A stretch of DNA of 64,000 bases from positions 310,001 through 374,000 of the forward strand of contig NZ_BMDI01000001.1 in NCBI RefSeq assembly GCF_014635705.1. Reading direction: 5' to 3'. Positions 1 to 64,000 of the stretch are shown here, in pieces. Position numbers and translations under genes: made by a program. The notes under the pieces are model-generated. The model was given only the letters and a program-made list of their open reading frames with translations, was not told where the DNA came from and searched no databases. Origin of the DNA: Oxalicibacterium faecigallinarum (GTDB lineage: Bacteria; Pseudomonadota; Gammaproteobacteria; Burkholderiales; Burkholderiaceae_D). Position 1 is the first letter of the stretch. Each line of letters starts with the position of its first letter.

Positions 1-171
1 TTGCCATTGGACGATGTTGGTCTTTTGGCAGGCATCAGCCGTAATTATTTTTCTGGCGAGCCCGTTTCGCGCAGTGATGCGCGGGAAGTGGCGGCCAATT
101 GGGAACCTTACCGTACGGTCGCGACCTGGTATCTGTGGCGCAGTCTGGAGCCGGTACCGGTTGCATATTAA
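1..171 (+). CDS. DNA-3-methyladenine glycosylase II-like protein, C-terminal end (partial)
   Basis: An open frame runs from the first base to a TAA at 169-171, giving 56 residues of a protein that begins outside the window. The end contains WEPYRTVATWYLWRSL, which resembles the last helix of AlkA-type HhH-GPD glycosylases (base-excision repair of alkylated bases). A glycosylase gene just upstream of accA is a common arrangement in Burkholderiales. The helix-hairpin-helix and the catalytic aspartate lie outside the window, so the call rests on the C-terminal tail and context only. Confidence 0.7.
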   Translation: MPLDDVGLLAGISRNYFSGEPVSRSDAREVAANWEPYRTVATWYLWRSLEPVPVAY

Positions 172-232
172 ACCGTATTAGACGAATTCGACGACGCGTA
201 TTTTGTGACGTGTCGCATCAGAAGGAAGCATG

Positions 233-1207
233 ATGAGTAAAACGACTTTCCTCGGCTTTGAACAGCCGATTGCAGAGCTTGATTCCAAGATCGAAGAGCT
301 GCGTTTTGTGCAGGACGATTCCGCCGTCGATATTTCCGAAGAGATCGAGCGTCTGTCCAAAAAAAGTCAGCAGCTGACAAAAGATATTTACGCCAAGCTC
401 ACGCCTTGGCAAGTGTCGCAGATTGCACGTCATCCGCAGCGTCCATACACCATGGACTATGTGAATGAAATCTTTACTGATTTCCATGAGCTGCACGGTG
501 ATCGTACCTACGCAGATGATTTGTCGATCGTCGGCGGTCTGGCGCGCTTCAACGGTCAACCATGCATGGTCATCGGTCATCAAAAAGGCCGCGATACCAA
601 AGAACGCAGCATGCGTAACTTTGGTATGCCGAAGCCGGAAGGCTATCGTAAAGCCATGCGTCTGATGAAGCTGGCGGAAAAATTCGGCCTGCCGATCTTT
701 ACCTTTGTCGATACGCCAGGTGCGTTCCCAGGTATTGATGCGGAAGAACGTGGACAGTCGGAAGCGATCGGTCACAATCTGTACGTGATGGCGGAACTCA
801 AAGTCCCGCTGATCGCCACCATCATCGGTGAAGGTGGTTCTGGCGGTGCACTGGCAATTGCCGTCGGCGATGCCGTGCTGATGTTGCAATACTCGACCTA
901 TTCGGTAATTTCGCCAGAAGGTTGCGCGTCGATTCTATGGAAGTCTGCAGAACGCGCATCGGACGCGGCTGAAGCACTCGGTCTGACGGCACATCGTCTG
1001 AAAGCCATGGGTCTGATCGACAAGATCATCAACGAACCGCTCGGTGGAGCACATCGCGATCCAAAACAAATGGCTTCCCTGCTCAAGCGGGCATTGGCCG
1101 ATACCTTGCGTCAGTTCCAGGGTGTGAAGACCAAAGACCTGCTGACTGCACGTCATGAAAAGATCATGGCCTATGGCAAGTTCAAGGAACTCAACGCAGC
1201 GGAGTAA
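233..1207 (+). CDS. accA: Acetyl-CoA carboxylase carboxyltransferase subunit alpha
   Basis: Alpha half of the carboxyltransferase that moves the carboxyl group from biotin to acetyl-CoA, giving malonyl-CoA for fatty acid synthesis; it pairs with AccD in the cytoplasm. About 324 residues, the usual family length. The crotonase-like core is visible: [29 protein letters not shown] and [14 protein letters not shown]. Two ATGs are adjacent (230 and 233). The AAGGAAG at 222-228 is better spaced for the second, so 233 is chosen. The next gene, tilS, starts two bases after the accA stop, so the two are probably co-translated. Confidence 0.96.
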
Positions 1208-1208
1208 C

Positions 1209-2624
1209 GTGGCAACATCATTTGTTCTGCAGAACGAATTTGAACGCGCGTTAGGAGAAATCCGGACGCGCGTTTCTCTTTGCGCAACGGTTGATAGCGC
1301 AACAGCGTCTGCTCCCGCATTGAGTATCGCAATTGCGTTCAGTGGGGGGCTTGACTCAGCTGTCTTACTACATCTCGCACATGTCTATGTAAAACAGCAT
1401 GGGGGGCGACTGCATGCGTTTCACGTCCATCATGGCTTGAGCCCGCATGCAGATGAATGGGCTGCACATTGCCGCAAAACGTGTGATGCACGAGGCATTG
1501 CGTTCGATATGCGTCAGATTTGCCTTGAAGGCACGCGTAGCATTGAAGAAGCGGCTCGCAAACGCCGGTATGCCGCCCTGGGGGAAATGTGCCGCACGCA
1601 CGCGGTGTCATTGTTGCTGACAGCACATCATCAGGATGATCAGGCGGAAACGGTGTTGCTGCAGTTATTGCGTGGTTCCGGTGTTGCCGGCTTATCGGGT
1701 ATGGATCGCGCTAATCAGGCTGCCGACTTGCTTGGAGATGACGCATTGTGGATGGGACGCCCTTTGCTGGATATCTCTCGCGATTCGCTGGAAGCGTGGG
1801 CGCAGCAGCATCAACTGCTGCATGTCGAAGATGAATCGAATGCCGATCCGCGCTACGCACGCAATGCATTACGACATCATGTGATGCCGCTTATCGCGAC
1901 GGACTTCCCCGGATTTCAGCAGCGTTTCGTGCGGACGGCACAGCACATGCAATCTGCGCAGCGCCTATTGATTGAGCTCGCTGAACAGGATCTGTCAGCC
2001 TGTTTGGTTGATCACTGTATCGATGTGGCAAAGTTGGCTGGTTTCAGTCGTGACCGCGTCGATAATCTGTTGCGCTACTGGTTCGGCTCGCGCGGGGTAC
2101 GCATGCCGTCGACAGCATGGCTCAATGAAATGCGCGCGCAACTGTTCGAGGCCAAGGAGGATGCGCAGCTTTGTGTCACGCATGCGGACTGCGAGATTCA
2201 TCGCTATCGGCAAAAAGTATTCATGACACCACGCATTGATCCTGCAGCCTTGCCGCAAGCGGCACAGGCTTTTGTGTGGGCAGGCGAATCCAGTCTGTAT
2301 TTCCCCGCATTTGGCGGGACCTTGCATATCGAACCTGCCGAGGAGGGCATGAGCGCGGCGTGGCTTGCTGCACAATCGCTGTGCCTAGATGTGCGGCGTG
2401 GCGGCGAAGTATTGAAGCTCGCCGCAAATCGGCCGACAAGATCATTGAAAGCGCATTATCAGGCAGGCGATGTGCCGCCGTGGGAACGTGTGCGCCTGCC
2501 CATCGTATTTGCAGATAAGCAACTGATCTATGCTGCAGGCATCGGAATGGACTGCCATGCTTTTGCGCCGGCCAAGGGCGATCGGCTGCAATTTCGTTGG
2601 GTTTTCGATCATGAAAATGGATGA
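1209..2624 (+). CDS. tilS: tRNA(Ile)-lysidine synthetase
   Basis: ATP-dependent enzyme that attaches lysine to C34 of the CAU-anticodon tRNA-Ile so that it reads AUA. The PP-loop SGGLDS is at residues 45-50, followed by the family motif around HHGLSPHADEW and the conserved LLTAHHQDDQAETVLLQLLRG block. About 471 residues, normal for the full form with a C-terminal substrate-binding domain. The frame opens earlier, inside accA, but GTG at 1209 has GGAG just upstream, overlapping the accA stop, and is the most likely start. The overlap suggests one transcript with accA. Confidence 0.93.
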   Translation: MATSFVLQNEFERALGEIRTRVSLCATVDSATASAPALSIAIAFSGGLDSAVLLHLAHVYVKQHGGRLHAFHVHHGLSPHADEWAAHCRKTCDARGIAFDMRQICLEGTRSIEEAARKRRYAALGEMCRTHAVSLLLTAHHQDDQAETVLLQLLRGSGVAGLSGMDRANQAADLLGDDALWMGRPLLDISRDSLEAWAQQHQLLHVEDESNADPRYARNALRHHVMPLIATDFPGFQQRFVRTAQHMQSAQRLLIELAEQDLSACLVDHCIDVAKLAGFSRDRVDNLLRYWFGSRGVRMPSTAWLNEMRAQLFEAKEDAQLCVTHADCEIHRYRQKVFMTPRIDPAALPQAAQAFVWAGESSLYFPAFGGTLHIEPAEEGMSAAWLAAQSLCLDVRRGGEVLKLAANRPTRSLKAHYQAGDVPPWERVRLPIVFADKQLIYAAGIGMDCHAFAPAKGDRLQFRWVFDHENG

Positions 2625-2762
2625 AAAAGCGGTTCGTCACGCCCGAATCAGGCACCGCCTTGGTGCTGTGCAAACCTTGGCCGGACTTGTCTTTCTCTCT
2701 CGCAGCCTGTAAAGTCGAGGGTTGATTTTTGAAGCATTTCTCATTTCCGAACACTTTCCCCT

Positions 2763-4016
2763 ATGGCTTTAATCGTTCATAAATACGGCGGCACGTCGAT
2801 GGGTTCGACCGAGCGCATCAAGAATGTGGCTCGACGCGTTGCCAAATGGCATGACGCTGGTCATCAGATCATTGTGGTGCCTTCCGCCATGTCGGGTGAG
2901 ACCAATCGCCTGATCGGTCTGGCCAAGGAAGTCATGTCACAACCCGATCCGCGTGAGTTGGACATGCTCGCATCGACGGGGGAGCAGGTTTCGGTTGCGC
3001 TTCTGGCAATGGCATTACAGGCAATCGGCAAGGATGCGGTCTCTTACGCAGGTTGGCAGGTTGCGATCAAGACGGATTCTGCTTATACCAAGGCGCGCAT
3101 TCAATCGATCGACGACACCAAGGTGCGCAAGGATCTGGATGCCGGCCGCATCGTGATCATCACCGGTTTTCAAGGTGTGGATGACGAGGGCAATATCGCA
3201 ACGCTCGGTCGCGGTGGTTCGGATACCTCGGCTGTGGCTGTCGCGGTTGCGATGCAGGCGCAGGAATGCCTGATTTATACCGATGTCGATGGTGTCTACA
3301 CAACCGATCCGCGTGTTGTGACCGAAGCTCGCCGTCTGAACACGGTGACGTTTGAAGAGATGCTGGAAATGGCATCGCTCGGCTCCAAGGTCTTGCAGAT
3401 TCGTTCGGTTGAATTTGCCGGCAACTACAAGATGCCAACCCGCGTGTTGTCATCACTGACCGATCCAATGATCCCGCTGGAAGAGGAAGCTAAATCCGGC
3501 ACACTGATTTCGTTTGAGGAAGATACACACATGGAACAAGCCGCAATCACCGGTATTGCATTCAACCGAGACGAAGCAAAGATTACGGTTCTGGGCGTGC
3601 CGGATCGTCCTGGCATCGCCTACCAAATCCTTGGCCCGGTTGCTGACGCCAATATCGAAGTCGACATGATCATTCAGAACCAGTCGGTCGACGGAAAAAC
3701 GGACTTCACCTTCACCGTGCCACGTAATGATTACGCCAAAGCGATTGATGTGCTGAACGAGAGTGTCAAGACGCATATCGGTGCAGCCAGTATCGAGGGT
3801 GATACCAAGGTCTCCAAAGTGTCGGTCGTCGGCGTTGGCATGCGTAGCCATGTCGGTATCGCTTCGCAAATGTTCCGCACCTTGTCGGAAGAGGGCATCA
3901 ACATCAAGATGATCTCCACGTCTGAAATCAAGATCTCGGTCCTGATCGATGAGAAGTACATGGAGCTGGCAGTGCGTGCACTGCACAAGACATTTGATCT
4001 GGAAAAGAGTAATTAA
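2763..4016 (+). CDS. lysC: Aspartate kinase
   Basis: Phosphorylates aspartate, the first step to lysine, threonine, methionine and diaminopimelate. The N-terminal kinase signature VHKYGGTSMG opens the protein, and GRGGSDTSAVA marks the catalytic core. Two ACT domains fill the C-terminal third (about residues 260-410), as expected for lysine/threonine feedback control. With 417 residues it is a standard monofunctional aspartokinase. ATG 2763 follows the sequence cactttcccct, which is not a strong ribosome binding site, but the N-terminus aligns well with the family. It is separated from tilS by 138 bases and is followed by a tRNA gene. Confidence 0.95.
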   Translation: MALIVHKYGGTSMGSTERIKNVARRVAKWHDAGHQIIVVPSAMSGETNRLIGLAKEVMSQPDPRELDMLASTGEQVSVALLAMALQAIGKDAVSYAGWQVAIKTDSAYTKARIQSIDDTKVRKDLDAGRIVIITGFQGVDDEGNIATLGRGGSDTSAVAVAVAMQAQECLIYTDVDGVYTTDPRVVTEARRLNTVTFEEMLEMASLGSKVLQIRSVEFAGNYKMPTRVLSSLTDPMIPLEEEAKSGTLISFEEDTHMEQAAITGIAFNRDEAKITVLGVPDRPGIAYQILGPVADANIEVDMIIQNQSVDGKTDFTFTVPRNDYAKAIDVLNESVKTHIGAASIEGDTKVSKVSVVGVGMRSHVGIASQMFRTLSEEGINIKMISTSEIKISVLIDEKYMELAVRALHKTFDLEKSN

Positions 4017-4040
4017 ATCGACTTTGCATGCTTGGTCTGG

Positions 4041-4069
4041 TTGACCGGATCATCATGAAAAGTTATCAT
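4041..4069 (+). promoter_or_regulatory. Sigma-70 promoter of tRNA-Ser
   Basis: TTGACC at 4041-4046 and TATCAT at 4064-4069 are separated by exactly 17 bases and lie 43 bases upstream of the tRNA-Ser gene. Spacing and hexamers match a housekeeping promoter. Inferred from sequence only. Confidence 0.65.
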
Positions 4070-4112
4070 GCTGGACCTTTCGGTAGCGAGTAACTGTGCT
4101 GCTGCAAAGTGT

Positions 4113-4206
4113 GGAGACGTGGCCGAGTGGTCGAAGGCACTTCCCTGCTAAGGAAGCATATGGGCTTAAACCTGTATCGAGGGTTCGAATCCCTCCGTCT
4201 CCGCCA
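4113..4206 (+). tRNA. tRNA-Ser (anticodon GCU)
   Basis: Acceptor stem GGAGACG (4113-4119) pairs with CGTCTCC (4196-4202), followed by the G discriminator and an encoded CCA (4204-4206). The anticodon stem-loop is CTTCC-CTGCTAA-GGAAG, giving anticodon GCU (serine codons AGC/AGU). A long variable arm and the T-loop GGTTCGAATCC are present, as expected for a class II serine tRNA. Confidence 0.97.
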
Positions 4207-4214
4207 AGAATCGA

Positions 4215-4244
4215 AGCCCTTGATGAAAATCAAGGGCTTTTTTC
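4215..4244 (+). terminator. Rho-independent terminator after tRNA-Ser
   Basis: AGCCCTTGAT (4215-4224), a GAAA tetraloop and ATCAAGGGCT (4229-4238) form a perfect 10-bp stem followed by a run of T residues. It sits nine bases after the tRNA CCA. Confidence 0.93.
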
Positions 4245-4282
4245 TTTCCTCGGCATAAATCATTTTATTGGAAGTAAAGCAG

Positions 4283-4819
4283 TTGACTATTAAACGAAGC
4301 AAACGCTGGAATGGCGAGATGGATACCTTGTTGCCGGCGTATCTGAACGAGGTGGTGCGCCAGATGACGGCGTATGGTGATCGTGTGAGATTCAGTCTGG
4401 TGGGCAGCAGCGCGCAGCCAGCGTATCAGGTGATCAATTCTTTTGAGAAAAAAATGGCGTTTGATGTGAATCATCATCTGCTGCATCCGTCTGAAGAAGA
4501 GTTTTCGGATACGACCGCAACAAAGATCTTTTCTCTTGATCAGGTGCACGCATTGATTGCGAATGCAGGCATGAAGCAGCAAGCCGCAGCGCGTCCGGTT
4601 CGCGCTACCGTCAGACGTAGTAGCGGAGCAAGTCGCCCCGTAACGGCAGCACAAAAGATGGAGGAGAATCTGGATGCGCAAAAGTACGCATACTTCAAGG
4701 AACACAGCGCAACGCTGCCGGAAGGTATCAGGGAGCATTCGCAGGAAATCTCGCGTCTGATGAAAACAGGATTGACTGCTGAAGCGGCATTTACTCAAGT
4801 GGTCAATGAGTACTTCTGA
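4283..4819 (+). CDS. Hypothetical protein, about 178 residues
   Basis: No recognised family. The protein is basic, without signal peptide or membrane segment, and is mainly predicted helical, with an arginine/alanine-rich middle (around RPVRATVRRSSGASRPV) between two more acidic helical halves. The start is uncertain: TTG 4283 has GGAAG eight bases upstream, TTG 4268 opens the frame, and ATG 4319 follows GGCGAG. A strong terminator follows at 4861, and the gene stands alone between tRNA-Ser and a convergent small gene. Codon use looks like its neighbours, so it is probably a real, taxon-restricted gene. Confidence 0.6.
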   Translation: MTIKRSKRWNGEMDTLLPAYLNEVVRQMTAYGDRVRFSLVGSSAQPAYQVINSFEKKMAFDVNHHLLHPSEEEFSDTTATKIFSLDQVHALIANAGMKQQAAARPVRATVRRSSGASRPVTAAQKMEENLDAQKYAYFKEHSATLPEGIREHSQEISRLMKTGLTAEAAFTQVVNEYF

Positions 4820-4860
4820 TGTTGTGCGCACCGATGCATGACAGCAGATCGCATCAAAAA

Positions 4861-4884
4861 AGCCCGCATCCGCGGGCTTTTTTG
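4861..4884. terminator. Bidirectional terminator between convergent genes
   Basis: AGCCCGC (4861-4867), loop ATCC and GCGGGCT (4872-4878) form a GC-rich stem with A residues before and T residues after. It can end transcription from the + strand gene ending at 4819 and from the - strand gene ending at 4897. Confidence 0.88.
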
Positions 4885-4896
4885 TTCTTGAGACAT

Positions 4897-5088
4897 CTAT
4901 AAACGGTAGATTTTTTCACCCGTTTGCACAATTCTGAATTTGGCATCGGACAGAGGCTCTAGTGAACGACCATCCTTGAGCTTGTAACTTTTGACGCGAG
5001 GAAGCGTGCCCTCATCGTCCTGATAGACCTCAACGTGGTATCCCGCGCCAGTCTTACCTTTTGCATCGAATTTCTCAATCAGATCCAT
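4897..5088 (-). CDS. Small conserved hypothetical protein, about 63 residues
   Basis: Begins with MDLIEKFDAKGKTGAGYHVE and ends with RIVQTGEKIYRL. It is a soluble charged protein that looks like a small beta-sheet domain. The reading frame opens at 5133, but an AAGGAG with six bases to the second of two adjacent ATGs places the start at 5088 (5091 is the alternative). Function unknown. It is transcribed away from flhDC, so its promoter must lie within or next to the long flhDC upstream region. Confidence 0.65.
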   Translation of the reverse strand: MDLIEKFDAKGKTGAGYHVEVYQDDEGTLPRVKSYKLKDGRSLEPLSDAKFRIVQTGEKIYRL

Positions 5089-5290
5089 CATTGTCTCCTT
5101 ATGGCGGTCGCGCACCATTCCCGGGCGAAGCAACCTTTTGCTATGGATAAGCCGGTCACAGTCACGGATTTCTCCGTTTGTTATATGGATCGGGCCACGT
5201 CGAACTTAATTAAGCTGGTGTGGCCTGATCATCTTAGAGGTAAAAAACGAGGATTTCTGAAAAAATCTGAAAATTTTTTTGAGGTGACCC

Positions 5291-5317
5291 TAAAGTTCGC
5301 GTTTTGCCTGCCGTTAA
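5291..5317 (+). promoter_or_regulatory. Sigma-28 (FliA) promoter 1 upstream of flhDC
   Basis: TAAAGTTC (5291-5298), an 11-base spacer and GCCGTTAA (5310-5317). This matches the sigma-28 consensus TAAAGTTT-N11-GCCGATAA at 14 of 16 positions with the exact spacing. It points toward flhDC, about 440 bases upstream of flhD. Confidence 0.75.
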
Positions 5318-5376
5318 GAAATACAGACAACCGGAAATCTTTTTGAAAAAAACTCAAAAATATTTTGTTTGAACCC

Positions 5377-5403
5377 TAAAGTTCTGCAAAACCGTGCCGT
5401 TAA
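5377..5403 (+). promoter_or_regulatory. Sigma-28 (FliA) promoter 2 upstream of flhDC
   Basis: TAAAGTTC (5377-5384), 11 bases and GCCGTTAA (5396-5403), the same two elements as promoter 1, placed 86 bases further downstream with a different spacer. Both copies begin ACCCTAAAGTTC and both follow an AT-rich tract, suggesting a local duplication. Confidence 0.75.
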
Positions 5404-5501
5404 AGAAACAGGATGTGGCGTAAAAGAGAAATTTTTTGCTGTTCGCAGACTGTTTTTTGAAAAATATCGTTAGTAATTAGTAAATAAAATTCGGTCTTTC
5501 T

Positions 5502-5519
5502 GACACTTTTCCAAGTGTC
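5502..5519 (+). repeat. Inverted repeat in flhDC leader
   Basis: GACACTT (5502-5508), TTCC loop and AAGTGTC (5513-5519) form a perfect 7-bp hairpin. A second pair, CGTCTGC (5520-5526) and GCAGACG (5542-5548), follows directly, and a third, CGTTTGT-AAG-ACAAACG, lies at 5606-5622. None has a T-run, so they are not classic terminators. They could be operator sites or leader RNA structures. Confidence 0.5.
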
Positions 5520-5755
5520 CGTCTGCAGTAGGTCAAAACACGCAGACGTAATATCCAAGCGCCTCTCCGCCCTGTTGAAAGCGGGGTGATATCAATGCTG
5601 GTCGACGTTTGTAAGACAAACGCCTACCGGCTCGTTGTCGTCTGTGCTGTATAAAAAAACAGAGCAGAGCCAATTCCTGCTGATCAGCCCCCAATTCAGA
5701 ATGCATTCACGGCGAGCAAATTTGCAGCCGAACATTTTCCGAGTAAGGGCCGATC

Positions 5756-6073
5756 ATGACGAACAACGACATCATTGCTGAAATCCGCGACGCTAATCTG
5801 GGTTACCTGATGCTGGCACAACAAATGATCCGGGCCGACAAGGCAACGGCAATCTTCCGCCTTGGCATCAGCAGCGAAATTGCTGATCTGATCGAAGGCA
5901 TGAACAACGCTCAAATTCTCAAGCTTGCGGGGGCCAACATGATGTTGGCACGATTTCGATTTGACGACGGCGCCATCCTTGGAATGCTGACCAACTACAA
6001 CAAGGATCGCTCGCTCGCGCAATCTCATGCAGCGATTCTGATGGCAGGGCAAGCCATCGAACAGATCGCCTGA
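5756..6073 (+). CDS. flhD: Flagellar transcriptional regulator FlhD
   Basis: One half of the FlhD4C2 activator that switches on class II flagellar operons with sigma-70. 105 residues, all helical, with the conserved N-terminal block NNDIIAEIRDANLGYLMLAQ and the IRADKATAIFRLGIS segment. ATG 5756 is preceded by GAGTAAGGGCCGATC. FlhC follows 50 bases downstream, so both are probably made from one transcript beginning in the long leader. Herminiimonas-type betaproteobacteria and enterics use FlhDC rather than FlrA/FleQ as master regulator, consistent with this gene order. Confidence 0.95.
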   Translation: MTNNDIIAEIRDANLGYLMLAQQMIRADKATAIFRLGISSEIADLIEGMNNAQILKLAGANMMLARFRFDDGAILGMLTNYNKDRSLAQSHAAILMAGQAIEQIA

Positions 6074-6123
6074 GTGTGCATTGAGTTCCGAATTATTCTT
6101 TCCTTACTGACGCGAGCGCAAAA

Positions 6124-6672
6124 ATGGCCAAGAAAAGTGTTGTGACCGAATCTCAGGAAATCCAGTTGGCGATTGAGTTGATCAATCTGGGGGCCAGATT
6201 GCAATTGCTGGAATCGGAAACATCGCTGTCGCGTGAACGTTTGCTGAAGCTGTACAAGGAATTACGTGGTGTGTCGCCCCCAAAAGGTATGCTGCCATTC
6301 TCCACCGACTGGTTTATTACCTGGCAGCCGAACATCCATTCTTCCCTGTTCATGGGAATCCATAAATATCTGGTCGAACATGCGCAGGTATCCGGTATTC
6401 AGGCCGTGATGAAAGCCTATCGCCTGTATCTGGAGCAGGTTGAACCTGGCGCGGATGGCGAACCGATTCTGTCTTTGACCCGCGCCTGGACCTTGGTGCG
6501 CTTTTTCGAGAGTAAAATGTTGTCGACGGCATGCTGCAGTGAATGCGGCGGACATTTCGTCGTGCATCATCTCGATTTGAAAGCAAATTACACCTGCGGT
6601 CTGTGTCACATGCCGTCCAGAGCCGGTAAGACAAAACGTGCCAAACTGGATTCCGCATTGATGGCAGCCTGA
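6124..6672 (+). CDS. flhC: Flagellar transcriptional regulator FlhC
   Basis: Partner of FlhD and main DNA-binding subunit of the master activator. 182 residues. The four cysteines that bind zinc are present near the C-terminus: CCSECGGHF and YTCGLCHMPSRAGK. The family motifs QLAIELINLGARLQLLE and PKGMLPFSTDWFITW are also visible. It lies 50 bases after flhD and 25 bases before the methyltransferase gene, which may share the transcript. Confidence 0.95.
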   Translation: MAKKSVVTESQEIQLAIELINLGARLQLLESETSLSRERLLKLYKELRGVSPPKGMLPFSTDWFITWQPNIHSSLFMGIHKYLVEHAQVSGIQAVMKAYRLYLEQVEPGADGEPILSLTRAWTLVRFFESKMLSTACCSECGGHFVVHHLDLKANYTCGLCHMPSRAGKTKRAKLDSALMAA

Positions 6673-6697
6673 TCGGGGTCAACTATCGGATTTCTGC

Positions 6698-7498
6698 GTG
6701 AAAAGAAAGCGGCGTCGTAACCACCAGTCGAGTTCTGTCAAACCTCTCCATCGAGCGCCTGCGATCTTGGCGCTCGTTCTGCAAGTTCTTTCCTTTGTCG
6801 TCACCTTATTGCTGATTGTCTGTCTGGACGCAATCTTTGGCGTTGCTGTGCATGTCGTGCTGGCGGCGACGCTGCAAGGTGGGATTGCCGCTGCACTTTC
6901 GCGCGTATGCAAGCAGGCACCATGGTGGCTGGCGATTCAGTTTTTCTTTCCGATCGTGTTGGTGCTGTTGCTTGGGTTGCATTTGCCGCCAACCTTGTTT
7001 CTTGGCGCGTTTCTGATTTTGCTATTGCTCTACTGGAGCACCTACAGAACACAAGTGCCGTTTTATCCTTCCCGTATGGCGGCCTGGCAGGCAGTCGAGT
7101 CACTTTTGCCATCAACATCGCCCATTCGCATCATTGATATCGGAAGTGGATTGGGCGGCTTGTCGTTGCATCTGGCAAAACAACGTCCCGATGACGTGTT
7201 GCAGGGCATCGAGATTGCGCCATTGCCATGGTTCATTAGCAGGTTGCGCGCTCGGTTTTCTCGCCGTCATGTTGATTTTGTGCGTGGTGATTATCGCGAT
7301 CTCGACTTCGCGCAGTACGATGTCATTTTTGCTTATCTGTCTCCGGCTGCCATGCCGGATTTGTGGCAGAAGGCGCGCGTGGAAATGCGGCCGGGCACAC
7401 TGTTATTGAGCTATGAATTCCAGATACCGGATGTGACGGCCGAAATCGTAATGAGGCCGGAGGAAAAGGGGCCTGAGTTGTACGGATGGAAAATGTAA
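6698..7498 (+). CDS. Membrane-anchored class I SAM-dependent methyltransferase
   Basis: The first about 115 residues are strongly hydrophobic with three or four predicted membrane helices (roughly 25-48, 50-68, 76-108). A cytoplasmic class I methyltransferase fold follows, with motif I IDIGSGLGGLSLHLAK near residue 145, an acidic motif II (GIEIAPLP) and a later FVRGDYRDLDFAQYDVIFAYL block. The GTG start at 6698 precedes a basic KRKRRR tail. The substrate is unknown. It lies between flhC and motA, where enterics have no such gene, so a link to the flagellum is possible but inferred from position only. Confidence 0.7.
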   Translation: MKRKRRRNHQSSSVKPLHRAPAILALVLQVLSFVVTLLLIVCLDAIFGVAVHVVLAATLQGGIAAALSRVCKQAPWWLAIQFFFPIVLVLLLGLHLPPTLFLGAFLILLLLYWSTYRTQVPFYPSRMAAWQAVESLLPSTSPIRIIDIGSGLGGLSLHLAKQRPDDVLQGIEIAPLPWFISRLRARFSRRHVDFVRGDYRDLDFAQYDVIFAYLSPAAMPDLWQKARVEMRPGTLLLSYEFQIPDVTAEIVMRPEEKGPELYGWKM

Positions 7499-7530
7499 AA
7501 TTTATTTGCTGTGCAGTTTGCTTTCAAGCA

Positions 7531-7557
7531 TCAAGTTCCCCTTATCCTAGCCGTTGA
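7531..7557 (+). promoter_or_regulatory. Sigma-28 (FliA) promoter of motA
   Basis: TCAAGTTC (7531-7538), 11 bases and GCCGTTGA (7550-7557), close to TAAAGTTT-N11-GCCGATAA. It is 121 bases upstream of motA and is a reasonable class III promoter for the motor and chemotaxis genes that follow. Confidence 0.75.
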
Positions 7558-7677
7558 AGATGACATCTCCATCATTTTGTACCGACGGATATGCAACAGC
7601 GCTCCGCGAGTTGAGTTGCGTATAGGCAATCGTTAGGGCAATAATGATAGCTAACCCCATCCAAACGGAGCCTTCGC

Positions 7678-8538
7678 TTGTTAGTCATCATCGGTTATCT
7701 CGTTGTCCTCGGTTCTGTATTTGGCGGTTTTGTCTTGGCTGGCGGTCATTTGCATTCGCTGTTCCAGCCGGTCGAATTGCTGATGATTGGCGGGGCGGCG
7801 ACAGGTGCCTTCTTTGTCGGTAACAACGGCAAGGCAATCAAGGCAACCCTGAAGGCACTGCCGAGCACGCTCAAGGGCTCCAAGTACAACAAGGCTTTGT
7901 ACATGGAATTGATGACCTTGCTGTTTGAAATTCTGAGCAAGGTACGCAAAGAAGGCTTGATGTCCATTGAAGGCGACGTCGAAAGTCCCGAAGAAAGTCC
8001 TATCTTTTCCAAATATCCCGCTGTACTGGCTGACCATCACCTGACCGAGTTTATGACCGATTACCTGCGTTTGATGGTGTCGGGCAATATGGATGCGTTT
8101 CAGATTGAAAATCTGATGGATAACGAGATCGAAACCCACCATGCCGAAGGGGAAATCCCGGTCCATTGCATTGCCAAACTTGGCGATGGCTTCCCCGCGT
8201 TCGGTATCGTTGCCGCCGTGATGGGTGTGGTCCACACGATGGCGTCCGTCGGTTTGCCGCCAGCCGAGCTGGGTATCCTGATTGCGAATGCGCTGGTGGG
8301 TACCTTCCTCGGTATTTTGCTGGCATACGGTTTTGTGTCGCCGCTCTCCAGCGTGCTGGAACAGAAGTTGCACGAATCGTCGAAGGTATTCCAGTGCGTA
8401 AAAGTGACCTTGCTGGCCAGCTTGAATGGTTACGCACCGGCACTGGCAGTTGAATTCGGTCGCAAGGTTCTGTTCTCGACAGAGCGTCCTTCGTTCAGCG
8501 AGCTTGAGGAACACATCAAGCAATCGCGTTCGAAGTAA
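7678..8538 (+). CDS. motA: Flagellar motor stator protein MotA
   Basis: Inner membrane stator subunit that conducts ions with MotB and pushes on FliG. 286 residues, the long MotA type of enterics and Burkholderiales. Four membrane helices, a large cytoplasmic loop, and the helix 3 block with PAFGIVAAVMGVVHTM are visible. The start is TTG 7678 with GGAG about eight bases upstream; its second residue is followed by the hydrophobic first helix. A sigma-28 promoter precedes it and motB follows after 51 bases. Confidence 0.95.
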   Translation: MLVIIGYLVVLGSVFGGFVLAGGHLHSLFQPVELLMIGGAATGAFFVGNNGKAIKATLKALPSTLKGSKYNKALYMELMTLLFEILSKVRKEGLMSIEGDVESPEESPIFSKYPAVLADHHLTEFMTDYLRLMVSGNMDAFQIENLMDNEIETHHAEGEIPVHCIAKLGDGFPAFGIVAAVMGVVHTMASVGLPPAELGILIANALVGTFLGILLAYGFVSPLSSVLEQKLHESSKVFQCVKVTLLASLNGYAPALAVEFGRKVLFSTERPSFSELEEHIKQSRSK

Positions 8539-8589
8539 GCATTGTTGAACATTCATTGCAGAACACAGCGTATCTGAGCGGAGACTTAA

Positions 8590-9636
8590 ATGGCTGACGA
8601 AGGACTCCGTCCCATTATCGTAAAGCGGATCAAGAAGGGCGGCGGCGGTCACCACGGCGGCGCCTGGAAGATTGCGTACGCCGACTTTGTGACGGCGATG
8701 ATGGCGTTCTTTCTGCTGATGTGGTTGTTAGGGTCGACGTCGAAAGGCGACCTGCAGGGAATTGCCGATTATTTTGCGAACCCGCTTAAGGTGGCGATGG
8801 CCGGTGGATCTGGCAGTGGCGATGCGACTAGCGTGATTCAGGGCGGCGGTAAGGATTTGACGCGCATTGATGGCCAGCAGAAAAAAGGCGAAGACGATAA
8901 CGCGACAAAGAAATTCAATCTGAAGGCTGCCGAAGAAGAATTGGCAAGGGCGGAAGCGCGTCGCTTGCGGGCGCTGAAAGAGCGTATCGAACTGGCGATT
9001 GCAACCGTGCCGAGCCTGCAGCAATACAAGAATCAGCTTCTTCTGGATATCACGACAGAGGGTTTGCGCATCCAGATCGTGGATGAAAAGAATCGCCCGA
9101 TGTTTGCACTCGCGCGCGCCGAGTTGCAACCGTATACCAAGCTGATCCTGCATGAGATTGCCAAAACCCTTAACGATATTCCCAACAAGATCAGCCTGTC
9201 CGGCCATACGGATGCGACACCTTATGCCAGCGGTGAGCGCAGCTACAGTAACTGGGAACTCTCCTCGGATCGCGCCAACGCGTCCCGTCGCGAACTGATT
9301 GCAGGCGGCATGCAGGAAGACAAAATGCTGCGCGTGGTCGGCCTGTCATCGGCGGTTTTGTTTGACAAGGAAAATCCTTTCAATCCCATCAATCGGCGTA
9401 TCAGCATCATCGTCATGAACAAAAAGACGGAAGAGTCGATTGAAAAAGAGAATCAGACAGTTGATGTGTCGGATGAAGCGTCCGTGCAGAAGGCTGTCGA
9501 GCAAGGCGCTCAAATCGGACCAGTAGCGCCGCCATCGGGTACGCCAAATCCACATGCTCCTGCACTTGCAGTCGCCGCCGAAGCGGCGGCTGCGGCATCG
9601 TCGGCGCAAGGGGTGACAGCGCAAACACCACGTTGA
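8590..9636 (+). CDS. motB: Flagellar motor stator protein MotB
   Basis: Peptidoglycan-anchored stator partner of MotA. The single N-terminal helix carries the proton-binding aspartate in AYADFVTAMMAFFLLMWL. The OmpA-like peptidoglycan-binding domain covers about residues 150-280, with LSGHTDATPYASGER and the NRRISIIVM end motif. 348 residues, with a low-complexity alanine/proline-rich tail after residue 300. ATG 8590 follows a GGAG. It is 51 bases after motA. Confidence 0.95.
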   Translation: MADEGLRPIIVKRIKKGGGGHHGGAWKIAYADFVTAMMAFFLLMWLLGSTSKGDLQGIADYFANPLKVAMAGGSGSGDATSVIQGGGKDLTRIDGQQKKGEDDNATKKFNLKAAEEELARAEARRLRALKERIELAIATVPSLQQYKNQLLLDITTEGLRIQIVDEKNRPMFALARAELQPYTKLILHEIAKTLNDIPNKISLSGHTDATPYASGERSYSNWELSSDRANASRRELIAGGMQEDKMLRVVGLSSAVLFDKENPFNPINRRISIIVMNKKTEESIEKENQTVDVSDEASVQKAVEQGAQIGPVAPPSGTPNPHAPALAVAAEAAAAASSAQGVTAQTPR

Positions 9637-9670
9637 GTCACACGGCCCGACCATCCACGATATTGCTCAC

Positions 9671-10216
9671 ATGACGACCCCTCATTCGCTGGCACCCAAA
9701 CTACAGGATGTAATGTCATCGTTGTCCGAGCATGGCCGACAACATCTGACTGAGATTGAGTCCGATCTCTTGCAGACCAATATGTTGCTCAAGGAAGCGA
9801 TCATCAAACTGAGCGCGAGTTTTATGGCTATTCATGAAGCGACCCAAGAGCAGCAGGTGATCGTAGATCATCTTCTGGCTGAGGGCGCGAATACGCAGAT
9901 GGCGCATTCCTTGCGGGACGCATCGTCCAAAGTGGCCTTGTGCGTGAACGCGGCGATAACCGGCTTGCAATTTCAGGACATGACGGATCAGTTGATTGCA
10001 CGCACGATGCAACGAGTAGTGGGCTTTCGTGACGTGCTGGAAATTTTCTGTACGACGGGTGAAGACTTGGGCTTGCAGGAAAATGAGGCTAGTATGCTTG
10101 CCATTCTTGATCGTATGAAAACGACACTGGAGCAGGAGAGTGTAAGTCTCGAGCAGATATTACGCAAAGCGGTGCGTCAGACGCATATGGAAAGTGGCGA
10201 CATTGAATTGTTTTGA
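9671..10216 (+). CDS. CheZ-like chemotaxis phosphatase candidate
   Basis: 181 residues, entirely helical. The segment around residue 101 reads LQFQDMTDQLIARTMQRV. It corresponds to the CheZ active-site helix FQDLTGQVIKRM, with the catalytic aspartate (D103 here) and glutamine (Q107) at the right D-x3-Q spacing. It lacks the typical CheZ C-terminal CheY-binding peptide. The gene sits between motB and a cheY, 35 bases after motB. A true cheZ occurs later at 16652, so this is a second, divergent copy. Inferred role: dephosphorylation of CheY-P. It may instead be a non-catalytic helical partner. Confidence 0.55.
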   Translation: MTTPHSLAPKLQDVMSSLSEHGRQHLTEIESDLLQTNMLLKEAIIKLSASFMAIHEATQEQQVIVDHLLAEGANTQMAHSLRDASSKVALCVNAAITGLQFQDMTDQLIARTMQRVVGFRDVLEIFCTTGEDLGLQENEASMLAILDRMKTTLEQESVSLEQILRKAVRQTHMESGDIELF

Positions 10217-10277
10217 ATACGTATAACTTCATCACAGACGTCGTTTCGTCTGAAAACAGTATCAAGCAGGAGTAGAG

Positions 10278-10643
10278 ATGGCAAAGACAATTTTGGCAGT
10301 AGACGATTCTGGATCGCTGAGACAGATGGTGGTGTTCAGTCTGCGTGCAGCAGGCTATCAGGTAACTGAGGCCGTGGATGGACAGGATGGTCTGGATAAA
10401 GCCAAGACACAGGTTTTCGATCTGGTGCTGACTGATCAGAATATGCCGCGCATGGACGGTTTTACATTGATTCGTTCCCTGCGTGCCTTGCCGACTTATC
10501 AGAAGGTGCCGATTCTGGTGCTGACGACCGAATCCAGTGATGAAATGAAGGCAAAGGGACGTGCCGCCGGCGCCAATGGCTGGCTAGTGAAGCCTTTCGA
10601 TCCCCAGCGCCTGACAGAGGTCGTCAAAAAAGTCATCGGTTGA
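10278..10643 (+). CDS. cheY: Chemotaxis response regulator CheY (copy 1)
   Basis: Stand-alone receiver domain of 121 residues. The acidic pocket (VDDSG at 8-12), phosphorylation site D53 in LTDQNMPRMDG, the T in LTTES, and K in WLVKPFD are all present. It lies just before cheA and is more distant from enteric CheY than the copy at 16225. It resembles the CheY partners usually encoded next to CheA in Burkholderiales. It could act as a phosphate sink or as an alternative output. Confidence 0.9.
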   Translation: MAKTILAVDDSGSLRQMVVFSLRAAGYQVTEAVDGQDGLDKAKTQVFDLVLTDQNMPRMDGFTLIRSLRALPTYQKVPILVLTTESSDEMKAKGRAAGANGWLVKPFDPQRLTEVVKKVIG

Positions 10644-10663
10644 TGCGCATATAACGAGAACGA

Positions 10664-10687
10664 TGAGTACGGAAATCACCGTACTCA
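10664..10687 (+). repeat. Perfect inverted repeat between cheY and cheA
   Basis: TGAGTACGG (10664-10672), AAATCA, CCGTACTCA (10679-10687): a 9-bp perfect inverted repeat starting 21 bases after the cheY stop. No T-run follows, so it is not a normal terminator. It could be an mRNA-stabilising or translation-modulating hairpin upstream of the cheA ribosome binding site. Confidence 0.5.
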
Positions 10688-10706
10688 CAATAAACGGGGT
10701 AAGGCA

Positions 10707-12863
10707 ATGACCATCGACATGAGTCAGTTTTTTCAGGTTTTCTTCGATGAGACTGAAGAACTGCTGGCAGAGATGGAAAAGCTGCTGCTTGCAGTCGACA
10801 TCGAAGCACCTGATGCCGAAGATCTCAATGCGATCTTTCGCGCGGCGCATTCCATCAAAGGTGGTGCAGCGACGTTCGGCATTACTGATCTGACTGAAGT
10901 CACGCACGTTCTGGAGACCTTGCTCGACAAGATCCGCAAGGGTGAGATGGCATTGATGCCAGAACACGTCGATGCCTTTTTGTCGGCAAAAGACGTTCTC
11001 AAAATGCAGCTCGACGGCCATCGCCTGCATACGGAAGTCGATCTGGATGCGGTTGCCGACGTGCGCATCATGCTGGAATCTCTGGCGCAGGAAGCGGGTG
11101 CGCAGGTTGCGCCACAACCTGCCGTGGCAACGATCGCACCGCCACCGATTACCGCATCCGTTGTTCAAACACACGGTAACCGGATTTTCCGTGTCACCCT
11201 CCCGCTGCCGACCACACCACGTGATGTCGATGCGTTGACGGCCGAGTTGGGTTTGCTTGGCGACATCCAGCGCGTGACCCTGGCGGACCAGCGGACCGAG
11301 TTTACGCTGACGACAAATGGCAGTCAGGATGACATCATTGCCATTTGCTCGTTCATTCTAGATCCTGACGAGTTGCAGATTGAAGAGGACACTGGTGCTC
11401 AGTCGGCTGCGGCGCAACGTCTTCAGGAAGAAGAGCAGGGCTATGGTTTTTTCGAGCCATTGTCTGCCAGTGAACAAGCACAGGCAACGCGTGAGCAGGA
11501 AGAGGCACAGGGGTACGGCTTCTTTGAGCCGCTGGAGGCTACGGCTTCCGCTGCAGTGACGGTGGCACATACTACCGATCCGGCTGTTGATGCTGGCGGC
11601 ATTGGCAAATCAAGTGCAGCAGAACGCAAACCAGCCGCCAAACGTGAAGAAAAATCAGCGGCGGCACCTAGTGCCGAGTCCACCTCGATCCGTGTCGGCA
11701 TTGAAAAGGTGGATCAACTGATCAATCTGGTTGGTGAGCTGGTGATCACACAAGCCATGATTGAACAACGTACCGGATCGCTCGATCCCATGCTGCATGA
11801 ACGCCTGCTCAACAGCGTATCGCAACTGACGCGCAATACACGCGATTTGCAGGAAGCTGTCATGTCGATTCGCATGATGCCGATGGATTACGTGTTTTCC
11901 CGCTTTCCTCGCATGGTGCGCGATCTGGCCGGCAAGCTCGGCAAGAAAGTCGAGTTTGTGACCCATGGCGCAGCGACGGAGCTTGATAAAGGATTGATCG
12001 AACGGATCGTCGATCCGCTAACCCATCTGGTACGCAACAGTATCGATCATGGCATCGAGGCACCCGATGTCCGAATCGCTGCGGGCAAACCGCCGATGGG
12101 ACAGCTTTCGCTCTCTGCGGCACACCAAGGCGGCAACATCATTATCGAGGTCAGTGATAACGGTGGTGGTCTGAACCGTGAACGTATCCTCAGCAAGGCA
12201 AAACAGAACGGCTTGCCTGTCAGTGACGACATGCCGGACAGCGACGTGTGGCAACTGATCTTTGCTCCGGGATTTTCAACGGCAGAAGCCGTAACGGACG
12301 TGTCCGGTCGGGGCGTCGGTATGGATGTCGTCAAACGGAATATTACGGCGATGGGAGGGGTTGTCGATATCGCATCCAGCAAGGGCTTCGGCACCACGAT
12401 CTCGATTTCTCTGCCGCTCACGCTGGCGATTCTGGACGGGATGTCGATCAGGGTTGGCGAAGAGATTTACATTCTCCCGCTGGGTTACGTGGTCGAGTCT
12501 CTGCAGCCATCGAAGGATGATGTCAAGGAGATAACCGGGCAAGGCAGAGTGATCAAGGTACGTGGCGAGTATCTGCCATTAATTCCTTTATACAAGATTT
12601 TTGATGTAACACCCCGTTTTACCGACCCATCTCAGGGTATTGTAGTGATACTGGAATCGGAAGGTCGCAAGGCTGCCTTGTTTGTCGACGATCTGGTTGG
12701 ACAACAGCAGGTTGTGGTCAAAAATCTGGAGTCGAATTATCGCAAGGTAGCAGGGATTTCTGGCGCGACGATTCTCGGAGATGGCGGCGTCTCGCTGATT
12801 ATTGATGTGGCAGCGCTACTACGCTCGAGCAAGCAGTTGAGCGAAGACCCGGTTTATTTTTGA
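10707..12863 (+). CDS. cheA: Chemotaxis histidine kinase CheA
   Basis: Soluble kinase that reads receptor state and phosphorylates CheY and CheB. 718 residues. Domains in order: P1 with the phospho-histidine H48 (RAAHSIKGGA), a P2-like region near 150-230, a linker with two GYGFFEPL repeats (245-252 and 269-276), dimerisation P3 (EKVDQLINLVGELVITQAM), the HATPase P4 (RNSIDHGIE, SGRGVGMDVVK), and the CheW-like P5 at the C-terminus. It heads a compact series cheA-W-R-D-B-Y-Z. The GGGG-type ribosome binding site is weak but ATG 10707 gives the expected N-terminus. Confidence 0.97.
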   Translation: MTIDMSQFFQVFFDETEELLAEMEKLLLAVDIEAPDAEDLNAIFRAAHSIKGGAATFGITDLTEVTHVLETLLDKIRKGEMALMPEHVDAFLSAKDVLKMQLDGHRLHTEVDLDAVADVRIMLESLAQEAGAQVAPQPAVATIAPPPITASVVQTHGNRIFRVTLPLPTTPRDVDALTAELGLLGDIQRVTLADQRTEFTLTTNGSQDDIIAICSFILDPDELQIEEDTGAQSAAAQRLQEEEQGYGFFEPLSASEQAQATREQEEAQGYGFFEPLEATASAAVTVAHTTDPAVDAGGIGKSSAAERKPAAKREEKSAAAPSAESTSIRVGIEKVDQLINLVGELVITQAMIEQRTGSLDPMLHERLLNSVSQLTRNTRDLQEAVMSIRMMPMDYVFSRFPRMVRDLAGKLGKKVEFVTHGAATELDKGLIERIVDPLTHLVRNSIDHGIEAPDVRIAAGKPPMGQLSLSAAHQGGNIIIEVSDNGGGLNRERILSKAKQNGLPVSDDMPDSDVWQLIFAPGFSTAEAVTDVSGRGVGMDVVKRNITAMGGVVDIASSKGFGTTISISLPLTLAILDGMSIRVGEEIYILPLGYVVESLQPSKDDVKEITGQGRVIKVRGEYLPLIPLYKIFDVTPRFTDPSQGIVVILESEGRKAALFVDDLVGQQQVVVKNLESNYRKVAGISGATILGDGGVSLIIDVAALLRSSKQLSEDPVYF

Positions 12864-12891
12864 ATAGCATGATTATCAGGAGGGAGACAAG

Positions 12892-13383
12892 ATGAATGAT
12901 GTCTTGAAAAACAATACGACCGGTAGTGAAAACGGCAATGAGTTTCTGGCATTCAAACTGGGCAAGGAAGAGTACGGCATCGATATTCTGAAGGTGCAGG
13001 AAATTCGTGGCTATGAAGCGGTTACCCGCATCGCCAATGCACCGGATTTCGTCAAGGGCGTGGTCAATCTGCGCGGCATCATCGTGCCGATCGTCGATAT
13101 GCGCATCAAATTTAATTTGGGCGAACCAACCTACGATCAGTTTACCGTTGTCATCATTCTCAATATCGGTGGGCGCGTCGTCGGCATGGTGGTGGATAGT
13201 GTGTCTGACGTGATCACGCTGGCGCCGGAACAGATTCGTCCTGCGCCGGAAATGGGCACGGCATTCAATACCGATTATCTGATCGGTCTGGGTACGCTGG
13301 AAGAACGCATGCTGATCCTGGTCGATATCGATCGTCTGATGTCCAGTTCCGAAATGGGTTTGATCGAAACGATCGCTGCCTGA
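12892..13383 (+). CDS. cheW: Chemotaxis adaptor protein CheW
   Basis: Couples receptors to CheA. 163 residues of SH3-like CheW fold, with [28 protein letters not shown] and [10 protein letters not shown] motifs. AGGAGGGAG upstream of ATG 12892 is one of the strongest ribosome binding sites in the window. CheR follows after 94 bases, with no receptor gene between them. Confidence 0.97.
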
Positions 13384-13477
13384 TGTGATCATCGACAGCA
13401 GTGCGGTCGATGTTTATCGCGGCAGAATCTGACGGAGATCGCGCATAGCGAGAGGCTAACAAGGAAACATCTGCATC

Positions 13478-14356
13478 ATGAAAGCAAACGCGCAAATCCG
13501 GCCGGAAGGCACAAAGGAATTCGAATTTACCGCGCGTGACTTTGAACGAGTACGTGGCTTGATCTACAAGCGCGCGGGTATTGCCCTAGCCGAAAGCAAG
13601 CAGGAAATGGTGTACAGCCGTCTGGCACGCCGCTTACGTGCAACCGGCATCAATTCGTTTGAGACTTATCTTGATTCATTGGAACGCCATAGCGATGGTG
13701 CAGAGTGGGAGGCATTCACCAATGCGCTTACCACCAATCTGACGTCATTCTTTCGCGAAGCACATCACTTTCCGCTGCTTGCCGAGCATCTCAAGAAGAC
13801 CAAGGCTCCGCTGGAAATCTGGTGCAGCGCGGCGTCCACGGGTGAAGAGCCCTATTCCATTGCCATTACAGCATGCGAGGCGTTCAATAGCCTGACGCCG
13901 CCGGTACGCATCATTGCAACGGATATCGATACCAACGTATTGCAGACCGCCGAGAATGGTATTTACACGATCGATCGCCTGGAAAAAATGGCGCCGGAAC
14001 GCATGCGTCGTTTTTTCCTGAAAGGCAAGGGCGCACAGGAAGGCATGGTGCGTGTGCGCCCTGAATTGCGACAGATGATCACCTTTCGTCAGCTCAATCT
14101 GCTTTCGGATCACTGGCCTGTGTCTGGTCCGTTCGACGTGATTTTCTGTCGTAACGTCATGATTTATTTCGATAAGCCGACGCAAGGCAAAATTCTTGAT
14201 CGCTTTGCGCCGATGATGAAAGAAGATGCATTGCTGTTTGCCGGGCATTCGGAAAATTTCCTGTACGCCAGCAATGCTTACAAATTACGTGGCAAAACGG
14301 TCTACGAACTCGATCCGAACCGCAATGCGGGCGGCTCCAGAGTGCGGCGCGCATGA
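13478..14356 (+). CDS. cheR: Chemotaxis protein methyltransferase CheR
   Basis: S-adenosylmethionine-dependent methyltransferase that methylates glutamates of chemoreceptors for adaptation. 292 residues. The N-terminal helical CheR domain (residues 15-80) precedes the SAM-binding domain, with [15 protein letters not shown] and the [13 protein letters not shown] motif. ATG 13478 has AAGGAAAC upstream. It is followed by cheD after only ten bases. Confidence 0.96.
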
Positions 14357-14366
14357 GGGAGAGGAC

Positions 14367-14972
14367 ATGATAGGACCAGTCAACGAGCATTTCGCGACAA
14401 ACGTCTATTTTGACCGGACGTTTGACCGCGATGCCGCCAAGATATTGCCGGGCGAGTATTACTACACCGGCAAGGACATGTTGATCGTGACCGTGCTGGG
14501 CTCCTGTGTATCGGCCTGCATCCGCGATCGGGTCTCGGGTGTCGGTGGCATGAATCACTTCATGTTGCCCGATGGTGATGTGGACAGTCCGGTTTCCGCT
14601 TCGGCACGCTATGGCACGTATGCCATGGAAATTCTGATCAACGACTTGTTGAAAGCGGGCGCGCGTCGCGAAAATCTGGAGGCCAAGGTGTTTGGCGGCG
14701 GCAACGTCCTGCGTGGTTTCGTCAATATGAATGTCGGAGAGCGCAATGCGCAATTCGTGCGCAATTTTCTGAAAACAGAAAATATTCGCATCGTGGCAGA
14801 AGATCTGAACGACATCCATCCGCGCAAGGTGTATTACTTCCCGCGCAGCGGCAAGGTGTTGGTCAAGAAGCTGCGCCAGCTCAACAACAATACGCTGGTT
14901 AATCGCGAGCAGGATTACGCCAACCGTCTGCAGGCGGGCAATGTAAGCGGAGATGTCGAACTCTTTTCGTGA
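14367..14972 (+). CDS. cheD: Chemoreceptor glutamine deamidase CheD
   Basis: Deamidates selected receptor glutamines and, in some species, interacts with CheC/CheY. 201 residues with the catalytic cysteine in [14 protein letters not shown] and the histidine in [10 protein letters not shown], plus a downstream threonine/serine region ([14 protein letters not shown]). The frame opens inside cheR, but ATG 14367, preceded by GGGAGAGGAC, gives the normal N-terminus. It lies between cheR and cheB. Confidence 0.95.
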
Positions 14973-15012
14973 GTTCGTCCAGGTAAAACAATAATTCAGA
15001 ACAAGACAACCT

Positions 15013-16089
15013 ATGAAAACCAAGGTCCTCATTGTTGATGACTCTGCATTGATTCGCAGTGTGATGAAAGAGATCATCAATAGTCAGCCCGATATGGAAG
15101 TGGTCGGTGTGGCGCCAGATCCCATCATTGCGCGTGATTTGATCAAGCAAACCAATCCGGATGTGCTGACGCTGGATGTCGAGATGCCGAAAATGGATGG
15201 TCTCGATTTCCTTGAGAAGCTCATGCGTCTGCGCCCCATGCCGGTGGTGATGGTGTCGTCGTTGACGGAACGCGGTTCGGAAATCACACTGCGTGCGCTG
15301 GAACTGGGCGCCGTGGATTTTGTGACCAAGCCCAAGATGTCGATCCAGAGCGGCATGCTGGAATACACCGAGATGATTGCCGACAAGATTCGCGCGGCTT
15401 CCCGGGCACGCATCAAGGCGCGTCAAATCATGCCCGTGGATGCCGGTAAGGCCAGTGGCGGCGCGTTGCCACAGATTCGCAATCCGCTTACCAGTAGTGA
15501 AAAGCTGATCATCATCGGTGCCTCGACAGGTGGCACGGAAGCGATCAAGGATTTTCTGATGCAGATGCCGTCCGATTGTCCGGGCATTTTGATCACGCAG
15601 CATATGCCTGCGGGGTTCACCAAGTCATTTGCGCAACGTCTGGACAACCTGTGCAAGATCAGCGTCAAGGAATCCGAAGGCAACGAACGTATTCTGCCGG
15701 GCCATGCCTATCTGGCACCGGGCGATATGCATTTGCAACTTGTCCGCAGTGGCGCCAACTACATGACGCAGCTCGATCAGGGACCGCCGGTCAACCGTCA
15801 TCGTCCTTCGGTCGATGTGCTGTTTCATTCTGCCGCGACACACGCCGGTAAAAACGCCGTCGGTGTGATTCTGACCGGCATGGGAAAAGATGGGGCACAG
15901 GGCATGCTGGAGATGAAGAAGGCCGGTGCATACAACTTTGCGCAGGATGAGGCATCGTGCGTCGTGTTCGGTATGCCACGCGAAGCGATTGCTGTTGGGG
16001 CTGCACATGAAGTCGGCGCCTTGCAAGCGTTGCCGTCGATGGTGATGAATTATTTGTCAACAAACAGCACCCGCGCGTTGCGCGTATGA
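15013..16089 (+). CDS. cheB: Chemotaxis response regulator protein-glutamate methylesterase CheB
   Basis: Receiver domain (phosphorylation site D55 in [12 protein letters not shown]) linked to a C-terminal methylesterase with the catalytic serine in GASTGGTEA, histidine in [10 protein letters not shown], and aspartate in [10 protein letters not shown]. 358 residues. Phosphorylated by CheA, it removes methyl groups that CheR adds to receptors. ATG 15013 follows an AAGACAAC stretch without a strong ribosome binding site. Confidence 0.97.
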
Positions 16090-16224
16090 CGAATAGCGGG
16101 CTATTGTTGTCTCTTTTTCTTTCTGCGTGACGGCTGCCACAGGGCATAATAGCAACGATCTGGATAAACACGCGTTCGGTCTGTATAGGGACTGATGACG
16201 AATCAAGAATGAATGGAGTAATTC

Positions 16225-16623
16225 ATGGCAGGTCCAAATACCAAGTTTCTCGTTGTTGACGATTTCTCGACGATGCGTCGTATCGTGCGCAATTTGCTGA
16301 AGGAACTGGGCTATACCAACGTCGATGAAGCAGAAGATGGCGCAATGGCGCTGGCCAAACTGCGCAGCGAGCAATTCGATTTCGTGGTCTCCGACTGGAA
16401 CATGCCCAACATGGACGGCCTGACGATGTTGCAACAGATTCGTGCTGATCCGGCCTTGTCCAAATTGCCAGTGCTGATGGTGACGGCTGAAGCCAAGAAG
16501 GAGAACATCATCGCGGCTGCGCAAGCCGGTGCCAACGGTTACGTCGTCAAGCCGTTCACGGCGGCCACGTTGGACGAAAAGCTGGCAAAGATTTTCGAAA
16601 AACTCGCCAGTACCGGAGGTTGA
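16225..16623 (+). CDS. cheY: Chemotaxis response regulator CheY (copy 2, motor-binding type)
   Basis: 132 residues. D57 in [16 protein letters not shown] in [10 protein letters not shown] and K in GYVVKPF match E. coli CheY closely, including the numbering of D57. This is the likely copy that binds FliM. GGAG with six bases to ATG 16225 sets the start. The following cheZ starts just after it and the two are probably co-translated. Confidence 0.96.
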
Positions 16624-16651
16624 GTTGACCGCTGCTTCGGGGGGAGCCGTT

Positions 16652-17290
16652 ATGCAGCGAATGGATGCGATGTCACCGGAAACACCCGCCAGCGAAGAAA
16701 TGCTGGCGCGTGTCGGTCAAATGACACGTGCCTTGCATGAAAACCTGCGCGGTCTGGGTTTCGATCAGTTGCTCGAGCGCGCTTCCAACGATATTCCGGA
16801 TGCGCGGGATCGTCTGGATTATGTTGCCCGCATGACGGAACAGGCGGCGCAACGCGTTCTCAATGCGACGGATCTGGCCGGACCTCTGCAGGAGCGTATT
16901 CAAAACGACGCGTCCGCGCTGGCCCACGACTGGCAGCAGGCGCTGAATCTTCCATTTTCGGAACAGACATTCCGCGATCTGGCAGCACGTACGGTGAGCA
17001 GTCTGCAACAGACACAGCAAGCCTCGGTCGAGACGCGCCAGCATCTGATGAATATCATGATGGCGCAGGATTTTCAGGATCTGACGGGGCAGGTCATCAA
17101 GAAAGTGACGGAACTCGCGCACGGTATCGAACAGCAATTGTTGCAGGTACTGGTCGATTACACGCCATCGGAGAAAATGCGCGATGTCGATACCGGCTTA
17201 CTGAATGGTCCGCAGATTCACCCCACCGGACAGGATGTCGTCGCCACGCAGGAGCAGGTTGACGATCTGCTGGACAGCCTTGGTTTCTGA
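16652..17290 (+). CDS. cheZ: Protein phosphatase CheZ
   Basis: Dephosphorylates CheY-P. 212 residues from ATG 16652. With this start the catalytic pair falls at D143 and Q147 in AQDFQDLTGQVIK, the same numbers as in E. coli CheZ. The C-terminal amphipathic peptide ending VDDLLDSLGF is the CheY-binding tail. GGGGGGAG precedes ATG 16652. A TTG at 16625 with GGAGG five bases upstream is a second possible start that would add nine residues. Confidence 0.95.
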   Translation: MQRMDAMSPETPASEEMLARVGQMTRALHENLRGLGFDQLLERASNDIPDARDRLDYVARMTEQAAQRVLNATDLAGPLQERIQNDASALAHDWQQALNLPFSEQTFRDLAARTVSSLQQTQQASVETRQHLMNIMMAQDFQDLTGQVIKKVTELAHGIEQQLLQVLVDYTPSEKMRDVDTGLLNGPQIHPTGQDVVATQEQVDDLLDSLGF

Positions 17291-17325
17291 TCAAGATTTC
17301 AATTTGCGATAGCTTGTGCTTATTC

Positions 17326-18525
17326 ATGTCGGATAACCAATTTCTCATTCGTTCGCCGCTTGTCAGTCCGGCGCATCAGATTCTTGGCTACGAGTTGTCC
17401 TGGTACAGCAGCGTGGAAGGTGGTGCGCTGTCTGGTGATGAAGAATTGCTGGCGCTGACTTCCTTTGCGTCTTCTCAATTGATCAAGAGTGACGGCACAT
17501 GGCTGCTTGGCAGCCTGATTCTGTTTTTTGAAGTCACGCCGGCGGTGCTGGCCTCTGAACAGATCGAGGTACTGCCGCCCGCTAACACGGTATTCCGCAT
17601 GACACTGGCTGATCTGTCGGACGGTGATACGCTGGAACGCGCGCGCGCCTTGCGTCAGCTCGGTTACGGCATTTCGCTTTGTAATGCGGATGATTTGCCA
17701 ACTGATAGCCCGTTGCTGTCTGTGATCTCGCATGCCGAGGGCGCGTTCGGTAAGTCGGCTAGCAACGTCGCTCTCTTCAAACAGGCTGGTGTGCAGACTC
17801 TGGTGCGGCAAGTCGACGACTGGGATACCTTTGACGCTTGTCTGGCGGACGGTCTGCCCGTATTCATCGGCAATCTATACAACAAGCCACGCGTGCTGAC
17901 CACGCCCAAGGGATTGAGCCCGGCGCAGGTCATCATCGTGCAGTTGATGGACATGGTGCGCAAGAATGCCGATGTACGACAGCTGGAAGAAGTGCTCAAG
18001 CGCGATGCAGCGCTGTCCTATAAATTGTTCCGATACATCAACAGCGCCAGTTTCGGGCTTGGCGTGGAAATCCAGTCCTTGCGTCACGCCGTGACCATGC
18101 TGGGGTATTCGCCGTTGTACCGCTGGTTGTCGCTGCTGCTGGCTGCCCTCAGCGACAACAGCCAGGCGGCCTTGCTGATGCAGACAGCCATCGTGCGCGG
18201 CCGGATTGCCGAGCTTGCAGGGCACGGGATTCTGCCAAAGCATGAAGCCGAGAATCTGTTCGTGGTTGGTATGTTCTCCTTGCTGGATCGCCTCCTGGGT
18301 ATGCCGATGAACGACGTGCTCGGACATATCCATTTGTCGGATGCGGTTTCACAGGCCTTGCTCACGCGGGATGGCATGTATGGTCCGTTCCTCACATTGG
18401 CTGAATCATGTGAAAAAGACAATGGCCCGCTGGCAGCCACGGCCGATTCGCTGTTTATCCGGGCGCGACAGATCAACGAAGCACATCTGGAAGCACTGGC
18501 CTGGTCGCAGAAAATCAAGCCTTGA
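17326..18525 (+). CDS. HDOD-domain protein with degenerate EAL domain
   Basis: About 399 residues of the YuxH type. The N-terminal part resembles an EAL domain, but the EAL/EVL catalytic motif reads YELSW and other acidic metal ligands are not evident, so c-di-GMP phosphodiesterase activity is unlikely. From about residue 195, an HDOD domain is clear (LSPAQVIIVQLMDMVRKNAD, RYINSASFG, HAVTMLGYSPLYRWLSLLLA). The ATG at 17326 is chosen over TTG 17314, and neither has a strong ribosome binding site. It lies between cheZ and flhB and may link c-di-GMP sensing to motility. Confidence 0.8.
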   Translation: MSDNQFLIRSPLVSPAHQILGYELSWYSSVEGGALSGDEELLALTSFASSQLIKSDGTWLLGSLILFFEVTPAVLASEQIEVLPPANTVFRMTLADLSDGDTLERARALRQLGYGISLCNADDLPTDSPLLSVISHAEGAFGKSASNVALFKQAGVQTLVRQVDDWDTFDACLADGLPVFIGNLYNKPRVLTTPKGLSPAQVIIVQLMDMVRKNADVRQLEEVLKRDAALSYKLFRYINSASFGLGVEIQSLRHAVTMLGYSPLYRWLSLLLAALSDNSQAALLMQTAIVRGRIAELAGHGILPKHEAENLFVVGMFSLLDRLLGMPMNDVLGHIHLSDAVSQALLTRDGMYGPFLTLAESCEKDNGPLAATADSLFIRARQINEAHLEALAWSQKIKP

Positions 18526-18759
18526 CGCATCGAGCCGGCGTTCTTGTTGGCGCCGTCTCACGTTGAACATCAGTCCATTTCTGATTTGACGTCGCTCCGT
18601 CCCGCCTTTGCCTGCAATTCGTGCAGAGCAGAAACATTAATAGCGGGTAGTTTCCCTTCTTATTCCCCCGATGGCCGCGTCGCTTTCTGACCAATAATCG
18701 CACTCATCGGTCCGTATGGCGTCATTCCCGACCCAAACCGGACTGCTCAGGAGTCGGCC
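18526..18759 (+). promoter_or_regulatory. Intergenic region upstream of flhB
   Basis: 234 bases between the HDOD gene and flhB. I see no open frame with a supported start and no clear sigma-28 site. It probably holds the FlhDC-dependent class II promoter for flhB-flhA-flhF-flhG-fliA-motCD. An FlhDC box could not be identified by eye. Confidence 0.4.
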
Positions 18760-19920
18760 TTGGCTGAAGAAAGTGATCTCGAAAAGACGGAACCCGCGTC
18801 ACCGCGCAAGCTGGAAAAGGCGCGGGAAGAGGGCGACGTCCCCCGTTCGCGTGAGCTGGCAACGTGTACGTTGCTGCTCGGCGCTGGCGCGGCTTTCTGG
18901 TTCACAGGTGGCAGCATGATCAATCAGATCAACACCATGCTGTCCTCCGGCCTGTCATTCAACCGTGACATGGCATTCGACATGAATCTCCTGCTGACGC
19001 ATACCGCGTCGCAAATCATCGATCTGCTGATCGCTTTCCTTCCGGCTGCCCTGATTTTGATCGTGGTGGCGCTGGCTTCTCCCATGCTCATTGGTGGCTG
19101 GCTGTTTAGCGCCAAGGCACTGCAACCCAATTTCGCACGCATGAACCCGATCAAGGGACTGGGCAACATGGTCTCGACGCGTGCAGCAGTCGAACTCGGC
19201 AAGGCAATTGGTAAAACTTTGCTGGTCGGTTGCATTGCCTATACGGTCATCCGGTTTGAAATTGACGCTGTGATGGCATTGAGCGTCGAGTCGCTGAAAA
19301 CCGGCGCAGAGCATCTTGGTCATCTGATGCTGCTGACTTTCACCTTTATTGCCAGTGGTCTGATCATCATCGCCGCAGTTGATGCGCCGTATCAGATGTG
19401 GCAGCACGCCAAGAAACTGATGATGACCCGTCAGGAAGTGCGTCAGGAAGCCAAGGAATCCGACGGTAACCCAGAGATCAAGGCCAAGATTCGTCAGACC
19501 CAGCGTGCCATGGCACGTCGTCGCATGATGACCGAAATACCAACCGCGGACGTCGTCGTAACCAACCCGACCCACTTTGCCGTGGCACTGAAGTATTCGG
19601 AAAACGGCATGCGCGCACCGAAGGTCGTCGCCAAAGGTGCCGATGAAGTGGCCGCCAAAATCCGCGAGATCGCGATTGAAAACAATGTGGTGTTGCTCGA
19701 GGCGCCGCCGCTCGCACGTGCATTGTTCCGTCACACCGAGCTGGGCGATGAAATCCCGGAAGGCCTTTATGTCGCCGTTGCCGAGGTCCTGGCCTACGTC
19801 TTCCAGCTGCGCGCCTATAGCAAACATGGCGGGCAACGTCCGCAAAAACCGGTCGATCTGGATGTGCCACCACAGATGGATCCTCTTAACCCTGCTGCAC
19901 AAAACGGTACAAAACAATGA
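18760..19920 (+). CDS. flhB: Flagellar type III export protein FlhB
   Basis: Export gate protein that switches substrate specificity from rod/hook to filament. 386 residues. Four membrane helices lie in the first about 220 residues, and the cytoplasmic domain contains the autocleavage motif NPTH (in VVTNPTHFAVALKY). The start is TTG 18760 (protein MAEESDLEKTEPASPRKLEKA), with CAGGAG upstream. flhA overlaps it by four bases (ATGA). Confidence 0.96.
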   Translation: MAEESDLEKTEPASPRKLEKAREEGDVPRSRELATCTLLLGAGAAFWFTGGSMINQINTMLSSGLSFNRDMAFDMNLLLTHTASQIIDLLIAFLPAALILIVVALASPMLIGGWLFSAKALQPNFARMNPIKGLGNMVSTRAAVELGKAIGKTLLVGCIAYTVIRFEIDAVMALSVESLKTGAEHLGHLMLLTFTFIASGLIIIAAVDAPYQMWQHAKKLMMTRQEVRQEAKESDGNPEIKAKIRQTQRAMARRRMMTEIPTADVVVTNPTHFAVALKYSENGMRAPKVVAKGADEVAAKIREIAIENNVVLLEAPPLARALFRHTELGDEIPEGLYVAVAEVLAYVFQLRAYSKHGGQRPQKPVDLDVPPQMDPLNPAAQNGTKQ

Positions 19921-22004
19921 ACAGCCTGAATTTGCCCTCATGGATGGCGGGTACCAATTCGCGTGTGATCGCTGCACCAATTCTCATCGTCCTCATGCTG
20001 GCGATGATGGTATTGCCTCTGCCGGCCTTGGCGCTGGATATGCTGTTCACCTTCAATCTGGCCTTGTCGATCATTGTCCTGCTGACGGCCTTGTACACCG
20101 TCAAGCCCCTGGACTTCATGGTGTTTCCAACCGTGTTGCTGGTGACCACGATGCTGCGTCTGTCGTTGAACGTGGCTTCCACACGTGTCGTGCTGACCGA
20201 AGGCCACGCCGGTCCGGATGCAGCAGGCAAGGTGATCGAAGCGTTCGGTCACTTCCTGATCGGCGGCAACTACACCGTCGGTATCGTGGTGTTCATCATC
20301 CTGACCATCATCAACTTCACCGTCGTGACCAAAGGTGCGGGCCGTATTGCGGAAGTTGGTGCGCGTTTCGCTCTGGATGCGATGCCAGGCAAGCAGATGG
20401 CGATCGATGCAGATCTGAACGCTGGTCTGATTGGTGAACAGGATGCGCGCATGCGTCGTACGCAAGTGGCACAGGAGGCCGAGTTCTACGGTGCGATGGA
20501 CGGTGCAAGCAAATACGTTCGGGGCGATGCGATCGCCGGCATCATCATCACCGTCATCAACATCGTTGGCGGTCTGATCGTCGGCATGATCCAGCATGAC
20601 ATGGCATTCTCGAACGCGATTGAAAACTACACCTTGCTGGCCATCGGTGATGGTCTGGTGGCGCAGTTGCCATCGCTGATCATCTCGACCGCGGCCGGTA
20701 TCATCGTGTCGCGCGTGGCCAGCGATCAGGACATCGGCGGCCAGCTGATCGGCCAGTTGTTTGCCCGTTCACAAGTGCTGTACATTGCCGCCGGCATCAT
20801 TGGCGGCATGGGCGTGATTCCCGGCATGCCACACGTTGCCTTTCTGTTTCTGGCTGGCGTTCTGGCTGGTGCCGGCTACCTGATCGCACAGCGCGCCAAG
20901 AATGCACCGCAGGTCGAGGCCGAAGTCGCACAACCCCCAGCCGCTGCACCGGAAGTCGAAGAAGCAAGCTGGAACGATATCGTGCAAGTCGATACGCTGG
21001 GCCTAGAAGTGGGCTATCGCCTGATTCCGCTGGTCGATAAGGCACAGAGCGGCGAACTGCTGCGTCGCATCAAAGGTATTCGCAAGAAGTTTGCACAGGA
21101 AGTGGGTTTCCTCTCGCCACCAGTGCATATTCGCGACAACCTCGAACTCAAGCCATCGGCTTACCGCATCACGCTCAAGGGTGTGGAAGTCGGTAACGGA
21201 GAAGCACATGCGGGTCAGTATCTGGCGATCAATCCTGGCATGGTCACCGGTACCTTGCCCGGCGCTGTGACCAGCGATCCGGCGTTTGGTCTGCCTGCGA
21301 CATGGATCGATTCGCACATGCGCGATCAGGCGCAAGGCATGGGGTACACCGTGGTAGACGCGGGCACCGTCGTTGCAACCCATCTGAATCATCTGATCAC
21401 CACGCACGCATCGGAACTGCTGGGTCGTCAGGAAGTGCAGGCATTGCTGGATCATCTGACCAAGGAATCGCCCAAACTGGTCGAGGACCTGGTGCCGAAG
21501 CTGATGACCTTGTCGGCACTGCAAAAAGTGCTGCAAAACCTGCTGATCGAAGGCGTGCACATCCGCGATATGCACACCATCATCGAAACCCTGACCGAGC
21601 ACGCTGCCTACACGCAGGACGTCAACGATCTGACTGCACTGGTCCGCGTTGCACTGGGTCGTGCCATCGTGCAGCAACTGTTCCCTTCGTCCAACGAACT
21701 GTCGGTGATGACGCTCGACAATCGTCTGGAGCGTCTGTTGATGCAAGCCATGCAGTCCAACGGTGCCGATGGTGCAGGGATCGAACCAGGTCTGGCAGAT
21801 ACCATCGCCGCGCAGGCAGAAGCCGCCACGCGCCAACAAGAACAAATGGGACTGACACCAGTGTTGCTGGTACCGGCCCAACTCAGAACCTTGCTCTCGC
21901 GCTTCCTGCGCCGTGCAATTCCACAATTGAAGGTGTTGTCGCACGCAGAAGTGCCTGACACCAAAACCATCAGGGTAACCAGCCTAGTCGGAGGTCAAGT
22001 ATGA
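19917..22004 (+). CDS. flhA: Flagellar type III export protein FlhA
   Basis: Export ring protein that uses proton motive force. 695 residues: eight membrane helices in the first about 320, including the FHIPEP-type region (TMLRLSLNVASTR, GARFALDAMPGKQMAIDADL), then the large cytoplasmic docking domain. ATG 19917 overlaps the flhB stop and flhF overlaps its end by four bases, indicating tight translational coupling. Confidence 0.97.
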   Translation: MNSLNLPSWMAGTNSRVIAAPILIVLMLAMMVLPLPALALDMLFTFNLALSIIVLLTALYTVKPLDFMVFPTVLLVTTMLRLSLNVASTRVVLTEGHAGPDAAGKVIEAFGHFLIGGNYTVGIVVFIILTIINFTVVTKGAGRIAEVGARFALDAMPGKQMAIDADLNAGLIGEQDARMRRTQVAQEAEFYGAMDGASKYVRGDAIAGIIITVINIVGGLIVGMIQHDMAFSNAIENYTLLAIGDGLVAQLPSLIISTAAGIIVSRVASDQDIGGQLIGQLFARSQVLYIAAGIIGGMGVIPGMPHVAFLFLAGVLAGAGYLIAQRAKNAPQVEAEVAQPPAAAPEVEEASWNDIVQVDTLGLEVGYRLIPLVDKAQSGELLRRIKGIRKKFAQEVGFLSPPVHIRDNLELKPSAYRITLKGVEVGNGEAHAGQYLAINPGMVTGTLPGAVTSDPAFGLPATWIDSHMRDQAQGMGYTVVDAGTVVATHLNHLITTHASELLGRQEVQALLDHLTKESPKLVEDLVPKLMTLSALQKVLQNLLIEGVHIRDMHTIIETLTEHAAYTQDVNDLTALVRVALGRAIVQQLFPSSNELSVMTLDNRLERLLMQAMQSNGADGAGIEPGLADTIAAQAEAATRQQEQMGLTPVLLVPAQLRTLLSRFLRRAIPQLKVLSHAEVPDTKTIRVTSLVGGQV

Positions 22005-23332
22005 ACGTCAGAAAATTTACCGCACCCACATCGCGTGAAGCGTGGCATCTGGTACGCGAGGCGCTCGGTGCAGACGCCGTCATTCTCTCCAATCGCTCGG
22101 TGGAAGGTGGCACGGAGATTCTGGCGCTGGCTGGTGAAGACATGGCCGCACTGGCGGCACCGGTTGTCGAAAAATCCGCGATCTCGCCACAGACGCTGGC
22201 CGCCTTGTCGACAAAGCGTGCTGAAGCGCCCGCACTGAGCTTTGCTCAACCGAATGCAGCGATCAGCATCAAGCCTGCAGCCAAAGCGACACCGGCGGCA
22301 GCACCCGCCAAGCAATCGGCCCATGCGGAGGTCGCGCCGGCAGCATCTGCATTTGATCGCAGTGAGCTGGATTCCGTAATGAACGAAATCCGCAGCATGC
22401 GTGGCATGCTCGAAATGCAGCTGGCCGAGCTGGCATGGACCGATCAGCAAAAGAAAGAGCCAGCGAAATCCAGTGTCCTGCGTGAAATGCTGGCAGCCGG
22501 TTTCAGCGCCAGCCTGTCACGCTATATGATCGAACGCATGCCGGCCGGTGCATCGCACAAGCAAGGCATGAGCTGGATTCAGGGCGTGCTCGCAAAGAAC
22601 CTGACGACCATCACCAGCGACGATGAAATTCTGGAAAAGGGTGGTGTCTATGCACTGGTTGGTCCGACCGGTGTCGGCAAAACCACGACCACGGCCAAAC
22701 TGGCCGCACGTTGCGTCATGCGTCACGGTGCCGGCAAGCTGGCGCTGATCACGACCGATGGTTATCGTATTGGCGGTTACGAGCAGTTGCGCATCTACGG
22801 CAAGATTCTTGGCGTAATGGTGCATTCGGTCAAGGATGAGGCCGATCTGCGCATCGCACTGGAAGAACTCAAAGGCAAGCACACCATCCTGATCGATACC
22901 GTCGGCGTCAGCCAGCGCGACAAGATGGTTGCCGAGCAGATTGCGATGCTGTCGGGCGCCGGTACCGAAGTCAAACGCCTGCTGTGCCTCAATGCCACCT
23001 CCAATGGCGAAACGCTGAATGAAGTGGCACGCGCCTACATGGGCGATGGTCTGGCTGGTTGCATATTGACCAAACTGGATGAAGCTGCAACCATTGGCAA
23101 TGCACTGGATGTCGCCATTCGCCAGAAATTGAATTTATACTACGTGGCAAATGGACAGCGCGTACCGGAAGACCTGCATGTCGCCAACAAGGCATATCTG
23201 GTTGACCGTGCCTTCAAGCTCAAGCGTGAAACCGCGCCGTTCCGCTTCAACGATGCGGAGATTCCGCTGGTCATGGCCAATACGGCACGTGCAATGAATG
23301 ATAAAAGTCTGCGTGAGGTGATTCTTGGCTAG
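22001..23332 (+). CDS. flhF: Flagellar biosynthesis GTPase FlhF
   Basis: SRP-type GTPase that sets flagellar position and number. 443 residues with a basic/alanine-rich N-terminal B domain, an N domain, and a G domain starting near residue 215 with P-loop GPTGVGKTTTTAKLA, then TTDGYRIGGYEQL, IDTVGVSQRD and LTKLDEAA. It overlaps flhA by four bases and flhG by eight. Confidence 0.96.
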   Translation: MNVRKFTAPTSREAWHLVREALGADAVILSNRSVEGGTEILALAGEDMAALAAPVVEKSAISPQTLAALSTKRAEAPALSFAQPNAAISIKPAAKATPAAAPAKQSAHAEVAPAASAFDRSELDSVMNEIRSMRGMLEMQLAELAWTDQQKKEPAKSSVLREMLAAGFSASLSRYMIERMPAGASHKQGMSWIQGVLAKNLTTITSDDEILEKGGVYALVGPTGVGKTTTTAKLAARCVMRHGAGKLALITTDGYRIGGYEQLRIYGKILGVMVHSVKDEADLRIALEELKGKHTILIDTVGVSQRDKMVAEQIAMLSGAGTEVKRLLCLNATSNGETLNEVARAYMGDGLAGCILTKLDEAATIGNALDVAIRQKLNLYYVANGQRVPEDLHVANKAYLVDRAFKLKRETAPFRFNDAEIPLVMANTARAMNDKSLREVILG

Positions 23333-24149
23333 TTTTGAATGTGATCAGGCTGAAGGGCTGCGCCGCCTGCTTGCAGGGCCACGGCCACGCATCTTCACAT
23401 TCCTTTCCACGACATCGGTCGCTGACAAGGGCACCATGCTCGTCAATCTGGGTGCTTCGCTCGCTGAATGCGGTCGTGATGTGGTCATGCTCGATGCGTG
23501 CACCTCGGATCAGGGGCTGGTGCATCGCATGGGCGCAGAGGTCAGCGCAACCTTGCTGGATGTTTCACGTCAGCATCGTGCGTTCGATCAGGCAGTGCAG
23601 ATGATGCCCCAGGGCTTTCGTCTGGCGTCGCTGACGACGGGTTCGCGCCGTGCGATGACGCATGATCTGGTGGAGTCGCGTCGCCTCGCCAATACCTTTC
23701 ATGTACTGGCTGCACAAGCCGACGTCGTAGTGGTCGATGCCGAGCTGGATGATGCGGATGCCTTGCCACTGAATGTGCTGGCCAATGGCGATATCGTGAT
23801 TCAGGTTTCGCCTGCTGCAGCGTCGATCACGGATGCCTATGCCCTGATCAAGCGTTTGTACGCGCAGCTTGGTCGTCGTCCGTTTGGCATTCTGGTGACC
23901 GGTGCAGATGAACAAGAAGCTGCCGTCGTGTATCAGAATCTGGCGCAGGCAGCGAGTCGCTATCTGGCCATTTCCCTGTTCTCGATCGGCTCGATTCCTG
24001 ACGATGAACAGGTCACGCGTGCTGCCCGTCTGGGGCGCGCGGTGATCGATGCCTTTCCGCGTGCAGGTGCGGCGACAGCATTTCGCCGTCTGGCGCAGCG
24101 CTTCGCCGTACCGGACGCGATAGCAGGCAGAGTAGAACTCGGGGTTTGA
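23325..24149 (+). CDS. flhG: FlhG/FleN-like MinD-family protein with degenerate P-loop
   Basis: MinD/ParA-type regulator of FlhF and flagellar number. 274 residues from TTG 23325. The N-terminal DQAEGLRRLL motif, which in other FlhG proteins stimulates FlhF GTPase activity, is intact. The expected Walker A (KGGVGKT) is instead STTSVADKGT (residues 28-37), so the signature lysine and glycines are lost. Later elements (VVMLDA, VVVVDAEL) are partly kept. It overlaps flhF and is followed by fliA after four bases. ATP binding is doubtful. FlhF activation may be its remaining role. Confidence 0.85.
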   Translation: MASFECDQAEGLRRLLAGPRPRIFTFLSTTSVADKGTMLVNLGASLAECGRDVVMLDACTSDQGLVHRMGAEVSATLLDVSRQHRAFDQAVQMMPQGFRLASLTTGSRRAMTHDLVESRRLANTFHVLAAQADVVVVDAELDDADALPLNVLANGDIVIQVSPAAASITDAYALIKRLYAQLGRRPFGILVTGADEQEAAVVYQNLAQAASRYLAISLFSIGSIPDDEQVTRAARLGRAVIDAFPRAGAATAFRRLAQRFAVPDAIAGRVELGV

Positions 24150-24153
24150 TTGA

Positions 24154-24885
24154 ATGTATACAGCGGCCGGAAAATCGGACAGGGATCATCTCGTCGGCGA
24201 ACATGTGCCGCTCGTGAAGAAACTTGCGCATCAGATGAAGGCCAAACTGCCACCCAGCGTCGAAGTCGACGATCTGATTCAGGCAGGCATGATGGGACTG
24301 CTTGACGCAGTCAACCGCTACGAAGAAACACACGGTGCACAGTTCGAGACCTACGCCGTGCAGCGCATCCGTGGTGCGATGCTCGATGAGTTGCGCAGCA
24401 GCGACTGGATGCCGCGCAGCATGCGTCAGAACATGCGCAAGATCGAGATTGCGATGAACACCTTGCAGCAGCAGTTGGGCCGCGCGCCAAACGAGAGCGA
24501 GGTCGCCAAGCAGCTCAAGCTGTCACTCGCCGACTATCAGGATTTGCTCAGTGATGGTGGCGGTCATCAACTGGTCTACTACGAAGACTTTCACGACAGC
24601 GAAGACAACGAGCATTTCCTCGACCGTTATTGCACGGACGAAAGTTCGGACCCGCTGCAGAATCTGATGAACACCGGATTCCGCTCGGCGGTCATCGCTG
24701 CCATCGAAGCCTTGCCAGAGCGCGAAAAAATTCTCATGGGCCTGTATTACGAGCAGGAAATGAATCTGAAGGAAATCGGCGCGATCATGGGCGTGACCGA
24801 ATCACGTGTTTCGCAACTGCATAGTCAGGCCATTGCACGTATGCGTGCCAATTTACGGGAGAAGGCGTGGACTGGGGTAGCCTGA
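24154..24885 (+). CDS. fliA: RNA polymerase sigma factor FliA (sigma-28)
   Basis: Directs transcription of late flagellar and chemotaxis genes from TAAAGTTT-N11-GCCGATAA promoters. 243 residues with sigma region 2 (DLIQAGMMGLLDAVNRYEE, QRIRGAMLDELR), region 3 and region 4 (LPEREKILMGLYYEQEMNLKEIG, ESRVSQLHSQAI). It overlaps the motC start by 19 bases. Its anti-sigma factor flgM is in the same window. Confidence 0.97.
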   Translation: MYTAAGKSDRDHLVGEHVPLVKKLAHQMKAKLPPSVEVDDLIQAGMMGLLDAVNRYEETHGAQFETYAVQRIRGAMLDELRSSDWMPRSMRQNMRKIEIAMNTLQQQLGRAPNESEVAKQLKLSLADYQDLLSDGGGHQLVYYEDFHDSEDNEHFLDRYCTDESSDPLQNLMNTGFRSAVIAAIEALPEREKILMGLYYEQEMNLKEIGAIMGVTESRVSQLHSQAIARMRANLREKAWTGVA

Positions 24886-25607
24886 TCGGCATCACGCTGG
24901 CCGTTGGTGGCCTGCTCATCGGACAAAAGCTCGAAGGCGGTACGCTTGGGTCACTGATCCAGCCGGCCGCCTTTATCATCGTCATCGTCGGCACGATGGG
25001 CGCGGTGCTGTTGCAGAGCGGTCTGCAGAACTTCATGACCGGCATTGGCATGGCACGTCGCGTGTTCCGCGCGCATGATGATCAGTTTCCCGAACTGATG
25101 CGTACCGTGGTTGACTGGAGCATTACGGCACGTCGTGAAGGCTTGCTCAGTCTGGAAAAGCGCATTCCCGATGCCAAGGATCCTTTCATCGCGCATGGAT
25201 TGCGTCTGATTGTGGATGGCATCGAGCCACGCCGTATCCGCGAAGTGCTGGATATGGAAATCGGCGTCTATGAAACCAAACAGCGTCTGGCCGCCAAGAT
25301 ATGGGAAGCGGCCGGTGGCTATGCGCCGACCATCGGTATTCTCGGTGCCGTGCTGGGTTTGATTCATGTGATGGAAAACCTGTCCGATCCGGAACGTCTC
25401 GGCAGCGGTATTGCCATCGCTTTTGTCGCTACCATTTATGGTGTCGGCTTTGCCAATCTGGTGTTCCTGCCAATTTCCAACAAGCTCAAGGCGCTGGTCA
25501 ATCGTGATGTGTTCCGTCACGAGTTGCTGGCCGAGGCGTTTGCCGGCATTGCCGCCGGCGACAATCCGCGCCTGATTGAAGAGCGCATGGCAATTTATCT
25601 GCTCTGA
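24867..25607 (+). CDS. motC: Flagellar motor protein MotC (second stator, MotA family)
   Basis: Second MotA-type stator subunit. 246 residues with four membrane helices, the short form like PomA and P. aeruginosa MotC. The conserved helix 3 block reads GYAPTIGILGAVLGLIHVM. The GTG start at 24867 lies inside the fliA end, preceded by GGGAGAAGGC. It pairs with the next gene. Confidence 0.93.
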   Translation: MDWGSLIGITLAVGGLLIGQKLEGGTLGSLIQPAAFIIVIVGTMGAVLLQSGLQNFMTGIGMARRVFRAHDDQFPELMRTVVDWSITARREGLLSLEKRIPDAKDPFIAHGLRLIVDGIEPRRIREVLDMEIGVYETKQRLAAKIWEAAGGYAPTIGILGAVLGLIHVMENLSDPERLGSGIAIAFVATIYGVGFANLVFLPISNKLKALVNRDVFRHELLAEAFAGIAAGDNPRLIEERMAIYLL

Positions 25608-25626
25608 CGGCAGATCAGGACGAGTC

Positions 25627-26436
25627 ATGCGACGCAGACGCCGATACGACGACGATCAGGACAACCACGAACGCTGGCTGGTTTCTTACGCCGATTTCAT
25701 CACGCTGCTGTTTGCGTTCTTTGTCGTGATGTATGCCGTGTCGTCTGTCAATGAAGGCAAGTATCGTGTGCTGTCCGATTCGCTGGGGATCGCCTTCAGC
25801 GGTTTGCGTCCGCAGGCACCCGTAGTCGATTCACCGATTGAATCGCAAAGGCCGGCTTTGCCATTGCCGATGCCCGCACCGCGTCGCGCCAATCCCAACG
25901 TCAACGCGGTAAAAAAAGAGCGTGAGCAGATGACCGGTATCGCGCGCGATCTGCTGGCGGCAATGGCGCCGCTGATTGATCAGGGCAAGGTTCGCGTCAC
26001 GCAGACCGATCGCGGCGTCAGCGTCGAGATCAATGCCAGCGTCCTGTTTGCACCGGCGGATGCCAAACTCAGTGCGCAGTCCGAAAAGACGCTGCGTGCC
26101 GTCGCCGAGGTGCTGACCAAGGTCGATAATTCGATCCAGGTCGAAGGGCATACGGACAACATACCGATCAACAATCCCATCTTCCCGTCAAACTGGGAAT
26201 TGTCGGCGGTCCGCGCCAGCAGTGTGGTACGCCTGTTCATCGATGCAGGCATTAGTGAAAAACGCCTGCTGGCTGTCGGCCATGGTGCCAATCAGCCGGT
26301 TGATACCAACGATACGGCTGACGGCCGTCTGCGCAATCGTCGCGTACAACTGATGATTCTTTCCAAGATTCCCGAAACGATCACGGAAGTCCCGATTTCT
26401 TCCGCTGCCCCAGTTCAGTCATCCGAATCCCCATAA
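25627..26436 (+). CDS. motD: Flagellar motor protein MotD (second stator, MotB family)
   Basis: MotB-type partner of MotC. 269 residues. After a basic MRRRRRYDDD start, the helix carries the ion-binding aspartate in VSYADFITLLFAFFVVMYA, and an OmpA-like peptidoglycan-binding domain spans about 135-260 (VEGHTDNIPINNPIFPSNWE, NRRVQLMIL). The frame opens at 25576, but ATG 25627 after CAGGACGAGTC gives the family N-terminus. It ends the large motility operon. Confidence 0.93.
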   Translation: MRRRRRYDDDQDNHERWLVSYADFITLLFAFFVVMYAVSSVNEGKYRVLSDSLGIAFSGLRPQAPVVDSPIESQRPALPLPMPAPRRANPNVNAVKKEREQMTGIARDLLAAMAPLIDQGKVRVTQTDRGVSVEINASVLFAPADAKLSAQSEKTLRAVAEVLTKVDNSIQVEGHTDNIPINNPIFPSNWELSAVRASSVVRLFIDAGISEKRLLAVGHGANQPVDTNDTADGRLRNRRVQLMILSKIPETITEVPISSAAPVQSSESP

Positions 26437-26762
26437 GTCTGGCTCGAATCAGACTGTTCCAACGCACCTTTTCCTTTTATCAACTCACCGATCCTGCTGG
26501 TTCGTTTCTCGCTTACCTGAGAAGAGGGCAGATTTTGTTCGTTTTGCCCCAGTTTGGAAAAGAATGTACCAAAACGGTGCCTTTGCTTACCGTTTTCTTA
26601 CGAAAATGGTTTTCTGCGTGTGCATAAGCGCTTATTCGTTGCGAAAAGAGCGCAATTTTCAAGGTATTTGCTGAAAGTTTCAGCAAAACACATTTCTGGC
26701 ATGCGACATGCTTAGAACTGACATGTCACATCATTGTTGTGTCACTCATCTTGGAGAATGCC
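26437..26762 (+). promoter_or_regulatory. Palindrome-rich control region of the peptide ABC transporter
   Basis: About 325 bases with no gene. It contains AAAACGGT...ACCGTTTT, ATAAGCGCTTAT (26624-26635, perfect), TTTGCTGAAA-G-TTTCAGCAAA (26667-26687, perfect) and TGACATGTCA near 26718. A weak hairpin (AGTCTG/CAGACT, 26436-26455) follows motD. The packing of palindromes close to a sigma-54-like element suggests more than one regulator binds here. Confidence 0.6.
26697..26712 (+). promoter_or_regulatory. Possible sigma-54 promoter of the peptide ABC transporter
   Basis: TGGCATGCGACATGCT matches TGGCACG-N4-TTGC(A/T) with the essential GG and GC at the right distance and two mismatches. It is 50 bases upstream of the binding-protein gene. 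A chance match is possible. Confidence 0.5.
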
Positions 26763-28370
26763 ATGCCCTCATACAAATGGATTTCCCGTTTGCTGGTAAC
26801 CGTGCCACTCGCACTGACCCTGCATTCAGGGGCGTATGCCGAAACGGTCGCCCGCTACGGTATTTCTATGGCGGATATTCCGCTGACCACCGGCCAGCCT
26901 GATCGCGGCGCTGGTGCTTATCAGTTCACCGGTCACACCCTCTACGATCCGCTGATCGCATGGGAAGCGAACATCGACTCGCGTCCCGGCAAGCTGATCC
27001 CGGGTTTGGCTACCGAGTGGAAAGCCGATGCCAAGGATCCCAAGAAGTGGACCTTCACGCTGCGCAAGGGCGTGAAATTCCATGACGGTTCCGAATTCAA
27101 GGCCGACGCCGTGATCTGGAATCTGGACAAGGTTCTAAATGACAAGTCGCCGCAATTCGATGCCAAGCAGAGTGCACAGGTGCGCCCGCGTATTCCGTCC
27201 GTGGCGTCGTACCGCAAGATCAGCGATTACGCAGTCGAGATCACCACCAAGGACGTCGATGCATTGTTCCCTTACCAGTTGCCCTGGTTCCTGGTCTCCA
27301 GTCCGGCACAGTGGGAGAAGCTCGGCAAAGATTGGAACAAGTTTGCCTCGCAACCATCCGGCACCGGTCCGTTCAAGCTCGACAAGCTGGTGCCACGTGA
27401 ACGCGCAGAACTCGTCAAGAATGCTGACTACTGGGACAAGACCCGCATCGCGAAGACCGACCGTATCGTTCTGTTGCCGATCCCTGATGCACTGACCCGT
27501 GCCAACGCACTGTTGAACGGTCAGGTCGATATCATCGAAACGCCACCACCAGATGTCGTGCCGCAACTGCAAGCGGCGAAGATGAAGATCGTCAAGAACG
27601 TCACACCGCACGTCTGGCCATATCACTTCAGCACCTACCCAGGCTCGCCGTGGACCGATATCCGCGTGCGCAAGGCTGCCAATCTGGCGATCGATCGTGA
27701 TGGCATCGTGGCCCTGATGAACGGTCTGGCCGTGCCTGCAGTCGGTCAGGTCGATGCAACCAGCCCATGGTTCGGCAAGCCATCGTTCAAGCTCAAGTAC
27801 GACCTCGCAGCAGCCAAGAAGCTGATGGCTGAAGCTGGCTACAGCCCATCCAAACCGTTGAAAGCAAAAGTCGTGATCGCCCAAGGCGGTACCGGTCAGA
27901 TGCTGTCGCTGCCGATGAACGAATACATCCAGCAAAGCCTGGCTGAAATCGGCATCCAGATCTCGTTCGAAGTCGTTGAACTGGAAAACCTGTACCTCTA
28001 CTGGCGTAGTGGTGCAAAGGCTGACATGGCGACCAGCAAAGGGATCACCGCAATCAACCTGGGGTACGTGACTGCTGATCCGTTCTACGGCATCACCCGT
28101 TTCGTTGACAGCCGCTACGTTGCACCAAACGGCGTCAACTGGGGTGGTTACAACAACCCGAAAGTGGATGCCATGCTTGATCAAATCCGTACCAGCTTCG
28201 ATGTGAAGAAGCAGGACGCATTGCTGGCACAAGTGCACCAAACCATGGTCGACGATGCGCTGATGCTGTGGGTTGTGCATGACGTCAATCCGCACGCCAT
28301 CTCGCCAAAGGTCAAAGGTTTTGTTCAGGCACAGCACTGGTTCCAAGATCTGACCACGATCAAGATGTAA
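26763..28370 (+). CDS. Periplasmic peptide-type ABC transporter substrate-binding protein
   Basis: Family 5 solute-binding protein (DppA/OppA type), 535 residues. A signal peptide ends at AYA-ET (residue 26). The family signature is visible (KWTFTLRKGVKFHDGSEF, DIRVRKAANLAIDRD). GGAG six bases before ATG 26763 sets the start. It heads an operon with two permeases and two ATPases. Substrate unknown: could be peptides, a nickel chelate or other small molecules. The order binding protein-permease-permease-ATPase-ATPase is canonical except that the F-type ATPase precedes the D-type. Confidence 0.9.
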   Translation: MPSYKWISRLLVTVPLALTLHSGAYAETVARYGISMADIPLTTGQPDRGAGAYQFTGHTLYDPLIAWEANIDSRPGKLIPGLATEWKADAKDPKKWTFTLRKGVKFHDGSEFKADAVIWNLDKVLNDKSPQFDAKQSAQVRPRIPSVASYRKISDYAVEITTKDVDALFPYQLPWFLVSSPAQWEKLGKDWNKFASQPSGTGPFKLDKLVPRERAELVKNADYWDKTRIAKTDRIVLLPIPDALTRANALLNGQVDIIETPPPDVVPQLQAAKMKIVKNVTPHVWPYHFSTYPGSPWTDIRVRKAANLAIDRDGIVALMNGLAVPAVGQVDATSPWFGKPSFKLKYDLAAAKKLMAEAGYSPSKPLKAKVVIAQGGTGQMLSLPMNEYIQQSLAEIGIQISFEVVELENLYLYWRSGAKADMATSKGITAINLGYVTADPFYGITRFVDSRYVAPNGVNWGGYNNPKVDAMLDQIRTSFDVKKQDALLAQVHQTMVDDALMLWVVHDVNPHAISPKVKGFVQAQHWFQDLTTIKM

Positions 28371-28587
28371 TCCCAAGGGAGCCGCGGTTGTCCTCAACAT
28401 CTCCGGTTCCCGCTCCGCAGTTGAAAGTGATGTGGTTGTTTGCAATAGCAGTACTCCCGGCGCAGTGCGGTTCGCCGTGCTGTGTCCGGCCCAATACGTC
28501 GTCACCGATGCCGTGGATGGCATCGGCATGTTTGCGAAATTGTTTTTGACTTACCCCGCCCTTGCGGCGCGTCATGAAAGCTGTCTC
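28371..28587 (+). other. 217-base spacer between binding protein and first permease genes
   Basis: An open frame in phase with the permease begins at GTG 28432 but lacks a ribosome binding site and a membrane-helix start. The hydrophobic first helix of the permease begins only at MFTYILKRLLYA (28588). The GC content is normal. I see no hairpin or promoter. The spacer probably allows different expression levels of the binding protein and the membrane subunits. Confidence 0.4.
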
Positions 28588-29532
28588 ATGTTTACCTATA
28601 TCCTCAAGCGCCTGTTGTACGCGATCCCGATTGCGCTGAGCGTGACCGTGCTGTCGTTCATGTTGGTCTATCTCGCTCCTGGTGATCCGCTCAACGCGAT
28701 TGCGCCCGCCGATGCACCGGAAGAAGTCATCACCGCACTCAAGGCCGCCTATGGCCTCGACAAGCCGGTCCCTGTGCAATACGGCATGTGGCTGCTGCGC
28801 GCGGTACAAGGGGATCTCGGTACCTCGATCGCCACCGGCCGTGAAGTCGTGAGCGAAGTCATGAGCGCGGTCAGTAACACCTTGTTGCTGGCTGGCGCTG
28901 CCGGTCTGGTTGGGGTGGTTGCCGGCTGCATTCTCGGCGCACTGGCTGGTTACTGGCACGGCAGCATCATTGACCGTGTCGCCACATTTATTTCCGTGAT
29001 TGGTGTCAGCGTCCCGCATTACTGGCTGGGTCTGGTGCTGACGATTGTGTTTTCGATCTGGCTGGGCTGGTTGCCTGCGATGGGTGCAGGGCCGGGCGGT
29101 GGCTGGCAGTGGGATGTTGAACACTTCAAGCATCTGATCCTGCCTGCTGCAACGATGGCTGTGATCCCGATGGGCATCATCACCCGCACCGTGCGTGCGC
29201 TGGTGGCCGACATGCTGGAGCAGGAGTTCGTCGTCTCGCTGCGTGCACGTGGTCTGAGCAATGTCGCCATTTTCCGTCACATCGCCAAAAACACCGCACC
29301 AACCGTACTGGCTGTCACCGGTCTGCAAATTGGTTACCTGATGGGCGGTTCGATTCTGGTCGAAACCGTGTTCGCATGGCCGGGTACTGGCTTCCTGTTG
29401 AACACCGCGATCTTCCAGCGCGACATGCCGCTGCTGCAAGGCACGATCCTCGTGTTGTGCATGTTCTTCGTCGCGCTCAATCTGCTGGTCGACATTCTGC
29501 AACCGCTTCTTGATCCACGCATGGGTCGTTAA
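28588..29532 (+). CDS. ABC transporter permease (DppB/OppB type)
   Basis: 314 residues with six predicted membrane helices. The N-terminus MFTYILKRLLYAIPIALSV is typical of DppB. The EAA-type cytoplasmic motif lies around SLRARGLSNVAIFRHIAKNT. ATG 28588 is chosen because the family start aligns here; the ribosome binding site (GAAAG) is weak. Part of the five-gene operon. Confidence 0.92.
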   Translation: MFTYILKRLLYAIPIALSVTVLSFMLVYLAPGDPLNAIAPADAPEEVITALKAAYGLDKPVPVQYGMWLLRAVQGDLGTSIATGREVVSEVMSAVSNTLLLAGAAGLVGVVAGCILGALAGYWHGSIIDRVATFISVIGVSVPHYWLGLVLTIVFSIWLGWLPAMGAGPGGGWQWDVEHFKHLILPAATMAVIPMGIITRTVRALVADMLEQEFVVSLRARGLSNVAIFRHIAKNTAPTVLAVTGLQIGYLMGGSILVETVFAWPGTGFLLNTAIFQRDMPLLQGTILVLCMFFVALNLLVDILQPLLDPRMGR

Positions 29533-29576
29533 GAAGTCCGCTGAATGCACGCTAAACGTAACACTGGGAAAAAATA

Positions 29577-30476
29577 ATGAAGGCTTCACCATTTGAATTT
29601 CTGCCGCAACCGCCGATGCCGGTGGTCGCCGCCCAACCGCGCGGTTACTGGGGCACGGTCTTGCGCAAACTCATGCGCGATCCGGTTGCCATGGGTGCCG
29701 CCATCGTCCTGCTGCTGATCGTTGCTGCAGCCGTGTTTGCACCGCTGCTGGCGCCGGCCGATCCGTTCAAGAGCAGCATGATCAAGCGCCTGCTGCCGAT
29801 CGGTAGCGAAGGCTATCTGCTTGGTTCCGATGAACTGGGTCGCGACATGCTGAGCCGTCTGATGTACGGCGGTCGCCTGTCGCTGATGATGGGCGTCATG
29901 CCGGTGCTGTGTGCCTTCGGTATCGGCACCACCATCGGTCTGCTGGCCGGTTATGTGGGCGGCAAGGTCAACATGGTCATCATGCGTGTGCTGGACGTGT
30001 TCTACGCCTTCCCATCCGTGCTGCTGGCTGTCGCCATCTCCGGCGCACTCGGCCCTGGCATGAGCAACAGTATCCTCGCGCTGACGCTGGTGTTCGTGCC
30101 GCAGATCGTGCGTGTGGCAGAAAGCGTCACCACACAGGTTCGCAAGCTCGATTACATCGAAGCCGCCCGCATGAGTGGTGCCAGCGCCATGTCGATCATC
30201 CGTACGCACGTACTTGGTAACGTGCTCGGTCCGGTCTTTGTGTATGCAACCGGTTTGCTCAGCGTCAGCATGATTCTCGCCGCCGGTCTGTCCTTCCTCG
30301 GTCTGGGCGTACGTCCACCAGAGCCGGAATGGGGCCTCATGCTCAATACGCTGCGCTCGGCAATCTTCCGCAATCCATGGATTGCGGCACTGCCCGGCAT
30401 CATGATTTTCGCCACGTCGATCGCCTTCAACCTGCTAGCCGATGGCGTGCGCTCTGCAATGGATATCCGCAAATGA
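29577..30476 (+). CDS. ABC transporter permease (DppC/OppC type)
   Basis: 299 residues, with a cytoplasmic N-terminus and the OppC-type block (VFAPLLAPADPF, LLGSDELGRDMLSRLMYGGR). The coupling motif lies around YIEAARMSGASAMSIIRTH. Its stop overlaps the start of the next ATPase gene (ATGA), so translation is coupled. Confidence 0.93.
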   Translation: MKASPFEFLPQPPMPVVAAQPRGYWGTVLRKLMRDPVAMGAAIVLLLIVAAAVFAPLLAPADPFKSSMIKRLLPIGSEGYLLGSDELGRDMLSRLMYGGRLSLMMGVMPVLCAFGIGTTIGLLAGYVGGKVNMVIMRVLDVFYAFPSVLLAVAISGALGPGMSNSILALTLVFVPQIVRVAESVTTQVRKLDYIEAARMSGASAMSIIRTHVLGNVLGPVFVYATGLLSVSMILAAGLSFLGLGVRPPEPEWGLMLNTLRSAIFRNPWIAALPGIMIFATSIAFNLLADGVRSAMDIRK

Positions 30477-31558
30477 AAACCGAAAACAAACTGTTCCCCA
30501 CGGAAGACAAGGGCGGCCCTGCGCAACCCTTGCTGGTGGTCAAGGACCTCAAGAAATACTTTCCCGTCCGCGGTGGCTTGCTCAACCGCGAAAAAAAATT
30601 CGTCCACGCTGTCGATGGTGTCAGCTTCTCCGTCGCCAAGGGCAAGACGCTTGGCATCGTTGGTGAATCCGGCTGTGGCAAGTCGTCCACTGCTCGCGTG
30701 GTTGCACGCCTGAACGAGCCGGACAGTGGCAGCATGATTTTCGATGGCGAAGGCGTGGCCGAATTTGGCGGGATCGAATTCAAGGAATTCCGTCGCAACC
30801 TGCAGATGGTGTTTCAGGATTCGTTCGCCTCGCTCAATCCGCGTCTGACGATTCTTGATACCGTCGCTTATGGCCCGCAAGTACATGGCGTCTCGCGTAC
30901 CGAAGCGCTGGAACGCGCCAACAATCTGCTCAAGCGCGTCGGTCTGGAGCCATCGATGTTCGGCCAGCGTTATCCGCATGAGCTATCTGGTGGTCAGCGT
31001 CAGCGCGTCAACATTGCTCGTGCATTGGCATTCCAGCCGCGTCTCGTGATTCTGGATGAAGCGGTTGCTGCACTCGATAAGTCCGTGCAGGCGCAGGTGC
31101 TTAATTTGCTGCAGGAGCTCAAGGTCGAGCACGATCTGACCTATCTGTTCATCTCGCACGATCTGCACGTCGTCCATTACATCAGTGATGAAGTCATGGT
31201 CATGTATCTGGGGCAGGTCGTCGAAAAAGGCCCGGTCGAAGATATCTACGGCAACGCACGTCATCCGTACACGCGTGCCTTGCTGTCCGCCGTGCCATCG
31301 ATGGACCCGGACAACCGCACGCAAAAATCGCCGCTCGCTGGCGATCCACCCAATCCAATCAATCCGCCATCGGGCTGCCGCTTCTGTGCACGTTGCGCGC
31401 ATGCCGAAGCCGTGTGCGAATCGCTCGCGCCCAAGCTGATGGCAGTTGGCAGTAATACAGAACACATGGTCGCCTGCCACATGAACGACGCGCAATCCGG
31501 TCACACCCAGCGCGTCAATTTCGTGGCAGCACAGTCGAACGAAGAGGTAACAGCATGA
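30473..31558 (+). CDS. ABC transporter ATP-binding protein (DppF/OppF type)
   Basis: 361 residues. Walker A GESGCGKSS, signature LSGGQRQR, Walker B LVILDEAVAALD and the H-loop FISHDL are present. The C-terminal oligopeptide-ABC extension has four cysteines (CRFCARCAHAEAVC), as in families that bind an iron-sulfur cluster or metal. ATG 30473 overlaps the preceding stop. DEAVAALD replaces the usual DEPxSALD. Confidence 0.94.
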   Translation: MKTENKLFPTEDKGGPAQPLLVVKDLKKYFPVRGGLLNREKKFVHAVDGVSFSVAKGKTLGIVGESGCGKSSTARVVARLNEPDSGSMIFDGEGVAEFGGIEFKEFRRNLQMVFQDSFASLNPRLTILDTVAYGPQVHGVSRTEALERANNLLKRVGLEPSMFGQRYPHELSGGQRQRVNIARALAFQPRLVILDEAVAALDKSVQAQVLNLLQELKVEHDLTYLFISHDLHVVHYISDEVMVMYLGQVVEKGPVEDIYGNARHPYTRALLSAVPSMDPDNRTQKSPLAGDPPNPINPPSGCRFCARCAHAEAVCESLAPKLMAVGSNTEHMVACHMNDAQSGHTQRVNFVAAQSNEEVTA

Positions 31559-32553
31559 CAAATCCACTGGTCAAGGTCACCGACCTTTGTGTCGAGTTTA
31601 ACGGTGCGCGCCGCGCCCGTGCGCTCGATCACGTCAGCTTCGATATTCAACCGGGCGAGGTGCTGGGTTTGCTGGGTGAATCCGGCTCCGGCAAGAGCGT
31701 CACCTTGCGCACGCTGCTGCGCCTGCATCCGCAGCGCACCACGCGCATCGGCGGCAGCATTCAGGTCGATGGCAAGGAGGTGCTGGACCTGAAAGGCAAG
31801 GATCTCGATCACTATCGCGGTGGCACCGTCTCCATGATCTTTCAGGAGCCGGGCCTCGCGTTCGATCCGGTCTATACCATTGGTCAGCAGATCGTCGAAA
31901 CCATTCGCGCACATGATGCAGTAGACAAAGCTACCGCGGCCAAGCGCGCACTGGAAATGCTGGAACGCGTACAAATCCCGCAAGCCAAGCGCCGCTTTGA
32001 TGCCTACCCGCATGAGCTGTCTGGTGGTATGCGCCAACGTGCGATGATCGCGCTGGCCTTGTCATGCCGTCCCAAGTTGTTGCTGGCGGATGAGCCGACC
32101 ACCGCGCTCGATGCCTCGGTGCAAATTCAGATTCTGCTCCTGCTGCGTGAGCTGCAAAAAGAAACCGGCATGTCCGTCATCTTCGTTACCCACGATATCG
32201 GTGCCGCGGTGGAAGTCGCTGATCGCATCGCCGTCATGTACGGTGGCCGCATCATCGAAGAAAACTCGGTCAAGGGCATCGTCACATCGCCCATGCATCC
32301 GTACACGGCAGGTCTGCTCGGCTCTACCGTCAGCAGCGACAATCGCGGCAAGCCATTGCCCGCCGTACGCGGTGCACCTCCCAACCTCGCTGCCATTCCG
32401 CCAGGCTGCACGTTTGCACCACGTTGCGATAACGCGAGTGAGCGTTGTACCAAGGATAGACCAGCGTTGTTATCGGCAGATGGTGCGCGATTGGCGTGCT
32501 GGCATCCGGTGAAGGAGTTAGTTATGCCGGACAGGAATTTGGCTTATGCCTGA
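31555..32553 (+). CDS. ABC transporter ATP-binding protein (DppD/OppD type)
   Basis: 332 residues. Walker [10 protein letters not shown], signature LSGGMRQR, Walker [14 protein letters not shown]-loop VTHDI and the C-terminal cysteines ([14 protein letters not shown]) are visible. It overlaps the previous gene by four bases and ends the operon, with a strong terminator 18 bases downstream. Confidence 0.94.
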
Positions 32554-32570
32554 GCACTCAAGAAATGAAA

Positions 32571-32595
32571 AAGCACCTGTGAAGGTGCTTTTTTT
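32571..32595 (+). terminator. Rho-independent terminator of the ABC transporter operon
   Basis: AAGCACCT (32571-32578), GTGA loop and AGGTGCTT (32583-32590) followed by T residues. Confidence 0.9.
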
Positions 32596-32699
32596 ACGCG
32601 TGCAGAAAACGACAGATCTTATCCCATACTAATGGGAGATTTGATGTATTCAAGAAGGCGCTATTTGGATTCTTCTGACATGCAGCAACTTAGCCCCAT

Positions 32700-33290
32700 A
32701 TGATCAAAAATCTCAATTCATGGTTGATCAATATGCGTTTTCTGATTGGATTTTTTAGTCTGCTGCTTGTTGTTGCGGTTCCAGCTTTTGCTCAAACCAC
32801 GCAAGCGGAACAGCAAGGCAATTTTGTATTGCGTGTTTACATGGATACATGTGTAAAACATCTCGGTAATACCGATAAGATTTCTCGCTACGTTAAAGAA
32901 AATAAATATGTGCGCGCAGATGAGCAATTTTCTAAGGCTGCTTTGCGAGGACAAAAGGGCGAGGTATGGGGTGTGCCAAACTCAATTGGTCAGTTTATTG
33001 TGGTCCTATCTGGAGAAAACCATTGTTCTGCTTGGGCGAGAACTGCAGATGCAAAAACGGTAAATACGGGCTTTGAACGGCTTGTTAAAGGCACGGCTCG
33101 ACCAGGCATAACTATCAGCTCGCTTGTCGATAAAGTGTCTGATGGCGTTGGGGGAAAGTATCGGCAGTTAGGCTATTTTTTGAGTAAGGAAGGTGCATCT
33201 CATGGTTGGACAATGTTATCCACGACATCGGATGCGCCAGCCGCAGAAGTGCAAACGCGTTTAACTTTTGCTCCAACTACATTGCCTTAA
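32700..33290 (+). CDS. Secreted hypothetical protein (possible NMCC_0638 family)
   Basis: 196 residues from ATG 32700 or 185 from ATG 32733. A signal peptide ends at AFA-QT. The mature part has two cysteines (YMDTCVKHLG and GENHCSAWAR) that could form one disulfide, and an alpha-beta character. It resembles, from memory, the NMCC_0638 family of small exported proteins, but this is unverified. It is AT-richer than its neighbours, with codons such as aaa and ttt favoured, suggesting horizontal acquisition. The next gene begins ten bases downstream on the same strand. Confidence 0.7.
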   Translation: MIKNLNSWLINMRFLIGFFSLLLVVAVPAFAQTTQAEQQGNFVLRVYMDTCVKHLGNTDKISRYVKENKYVRADEQFSKAALRGQKGEVWGVPNSIGQFIVVLSGENHCSAWARTADAKTVNTGFERLVKGTARPGITISSLVDKVSDGVGGKYRQLGYFLSKEGASHGWTMLSTTSDAPAAEVQTRLTFAPTTLP

Positions 33291-33299
33291 AGTTACGAC

Positions 33300-33887
33300 A
33301 TGGGAATACAGGGAATACCGACACCGGAACACTGGAATTATTTTCTTTCACTTGAAGATGATGTGATTCAGTTGGCTCGTTATCTTGAGCCCACTGAAAG
33401 AAATTTTTCTTCTTATTCATTGGAGTTGGCGCGAATATTATTTGCAGCTTCATCTGAGGTTGATGTTATTTGTAAAAGACTTTGTTTAAAAATTAATGTA
33501 GATAGCAAAGCTAACAACATCATGAAGTATCGAGATGAGTTATTAAACGCCTGTCCACAAATTAAAGACACGCGTGTGGAAATTCCTCGATTTGGATTGA
33601 AGTTTCATCCGTGGGAACAGTGGGGCAAAGATAAAACACCTCTCTGGTGGACTGCTTATAACAATGTCAAACATCATAGACATACGCATTTTTCAGATGC
33701 TAATTTGAAGCATGCTCTTAATGCGGTTGCAGGTCTATTTGTGTTGCTGCTATTTTTCTATAGGGAAGAAGGCGAGAAAGCTCAATTGAATCCTGATCCG
33801 ACTTTGTTTAAAGCTGGTTATCCATTTCAAGTTGATACGTCTTTTTATGCTCCTCATCTAACTATCTATCAACTTCCTAATCTTTAG
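33300..33887 (+). CDS. All-helical hypothetical protein with NNVKHHR motif (HEPN-like?)
   Basis: 195 residues, AT-rich, no signal peptide. The motif WWTAYNNVKHHRHTHF at 116-131, followed by a hydrophobic helix ALNAVAGLFVLLLFFY, resembles a pattern (W..YN.VKH.R) seen in HEPN-like helical proteins that occur near toxins and defence genes. A canonical HEPN Rx4-6H catalytic motif is not evident. It starts ten bases after the secreted-protein gene. Function unknown. Low GC relative to neighbours suggests transfer. Confidence 0.65.
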   Translation: MGIQGIPTPEHWNYFLSLEDDVIQLARYLEPTERNFSSYSLELARILFAASSEVDVICKRLCLKINVDSKANNIMKYRDELLNACPQIKDTRVEIPRFGLKFHPWEQWGKDKTPLWWTAYNNVKHHRHTHFSDANLKHALNAVAGLFVLLLFFYREEGEKAQLNPDPTLFKAGYPFQVDTSFYAPHLTIYQLPNL

Positions 33888-33898
33888 GGCATAAAAAA

Positions 33899-33920
33899 GC
33901 CGCACACATGTGCGGCTTTT
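33899..33920. terminator. Bidirectional terminator in a convergent gap
   Basis: GCCGCACA (33899-33906), two bases, TGTGCGGC (33909-33916), flanked by A-run upstream and TTTT downstream. It separates the + strand AT-rich genes from the - strand deacetylase-like gene. Confidence 0.88.
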
Positions 33921-33938
33921 GCTTGATGCGACAAACGC

Positions 33939-35267
33939 TTACTTCTGCGTATACGTATCCTTCTGCTTATCCTGCAGCAGCACTTGCGTGTACAAACGCT
34001 TCTCCGCTTTGTTGTACTGATCTTCTGCCCACGTACGGCATTCAGGGCAGCAGAAGCGCGGAATCTGTACGGCAAAGACTGGCAGACGTGGGCGGCTTTC
34101 GTTGCGCGATTCTATCGTCACGGCACCGCCGCAATCCGGCACTTTGCAGGTACGCACGGTTTCCGTTTGTGATTCGCGGATGCCGGCGGTGTCGTAGTAG
34201 ATGTTTTGTTCGCGCGTGTGGAATGGTGCGTCGCCATAGACTTCATCGCGCAAGGTTTCGCGATTGTTCCAGCGCTCAAACGTGACTTCCTTGAGCTTCT
34301 TCAGGTAGTCGTTGATGCGTGGGTCCTGCTTTTGATCTTCTTCGTCATAGTCCGGCTCGCGAATCTGCGAGTAGTCCATGCCGGCCATCGCGAGGATGAT
34401 GCCGGTGTTGATGTAGGGCAGGGCGCTTTCGATCGAATAGCCACCTTCCAGCACGGCGATGTCAGGTTTGAGGCGATCATTGAGCACGGCGTAACCTTGC
34501 GCCGTGAATTTCATGTTCGTGATCGGATCGGAATAGTGATTGTCCTGACCGGCCGAATTGATGATGAGGTCTGGCTTGAAGTCGGCCAGAATCGGCATCA
34601 CGATTTCATCCAGTACGTAGAGGAAGCCTTCTTCGCAAGTATTCGGCGGCATCGGCAGGTTAATGGTGGTGCCGAATGCATTCGGGCCACCGAGTTCATC
34701 CGGGAAGCCTGAGCCCGGATAGAGCGTGCGGCCATCCTGATGCAGCGAGATGAAGAGCGTGTTGGGATCGTGCCAGAAGATATCCTGCGAGCCATCACCG
34801 TGGTGGCAATCGGTATCGACGATGGCGATCTTCTTGATGCCGTTCTTGTCGCCATACTTCTCGCGGATGTACTCGACCATGATGGCCTCCATGTTCAGCG
34901 TGCAGAAGCCACGTGTGCCGTGCACGACGCGCATCGAGTGGTGGCCGCAAGGGCGCACGAGCGCAAAGGCGTTATCGACTTCCTTGGTCATTACCTTGTC
35001 TGCCGCCGTCAGTGTGCCGCCGACCGAGATCAGGTGCGAGGCATGCACGAGCTCATCGATGCCGGGTACGCAAAAGTGCACGCGGTTGATGTCTTCTGCG
35101 GTGGCGAGATCGGGCTTGAATTCGATGATGTTGTCGAAGTCGAGCAGGCCTTCTTCGCTGACCTGATCTTGCGTGTAGAGCAGGCGCTCTTCGCGCTCAG
35201 GATGGTTGGGCGAGATCGCGTAGTCGAAGGCGGGGAAAAATACCAGTCCGGTTTTCTTTTTGGTCAT
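33939..35267 (-). CDS. Histone-deacetylase/acetylpolyamine amidohydrolase family protein with C-terminal zinc ribbon
   Basis: 442 residues. Residues about 1-310 are a class II-like HDAC fold with the active-site elements intact: H109-H110 (RPCGHHS), zinc ligands D153 and H155 (DTDCHHGDG), D242 (AGQDNHYSDP), and the catalytic Y277 (LEGGYS). The C-terminal about 70 residues carry C374, C379, C406-C407 and C410 (CKVPDCGG and CCPECRTW), a likely zinc ribbon not typical of this family. Bacterial members deacetylate polyamines, acetoin-related compounds or amides; the substrate here is unknown. It is the second gene of an operon with the HyuA-like gene. Confidence 0.85.
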   Translation of the reverse strand: MTKKKTGLVFFPAFDYAISPNHPEREERLLYTQDQVSEEGLLDFDNIIEFKPDLATAEDINRVHFCVPGIDELVHASHLISVGGTLTAADKVMTKEVDNAFALVRPCGHHSMRVVHGTRGFCTLNMEAIMVEYIREKYGDKNGIKKIAIVDTDCHHGDGSQDIFWHDPNTLFISLHQDGRTLYPGSGFPDELGGPNAFGTTINLPMPPNTCEEGFLYVLDEIVMPILADFKPDLIINSAGQDNHYSDPITNMKFTAQGYAVLNDRLKPDIAVLEGGYSIESALPYINTGIILAMAGMDYSQIREPDYDEEDQKQDPRINDYLKKLKEVTFERWNNRETLRDEVYGDAPFHTREQNIYYDTAGIRESQTETVRTCKVPDCGGAVTIESRNESRPRLPVFAVQIPRFCCPECRTWAEDQYNKAEKRLYTQVLLQDKQKDTYTQK

Positions 35268-35285
35268 GGTGTGTTCCTTACTGTG

Positions 35286-36962
35286 TCAGTTCGCGGTTGC
35301 GTGCGCAGTTACATGTTTCGTCAGACCCGGCTTGATCTGCAGCCGGACGCGGAAGTTCTTGCCGGTGGTCGAGCCATCGCGGATGACGTTGAAGCTCTGG
35401 CTGTCTGCCACTTCGATCTCGATGTCTTCCTCGGGCGCACCGGCAACGCGGGCGATTTCCTTCAGGCGTTCGGTACCGACATCGATCAGGTCGTTGATCG
35501 TGAAGTTGCGCGGAATATCTGCCTGCGTACCTTCTTCGGCAATCGACATCTGGCGCTCTTCGGTATCGGCCATCAAGGTCAGTTCGACCGTGGTGCGCGC
35601 CATGGCGGCGCCGCTGGCGTTGATCACGTCCGAATCGCCGGGAACGATGGCTTTCATTTGCAGCAGTTCGCCGACTTGCTTGGCCATGTACGGCGCAGGG
35701 CCGCCGACGACAATCGCATCGGTTGGTGCGAGTACTTTGCCTTCCAGCATTTCGTGAATCGTGTAGACCGGCTTGCCGTTGACTTCGGCGATCATGCTGC
35801 GCACCTTGGCGGCGATGGTTTCGCACGCGAGATCCATGATGGCTTGTGCGGTTTGCTCGGTCGATTTGCCGAGGTCCCTGGCAACGGATTCAATCGCGGC
35901 AGTCGCCTTGGCCTTGTCGCCGATGTTGGCGAGGCCGAGCACGATCATGGCGTCGGTCGGTGTTGGCACCGGACCGTCAAACGCCATCGCCGAGCCTTTG
36001 CGTTCAGGGCCAATGGCGAGCTGACCATCGATCACACGTACGTGGCTGTCGCCGCCAATCGCGATTGAATGCGTGAGCAGGCCGCGGATCAGCGTCTTGT
36101 GTTCTTCGATCTGTACGCCTTTTGGTTCGAGCAGCGGTGCGCCATCGGCGAAGAGCGCGATATCGGTCGTGGTGCCGCCGACGTCGATGGACACGGAATC
36201 ACGATTGGTCGGCACGAACGGCAGTACGCCCATGATGGTGGCTGCAGGACCGGACAGAATCGTCTGCACCGGATAGTGACGCGATTGCTCCACGTCGATG
36301 GTGCCACCATCGGCTTTGAGAATGTAGAGCGGCACGTCCACGCCAAGCTGCTTCAGGTAGGTTTGCAACTGATCGGCCATGGTGCTGTGCAGGCTCCAGA
36401 CCGCTTCGTTCAGATACGCGGTCGAGATACGGCGCGGGAAGCTCAGCTCACCGGACAGACGATGCCCAACGGTGACGTGGTTGGCATCGTCGATCAGCAG
36501 TGCTTGAATGATCTGTTCATGCGCAGGGCTGCGCGTGGAGAACTTGCCGATGACGCCGAAGTGCTTGATGCCTTTCCTGGCGAATTCCTTTTGCAGTTCG
36601 ATGATTTCATCTTCGTCGATCGGCTCGGCTTCGAGGCCGCGGTGGTTCATGTAGCCGCGCACGAAGGTGGTCTTGTCGCTCAGCGGCAGATCGCGATGCG
36701 ACACGCCCGGGCCGCTCATGACGATCAGGCCGACCTGATCGAGTTGGTGCTGCGCGACCGCATTGGTCGTCATGGTCGTGCTGAGCACGATGCGACGTAG
36801 CTGCTTGATGTCTTCAGGCTGCGCGACGGCGTGAGTAGCTTGCGTGACGGATTTGAGCAGATCGCTCTTGTCGGTCATCACTTTCGATTTGCGGAGAATT
36901 TTTCCGTTCTGCATGAGGACAGAATCGGTGTGCGTTCCGCCTACGTCGATACCAAGAATCAT
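35286..36962 (-). CDS. Hydantoinase/oxoprolinase (HyuA) family protein
   Basis: 558 residues, shorter than usual HyuA (about 680). The N-terminal ASKHA-type nucleotide-binding motif GIDVGGTHTDSVL and the second phosphate motif SIDVGGTTTDIALF are clear, so it should bind ATP. HyuA-type enzymes use ATP to open lactam or hydantoin rings, usually with a HyuB partner. None is present, and instead an HDAC-like gene follows after 18 bases. ATG 36962 has GGAAAGGAAGC upstream. Substrate unknown. Confidence 0.85.
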   Translation of the reverse strand: MILGIDVGGTHTDSVLMQNGKILRKSKVMTDKSDLLKSVTQATHAVAQPEDIKQLRRIVLSTTMTTNAVAQHQLDQVGLIVMSGPGVSHRDLPLSDKTTFVRGYMNHRGLEAEPIDEDEIIELQKEFARKGIKHFGVIGKFSTRSPAHEQIIQALLIDDANHVTVGHRLSGELSFPRRISTAYLNEAVWSLHSTMADQLQTYLKQLGVDVPLYILKADGGTIDVEQSRHYPVQTILSGPAATIMGVLPFVPTNRDSVSIDVGGTTTDIALFADGAPLLEPKGVQIEEHKTLIRGLLTHSIAIGGDSHVRVIDGQLAIGPERKGSAMAFDGPVPTPTDAMIVLGLANIGDKAKATAAIESVARDLGKSTEQTAQAIMDLACETIAAKVRSMIAEVNGKPVYTIHEMLEGKVLAPTDAIVVGGPAPYMAKQVGELLQMKAIVPGDSDVINASGAAMARTTVELTLMADTEERQMSIAEEGTQADIPRNFTINDLIDVGTERLKEIARVAGAPEEDIEIEVADSQSFNVIRDGSTTGKNFRVRLQIKPGLTKHVTAHATAN

Positions 36963-37249
36963 TGCTTCCTTTCCAGAACAAAGGATCAGTCAGACAGTAA
37001 TGGGAGTGGCAATACGGCGGCAGTTGCAAGTGTGCCGCGGATATTGAAACCTGATTGATGGACAGTGCGCTCGGTGCCGAGGTGGCGTGATCACGGTGTG
37101 TCCATGAATGCAAACAGCAGACATTATAAAGCCAGAGCAGTGATGCTCTGGCTTGCTGTGAATCGATTGCAGGTGGGTGTGATATGCGCTTTTACATCTG
37201 CGATAGCAATACCGCTGTAAGGGCTGCTCAGGAAATGCTTAGGCCACGC
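36963..37249. other. Intergenic region upstream of the HyuA-like gene
   Basis: 287 bases with no gene. GCCAGAGCA (37131-37139), GTGA and TGCTCTGGC (37144-37152) form a perfect 9-bp stem. On the - strand it is followed by TTTATAATG, so it is a plausible weak terminator for the gene ending at 37250. The promoter of the HyuA-HDAC operon must lie between it and 36963; no strong match was seen. Confidence 0.5.
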
Positions 37250-37609
37250 TTATGGCATCGTCTTGTTTTCGTTCAGATCGATCAGACCCTTGATCAGACG
37301 ATAGCCTTTCCACAGCCACGCCACGGCCCAAACCAGTAAGGCCGCCGGAATGCCGATGACGGTGATCCACAGCACGCCGCCAACGATCAGCCAGACGATA
37401 TACCACCAAAACGAGCGGATCTGCCAGCCGTGATGACTGTAGACGAACGTGCCTCTGGTGTCGTCGCGCTTGATGTAGTTGATGATCAGCGGCACGAAGG
37501 ACAGCATGCCGAGCGAGAAGACCAGACTCAGTCCGTGGCCGATATAGAGCCACCACGCCAGATTCTTGGCGGATTGCAGCGGTTGGTCGAGAACCAGTTG
37601 ATCATTCAT
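37250..37609 (-). CDS. DUF4870-like membrane protein
   Basis: 119 residues with three predicted membrane helices: WLYIGHGLSLVFSLGMLSFV, IRSFWWYIVWLIVGGVLWIT and PAALLVWAVAWLWKGYRL. The motif GWQIRSFWW is typical of small uncharacterised Burkholderiales membrane proteins of this type. ATG 37609 follows GGAGGCAAGC. Likely in one operon with the upstream gene ending at 37697. Function unknown. Confidence 0.75.
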   Translation of the reverse strand: MNDQLVLDQPLQSAKNLAWWLYIGHGLSLVFSLGMLSFVPLIINYIKRDDTRGTFVYSHHGWQIRSFWWYIVWLIVGGVLWITVIGIPAALLVWAVAWLWKGYRLIKGLIDLNENKTMP

Positions 37610-37696
37610 GCTTGCCTCCAGAGTTCGTCTTCTTTTTCGAGACTATATCTGGTGACGAAGTTCCACGCATCAAGAGTGATGCGTGGCAACACGTCC

Positions 37697-38455
37697 TTAT
37701 TTGGGTTGCAAAAAGCGATCGACCACGCTGCTCTTGACTTTGACGTCACTAGTTTCCAGCGGCGATGCGCCCATGAAAATGTGGCGATAGGCGGCATACA
37801 TCAGGCTGCCGAGAATCGGAAATAGCGGTACCACGGTCAGTCCGTGGAACAGGGCGCCGCCCATCATCGCCAGCGCGGTAAAGAACACCACGAACACAAT
37901 GAACTTGTTCTGATTCAGTCCCTTGAAGGTGTGATCAAGGCACAGCAGCATGGGCAGATTGGTGCACACCATCAGTGGAATCGCAAACCAAGGCAGGATC
38001 ACCAGCAGCCACAATCCAATGGCAAACAGCGCTTTCGATCCCACCAGAAAATCGCTGAGCTGATAGTCAGGCGGGACATAGGTCGAGGTTGCGCCGGCGC
38101 CACCTATTGCGGTGCCTTTGACGATCATCAGGATCAGGAAGAAGGCAACTGCCATGATGGACACGGCTGCGGTCGAACAAAACAGCACACGCAGAATGCC
38201 CGCTGGTGCGGTTTTCAGGGTCTGCGTCACCGGTTCCGAACTGGCAGCACTATGGGCGACCAGGATAAAGACGCCAACCAGCGCAGGTGACACGATCAGC
38301 AGCAGCATCGGCGAGAACGGTGCCAGCAGGCCGACCGTCAGGAGCACGAGACAGACATTGAGGGCCAAGTGTTTGCCGGAAAGATGGAGGGCTTCCTTGA
38401 GCCAGCGTTGCCAGCTGGAGGATTCGACGGGACGGGGGCCGAAAGTATTCATCAT
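37697..38455 (-). CDS. Hypothetical integral membrane protein (BPSS1780-like)
   Basis: 252 residues with about five or six membrane helices. The N-terminus has a soluble start (GPRPVESSSWQRWLKEAL) and the pattern of BPSS1780-type proteins found in Burkholderiales, as I recall them. No catalytic motif. It lies 87 bases upstream of the DUF4870-like gene on the same strand, so both are probably co-transcribed. Confidence 0.7.
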   Translation of the reverse strand: MMNTFGPRPVESSSWQRWLKEALHLSGKHLALNVCLVLLTVGLLAPFSPMLLLIVSPALVGVFILVAHSAASSEPVTQTLKTAPAGILRVLFCSTAAVSIMAVAFFLILMIVKGTAIGGAGATSTYVPPDYQLSDFLVGSKALFAIGLWLLVILPWFAIPLMVCTNLPMLLCLDHTFKGLNQNKFIVFVVFFTALAMMGGALFHGLTVVPLFPILGSLMYAAYRHIFMGASPLETSDVKVKSSVVDRFLQPK

Positions 38456-38725
38456 GATCGTGTTTGCCTTTAACTGACCTTGCTGACCGTTACTGAACGA
38501 TACCGAGCGCAGCCGCGCTGGTCAGTGAAGCAACAAGGAACCCAGTTACATCGCAGATCTCAACCCGGTACGTCTGCTACGTGTTTCTACGCATAGCTGG
38601 GTCAAGAATAAGTAAAACTACGTAGCAAAGCAAACAAATCGGTATTTACCCGACTTGTTTGCTCGACTGTTGTGGGGAATTTGCCGCGGCTGCGACGGAT
38701 CAGAACACGGTGATCCGGTTGCGAT
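38456..38725. other. Intergenic region with no clear feature
   Basis: 270 bases between the membrane-protein gene and serB. No supported open frame. It should hold the promoter for the - strand membrane-protein genes, but I saw no strong match. Confidence 0.4.
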
Positions 38726-39571
38726 TCAGTGGCTGAACAGATGGAGAATGCCGTCGAGGCCGACGAAGTTCAGGCCGACATCGGCCTGCGCACGCACGAT
38801 GGGCTTGGCGCGGAAGGCCACCGACAGGCCGGCAATGCCCATCATCTTGAGGTCGTTGGCGCCGTCGCCCATGACGATGGCTTTTTCAGGGGAAATGCCG
38901 AGTTCTGCGCAAACGCGTTCGACCGTGCGCTTCTTTTCTTCGCCATCGACGATGTCGCCAATCACACGGCCGGTCAGCTTGCCATCGATGATTTCCAACT
39001 GGTTGGAATGCGCGTAGTCCAGGCCCAGGCGTTCCTTCATGCGGTCGGTGAAGAAGGTAAAGCCGCCGGAAACCAGCAGGGTCTTGAGACCGGCAGCCTG
39101 GACTGCCTTGAGCATGGTTTCTGCCCCGGGTGACAACTGCAGCCGTTCGTCGTAGACACGTTGCAGGGCGCTGGCATCCAGGCCTGCCAGCAGGGCGACA
39201 CGCCGGGTCAGGCTTTCCTTGAATTCGATCTGGCCGCGCATGGCCGCTTCGGTAATTTCGGCAACTTGCGGCTTGAGCCCTTGCATGTCGGCGATCTCGT
39301 CAATGCATTCAATCGTGATCAGCGTGGAATCCATATCCATCGCAACCAGACCAAAGTCACTCAGCGATGCGCGGGGTTCGACAAAGGCGTAATCCAGTTT
39401 GGCCGACCATGCAGCCAGATCGATCTGCGATTTGACCTCGTCGTTATAGGTCACGTCCTGACAGCGATAGGCATGCTCGCCAATCGCAGCGATGGAGCGT
39501 GGGCGTGCCAGTGCGGCAAGCTGTTCGACCAGATGGCGGGAAACGGATTGTCCTTGCAGGATCAGATTCAT
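38726..39571 (-). CDS. serB: Phosphoserine phosphatase
   Basis: HAD-family enzyme, last step of serine synthesis. 281 residues. The nucleophile motif DMDSTLITIE, the SGGFTFFTDR motif and the GDGANDLKMM motif are present. An N-terminal regulatory segment of about 70 residues precedes the HAD domain. The frame opens earlier, but ATG 39571 gives the family N-terminus. It lies 25 bases after the mfd stop and is probably co-transcribed. Confidence 0.95.
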   Translation of the reverse strand: MNLILQGQSVSRHLVEQLAALARPRSIAAIGEHAYRCQDVTYNDEVKSQIDLAAWSAKLDYAFVEPRASLSDFGLVAMDMDSTLITIECIDEIADMQGLKPQVAEITEAAMRGQIEFKESLTRRVALLAGLDASALQRVYDERLQLSPGAETMLKAVQAAGLKTLLVSGGFTFFTDRMKERLGLDYAHSNQLEIIDGKLTGRVIGDIVDGEEKKRTVERVCAELGISPEKAIVMGDGANDLKMMGIAGLSVAFRAKPIVRAQADVGLNFVGLDGILHLFSH

Positions 39572-39596
39572 GGGCGTGCGTTGAGAACGGGAATGG

Positions 39597-42500
39597 TCAT
39601 GATAGCAGGGCGCGAATGGTGTTTTTGATTTGCGTCGTGCGCGCGGCCAGATCGGGCATGCTGACGGTGATGCGCAGCTTGTCCTGCCCATTCAGTTTGA
39701 TGTGACGGTTCTTTTGTACCAGTTCGATGATGCGCATGGCGTCGATTGGCGGATTGGGCTCGAATTGCAGGGTCGCGGATTCCGTGTGGGCATCGATCTT
39801 GATGATGCCGACCGGCTTGGCGGCGACGCGCAGACGATGCGTTTCGATCAGGGCCTGTGCCGCATCCGGCAGCTTGCCGAAGCGGTCGATCAGTTCTTCC
39901 TGCAGGTCATTGACGGCATCGTGCGTGCTGCAATTGGCCAGACGTTTGTAGATCGACAGACGTTCGTGCACATCGCCGCAGTAGGTTTCCGGCAGCAGGG
40001 CGGGCGTGTGCAGATTGATTTCCGTGGTCGTTGAAAGCGGCGCAGCCAGATCAGGCTCCTTGCCGTTCTTGAGCGAGCGCACGGCTTCGTTGAGCATGTC
40101 CGAATAGAGCTGGAAGCCGATTTCGGTCATTTCACCCGACTGGTTCTCGCCGAGCACTTCGCCGGCGCCACGGATTTCCAGATCGTGCATCGCGAGGTAG
40201 AAACCGCTACCGAGTTCTTCCATCTGTTGAATCGCATCAAGGCGACGCTGTGCGAGCTTGCTCAGGCCTTGCACGTCATTCACGAGCAGGTAGGCATAGG
40301 CCTGATGGTGCGAGCGGCCGACACGCCCACGCAACTGGTGCAACTGCGCCAGACCGAACTTGTCGGCGCGATGCATGATGATGGTGTTGGCAGTGGGTAC
40401 GTCGATACCGGTTTCGATAATCGTCGTGCAGAGCAGGATGTTGAAGCGCTGTGCGACAAAGTCGCGCATGACCTTTTCCAGATCGCGTTCGTGCAACTGG
40501 CCGTGTGCGACACCGATGCGTGCTTCGGGCAGCAGCTCTTCCAGCATCGCCTTGCGGTTTTCGATGGTTTCGACTTCGTTGTGCAGGAAGTACACCTGCC
40601 CGCCACGCTTGAGTTCGCGCAGGCAGGCTTCGCGGATGATGGAACCGTTTTCGCTACGCACGAAGGTCTTGATCGCCAGCCGTTTTTGCGGCGCGGTGGC
40701 GATGATCGAAAAGTCGCGCAAGCCTTCCAGCGCCATGCCGAGCGTACGCGGGATCGGTGTGGCGGTCAGCGTCAATACATCGACTTCGGCACGCAACGCC
40801 TTGAGCGCTTCTTTCTGGCGCACGCCAAAGCGATGTTCTTCATCGATGATGACCAGACCCAGACGCTGGAACTTGACGTCCGGTGACAGCAGTTTGTGCG
40901 TACCGATGATGATATCCAGCGTGCCATCGGTCATGCCCTTGATGGCTTGCGTAATTTCCTTGCCGGTACGGAAGCGCGACAGCTCGGCAATGCGCACCGG
41001 CCAGTCGGCAAAGCGATCGGCAAAGGTTTGCGCATGCTGTTCTGCGAGCAGCGTGGTCGGTGCCAGAATCGCGACCTGCTTGCCGCCCATGACGGCGATG
41101 AAGGCGGCGCGCAACGCGACTTCTGTCTTGCCGAAGCCGACGTCGCCGCAGACCAGGCGATCCATCGGCTTGCCGGAGGTCATGTCCTTGATGACATTGT
41201 TGATGGCTTCGCGCTGATCCGGCGTTTCTTCAAAACCGAAGCTTTCCGCAAAGGCGTCGTAATCATGTGCGGAATATTCGAAACTGTGGCCTTCGCGCAA
41301 GGCGCGGCGGGCGTACAGATTCAGCAGTTCGGCAGCAGTGTCGCGGATTTTTTCGGCAGCACGGCGTTTGGCTTTTTCCCACTGACCGGAGCCAAGTGCA
41401 TGCAGTGGCGCATCTTCGGGCGAGGCGCCGGAGTAGCGCGAGATTACATGCAGTTGCGATACCGGTACGTAGAGTTTGCTTTCCTTCGCATATTCGAGAT
41501 GCAGAAACTCGGTTTCGCCTTCGCCCAGATCCATGCTGATCAGGCCCATGTAGCGCCCGATGCCGTGGTTGACGTGGACGACCGGATCGCCAATCTTCAG
41601 TTCCGACAGGTCACGCACCATCGATTCGACTTGCGTGGCGCCTTCCTGCTTTTTGCCGCCGATGCGACGGCCGGAACCGGCGTACAGTTCTGCTTCGGTC
41701 ACGAACGCCAGCTTGCCGAGCGCGTCGCCCAGTTCAAAGCCGGCGTGCAATGGCGCCACGCCCAGCATGAGTTTGGCGCTGGCGGTCGCAAAGTCGGTGA
41801 AGTTTTCCGCGATGACGAGCGGCAGATCGTATTCGTTGAAGTACTGCTGCAAGGTCTCGCGGCGGCCGGCGCTCTCGGCACAGATCAGGATGCGCTTGTC
41901 AGTCTGCAGCAGGTACGCACGCAGGTTGACCAGCGGGTCATCGGCGCGACGATTGACGGCGACGTTGGGTAGCGGTGCAGCGAGCTCGGATGCAACCGCC
42001 TGTGATTGCACTACCCAGCGACCGAATGGTTTGGCCAGCGTGAAAAACTGTTCTTCCGACAGAAAAATCTGTTCCGGCGCGAGTACCGGGCGTTCGCGAT
42101 CGGACTTGAGGAAGCGATAGCGCGATTGCGTGTCGGACCAGAAGCGCTGGATCGCCGAATCGATTTCGCCAATCATGGCAAACGTGGTTTCTGCCGGCAG
42201 ATAGTCGAACAGCGTATTGGTTTCGTCGAAGAACAGCGGCAAGTAGTATTCGATGCCGGCAGACGCGATACCGTTGCCGATGTCCTTGTAGATGACGGAA
42301 CGCGACGGATCACCTTCGAACACTTCGCGCCAGCGGCCGCGGAAGGCAGTGCGCGCTTCTTCGTCCATCGGAAATTCACGCGCAGGCAGCAGGCGTACTT
42401 CCTTGACCGGGTAAAGCGAACGTTGCGAATCGGCATCGAAGGTGCGGATCGTATCGATCGTGTCACCAAACAGGTCGATGCGGTACGGCAGGACCGATCC

Positions 42501-43043
42501 CATCGGGAACAGATCGATCAGCCCGCCGCGCACCGAATATTCGCCCGGCGACATGACTTGCTTGACCGGCGTGTAACCAGCGAGCTGCAATTGCGTCTTC
42601 AGGCGCGTTTCATCGAGTGTTTCGCCTTGCTTGAAGTAGAAGGTATAGGACGCGAGGAAAGCGGGCGGTGCCATGCGCACCAGCGCCGTCGTGGCCGGCA
42701 CGATCAACACATCGCACTGGCCGTTGAGCACTTCGTACAGGGTTGCGAGCCGTTCCGATACCAGATCTTCGTGTGGTGAGAAGGCATCGTAGGGCAGGGT
42801 TTCCCAGTCAGGCAGCAGATGACAGCGCAGGGTTTCTTGCGCATCGTTACCAAACCAAGGAATTTCTGCCAGCAGCCGTTGTGCATCGCCCGGATTGGCG
42901 ACAACCAGCGTCAGCATGCGTTGCTGTGATTTCAGTTCGATGGCGGCTTGCGCCAGCACAAAAGCATCCGCCGAACCATGCAGCGATGGCAGAACAAAAC
43001 GGGTACCGGCTTTGGGGAGCGTCTTTTTAAGATTGAAGGACAT
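39597..43043 (-). CDS. mfd: Transcription-repair coupling factor Mfd
   Basis: Removes stalled RNA polymerase at lesions and recruits UvrA. About 1148 residues: UvrB-homology modules at the N-terminus, RNA polymerase-interacting domain near 480-550, RecG-like helicase motor (Walker A GDVGFGKTEVALRAA, DEEHRFG box) and the C-terminal TRCF domain. The frame opens at 43061; M at 43043 (MSFNLKKTLP) is more likely. It is divergent from ispD. Confidence 0.97.
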   Translation of the reverse strand: MSFNLKKTLPKAGTRFVLPSLHGSADAFVLAQAAIELKSQQRMLTLVVANPGDAQRLLAEIPWFGNDAQETLRCHLLPDWETLPYDAFSPHEDLVSERLATLYEVLNGQCDVLIVPATTALVRMAPPAFLASYTFYFKQGETLDETRLKTQLQLAGYTPVKQVMSPGEYSVRGGLIDLFPMGSVLPYRIDLFGDTIDTIRTFDADSQRSLYPVKEVRLLPAREFPMDEEARTAFRGRWREVFEGDPSRSVIYKDIGNGIASAGIEYYLPLFFDETNTLFDYLPAETTFAMIGEIDSAIQRFWSDTQSRYRFLKSDRERPVLAPEQIFLSEEQFFTLAKPFGRWVVQSQAVASELAAPLPNVAVNRRADDPLVNLRAYLLQTDKRILICAESAGRRETLQQYFNEYDLPLVIAENFTDFATASAKLMLGVAPLHAGFELGDALGKLAFVTEAELYAGSGRRIGGKKQEGATQVESMVRDLSELKIGDPVVHVNHGIGRYMGLISMDLGEGETEFLHLEYAKESKLYVPVSQLHVISRYSGASPEDAPLHALGSGQWEKAKRRAAEKIRDTAAELLNLYARRALREGHSFEYSAHDYDAFAESFGFEETPDQREAINNVIKDMTSGKPMDRLVCGDVGFGKTEVALRAAFIAVMGGKQVAILAPTTLLAEQHAQTFADRFADWPVRIAELSRFRTGKEITQAIKGMTDGTLDIIIGTHKLLSPDVKFQRLGLVIIDEEHRFGVRQKEALKALRAEVDVLTLTATPIPRTLGMALEGLRDFSIIATAPQKRLAIKTFVRSENGSIIREACLRELKRGGQVYFLHNEVETIENRKAMLEELLPEARIGVAHGQLHERDLEKVMRDFVAQRFNILLCTTIIETGIDVPTANTIIMHRADKFGLAQLHQLRGRVGRSHHQAYAYLLVNDVQGLSKLAQRRLDAIQQMEELGSGFYLAMHDLEIRGAGEVLGENQSGEMTEIGFQLYSDMLNEAVRSLKNGKEPDLAAPLSTTTEINLHTPALLPETYCGDVHERLSIYKRLANCSTHDAVNDLQEELIDRFGKLPDAAQALIETHRLRVAAKPVGIIKIDAHTESATLQFEPNPPIDAMRIIELVQKNRHIKLNGQDKLRITVSMPDLAARTTQIKNTIRALLS

Positions 43044-43281
43044 CAAATTGCGACATTGCACATGTCATCGGGTGAGCCAAGGGCGCAATGAAAATCGAAT
43101 TTCACACGGAGGGTTGCGCCTGATTTGACAGTGAAAAATTATGGTGCGATTATAAACCAAGCCCCTTTTTCGGTTGGGCGCATGCGCTGCAGCCAGTATG
43201 GCAACCGCTGAATGGTGATCGCCGATTGCCTTCGCCAGCAACTCGAATAACAAGCGCATTCCCTTCTTGTCAGTATCCCGT

Positions 43282-43983
43282 ATGACTTCTGCACGCTATT
43301 TCGGTTTGATTCCCGCCGCTGGTATTGGCGCGCGTATGGGGGCAGCCATTCCCAAGCAGTACGCGGAACTAGCCGGCAAACCGATGCTGATGCACGTGCT
43401 GGAAACCTTTACGCAGACACCATTGATTGCCCACACGTTTGTCGTGGTCAGTCCTGAAGACGGTTATATCGACGGTACGCTGGCAACGGCTGGTATGCAG
43501 GACCACGCGGGTTTGTCGGTGCTGCGTGTGGGCGGTGCAACGCGACACGATTCGGTGTTGCATGGTTTGCGCACGATGCGCGCGCAGGTCAACGACGATG
43601 ACTGGATACTGGTGCATGATGCGGCGCGTCCCGGCCTTCAGAGCAGTCTGATCAGGCATCTGATTGCCGCGATCAACGATGACGAGGTGGGCGGCTTGCT
43701 GGCCGTGCCGGTGGTGGATACGCTCAAGCGTGCGGACGCGCATCATCGTGCCGAGCAGACCGTTCCCCGTGAGCAATTATGGGCGGCGCAAACGCCGCAG
43801 ATGTTCCGCTATGGGTTGTTGCGACGCGCGCTGGAACAGGACATCAATGTCACGGACGAGGCGAGCGCTGTCGAATCTCTTGGTCTGAAGCCGAAATTGG
43901 TGGAAGGCAATACACGCAACTTCAAGGTCACTTTGCCGCACGATGTGGCGCTGGCCGAAATCTATCTGAGAGGTCAGGCATGA
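43282..43983 (+). CDS. ispD: 2-C-methyl-D-erythritol 4-phosphate cytidylyltransferase
   Basis: Third step of the MEP isoprenoid pathway, transferring CMP to MEP. 233 residues from ATG 43282. The nucleotide-binding loop [24 protein letters not shown] and the ITDEAS-like VTDEASAVE motif are visible. An in-frame TTG at 43267 is a less likely start. ispF overlaps its end by four bases. Confidence 0.95.
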
Positions 43984-44477
43984 GCCACACTGCAATTCCG
44001 TATCGCATCGGTCAGGGATACGACTGTCACGCGCTTGTGGAAGGCCGCAAGCTGATCATTGGCGGCGTCACGATTCCGCATCCGACCGGATTGCTTGGCC
44101 ATTCGGATGCAGATGTCTTGCTGCATGCGATTACAGATGCATTGTTCGGTGCGGCAGGATTGGGCGATATCGGTCGCCACTTTCCGGATACGGCAGAAGA
44201 ATTCAAGGGCGCAGATTCCCGCGTGTTGCTGCGCGAAGCGGCGAAACGGGTGCTGGCTGCCGGTTATGCGATCGGCAACATCGATGCAACCATCATTGCG
44301 CAGAAGCCGAAAATGGCGCCACATATTCCGGCGATGGTGCTGAATCTGGCTGCGGATCTGGGTCTGGTTGCCAATCAGATCAACATCAAGGCCAAGACGA
44401 ATGAGAAGCTGGGTTATCTGGGGCGCGAAGAAGGCATTGCCGCGGAAGCCATCGCCTTGCTCTATCGTCTGGGTTGA
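43980..44477 (+). CDS. ispF: 2-C-methyl-D-erythritol 2,4-cyclodiphosphate synthase
   Basis: Makes the cyclic diphosphate of the MEP pathway with release of CMP. 165 residues. Metal ligands in GQGYDCHAL and [12 protein letters not shown] are present, with the family end motif [21 protein letters not shown] 43980 overlaps the ispD stop (ATGA), so the two are translationally coupled. Confidence 0.96.
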
Positions 44478-44735
44478 AAAAATCTGCAATTTATTGCGTT
44501 TTCCGCTGTCCATCAAAGAGTGGTTTTGATCCCGCTGCATGTCCTGCATGCAGATTTCATGAATGCATGCACGCAATGCGACACAGTCGTTTGCATAAAT
44601 GCATGGAAACGGTATTGAATTTAAGCGAATCGCCACAATTTATTGCACCATACGCGGACTTGCCGCATAGTACGTCAGCGGGCTGTCGATTTCTAACAGG
44701 CGGTTGGCAAAACGGAAACAGGAGTAATCGATCTC
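44478..44735. other. Intergenic region with clustered TGCATG sites
   Basis: 258 bases without a supported gene. TGCATG occurs four times between 44536 and 44605 (44536, 44545, 44564, 44600), some as TGCATGCA palindromes. It is upstream of the small membrane-protein gene and could be a control region. Confidence 0.35.
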
Positions 44736-45047
44736 ATGACATCATTTTTCTTCAGTCAGCAAGCCAATAGCTGGCAGCAAATGTTTCGCCGCAGTCAGTC
44801 TGGCGGTTTCTTTTCGCGTTTGTTCGCCTGGCTGATGCTCGGCGTGCTGATGATGGTTGGTTTGCTGGTCGTCGTGACGGTTCTGCTGTTGAGCTGGCTG
44901 CTGATTCCGGTGCTGCTGTACAAAAAGCGCCGTGTCATGGAAAAAATGCGTCAGGCGGCATCCGCCCAGCGTTATCAACATGCGCCGGGCCAGGGCGAGA
45001 TCATTGAAGGCGTCATCACCGAAGTCAAGGATGACGTACGACGTTAA
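44736..45047 (+). CDS. Small hypothetical membrane protein
   Basis: 103 residues. One long hydrophobic stretch (about 28-66: LFAWLMLGVLMMVGLLVVVTVLLLSWLLIP in two helices) is followed by a basic cytoplasmic KKRRVMEKMRQ and a soluble tail ending EVKDDVRR. CAGGAG upstream of ATG 44736. A strong terminator follows. No family recognised. Confidence 0.7.
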   Translation: MTSFFFSQQANSWQQMFRRSQSGGFFSRLFAWLMLGVLMMVGLLVVVTVLLLSWLLIPVLLYKKRRVMEKMRQAASAQRYQHAPGQGEIIEGVITEVKDDVRR

Positions 45048-45063
45048 GCCGATCAGGATCTGG

Positions 45064-45097
45064 AAAAAAAGCACATCGTCTGATGTGCTTTTTTTTC
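45064..45097. terminator. Bidirectional terminator
   Basis: GCACATC (45071-45077), GTCT and GATGTGC (45082-45088) with A-run before and T-run after. It lies between the + strand membrane-protein gene and the - strand sensor kinase gene. Confidence 0.9.
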
Positions 45098-45112
45098 GTC
45101 GGCCGGAAAAGC

Positions 45113-46462
45113 CTATTTGATCTTGGGCGGAGGCAGGGCGATGCGGACGATCAATCCGCCGGTGTCGCGGTTGGAGAGCAGCAGGCGACCGCCATGGCGC
45201 TTGATGATGCGGTCAACGATGGCGAGGCCGAGCCCTGCGCCATTCGCCTGACCGCGCGCCTGATCCATGCGTGTGAAGGGGCGTAGCAGGCGCGCGATTT
45301 CCTCATCCGGTACGCCGTTGCCGTGATCACCGAATTCCAGCATGACCTTGTCACCATCGGCGTGGCAGAGCAGGTCTATTTTTACTGACTGCGACGGATC
45401 TTTCTTGCCGTAGCGGCGTGCATTCTCGACGAGGTTGTTAAGTACGCGTTTGATTTCGATCGGGTTTCCGGCGATCGTCAGGTTGTCGGCAATCGTTGCC
45501 GTGATATCGACATCGGCCAGCCGTTCCACTTCCATCACGCTTTGCTGCAAGAGGGCAGACAGATCGATTGCCTCAAATGTTTTGTTGTCCGTGGGTTTGG
45601 CGTAATCGAGGAACTGTCCGATGATGGCATCCATCTGCTCCAGATCGGATTGCATGCCTTTACGTGCATCGTCCGGCAGGCCGGCCAGTTCGACTTCCAG
45701 CTGCATGCGAGCCAGTGGCGTACGCAGATCGTGCGAAATACCGGCCAGCACCAGAGCGCGGTCTGATTCCACACGCTCCAGATCTTCAACCATGTGGTTG
45801 AAGCTGCGGTTGGTTTCGCGAATTTCGGCAGGTCCCTTTTCCGGCAAGGGAGTGGTGTGACGACCATTGGCCACTGCCTTGGCGGCGGCGGCGATGCGCG
45901 CCAGTGGCTGGTTGATCAGGCCCGAAATCAGCATCGCGCCCAGCAGCGACAACAGCAGGGTTACCGCGCCCCAGCTGACCCACTGGATGCCGGATGTGCC
46001 TTCGATACGGTCCCTGTCCAGCATCAGCCAGTATTCATCATCCGAAATGGCGAAGCTGACCCAGAAACCGGCGACGTCGTTGACGTTACGGGCGAAGCGC
46101 GTTTCAGCGCCCAGTCCCGCACGGACGTATTCCTGAATCGCCTGCATCATGCTGCTGTTGGTCGGCGGTTCGACCTGATCGTTTTCTTCCAGCGGATAGA
46201 TGCGTACACCTTCGTTACTGGCCAGATCAAACAGCAGTTCGCGCCTCAAATCTGGCGCAGAGTGCGTCAGTGCAGCACGTGTGATGGTGACAATCGAAAT
46301 GATCTGCGCACCAATCTGATTGGCGCGCGGCGTTTGTTCGATGATGCGGAAACTGGCAACCCATGCCGCCATGCTGATCGCAATCAGCGAGGCGAGCAGA
46401 ATGAACGTGCGCCAGAACAGGCCGCTACTGATCCATGACAGGCGAGGTGAGGGAGGACGCAT
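45113..46462 (-). CDS. EnvZ/RisS-type sensor histidine kinase
   Basis: 449 residues. Membrane helix 1 about 18-40, a periplasmic domain to about 160, helix 2 about 163-183, HAMP, then the dimerisation helix with H244 in GISHDLRTPLARM, and an ATPase domain with N box (LNNLVENARRYGK), DHGNGVPD and GAGLGLAIV. It lies 35 bases after the OmpR-type regulator. The pair matches RisA/RisS or OmpR/EnvZ of Burkholderiales (osmotic and acid stress signals). Confidence 0.9.
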   Translation of the reverse strand: MRPPSPRLSWISSGLFWRTFILLASLIAISMAAWVASFRIIEQTPRANQIGAQIISIVTITRAALTHSAPDLRRELLFDLASNEGVRIYPLEENDQVEPPTNSSMMQAIQEYVRAGLGAETRFARNVNDVAGFWVSFAISDDEYWLMLDRDRIEGTSGIQWVSWGAVTLLLSLLGAMLISGLINQPLARIAAAAKAVANGRHTTPLPEKGPAEIRETNRSFNHMVEDLERVESDRALVLAGISHDLRTPLARMQLEVELAGLPDDARKGMQSDLEQMDAIIGQFLDYAKPTDNKTFEAIDLSALLQQSVMEVERLADVDITATIADNLTIAGNPIEIKRVLNNLVENARRYGKKDPSQSVKIDLLCHADGDKVMLEFGDHGNGVPDEEIARLLRPFTRMDQARGQANGAGLGLAIVDRIIKRHGGRLLLSNRDTGGLIVRIALPPPKIK

Positions 46463-46497
46463 GCAGGTGGTTCAATCTTGAAAGGCAGAGAGCAGAA

Positions 46498-47265
46498 TCA
46501 GCGTGGCTTGCCTTCCGGAATAAACACATAGCCAAGGCCCCATACGGTCTGGATGTAAAGCGGCGTGGATGGATCAGGTTCGATCAGTTTGCGCAGTCGC
46601 GAGATTTGTACATCCAGGCTGCGGTCGAAGACTTCATACTCGCGGCCGCGTGCCAGTTCCATCAGCTTTTCGCGCGACAGTGGCTGACGAGCGTGACGTG
46701 CGAAGACCTTAAGCACCGAAAATTCGCCGGTGGTCAGTGGCACGGTTTCGCCATTCTTCTTGAGCGTGCGCGTACCAAGATCAAGTTCGAAGTCGCCAAA
46801 CGTGAAGGATTGTGGCGTTTCGGACGGTGCACCCGGAATCTCATCCGGCCCAACACGACGCAGTACGGCATTGATACGTGCGACGAGCTCGCGCGGATTG
46901 AAGGGTTTGGGCAGATAGTCGTCGGCACCCATCTCGAGGCCAACGATGCGGTCGACGTCTTCGCCTTTAGCGGTCAGCATGATGATCGGTGTCTTATCTC
47001 CCGCACCGCGCAGGCGACGGCAGATCGACAGGCCGTCTTCGCCCGGCAACATCAGGTCGAGAACCAGCAAATCGTAGCGTTCACGCAACCAGAGTTTATT
47101 CATGGCTTGCGCGTTTTCAGCGACGACGACCTGGAAACCTTGCTCCGCAAGATAGCGTCGCAGCAGGTCGCGCAGGCGCAGATCGTCATCAACCACCAGC
47201 ACTTTGGTCTGATGGGCATTGGTGATGTGGGTTGTGTCGTTCATGATCGCATTTGTCGTAGTCAT
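46498..47265 (-). CDS. ompR: OmpR/RisA-type response regulator
   Basis: 255 residues. Receiver domain with D70 in LLVLDLMLPGEDG and the KPF motif, followed by an OmpR winged-helix domain (TTGEFSVLKVFARHARQPLSREKL, RSLDVQISRLRKLIEPDP). The first ATG gives a 20-residue N-terminal extension; ATG 47244 is an alternative start. It is the first gene of the operon, divergent from a small secreted-protein gene. Confidence 0.92.
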   Translation of the reverse strand: MTTTNAIMNDTTHITNAHQTKVLVVDDDLRLRDLLRRYLAEQGFQVVVAENAQAMNKLWLRERYDLLVLDLMLPGEDGLSICRRLRGAGDKTPIIMLTAKGEDVDRIVGLEMGADDYLPKPFNPRELVARINAVLRRVGPDEIPGAPSETPQSFTFGDFELDLGTRTLKKNGETVPLTTGEFSVLKVFARHARQPLSREKLMELARGREYEVFDRSLDVQISRLRKLIEPDPSTPLYIQTVWGLGYVFIPEGKPR

Positions 47266-47429
47266 GTCGATATGGTAACTTCAGAACTCATTAAGGGTAA
47301 CGCTTGCAGCGCAAGGCATTACAAAGTGTTACAACCTTTACGGAAAAGCGCTTCGGCGCAGAGGATAAGCGGCCTACACTTTAGCCATGGAGGTTAGGTG
47401 TCTGGCCAGTTTGTCCGGCACGCAAAATC
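47266..47429. promoter_or_regulatory. Divergent promoter region of ompR and the secreted-protein gene
   Basis: 164 bases. TACACT near 47371 is a possible -10 element for the + strand gene. No stronger match was seen. Confidence 0.35.
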
Positions 47430-47720
47430 ATGATGAATAGTACAGTGAAAAAAACGGGATGGATGCTGTTGCTGGTTGCGGCGTTGAGTGCAACGGGCGC
47501 AGTTTCTGCGCAATCACGTTATTTTGACAGCAACTACGGTGCACAGCAGCGCGATTCACGCGGGGATCCACGCGGTCGTGGTGCGGATCAGCGACAAAAC
47601 GCAGATCGTATGCGTGAGGAGCAGTCGCAGCGTCGTAATGATCGTATGTCGCCGGACGAGCGCCGCGCCTTGCGTCAGCAGATTGATGAAGCGGGGCGCG
47701 ATATTTATCGACGTCGCTGA
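47430..47720 (+). CDS. Small secreted arginine-rich hypothetical protein
   Basis: 96 residues. A signal peptide with AVSA-QS cleavage precedes a highly charged, arginine/aspartate/glutamine-rich mature part with repeated RxRG/RGxD and a MSPDERRALRQQIDEAG end. The latter motif recurs in small Betaproteobacterial periplasmic proteins. ATG 47430 or 47433. Function unknown. Confidence 0.65.
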   Translation: MMNSTVKKTGWMLLLVAALSATGAVSAQSRYFDSNYGAQQRDSRGDPRGRGADQRQNADRMREEQSQRRNDRMSPDERRALRQQIDEAGRDIYRRR

Positions 47721-47764
47721 TCGGGAAACCGTGGCAGCGCTCGTAGCTGCGAGAGCGCATAAAG

Positions 47765-47794
47765 AAAACGGCGGACTGGAAAGTCCGCCGTTTT
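47765..47794. terminator. Bidirectional terminator between convergent genes
   Basis: AAAACGGCGGACT (47765-47777), GGAA loop and AGTCCGCCGTTTT (47782-47794), a perfect 13-bp stem. It ends both the + strand secreted-protein gene and the - strand flgM-flgN operon. Confidence 0.92.
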
Positions 47795-47821
47795 CATTTT
47801 GAATCGGTACTGGGCTCTGTC

Positions 47822-48298
47822 TCAGGCCACGATATGACGGCCAATCGATTTACTGCCTGATTGTCCTTTGGGGCCGTAGGTCGAGCCGCCTTGCTCGTTG
47901 CCGTGCTGGAGTACATTGAGCACGGCCTGATTGCGGGCCATCTGTTTGTTGATCAGAGTGCCGTTGATGCGATTGATTTCCTTGGCTTCTTCGGCGATGG
48001 TAATCAGCTTTTTCCAGGCTTCGCTGGCGCCAGCGGGCGCGGCAGTCGTTGCCAGCCATGCCTGCATGCCGATTTCGGAGGCGTCGTGACCGGCAGCGGC
48101 GAGTGCATCGTGGCGTTGTGATGCCAGTTCGGCCATTTTTGCGGCGGCTAATGCCTTGGGCTCGGTCAGCGCAGCAATGCGCTCGATATCGGCAGCGATC
48201 AACAGTTTCTGTTCCTGTTCCAGCAGACTGGTGAGGGCGAGCATGGCTTCTTGCTCGTCAATCAAGGTTACTGCCGGGCTGGTGCCGAACGCGCTCAT
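47822..48298 (-). CDS. flgN: Flagellar export chaperone FlgN
   Basis: 158 residues, all helical, chaperone for hook-associated proteins FlgK and FlgL. It has the FlgN pattern (EQEAMLALTSLLEQEQKLLI, KEINRINGTLINKQMARN). It ends the flgM-flgN transcription unit on the - strand, two bases after flgM, matching the enteric order. Confidence 0.88.
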   Translation of the reverse strand: MSAFGTSPAVTLIDEQEAMLALTSLLEQEQKLLIAADIERIAALTEPKALAAAKMAELASQRHDALAAAGHDASEIGMQAWLATTAAPAGASEAWKKLITIAEEAKEINRINGTLINKQMARNQAVLNVLQHGNEQGGSTYGPKGQSGSKSIGRHIVA

Positions 48299-48300
48299 GT

Positions 48301-48600
48301 TTATCTCCGTGTGGAGATCAAGTCCTTAACCGTGTCCATCAATCCGTCAGCAACGCTTTCCGCATTGACCTTGAACTGACCGCCAGCAATCGCTGCCTTG
48401 ATCTCATCGACTTTTTTCGCATCGAACACGCCTGCACTACCAGACTGGCTGGTCAATGCTTTGGCTTGTGTCGATAACGTCACATTGTCGGTCGACGTTT
48501 TGCCGGTGGCATCGGTCTTTTCTGCACCTTTGCCAGCGCGGGTTTGCGTCGTTCCAACGCCTATTCCTGCAATTTTCTTGCTAGCGTCATCAATTTTCAC
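48301..48600 (-). CDS. flgM: Anti-sigma-28 factor FlgM
   Basis: 99 residues. It binds FliA and is exported once the hook is complete. The C-terminal FliA-binding region reads FDAKKVDEIKAAIAGGQFKV followed by NAESVADGLMDTVKDLI. The first half is disordered and serine/threonine-rich. A near-perfect sigma-28 promoter lies just upstream, so FliA controls its own inhibitor. Confidence 0.93.
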   Translation of the reverse strand: MKIDDASKKIAGIGVGTTQTRAGKGAEKTDATGKTSTDNVTLSTQAKALTSQSGSAGVFDAKKVDEIKAAIAGGQFKVNAESVADGLMDTVKDLISTRR

Positions 48601-48646
48601 GGTACTACTCCAAGTGTATGCGGCAAAACGCCTATCTCTGCATGGT

Positions 48647-48673
48647 CTATCGGCGTGTTCTGGATAAACTTTA
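48647..48673 (-). promoter_or_regulatory. Sigma-28 (FliA) promoter of flgM
   Basis: Read on the - strand: TAAAGTTT (48673-48666), 11 bases and GCCGATAG (48654-48647). It matches consensus at 15 of 16 positions with exact spacing, 47 bases upstream of flgM. Confidence 0.88.
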
Positions 48674-48718
48674 GACCTAAATGGAGGGTACGTAAATGGT
48701 ACGTGATGCGCGTCCTTC

Positions 48719-49420
48719 TTAATATGTCATATCGACAATGCCGCCGAGCTTGGCAATGCCTGTCAGTACTTGTCCGCTTTGGGTCCGTACCTGGGTCATT
48801 TGGCCTTCATTGGCATTGTTCAGGGCGCGTGCTTCGCTGCTTACACTAAAGCCGGCACCGTTATAGACCACGCGCACGGATTGTCCCTGATGGATGGCTT
48901 GCTGGTTACGCAAGGCATCTTGCCGAACCGGCGCGCCAAGCCGCACGGACGAGGTCACGGTGCGGCCCACGGCTTGCGATGCATCGACAATAATTCCTGC
49001 AGGCAACATTGTCAGATCGCCTTTGACCTTGGCCAGATCGCTTTCCATGATGGTCTGACCTTGCGCCAGCGGTACGGCTGCCACCACATAGTCACCGGTT
49101 ACATGGACGGTCGCCTGTACATAAATTGTCCAGTTTGGTGCGCTGCAGCGAACACCGACCGTTGTTTTTCCCCAGGCCTTGTTGGCAGGCGACAGAAAGC
49201 CTTGTGGTGCAGGACATGCCGGCATTTTGAGGCGTGGATCGATCGCGCCCACAACGACCTTGATTTCTCCGGGCAGACCAACAGCCTGTGTTGTCAGAAA
49301 ACGTTCCACGGTCTGCTTGATCACGCCAATATCCTGGCGCGGTGGCTCCGCCGTCTGGGCAATGGCTGTCTGGGCAAACAAGCCCAGGGCGGCAATCACG
49401 ATTCCGAGATAAGCATTCAT
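48719..49420 (-). CDS. flgA: Flagellar basal body P-ring formation protein FlgA
   Basis: Periplasmic chaperone for the P-ring. 233 residues. A signal peptide (IVIAALGLFAQTAIAQ) is followed by an SAF-type domain with VPLAQGQTIMESDLAKVKGDL and the end motif GKLGGIVD-like AKLGGIVDMTY. ATG 49420 is divergent from flgB, with 178 bases between. Confidence 0.93.
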   Translation of the reverse strand: MNAYLGIVIAALGLFAQTAIAQTAEPPRQDIGVIKQTVERFLTTQAVGLPGEIKVVVGAIDPRLKMPACPAPQGFLSPANKAWGKTTVGVRCSAPNWTIYVQATVHVTGDYVVAAVPLAQGQTIMESDLAKVKGDLTMLPAGIIVDASQAVGRTVTSSVRLGAPVRQDALRNQQAIHQGQSVRVVYNGAGFSVSSEARALNNANEGQMTQVRTQSGQVLTGIAKLGGIVDMTY

Positions 49421-49598
49421 GGCGGTTCCATGGTTTTAGACCTCGATCATGGTACCGATTACGGTCTCGCGCAAAGCGATGAATAAGGCAGATTTTTGTC
49501 CTCTTATCGTTTGATGAAAGTGCTTTTCTGCTCCGTATGATCCACGCTATAGAAATCCATGACCGGTCATCCGTCCGGCATGTTCTGTGGAGGCTGCG

Positions 49599-50063
49599 AT
49601 GGGAAAAATTGACGACATGATGCGGTTTCACGAGACGGCACTGAGTTTGCGCGCACAGCGCCAACAGTTGCTGGCTTCGAATATTGCCAATGCCGACACA
49701 CCGAATTTCAAGGCGCGCGATATCGACTTCAACGCGGCGTTGCAAGGTGCCATTTCCAAAGCGGGCGGAACGATCGCGGCCAGTACGGCGGGCCCGGTGG
49801 CGGCAAGCACAGCAAGTGGCGTGAGCGCTCATGAGGTCCTGCGAACCTCGACCGCACACATGGTTTCGACCAGCGGGCGGGGTGCCATTGGTGGTGCAGC
49901 CATCAAGTATATGACGGAGCAGCAAGGGAATATTGACGGCAATACCGTTGATATGGATGTGCAACGCAATCAGTTCACCGATAACGCCATGCGTTACGAA
50001 GTCAGCTTGACCATGGCTTCGTCCAAGATCAAGGGACTGATGAGCGCAATTCAGGGGCAATAA
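49599..50063 (+). CDS. flgB: Flagellar basal-body rod protein FlgB
   Basis: 154 residues. Rod protein with the N-terminal motif [21 protein letters not shown] and a C-terminal coiled helix. The frame opens at GTG 49587, but GGAGG five bases before ATG 49599 gives the normal start. It heads the flgBCDEFGHIJ operon. Confidence 0.95.
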
Positions 50064-50065
50064 TC

Positions 50066-50470
50066 ATGTCGCTATTTAACATCTTCAATGTGGCTGGCTC
50101 GGCCATGAGTGCCCAGAGTCAGCGTCTGAATGTCGTTACCAGCAATATCGCCAACGCTGAAAGCACGACCAGCGCCGATGGCAAGACCTATCGTGCCAAG
50201 CAGGTCGAGTTCATGGCGACGCCGGGCAAGGATGCTTCGGCGACCGGCGTGCGCGTGACGCGTGTAGTCGAAGACACTTCTCCATTGAAGGTCGTATTCG
50301 ATCCCAAGCATCCCAATGCGGATGCGACCGGCCATGTGTCCATGCCGAACGTCAATGTGGTGGAAGAAATGGTCAACATGATTTCCGCTTCCCGTTCCTA
50401 TCAAACCAACGTCGAGACCATGAATACGGCCAAGACAATGCTTCTCAAAACGCTGACGCTTGGTCAGTAA
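50066..50470 (+). CDS. flgC: Flagellar basal-body rod protein FlgC
   Basis: 134 residues, with [19 protein letters not shown] near the N-terminus and the C-terminal [19 protein letters not shown] motif shared by rod and hook proteins. It starts two bases after the flgB stop. Confidence 0.95.
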
Positions 50471-50484
50471 CGTAAGGATCTCTC

Positions 50485-51156
50485 ATGACAACCGTTTCCA
50501 ACACCTTGCCGCAATCCGTTCTGGATGCCATGAACGGCACCGGCACAACGACCAGCAAGACATCGACGGAAGAGGCGCAGGATCGCTTCCTCAAGTTGCT
50601 CGTCACGCAGATGCAGAATCAGGATCCGCTGAATCCGATGGATAACGCCGAGGTAACAAGTCAGATGGCGCAGCTATCCACGGTGACCGGGATTGACAAG
50701 CTCAACTCGACACTGGAGTCGCTGATCAGCAGTTCGGCAGCCAACAATTCGCTACAGGCAGCCAACCTGATTGGTCGTGGTGTGCTGAGCTCAGGTAACC
50801 AGATTTCGCTGGCAGATGAGAAGGGCATCATGGGCGTGGAATTCTCCGGCCCGGTAGACGCTGCACAAGTCATCATCAAGGATGCATCGGGCAACGTGGT
50901 ACATACCGTTGATCTCGGCGCGCAGGAAGCTGGTCCGATTCCATTGCTGTGGGATGGCACCACCTCGTCGGGCGAGAAAGCTGCCGATGGCACTTATACC
51001 TTTGAAGTCAAAGCCACCTTGGCCGGTAGCGCGGTGGCGACCACGCCATTGCAGTTTGGTGTGGTGACGGCGGTGACTACTAATAGCGACGGAGCCAAGG
51101 TCAGCGTGCCTGGCCTCGGCGCGCTCGATGTATCCAAGATTCGTCAAGTTCTTTAA
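50485..51156 (+). CDS. flgD: Flagellar hook assembly protein FlgD (hook cap)
   Basis: 223 residues. The N-terminal region has the LVTQMQNQDPLNPMDNAEVTSQ motif of FlgD, followed by a FlgD tudor-like and Ig-like domain (LLWDGTTSSGEKAADGTYTF). It caps the growing hook and helps FlgE polymerise. Confidence 0.95.
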   Translation: MTTVSNTLPQSVLDAMNGTGTTTSKTSTEEAQDRFLKLLVTQMQNQDPLNPMDNAEVTSQMAQLSTVTGIDKLNSTLESLISSSAANNSLQAANLIGRGVLSSGNQISLADEKGIMGVEFSGPVDAAQVIIKDASGNVVHTVDLGAQEAGPIPLLWDGTTSSGEKAADGTYTFEVKATLAGSAVATTPLQFGVVTAVTTNSDGAKVSVPGLGALDVSKIRQVL

Positions 51157-51184
51157 CAGCGACACTTAACCCAGGAGAAATGCA

Positions 51185-52414
51185 ATGAGTTTTCAGCAAG
51201 GTTTGAGCGGTTTAAGTGCCGCTTCACAAAGTCTCGAAGCCATCGGTCACAACGTCGCCAATGCGAACACGATCGGTTTCAAACAGTCGCAGATTCAGTT
51301 TGCCGATATCTATGCAGGCACCTTGATCGGATCGGGTGGCAACCAGATCGGTATCGGTACTCAGGTATCGCGTGTCGCGCAGTTGTTCAGCCAGGGCAAT
51401 ATCAGCAAATCTGATAATCCACTGGATATGGCGATTAGCGGTAACGGTTTCTTCCGTATGAGCACAGGCGGTGCCATTACGTACACACGTAACGGTCAGT
51501 TCACTCTGAGCAAGGAAGGCTATATCGAAAATGCGGCCGGTGCGCGTCTGACCGGTTACATGGCTGATGCGAATGGCGTGATTGCGATTGGTGCGCCAGG
51601 CGAGCTTGTCATCAATAAGGCCGATCTGTCGCCAGAAGCCAGTACCGAGTATGAACTCAAGCTCACACTGGATTCGCGTAAGGGCAATCTGGTCAGTGCC
51701 GACTTTAACCCGGATGATCCTGCTACGTTCAGTGATTCAACCTCTGCACCAGTCTATGACAGCTTGGGTAACGTACATACCTTGCGTACTTTCTACGTCA
51801 AAACCGGCGCAGGTACCTGGGATGTGTATGCGACAAATGACGGTGTGCCAGTTCCTACCGGTTCAACGCCAGAAGGCTTGATCGGTAACATGACCTTCAA
51901 TAATGGCGGTGTTTTGACCAGTGTGTCGACCATGGATGTGCCTATGGTGGTGACAACCGGTGCGGCTACGCCTTACACCATCACGATTGATCAAGCTGGT
52001 ACGCAACAGTTTGCACAGGACTTCGGTGTAAGCCGTCAACTGCCGAACGGTTTTGCTGCCGGTACGCTGGTGGATTTCAGCGTGTCCTCCAATGGTGAAA
52101 TCGTTGGTCGTTACTCGAATGGGCAGACCAATTTGCTGGGGCAGGTCATTCTGGCGAACTTTGCCAATCCGAATGGTTTGCAAAACCGTGGTGACAATCA
52201 GTGGGTCGAGACTTCGGAATCAGGCGTGCCAATGGTCAGTACCCCAGGCAGCAGCGGTTTGGGTGCTGTGCAATCGTCACGTGTGGAAGAGTCCAACGTC
52301 GATCTGACTGCTGAACTGGTCAACATGATCACTGCACAACGTTACTACCAGGCGAACGCTCAGACCATCAAGACGCAGGATCAGATCCTGCAGACGCTGG
52401 TCAACCTGCGTTAA
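51185..52414 (+). CDS. flgE: Flagellar hook protein FlgE
   Basis: 409 residues, somewhat short of the commonest lengths but within the family. N-terminal SFQQGLSGLSAASQSLEAIG and NVANANTIGFKQ, a variable middle, and the C-terminal VDLTAELVNMITAQRYYQAN motif. CCAGGAG upstream of ATG 51185. Confidence 0.95.
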   Translation: MSFQQGLSGLSAASQSLEAIGHNVANANTIGFKQSQIQFADIYAGTLIGSGGNQIGIGTQVSRVAQLFSQGNISKSDNPLDMAISGNGFFRMSTGGAITYTRNGQFTLSKEGYIENAAGARLTGYMADANGVIAIGAPGELVINKADLSPEASTEYELKLTLDSRKGNLVSADFNPDDPATFSDSTSAPVYDSLGNVHTLRTFYVKTGAGTWDVYATNDGVPVPTGSTPEGLIGNMTFNNGGVLTSVSTMDVPMVVTTGAATPYTITIDQAGTQQFAQDFGVSRQLPNGFAAGTLVDFSVSSNGEIVGRYSNGQTNLLGQVILANFANPNGLQNRGDNQWVETSESGVPMVSTPGSSGLGAVQSSRVEESNVDLTAELVNMITAQRYYQANAQTIKTQDQILQTLVNLR

Positions 52415-52494
52415 ACGTCGTTTTAATCGAGTTGTATGGATGACCGCGTTCGTTTTCATTGTAGGAAACGAACGCGTGTGTCGGGAGAGATGAG

Positions 52495-53235
52495 ATGGAT
52501 CGTCTGATATATACCGCGATGACCGGTGCCAAGCAGATTCTGGAACAGCAGGCAACGACGTCGAACAATCTGGCCAATGTGTCGACCAATGGTTTTCGTG
52601 CGCAGCTTGATACGTTCCGTGCGGTTCCTGTGGTGGGTGCCGATTTGCCGACGCGTTCCTACGTTGTGGATTCGACGGTAGGTACCGACTTCCGCTCCGG
52701 CGCGATTCAGCATACGGGACGCGATCTCGACGTCGCCATCAAGGGCAAGGGCTGGTTTGCGGTCGAACGCGCAGATGGTACGGAAGGCTATACGCGTTCA
52801 GGTAGTCTGAAGATCAACGAAAACGGCGTATTGCAGACACAGAGCGGCCAGAATGTGGTCGGTGACGGCGGCCCGATCACGATTCCACCCGATACGCATT
52901 TCACGATTGGCAAGGATGGCACGATTTCGACGGTGCAGGCTGGTTCTGTACCGGGCGCCACGATTCAGCTCGCTCGTCTGAAACTGGTGAATCCGCCGGA
53001 AGAGGAACTGGTACGTGGTACGGATGGCTTGTTTGTCATGCGGAACGGCGATGCAGTAGAGCCGGACGCCAATGTCAGTGTCGTGGGCGGTGCAATTGAA
53101 GGCAGTAATGTCAACGTTGTGGATGCCATGGTGAACATGATCAGTCTGTCAAGACAGTTCGAGGTCCACATGAATTTGCTCAAACACGCTGAAAGTAACG
53201 CGGCAAAAGCCACTGAGTTCCTCGCTTTGAATTAA
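52495..53235 (+). CDS. flgF: Flagellar basal-body rod protein FlgF
   Basis: 246 residues. Proximal rod component with N-terminal [18 protein letters not shown] and C-terminal VVDAMVNMISLSRQFEVHM. GGGAGAGATGAG precedes ATG 52495. Confidence 0.95.
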   Translation: MDRLIYTAMTGAKQILEQQATTSNNLANVSTNGFRAQLDTFRAVPVVGADLPTRSYVVDSTVGTDFRSGAIQHTGRDLDVAIKGKGWFAVERADGTEGYTRSGSLKINENGVLQTQSGQNVVGDGGPITIPPDTHFTIGKDGTISTVQAGSVPGATIQLARLKLVNPPEEELVRGTDGLFVMRNGDAVEPDANVSVVGGAIEGSNVNVVDAMVNMISLSRQFEVHMNLLKHAESNAAKATEFLALN

Positions 53236-53301
53236 TGCGACCACAGGCAAAATGACGATGGGTAAAAGGTCGTTTGAAGGTTTGCCGAAACGGAGAATGA
53301 A

Positions 53302-54084
53302 ATGATTCGCTCACTATGGATTTCCAAGACAGGTCTGGATGCGCAACAAACGCAGATGGACGTGATCTCGAACAACCTGGCAAACGTCAGCACGACCGGT
53401 TTCAAGAAATCGCGCGCCGTATTTGAAGACTTGCTCTATCAGACCATGCGCCAGCCGGGTGCGGCGTCGTCGCAACAGACGCAGTTGCCAACCGGTTTGC
53501 AACTCGGTACCGGTGTGCAACTGGTGGCAACCGAACGTGTGCATACGCAAGGCAATCTGCAAAAAACCGATGATGCGCGTGATGTCGCGATTCGCGGCGA
53601 CGGCTTCTTCCAGGTTTCCATGCCGGATGGCACGCTGGCTTACACGCGCGACGGTTCGTTCAAGACCAACAATCAGGGACAGTTGACCACCTCGAGCGGC
53701 TTTCCAATCGAGCCGGCGATTGTAGTACCTGAAAATGCCACCAGTCTGACCATTTCGCGTGATGGTATTGTCAGTGTGACGACCGCAGACAATCCGGCCA
53801 ATCTCGAGATTGGCGCCATTCAGTTGGCGACCTTCATCAATCCGGGTGGTCTGGAAAGCAAGGGTGAAAACCTGTATGTGGAAACCACGGCATCGGGTAC
53901 CCCCATTACCAACGTGCCGGGCTCCAATGGTGCCGGTCTGTTGCAACAGAATTATGTCGAGACGTCCAACGTGAACGTCGTCGAAGAACTCGTCAGCATG
54001 ATTCAGACGCAACGTGCTTACGAAATCAATAGCAAGGCCATCACGACATCGGATCAGATGTTGCAGCGTCTGACCCAGATCTGA
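53302..54084 (+). CDS. flgG: Flagellar distal rod protein FlgG
   Basis: 260 residues, the usual FlgG length. Motifs [20 protein letters not shown] and [20 protein letters not shown]. It lies 66 bases after flgF, with GGAGAATGAA at ATG 53302. Confidence 0.97.
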
Positions 54085-54111
54085 TGGCATCTGATTGATA
54101 AAGGAACTGCG

Positions 54112-54783
54112 ATGAAATTTTCTCTGCTGGCAGTCATCGTGACTGCAGGTTCGCTCCTTGCTGGTTGCAGCACCCTGCCGGAAACGGTGGTGCAAGGGCC
54201 GCTGACCACACGCCCGCAAACCGCGGCGACCATGACGCCGCCGACCAATGGCGCGATTTTCCAGACAGCCAGCTATCGTCCGATTTTTGAAGATCGCCGT
54301 GCACGTCTGATCGGCGATACGATCACGATCGTCATCAATGAACGTAGCAGTGCAGGCAAACTGGCGGGCAGCTCCGGCAGCAAGACCGGCACGGTTGCTG
54401 CGGCTGCACCGAATATTTTCGGCCTGCTGCCAGGCATCACCGGCGCACTGGATGCCAGTGCATCGACATCCTCGAAGTTTGAAGACAAGGGCGCTGTGAC
54501 GTCGAGCAACAACTTCGCCAGCACGCTGACGGTCACCGTGATCGATGTGCTGTCCAACGGTAATCTGGTTGTGGCAGGCGAAAAACAGGTCTCGCTCGAC
54601 AAAGGCGCGGAATTTATCCGTTTTTCCGGCGTGGTTGATCCGAGCACGGTTTCTGGCAACAACATGGTTTCGTCGACCAGCGTCGCCGATGCGCGTATTG
54701 AATACCGTACCAACAGCCGTATCGATGCTGCGGCCGTGATGAACATGCTGTCGCGCTTTTTCTTCAGCGTCGTCCCGCTTTGA
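54112..54783 (+). CDS. flgH: Flagellar L-ring lipoprotein FlgH
   Basis: 223 residues. The signal peptide ends in the lipobox LLAGCS, so the mature protein is a lipoprotein of the outer-membrane L-ring. Family motifs LIGDTITIVINERSSAGK and YRTNSRIDAAAVMNMLSRFF are visible. Confidence 0.96.
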   Translation: MKFSLLAVIVTAGSLLAGCSTLPETVVQGPLTTRPQTAATMTPPTNGAIFQTASYRPIFEDRRARLIGDTITIVINERSSAGKLAGSSGSKTGTVAAAAPNIFGLLPGITGALDASASTSSKFEDKGAVTSSNNFASTLTVTVIDVLSNGNLVVAGEKQVSLDKGAEFIRFSGVVDPSTVSGNNMVSSTSVADARIEYRTNSRIDAAAVMNMLSRFFFSVVPL

Positions 54784-54808
54784 TCGCGTGGATGCAATAA
54801 GGATGATC

Positions 54809-55939
54809 ATGAAACTCTCCCGTTTACTCATCGCAAAGTCGCTCCTTACGCTGACTTGTGCAGCAACACTGGCTTTGTCAGTGCAGCCGGCACAGGCCGC
54901 GCAACGTTTGCTCGATATGGCCAGCGTGCAGGGCGTTCGTGAAAACCAATTGATCGGTTACGGTCTGGTTGTTGGTCTGGACGGTAGTGGTGACCAGACA
55001 ACCCAGACGCCATTTACGGTGCAAAGCGTGGTCAGCATGCTCAAGCAAATGGGCATCAACATGCCTGCCGGCACCAATATGCAGTTGAAGAACGTCGCGG
55101 CTGTCATGGTGACGACCTCGCTGCCCGCATTTGCCCAGCCTGGACAGACACTCGACATCACCGTGTCGTCGATGGGTAATGCCAAGAGTCTGCGCGGCGG
55201 TACCTTGCTAATGACGCCGCTGAAAGGTGCGGACGGACAGATTTACGGTATGGCGCAAGGTAATGTCGTGGTGGGCGGTGCCGGTGCGGCAGCCAACGGC
55301 AGCAAGGCACAGATCAACCACCTCGGCGTTGGCCGCATCTCTGCTGGTGCGACCGTCGAGCGTGCTGTACCGACCATGCTGGGGCAGGATGGCTCGATTT
55401 TTCTGGAATTGAAGGAAAGCAGTTTTTCAAATGCAAGTCGTGTGGTGGAAGCAGTCAATGCCCGCTTTGGTCCGGGTACGGCTTCGGCACAGGATGGTCG
55501 CGTGATTCGTGTGCAGGCACCACAAGCCAACGATTCGCGCGTCGCGTTTCTGGGCGCGCTGGAAAGCATCAATGTCACGCCGGCCCAGGTTCCCGCCAAG
55601 GTCATCATGAATGCGCGGACCGGATCGGTCGTCATGAATCAGGCCGTCACGCTGGATACCTGCGCCGTATCGCACGGCAACCTGTCGGTCGTGATCAATA
55701 CGCAACCCGTGATCAGCCAGCCAGCGCCGTTCTCCGGTGGTCAGACGGTTGTTGCTCAACAATCACAGATTGAAATCAACAAGGATCCGGGCAAAGTCAT
55801 TCTGTTGAAGAATTCGGCATCACTCGCCGACGTGGTCAAAGCGCTGAACTCCATTGGCGCCACGCCACAGGACTTGCTGGCGATTCTGCAGGCGATGAAG
55901 GCATCGGGCTCCTTGCGCGCCGAGCTGGAAATCATCTGA
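54809..55939 (+). CDS. flgI: Flagellar P-ring protein FlgI
   Basis: 376 residues with a signal peptide (cleavage near AQA-AQRLLDM). Family motifs ENQLIGYGLVVGLDGSGDQT and VVTTS-like AVMVTTSLPAFAQPGQ are clear. Starts at 54788 and 54803 are also in frame, but AAGGA correctly spaced to ATG 54809 is preferred. Confidence 0.96.
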   Translation: MKLSRLLIAKSLLTLTCAATLALSVQPAQAAQRLLDMASVQGVRENQLIGYGLVVGLDGSGDQTTQTPFTVQSVVSMLKQMGINMPAGTNMQLKNVAAVMVTTSLPAFAQPGQTLDITVSSMGNAKSLRGGTLLMTPLKGADGQIYGMAQGNVVVGGAGAAANGSKAQINHLGVGRISAGATVERAVPTMLGQDGSIFLELKESSFSNASRVVEAVNARFGPGTASAQDGRVIRVQAPQANDSRVAFLGALESINVTPAQVPAKVIMNARTGSVVMNQAVTLDTCAVSHGNLSVVINTQPVISQPAPFSGGQTVVAQQSQIEINKDPGKVILLKNSASLADVVKALNSIGATPQDLLAILQAMKASGSLRAELEII

Positions 55940-55958
55940 TCCCTGCGGATATTCGTTC

Positions 55959-56885
55959 ATGATCACGCCGACCGATTCCACTGCCAGCCTGGCGATCGAT
56001 ACCAAGAGTATCGAGTCGCTCAAGCAGTCAGCCAAGCAGAATTCCCCGGAATCGCTGAAGGCGGCGGCACAGCAGTTTGAAGCCCTGTTCGTCAACATGA
56101 TGTTGAAGAGCATGCGTGACGCGACGCCCCAAGAAGGCCTGTTCGACAATCAACAAACCAAGATGTATCAGTCCATGCTGGACCAGCAGCTGGGCCAGAA
56201 CATGGCTAGCCGAGGCATCGGACTGGCGGATGTGCTGATCCGTCAGTTGTCGATCAATCAGGGTAGTGATGACGGCACCAATGGTAGTGGTGGCGTACAG
56301 ACCGGCCTGAGCGATATGGTGAGAACCGATCTGCTGCAGTCGATGGCACCGCGCACCGTGAAGCCTTCGCCGCGTACGGCAGAAGAAGCGGGCGCTGCGA
56401 TTACGTCGAGCTCCTCGTCCCGACCTGCCCACGTCAAGGCGTTTCAGGAAAAACTGACGTCCCATGCCGAAGAGGCAAGCCGTACGACCGGCATTCCGGC
56501 TGAATTCATGCTGGGGCAGGCAGCACTGGAAAGTGGCTGGGGCAAGCGGATGATCCGCACGACCGATGGCACCAACAGTCATAACCTGTTTGGCATCAAG
56601 GCAACGGCCAGCTGGAAAGGCAAGACTGTCGACGCGGTAACAACCGAATATGTGGATGGCGTGCCGCAGAAACGGGTGGAAAAATTCCGGGCGTATGACT
56701 CTTATGCCGATTCTTTCCGGGATTACGCCAATCTGCTGCGCAATAATCCGCGTTATGAAAAAGTGATCGCCAATGCCAGCGATGTAGAAGGATTTGCGAA
56801 GGGACTGCAGCGAGCCGGCTATGCAACCGATCCGAACTACGCAGCTAAACTGACGAACATCATCAAGACGAACTTTTCGTCTTGA
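55959..56885 (+). CDS. flgJ: Flagellar rod assembly peptidoglycan hydrolase FlgJ
   Basis: 308 residues with the two-domain architecture: N-terminal rod-cap domain (QFEALFVNMMLKSMRDATP) and C-terminal glucosaminidase domain with the catalytic glutamate in GQAALESGWGKRMI. It opens peptidoglycan for rod passage. Last gene of the flgB-J run, followed by the flgK promoter. Confidence 0.95.
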   Translation: MITPTDSTASLAIDTKSIESLKQSAKQNSPESLKAAAQQFEALFVNMMLKSMRDATPQEGLFDNQQTKMYQSMLDQQLGQNMASRGIGLADVLIRQLSINQGSDDGTNGSGGVQTGLSDMVRTDLLQSMAPRTVKPSPRTAEEAGAAITSSSSSRPAHVKAFQEKLTSHAEEASRTTGIPAEFMLGQAALESGWGKRMIRTTDGTNSHNLFGIKATASWKGKTVDAVTTEYVDGVPQKRVEKFRAYDSYADSFRDYANLLRNNPRYEKVIANASDVEGFAKGLQRAGYATDPNYAAKLTNIIKTNFSS

Positions 56886-56901
56886 GCAAATGTCACGGCG
56901 C

Positions 56902-56928
56902 TCAAGTTTCTTGAGAACCTGCCGTACA
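56902..56928 (+). promoter_or_regulatory. Sigma-28 (FliA) promoter of flgKL
   Basis: TCAAGTTT (56902-56909), 11 bases and GCCGTACA (56921-56928), 28 bases before flgK. Separate class III control of flgKL is also known in enterics. Confidence 0.7.
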
Positions 56929-56955
56929 TACAGGTAACGACTTAAAAGACAGATC

Positions 56956-58893
56956 ATGGCCAATATCCTCAGTATCGCCAAGACAGGACTTGCCGCCGCC
57001 CAGATCGGGATGGCGACGACGGCACACAATATTGCGAATCAGGCAACACCTGGATACAACCGTCAGCAAGTCATTCAGACAGCGTTGAGCGATATGACCG
57101 AGGGTGGTGGCTACTCCGGCATCGGTACCTCGGTGCAGGGCATCCAGCGGGTTTACAACTCCTTTCTCGCCACACAGACGATTGCAGCGCAGTCGTCCGC
57201 CAGCCAACAGACTTCGTACTACGCGCAGATCAATAAACTCAACAACATGGTCGCCGATTCCAGCGCCGGGTTGTCGCCTGTTCTGCAAAGCTTTTTTGCC
57301 GGTGTGCAGGACCTCGTCAACAATCCGGGTTTGCCGGCATCGCGTCAGGCCATGCTGTCCAGTGCAGAATCGCTGGCGGCACGTTTCCAAAGCCTGAGTG
57401 CGCAGATCCAGGGCATGCGTGACGGCGTAAATACCGAAATCACGGCTTCTGTCACCAATATCAATTCCTACGCCAAGCAGATTGCCCAGTTGAACGAGGC
57501 GATTGCCAAGGCACAAAGCGGCACAGGTCAACAACCTAACGATTTGCTCGATCAACGCGATTACATCGTGTCGTTGCTGGCAAAAGAGACCAAGGTCACC
57601 GTCGTCAAGCAGGAAACCGGTTACGGCGTCTTCATTGGTAATGGTCAGCCACTGGTCATCGGCAAGGACGCACAGGAGCTGAGCATCATGTCGTCGACGA
57701 CAGATGCCGGACGTCTGCAGGTTGGTTATTCGGTCAACGGTACCGTTGTCGCGATTCCTGAAACGGCAATCACGGGCGGCAATCTGGGCGGCCTGTTTGA
57801 ATATCGCTCGAAAACGCTGGATCAGGTTCAAAACTCCTTGGGCCGTATCGCGATCGGTCTGGCAACGACCTTTAACGATCAGCACAAACTCGGGCAGGAT
57901 CAGAACGGCAATATGGGGACCGACATGTTTTATGTCGGGACGCCGGATGTCGCCGCCGGCGGCAGCAACTCGGCCGGTTCCGGTGTGACCGCTACGTTCT
58001 CCAATGTTGGTGCATTGACGACCAATGACTATCGTCTGTCGTACGATGGCAGTAACTACCGCATCACCACCTTGCCGGACAACGTTGTCAGTTATGCCGG
58101 CACAACGTTCCCTGCGAATTTCATTCCTGGTGTCTCGCTGTCCCTGACCAGCATGGCTGCAGGCGACGAATTCATGATTCGTCCGACGGCGACGGGTGCA
58201 GCGGACTTCAAGGTGTTGATCAAGGACACGGCAATGATTGCCGCGGCAGCACCGATTGTGACTGGTGCCACGACGACCAATTCCGGCAATGCGACGATCA
58301 GTGCAGGTTCGGTCGCTGCGGGTTTTGCGCAAAGCAATCTGTCGCCGACAGTGACGCTGAGCTATGACGCGGCAACCGGCACATTCAGTGGGTTCCCCGC
58401 CGGCATGGATGTGACGGTGACCGTTAACGGTACGCCGACGACTTATGCCGCTGGCACGCCTGTCCCCTATACGGCAGGGGCGACCATCGCCTTCGGCGGT
58501 GCGCAAGTACAGATTTCGGGAACACCAGCCGATGGCGATACTTTCACGATTGGCCAGAACGTCAACGGCAGTGGTGACAATCGCAATATGCTGGCGTTAG
58601 GTGAATTGCAGACAAAGAATGTTCTGCAGGGCGGCACGGCAAGCTATAACAGTGCTTATGCTCAGCTCGTCAGTCTGGTTGGTAACAAGACGCGCGAAGT
58701 GCAGGTCAACAGCGAGGCGGATGGCGCATTGCTCAAGCAATTGCAGGACGCGCAGCAATCGGAATCCGGCGTCAATCTTGATGAAGAGGCGACCAATTTG
58801 CTGCGTTATCAGCAAGCCTACCAGGCGGCAGGCAAGGTCATGCAGGCCGTCAGCGACATGTTTGATGTCCTGATCGCGCTGGGCGGTCGTTAA
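56956..58893 (+). CDS. flgK: Flagellar hook-associated protein FlgK
   Basis: 645 residues. The first hook-filament junction protein. N-terminal AKTGLAAAQIGMATTAHNIAN and the C-terminal VNLDEEATNLLRYQQAYQAAGK motif. The central region (about 330-540) is threonine/glycine-rich and variable. Export uses FlgN. Confidence 0.96.
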   Translation: MANILSIAKTGLAAAQIGMATTAHNIANQATPGYNRQQVIQTALSDMTEGGGYSGIGTSVQGIQRVYNSFLATQTIAAQSSASQQTSYYAQINKLNNMVADSSAGLSPVLQSFFAGVQDLVNNPGLPASRQAMLSSAESLAARFQSLSAQIQGMRDGVNTEITASVTNINSYAKQIAQLNEAIAKAQSGTGQQPNDLLDQRDYIVSLLAKETKVTVVKQETGYGVFIGNGQPLVIGKDAQELSIMSSTTDAGRLQVGYSVNGTVVAIPETAITGGNLGGLFEYRSKTLDQVQNSLGRIAIGLATTFNDQHKLGQDQNGNMGTDMFYVGTPDVAAGGSNSAGSGVTATFSNVGALTTNDYRLSYDGSNYRITTLPDNVVSYAGTTFPANFIPGVSLSLTSMAAGDEFMIRPTATGAADFKVLIKDTAMIAAAAPIVTGATTTNSGNATISAGSVAAGFAQSNLSPTVTLSYDAATGTFSGFPAGMDVTVTVNGTPTTYAAGTPVPYTAGATIAFGGAQVQISGTPADGDTFTIGQNVNGSGDNRNMLALGELQTKNVLQGGTASYNSAYAQLVSLVGNKTREVQVNSEADGALLKQLQDAQQSESGVNLDEEATNLLRYQQAYQAAGKVMQAVSDMFDVLIALGGR

Positions 58894-58905
58894 GGAGAGT
58901 AGGCA

Positions 58906-60117
58906 ATGCGTATCAGCACCAGCATGATTTTTGAGTCGGGCTCCAGTCGTTTGTCCGATCTGCAGTCGCAATTGATGCGCACGCAACAGCAGATTTCAAC
59001 CAACAAACGCGTGCTCACACCTGCGGATGATCCGATTGCAGCGGCGTCTGCCATCAATCTGGGGCAGGCTATTTCGATGAACGATCAGTTTGCGGTCAAT
59101 CGCAAGAACGCCACGAGCACCTTGTCCGAGCAGGAAAGTATTCTTAACAGCGTCGCGTCGTTGCTGCAATCGGTCAAGGATGCCGTGGTTGGTGCCGGTA
59201 ATGCCTCGATGAGCGACGAGCAGCGCAAACTCTATCTGGCGCAACTCAACAGCAACTATGATGAATTGCTCGGTCTCGCCAACACGCGCGATGCCAAGGG
59301 CGATTACGTCTTTTCCGGCTACAGCACCAGCACCGCGCCTTTCACCAAAACAGATACGGGTGCCACCTACAATGGCGATCAGGGCGAACGCATGATGCAG
59401 GTTGGCGCATCGCGCCAGCTCTCGACCAGTAATTCTGGCACCCAGATCTTTGAAAGCACGCTGACAGGTAACGGCCGTTTTACGACTGCGGCATCCGCTG
59501 CGAACACGGGCAGTGGCGTCATCGATATTGGCTCGGTTTATGACAATACCTTGCTCAATGGCGGCCAATACACGCTGAACTTCGATGTCGATCCATTGAC
59601 CGAAGAAGTGACTTACACCGTGACGGAAATGCCGGCAGGTACCACCTCCGCACCGCAAGCTTATGTCAGCGAGCAGCCAATCAAGATCAATGGCATGCAG
59701 TTCACGATCAAGGGAAATCCGGCTGCTGGTGATACCTTTACCGTTGAACCGAGCAAGAGCCAAAGTATTTTCACGACGATCAAGGATTTGATCACCGCGA
59801 TCAATTCACCAGGCACGGGCGAGATTAATCAGGCTGCGCTCGCCAATGCGCTGTCGGTCGCGAATAATCATATTGATCGCACACTGGACACGATTTCGTC
59901 GACCCGCAGCTCGATCGGTTCTCGTCTGAATGAAATCGAGAATCTCGACAATACCGGTACTGATTTGAAACTGCAGTACACGCAGACCCTGTCCGATCTG
60001 CAGGATATCGATCTGGTCGAAGCCTATTCGCTCTTTACCCAGCAACAGTACACTTTGCAGGCTGCGCAACAGTCTTACATCAAGCTCACCGGGCTGTCGC
60101 TGTTCAATTACATCTGA
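58906..60117 (+). CDS. flgL: Flagellar hook-associated protein FlgL
   Basis: 403 residues, the second junction protein. N-terminal QQQISTNKRVLTPADDPIAA and C-terminal DLVEAYSLFTQQQYTLQAAQ are typical. It lies 12 bases after flgK, in one class III unit. No flagellin gene follows within the window. Confidence 0.95.
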   Translation: MRISTSMIFESGSSRLSDLQSQLMRTQQQISTNKRVLTPADDPIAAASAINLGQAISMNDQFAVNRKNATSTLSEQESILNSVASLLQSVKDAVVGAGNASMSDEQRKLYLAQLNSNYDELLGLANTRDAKGDYVFSGYSTSTAPFTKTDTGATYNGDQGERMMQVGASRQLSTSNSGTQIFESTLTGNGRFTTAASAANTGSGVIDIGSVYDNTLLNGGQYTLNFDVDPLTEEVTYTVTEMPAGTTSAPQAYVSEQPIKINGMQFTIKGNPAAGDTFTVEPSKSQSIFTTIKDLITAINSPGTGEINQAALANALSVANNHIDRTLDTISSTRSSIGSRLNEIENLDNTGTDLKLQYTQTLSDLQDIDLVEAYSLFTQQQYTLQAAQQSYIKLTGLSLFNYI

Positions 60118-60139
60118 TGAACGCGTATAGTCATCAATA

Positions 60140-60169
60140 AAAAAGCCGCTGATCAAGCGGCTTTTTTTT
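60140..60169. terminator. Bidirectional terminator between flgL and fliR
   Basis: AGCCGCT (60144-60150), GATCA and AGCGGCT (60156-60162) with A-run before and T-run after. Confidence 0.9.
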
Positions 60170-60194
60170 ATGGTGTGAGATTTGTCCTGATGCA

Positions 60195-60986
60195 TCAATT
60201 GATCGGGGCAAGTGCAATGGTGATGCGGTTCATTGCTTCAATTCCTTCCTGAAGCAAGTTGATGATTGGATTCATCAGATAAGGCAGCACGGCAACGATC
60301 ATCAGGAAACCGACACTGATCGTGATTGGAAAGCCGATACCGAAAATATTCAGTTGCGGTGCAGTTCGCGTCAAGATACCGAGCGCCGTATTGGTGATCA
60401 GCAATGCGGCGACGATAGGCAAGGATAATTGCACGCCCGCGCTGAAAATCCGTCCGCCCCAGCTGGCAAGTTGAAATATCCCGGCATTCGATACGAATTT
60501 CTCTGAAATCGGCAGCAGATCAAAGCTTTGGGCCAGGGTAGAGAGCAAAACCAGATGCAGATTGGTCGCCAGATAAATCATCAAGGTCAGCAATGCCAGG
60601 AATTGACTGATCGCGGATGAGCGGGCACGGGTCTGCGGATCAAAAAAACTCGCAAAACCGAGGCCCATCGTCATACCGATAATCTCGCCGGCCATCTCGA
60701 CGCCGGCAAATACAATACGCATGGCGAAGCCGATGGCCAGACCGATCACGAGTTGCTGCATCAGAATCAGCACCCCCTGCAGCGACATCGGATCGAGCGC
60801 CGGCACGGCTGGCACGGTTGGTGCAATAATCATTGCCAACAAGACGCCCAGTGCAATCTTGACGCGAGCCGGAACGCTGACGTTACCGAACAAGGGGGCC
60901 ACGGCAATGACACCCATGATGCGCGTCAAGGGCCAGATAAAGCCGGAAATCCAGGTGTAAAGGTCGGCGCTGGAGACGGAAATCAT
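60195..60986 (-). CDS. fliR: Flagellar type III export protein FliR
   Basis: 263 residues with six or so membrane helices. It is the last gene of the fliLMNOPQR run. Motifs FFDPQTRARSSAISQFL and IGFPITISVGFLMIV mark the family. Export-gate core with FliP and FliQ. Confidence 0.94.
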   Translation of the reverse strand: MISVSSADLYTWISGFIWPLTRIMGVIAVAPLFGNVSVPARVKIALGVLLAMIIAPTVPAVPALDPMSLQGVLILMQQLVIGLAIGFAMRIVFAGVEMAGEIIGMTMGLGFASFFDPQTRARSSAISQFLALLTLMIYLATNLHLVLLSTLAQSFDLLPISEKFVSNAGIFQLASWGGRIFSAGVQLSLPIVAALLITNTALGILTRTAPQLNIFGIGFPITISVGFLMIVAVLPYLMNPIINLLQEGIEAMNRITIALAPIN

Positions 60987-61017
60987 GCCGTGACCGGGTG
61001 ACGATACCGTTGCTGTC

Positions 61018-61287
61018 TCAACTGACGAACAGCGGAATATTGGTGAACATCTGACGCATGTAATCCAGCATGATCGACAGCATCCACGGACCGGCGATGA
61101 TCAGGGCAATCAAGATGCCAACCAGTTTGGGAATGAAAGACAGCGTCTGTTCATTGATCTGTGTCGCGGCCTGGAAAATACTGACGACCAGACCGATTGC
61201 CAGTGCGATCAGCAACATCGGTGCAGCAACCATCAACAGGACTTCGATGGCCTGACGGCCCATGGTCAATACGCTTTCGGGGGTCAT
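61018..61287 (-). CDS. fliQ: Flagellar type III export protein FliQ
   Basis: 89 residues, two membrane helices (TEVLLMVAAPMLLIALAIGL-like and ILIALIIAGPWMLSIMLDYM) with the conserved QAATQINEQTLSFIPK loop. Export-gate component. Confidence 0.95.
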   Translation of the reverse strand: MTPESVLTMGRQAIEVLLMVAAPMLLIALAIGLVVSIFQAATQINEQTLSFIPKLVGILIALIIAGPWMLSIMLDYMRQMFTNIPLFVS

Positions 61288-61297
61288 GCCGGCATCC

Positions 61298-62047
61298 CTA
61301 ATAAAAACTCTGTGCCAGCGAACCGATCAGCAACTGCCAGCCATCGACCAGTACAAACAGCATCAGCTTGAAGGGGAGTGCCACAATCGCGGGCGACACC
61401 ATCATCATACCCATCGACATCAGCACGCTGGCCACCACCATATCGATAATCAGAAACGGGATGAAGATCGCAAAACTGATCTGAAAAGCCGTTTTCAATT
61501 CACTGGTGATAAATGCAGGAACCAGTACACGAAGGGGAATATCTTCCGGCCCCTGCAGTTCAGGACTGTTCGACAATTTCACATACAGTGCCAGATCAGT
61601 TTCGCGTGTCTGCTTGACCATGAATTCCTTCAGCGGGCCCGCACCGCGCTCCATGGCTTCCTGAATCTGGATCTTGTTTTCCGAAAATGGCTGATAGGCA
61701 TCGGTATAAATCCGATCAAGCACCGGACTCATGACAAACAGCGTCAGAAACAAGGCCAGGCCGATGATGACCTGATTCGGTGGTGCACTTTGCGTGCCGA
61801 GCGCCTGACGCAGCAGCGACAACACAATGACGATACGCGTAAAGCTCGTCATCATCAGCAATACTGCTGGCAGGAAGGAAAGACTGGTCAGCAGAATCAG
61901 CGTTTGCAGACTCAGCGAGTAAGTTTGTCCGCCGCCTGGTGCCGGTGTGCTGGTCAACGCAGGCAAGCCTTGTTGCGCCAGAGCGGCAACAGGCATCGCC
62001 AGCAGCAGAAATGCAAAGGCACGGCGCAGAAAAGCGTGATTAGCCAT
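61298..62047 (-). CDS. fliP: Flagellar type III export protein FliP
   Basis: 249 residues. A signal peptide ([16 protein letters not shown]) is followed by four membrane helices with the [20 protein letters not shown] and [18 protein letters not shown] motifs. The frame opens at 62104; ATG 62047 is chosen for the family start and overlaps the end of fliO by eight bases. Confidence 0.95.
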
Positions 62048-62480
62048 TGCGTTTATCCATTGTCTTGGCAAGCCAGTTGGAGAAGTTTTTGGCAGGTTCC
62101 GCATCCGTCGCGATGCTGGTTTCCTGCTTGGTCATGGTTGCCAGTGCGTTCACGCGGCCCGGCGCCACGCCGACCACGATCCATTGATCGGCAATCTCGA
62201 CGACTACGACGCGTTCCCTCGTACCGACACTGACACCACCGACGATGCGAATGTCCGAGTTACCCAAAACCTTGCTGGCATTGAAGCGGCGCAATACCCA
62301 AGCCAGCAGGGCCATCAGGGCGAGCACAACAATCAGGCCAAACAGTACCTGCAGCAGATTGCCGGCTGAAGAGGCAGAAGGAAGGGCGGACGGTGCCTTG
62401 GCGGTGACAGCGGCGGCGGCATCCAGCGACAACAATGGCAGCGCGGAGGCTGCCAGTACGGTGAGCAAGCGGCGGCGCAT
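62040..62480 (-). CDS. fliO: Flagellar export assembly protein FliO
   Basis: 146 residues. N-terminal signal-like helix, one membrane helix ([20 protein letters not shown]) and a cytoplasmic domain with [11 protein letters not shown]. It starts on the last base of the fliN stop. FliO helps assemble the FliP ring. Confidence 0.92.
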
Positions 62481-62893
62481 CAGCGATTCAGCTTGCGAAT
62501 GCGTTCGGAGGGCGAAATGATGTCTGTCAGGCGAATACCGAACTTGTCATTAACGACAACCACCTCACCCTGAGCGATCAGACAGCCGTTGACCAGGACA
62601 TCCATCGGCTCACCGGCCAGACCATCGAGCTCCACGACGGAACCTTGTGCCAGTTGCAGCAGATTCTTGATCGCAATCTTGGTGCGTCCCAGTTCAACCG
62701 TCAGCTGCACCGGAATATCGAGGATGAAGTCGATATCGTTGTGCGTTCCGGTTTTCAGGTCGCCGCCGGAGAAATCCTTGAACACCGTGGCAGTCGCCGG
62801 TTTTCCCTGGAGCGCGGCGGTTTCTGCCTGCTCCTGCTCGGCCATTGCGGCACCCCAGTCATCTTCTGCTGCTGTTTGATTTTCATCCGCCAT
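62480..62893 (-). CDS. fliN: Flagellar motor switch protein FliN
   Basis: 137 residues. The SpoA domain occupies the C-terminal half, with DIPVQLTVELGRTKIAIKNLL and VNGCLIAQGEVVVVNDKFGIR. The C-ring component binds FliM and the export ATPase complex. It overlaps fliM by 11 bases. Confidence 0.96.
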   Translation of the reverse strand: MADENQTAAEDDWGAAMAEQEQAETAALQGKPATATVFKDFSGGDLKTGTHNDIDFILDIPVQLTVELGRTKIAIKNLLQLAQGSVVELDGLAGEPMDVLVNGCLIAQGEVVVVNDKFGIRLTDIISPSERIRKLNR

Positions 62894-63884
62894 GTTCTTC
62901 TCCTTGCGTTGAGTCGTTTGCGCTATAGATCAGTTTTTCCACGCGCAATGCATATTGTCCGTTGAGTTTGCCGTAGGAACATTCCATCACCGGTACACCA
63001 TCGACTTCGGCTGTGACGCGTTCCGGAACGGTGATGGGAATAACGTCGCCTGCCTTCATATTCAGAATGTCGCCAAGCGTGACATTGGCTGAACCCATGT
63101 TGGCCAAAATCTCCACCTCGGCTGTCTGGATCTGCTGCGTCATCAGACGAATCCAGCGTTTATCCATTTCCAGCGTTTCACCCTGCATGCTGCTGGTCAG
63201 CAGATCACGGATCGGTTCGATCATCGAGTAGGGCACGCAGAAGTGCATGTCGCCGCTGACCGGACCCAGTTCGATGGTAAAAGTGGTCGAGACCACCACC
63301 TCGTTCGGCGTGGCGATGTTGGCAAACTGGGTATTCATCTCGGAACGAATGTATTCGAACTCGACCGGATACACAGGCTCCCATGACTTGGCATAGGTAT
63401 CGAAAATAATCGCGAGAATACGCTGGATGATGCGCTGCTCGGTTTGCGTAAAGTCGCGACCTTCAACCCGCGTATGAAAACGGCCATCCCCGCCAAACAG
63501 GTTGTCAACCAGCAGAAAAACCAGATTCGGATCGAGCACAATCAATCCGGTGCCGCGCAGCGGTTTCATGTGGACCAGATTCAGATTGGTCGGCACGACC
63601 AGATTGCGGATGAACTCGCTGTACTTGGAAACGCGGACCGGACCAATCGAGACTTCGGCGCTGCGATGCAGAAAATTGAACAGGCCGATACGCAACAGAC
63701 GCGAGAAACGCTCGTTGATGATTTCCAGGGTCGGCATGCGGCCGCGTACGATACGTTCCTGCGTCGCCAGATTGTAGGGGCGAACGCCGGACGTATCTTC
63801 TTGCTTGCCGTTGTCATCCTGATCGCCATTGACGCCTTTCAGGAGTGCATCGACTTCTTCCTGGGAAAGAAAATTATCGGCCAT
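62883..63884 (-). CDS. fliM: Flagellar motor switch protein FliM
   Basis: 333 residues. The N-terminal CheY-binding peptide LSQEEVDALLKG is intact, then the CheC-like middle domain and C-terminal SpoA domain. CheY-P binding to it reverses rotation. Confidence 0.97.
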   Translation of the reverse strand: MADNFLSQEEVDALLKGVNGDQDDNGKQEDTSGVRPYNLATQERIVRGRMPTLEIINERFSRLLRIGLFNFLHRSAEVSIGPVRVSKYSEFIRNLVVPTNLNLVHMKPLRGTGLIVLDPNLVFLLVDNLFGGDGRFHTRVEGRDFTQTEQRIIQRILAIIFDTYAKSWEPVYPVEFEYIRSEMNTQFANIATPNEVVVSTTFTIELGPVSGDMHFCVPYSMIEPIRDLLTSSMQGETLEMDKRWIRLMTQQIQTAEVEILANMGSANVTLGDILNMKAGDVIPITVPERVTAEVDGVPVMECSYGKLNGQYALRVEKLIYSANDSTQGEEHGG

Positions 63885-63891
63885 GATTTAC

Positions 63892-64000
63892 TTATTGCAC
63901 GACGAATGAAGTAAACAACACACTCATCACCTTCACACTCGGACCGCCGGGCGAAAATGGCTGACCCAGCGAATCGATGATTTCCTGTGCCAGCTTGTTC
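63892..64000 (-). CDS. fliL: Flagellar basal body-associated protein FliL, C-terminal end (partial)
   Basis: Thirty-five residues precede the TAA at 63892. The end reads VKVMSVLFTSFVVQ, the characteristic FliL C-terminus, and lies directly before fliM. The gene begins outside the window. Confidence 0.88.
   Translation of the reverse strand, partial: NKLAQEIIDSLGQPFSPGGPSVKVMSVLFTSFVVQ

Follow-up and report, generated by a model that had tools for sequence, protein, structure and literature searches.

In Oxalicibacterium faecigallinarum, two tandem promoters for sigma-28 (FliA) probably drive the flagellar master operon flhDC and so close a direct positive loop that is gated by export of the anti-sigma factor FlgM. 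We observed the sites, their orientation, their conservation and their variation in copy number among relatives, together with the association of the same motif with flgM and the presence of FliA in the genome. From these we infer where transcription would start, that the RNA would be delivered to flhDC, when this would happen, and that the effect of FliA on flhDC would be positive.

The duplicated motif and its counterparts in the genome

The window, the whole stretch of 64,000 nucleotides that was analysed, carries two copies of a near-perfect TAAAGTTC-N11-GCCGTTAA on its forward strand, at 5291-5317 and 5377-5403. Both are oriented towards flhD (5756-6073, forward strand; NCBIfam NF002783, 155 bits) and flhC (6124-6672, forward strand; NCBIfam NF009365, 289 bits). 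The closest named relatives of this FlhC are from Oxalicibacterium flavum (93%) and Herminiimonas contaminans (92%). The original prediction described the arrangement accurately: the two copies are exact, lie 86 bp apart from start to start and have differing 11-bp spacers, and the AT-rich flanks are contained in a 45-nt repeat (5254-5298 and 5340-5384) whose units are 78% identical. From the end of the -10 element in the second copy to the flhD ATG there are 352 bp, and the predicted leader of about 350 bases was thus correct as well. Transcripts are predicted to start at about 5325 and about 5409-5411, positions that we placed by a moderately conserved A found 34 nt after the start of the box (0.95 bits in the earlier boxes and 0.62 bits in the last boxes of the loci compared below). 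In the window, a search of the forward strand from 5403 to flhC returned no terminator-like site that would separate the promoters from the operon they face.

We assessed how unusual the motif is. It did not occur by chance in any of 100 shuffles of the window. In the 3.33 Mb genome, the pattern TAAAGTTYN11GCCGNTAA has two matches, which are the two flhDC boxes, and its reversed control has none. A looser pattern, TAAAGN14GCCGWTA, has three matches genome-wide, the third being before flgM at 48673 on the reverse strand; read backwards, it has four (1 forward, 3 reverse), and therefore the looser pattern alone proves nothing. The E. coli consensus, searched through the whole genome with up to three mismatches, was likewise not in excess (14 matches versus 22 in the control). 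Each flhDC box differs from the E. coli sigma-28 form TAAAGTTT-N11-GCCGATAA at 2 of the 16 specified positions and has the same 11-bp spacing, and these boxes are the best sigma-28 matches that we found in the genome.

The genome encodes FliA, and the same motif is present at flgM, which is an accepted sigma-28 target. The fliA gene (24154-24885, forward strand; NF005413, 318 bits) encodes a protein with 51% identity to E. coli FliA and is preceded by flhB, flhA, flhF and a flhG-like gene, all four read by eye; within the window, we found no sigma-28-like site scoring at least 12/15 before this gene group. The gene for the anti-sigma-28 factor, flgM (48301-48600, reverse strand; TIGR03824, 77 bits, and PF04316), has the promoter sequence TAAAGTTT-N11-GCCGATAG at 48647-48673 on the reverse strand. 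Weaker forms are found before motA, where TCAAGTTC-N11-GCCGTTGA occupies 7531-7557 on the forward strand, and at fliC (identified by eye), where the form is TAAACTTT-N11-TCCGATAA. The motA (7678) and motB genes lie downstream of flhC with one gene in between, a methyltransferase-like protein (6698-7498, forward strand) whose NCBIfam matches are weak and far below the cut-offs. On the other side of the boxes, a 64-aa protein (MMDLIEKFDAKGKTGAGYHVEVYQDDEG...; 4897-5091, reverse strand) is divergent from flhDC and an open reading frame of 183 aa occupies 4268-4819 on the forward strand. Both have look-alikes in two related loci (L001 and L003); the first has no Pfam match and the second has no Pfam or NCBIfam match.

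Judged by sequence, the flhDC boxes are nearly certainly sigma-28 promoters, and it is likely that they feed flhDC. Two bipartite motifs at a constant spacing could also be binding sites of a transcription factor rather than of sigma-28. We regard this as extremely improbable, however, as both elements and their spacing fit the sigma-28 consensus, the orientation is fixed and the same motif stands at flgM in each of nine related genomes (see below).

Retention of the boxes among relatives

We compared the flhDC upstream regions of three sets of loci. The first comprises the window and 68 related loci, mostly from Oxalobacteraceae (L001-L068; 69 loci in total), and the second comprises 12 further loci (L069-L080), of which seven are from Methylophilaceae. 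The third is an order-wide sample of 250 genomes, 86 of which have an FlhC match and from which 74 loci were used (E-value of 2.6e-57 or better); it omits the window's own locus, a second fragment in one genome (G226), weaker FlhC-like matches and one locus (L176). The sets overlap because some genomes of the order-wide sample are also within L001-L080. In the main scan we searched up to 700 bp before flhD for boxes scoring at least 13/15. The first set yielded 126 forward sites in 60 loci and one reverse site in one locus, versus 0.40 forward sites in shuffled sequences. In the second set, 11 of the 12 loci carry 13 forward sites and two have a reverse site; the twelfth locus (L077) has almost no upstream sequence. 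The order-wide sample contains 31 forward sites in 21 loci, 1 reverse site and 53 loci without boxes.

The number of copies varies. At a threshold of 12 and within -560 to -200, a box was found in 61 of the 69 loci of the first set: one copy in 8, two in 39, three in 11 and four in 3. The loci without a box in this range are the seven Herbaspirillum loci and one other (L051). Sites scoring at least 12 were also lacking upstream of flhDC in Burkholderia glumae pBGF3, Cupriavidus metallidurans and Proteus mirabilis, and in E. coli K-12 MG1655 no box of at least 12/15 was found in the 700 bp before flhD, where only about 305 bp precede an IS1 insertion. Given that many relatives carry flhDC without boxes, including most of the order-wide sample and 7 of 7 Herbaspirillum, the proposed loop is dispensable. 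In three Massilia loci (L040, L061 and L064), four tandem boxes are spaced by about 74-78 bp at 284-515 bp before flhD, and this array seems to grow and shrink by duplication of a unit.

Copy numbers of one to four, the units of about 74-78 bp in Massilia and the absence of boxes from Herbaspirillum might suggest that the boxes are relics of tandem duplication without a present function. The pattern of conservation makes this very improbable, because box columns are conserved and the spacers and flanks have diverged. Across 61 last and 70 earlier boxes, each column carries 1.8 bits of information in the -35 element and 1.5 bits in the -10 element versus 0.4-0.5 bits in the spacer and 0.1-0.3 bits after the box, and earlier and last copies behave alike. 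Box columns are kept amid diverged surroundings in both the Oxalobacteraceae and the Methylophilaceae loci. Among the five sequences closest to the window, conservation is 0.83 and 0.62 in the blocks of box 1 and 0.85-0.89 in those of box 2, versus 0.24 between them at 5331-5345. The original prediction suggested that the arrangement had been selected; it called for a scan of flhDC upstream regions in relatives and took a lack of conservation there as evidence against it. Since the boxes are kept in relatives, that objection falls away, and they are apparently under selection. We also considered titration of sigma-28 by the one to four sites and rejected it with the argument that the number of sites is too small.

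We then asked which genes have sites of this quality. The strict pattern TAAAGTTYN11GCCGWTA has 22 matches in nine relatives and none in the reversed control. By the reading frame downstream, 11 of these are at flhDC (8 of 9 genomes) and 9 at flgM (9 of 9 genomes; flgM was verified by HMM in one genome and by eye in the others), so that 20 of the 22 sites of strict quality in these genomes belong to two regulators. The remaining two precede a YjfB-type motility gene (PF14070) and a gene that is kinase-like by eye. A second set of nine genomes, comprising three Herbaspirillum, four Methylophilaceae, one Nitrosospira and one Sulfuriferula, has 11 matches in six genomes versus 3 in the reversed control. 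Within it, a flgM-like site is present in 2 of the 3 Herbaspirillum genomes and a flhDC site in none. In two Methylotenera loci (L074 and L075), flhB is divergent from flhD, and the intergenic region before flhDC contains a sigma-28 site that faces flhB (an HMM confirmed FlhB at one of these loci). There, the box facing flhB is downstream of the one facing flhD, so that the predicted transcripts overlap head to head.

Elements around the boxes and the flhD leader

Both boxes in the window are preceded by A/T elements on the forward strand, AAATTTTTTTGAGGTGACCC at 5271-5290 and CAAAAATATTTTGTTTGAACCC at 5355-5376, in the position of UP elements. The block at 5361-5375 has a conservation of 0.89 among five close relatives. 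In the wider comparison (61 last and 70 earlier boxes), a AAAAATATTTT-like A/T tract with up to 1.9 bits per column occurs about 21 to 11 nt before the -35 element of earlier and last boxes. We read it as a putative UP element, assuming that the UP consensus is an AAAWWTWTTTTNNNAAANNN-like tract directly upstream of the -35 element. The mean match to this consensus is 11.7 of 14 at 126 flhDC sites versus 9.9 when the same 30 bases are shuffled; the difference is weaker in the order-wide sample (10.6 versus 9.8; 30 sites). The flhDC boxes score higher than ten flgM boxes (6-11, mean 7.8) and than the fliC box of the window's genome (10).

Between the boxes and flhD lies what is probably the older control region. 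An operator-like dyad, CGTTTGTAAGACAAACG or TGTAAGA-N6-CCTAC, occupies 5606-5627 on the forward strand (approximately 5604-5630), at about -150 of flhD, and is 0.97-1.00 conserved. Its general form, TGTnRGA-N6-CYKAC overlapping GTTTGTnAGACAAAC, was detected in 54 of 69, 9 of 12 and 20 of 74 loci of the three sets and never in reversed sequence, and its exact forms occur once in the genome. The dyad is followed by AAAATAC-like and CAGAATG-like motifs, and this core is also present in genomes without sigma-28 boxes. Among eight sequences without a box of at least 12 (seven Herbaspirillum and L099), seven have GAAAAATACCG downstream of such a dyad. Because the core region is mostly retained where the boxes are absent, we regard the boxes as an upstream addition to an older control region. 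The dyad resembles what we take to be a response-regulator site of the NarL/FixJ type, and dyad and core together are probably the class I promoter with its operator. A search for a sigma-70 class I promoter returned no sigma-70-like sites in 4800-6200, where 1.5 were expected.

The leader of the sigma-28 transcripts is predicted to occupy 5404-5755 on the forward strand, the first few bases of which precede the predicted start. The original prediction had offered, as an alternative to feedback, that the promoters drive a small RNA from this leader. In this reading, one or more RNAs would terminate short of flhD and act at other places. Promoters that are strong and carry UP-like elements would suit abundant RNAs. 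Terminator-like sites were found in the leaders of 18 of 61 loci versus 5.8 expected, including strong terminator-like hairpins in Undibacterium, and sigma-28-dependent small RNAs are described in E. coli (PMC10578931) and reported in Campylobacter. However, most of the 18 sites have weak T runs and the window's own leader has none. The sequence after the start is also poorly conserved, with 0.14 bits per column at +46 to +79 of the last boxes, and in the five sequences closest to the window the blocks between 5406 and 5555 reach only 0.30-0.61; no Rfam match reached its family gathering score. A conserved small RNA from the leader is thus not supported, and we consider it quite unlikely that these promoters make such small RNAs. 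Two other features of the initial transcript were rejected. One is a 5'-terminal hairpin that looked suggestive by eye, but its mean z-score is no lower than -0.33 at upstream boxes and -0.89 at last boxes. The other is ACAGGATGT, presumably a CsrA site, at the beginning of the box 2 transcript, which by eye is not common to most relatives.

We looked for signs that the leader is transcribed towards flhD. The predicted RNA from 5410 to 5770 folds with a z-score of -4.40. Across 69 loci with a box beyond -275, the segment from -275 to -160, which precedes the operator, has a mean z-score of -1.52 in the sense strand versus -0.88 in the antisense strand (p = 1e-5), and the corresponding values are -0.35 and -0.40 in the seven Herbaspirillum loci. 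In the order-wide sample, the segment scores -1.74 in 13 loci with a box beyond -275 and -0.67 in the other 61, 8 of which have a nearer box. These contrasts between loci with and without boxes are weak (p about 0.03, uncorrected for shared ancestry). Two hairpins on the forward strand of the window covary among five close relatives, hairpin A at 5521-5547 (5 of 8 pairs changed on both sides) and hairpin B at 5568-5588, just upstream of the operator (4 of 8). Their combined 9 of 16 was never reached in 500 shuffles and drops to 1-4 when the structure is slid along the alignment, from which the structure was itself derived. Among 57 loci outside Herbaspirillum, a position scan has a single hairpin peak, at the place of hairpin B and 50-12 nt before the operator. 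Its z-score is -1.82 on the sense strand and -0.92 on the antisense strand, and at the same position six Herbaspirillum loci have a z-score of -0.10. The place of this hairpin is fixed in several lineages and the sequences differ, for example CTACGCC-GCAA-GGGCGTAG in Duganella and CCCCT...AGGGG in Massilia. RNAalifold, applied to six lineage groups, found a good sense structure in four Janthinobacterium loci only (31 pairs, energy of -27.9 versus -12.9 antisense), little in the Duganella and Massilia types and none in Undibacterium and Herbaspirillum; in five loci of the Pseudoduganella type the antisense strand was better (-9.8 versus -6.4). Sense-strand structure in loci with boxes and the covarying hairpins together suggest that the segment is transcribed from upstream towards flhD, and this transcript could instead come from a class I promoter further upstream rather than from sigma-28.

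The long leader is also predicted to make the flhD start slightly less accessible. The predicted probability that the flhD start is unpaired averages 0.356 with the long leader and 0.405 with a 95-nt leader of arbitrary length (61 loci, p = 2e-4). A drop of more than 0.1 is predicted in 15 of the 61 loci and a rise in 1; for the window itself the value falls by 0.08, and for its four closest relatives it changes by no more than 0.06 in either direction. This leans against a simple gain and keeps alive a negative feedback by transcriptional interference, in which strong sigma-28 transcription would cross the class I promoter and operator, displace the regulators bound there and produce a poorly translated mRNA with a long leader, so that late FliA would lower flhDC. 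The boxes precede the conserved operator and core, and the leader is highly structured, both of which are consistent with it. Although the accessibility change points the same way, it is small and depends on the arbitrary comparison leader, and we regard interference as unlikely.

A candidate loop onto the master operon

The preferred reading remains that the sigma-28 promoters sustain flhDC. Before completion of the hook, FlgM would hold FliA and flhDC would be transcribed from its class I promoter only. Two sigma-28 promoters, each with a putative UP element for the alpha subunits of RNA polymerase, would have been added upstream of this region. When the hook-basal body is finished, FlgM would be exported and free FliA would fire the boxes, yielding flhDC mRNA with a long leader. 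FlhDC would then boost FliA, and the circuit from FlhDC through FliA back to flhDC would tie maintenance of the master regulator to finished basal bodies. Since flgM is also fronted by a top-quality site, sigma-28 would strengthen its own inhibitor and the loop would be bounded. The original prediction that sigma-28 feeds back on the master regulator is thus the best reading of conserved sigma-28-type sites that face flhDC; its label of a feed-forward loop was mistaken, as FliA acting on its own upstream regulator constitutes feedback.

Control of flhDC by FliA has a reported precedent. Clarke and Sperandio are said to have described it in 2005 in enterohaemorrhagic E. coli (EHEC), so the statement in the original prediction that enteric feedback uses FliZ rather than FliA was incomplete, and our finding is best called a conserved variant of FliA feedback. 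What the two cases share is an effect of sigma-28 on master operon transcription, here a proposed one; the EHEC case is linked to QseBC and concerns one enteric pathogen, whereas here tandem near-consensus sites with UP-like elements are conserved across many Oxalobacteraceae and Methylophilaceae. Among the matches listed in our search of titles and abstract beginnings in the open-access literature, none described sigma-28 sites upstream of flhDC in Betaproteobacteria.

Other known circuits close at different points. Feedback through FliZ on the level of FlhDC is described for Xenorhabdus and Salmonella (PMC3814329). There too, the amount of FlhDC responds to something made further down the cascade. 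FliZ is a DNA-binding protein that acts directly at flhDC or represses ydiV, whereas here the sigma factor itself would act. We found no FliZ match in the window's genome or in four relatives, in a search that had no positive control. In Salmonella, fliA and flgM are autoregulated by class 3 promoters, so that sigma-28 increases the levels of both itself and FlgM (PMC5809477); that loop closes on fliAZ, whereas the one proposed here would close one tier higher, at flhDC. Among the sigma-28-dependent small RNAs of E. coli, MotR likewise has a sigma-28 promoter at the flhDC locus; this promoter lies in flhC and reads towards motA (PMC10578931), whereas the promoters found here are 5' of flhD.

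The usual picture of flagellar regulation is a one-way cascade that has flhDC on top and side proteins such as FliZ feeding back. The conserved arrangement suggests a feedback from the completed motor base onto the decision whether to build a flagellum. A wider reading, to which we give an even chance, is that in many Oxalobacteraceae and Methylophilaceae the circuit is a closed ring instead of a cascade. One to four UP-assisted promoters would then provide an evolvable gain control, and the flgM arm would have, with rare exceptions, the only other promoters of equal quality. Export of FlgM would latch flhDC on as a memory of a built basal body, and the structured leader would be made mainly from the late promoter. 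Natural variants with 0, 1, 2, 3 and 4 promoter copies, Herbaspirillum being the case with none, would allow loop strength to be compared. If the loop is real, hook completion would be an input to the master switch, and hysteresis and bimodality of motility would be predicted in a large environmental group.
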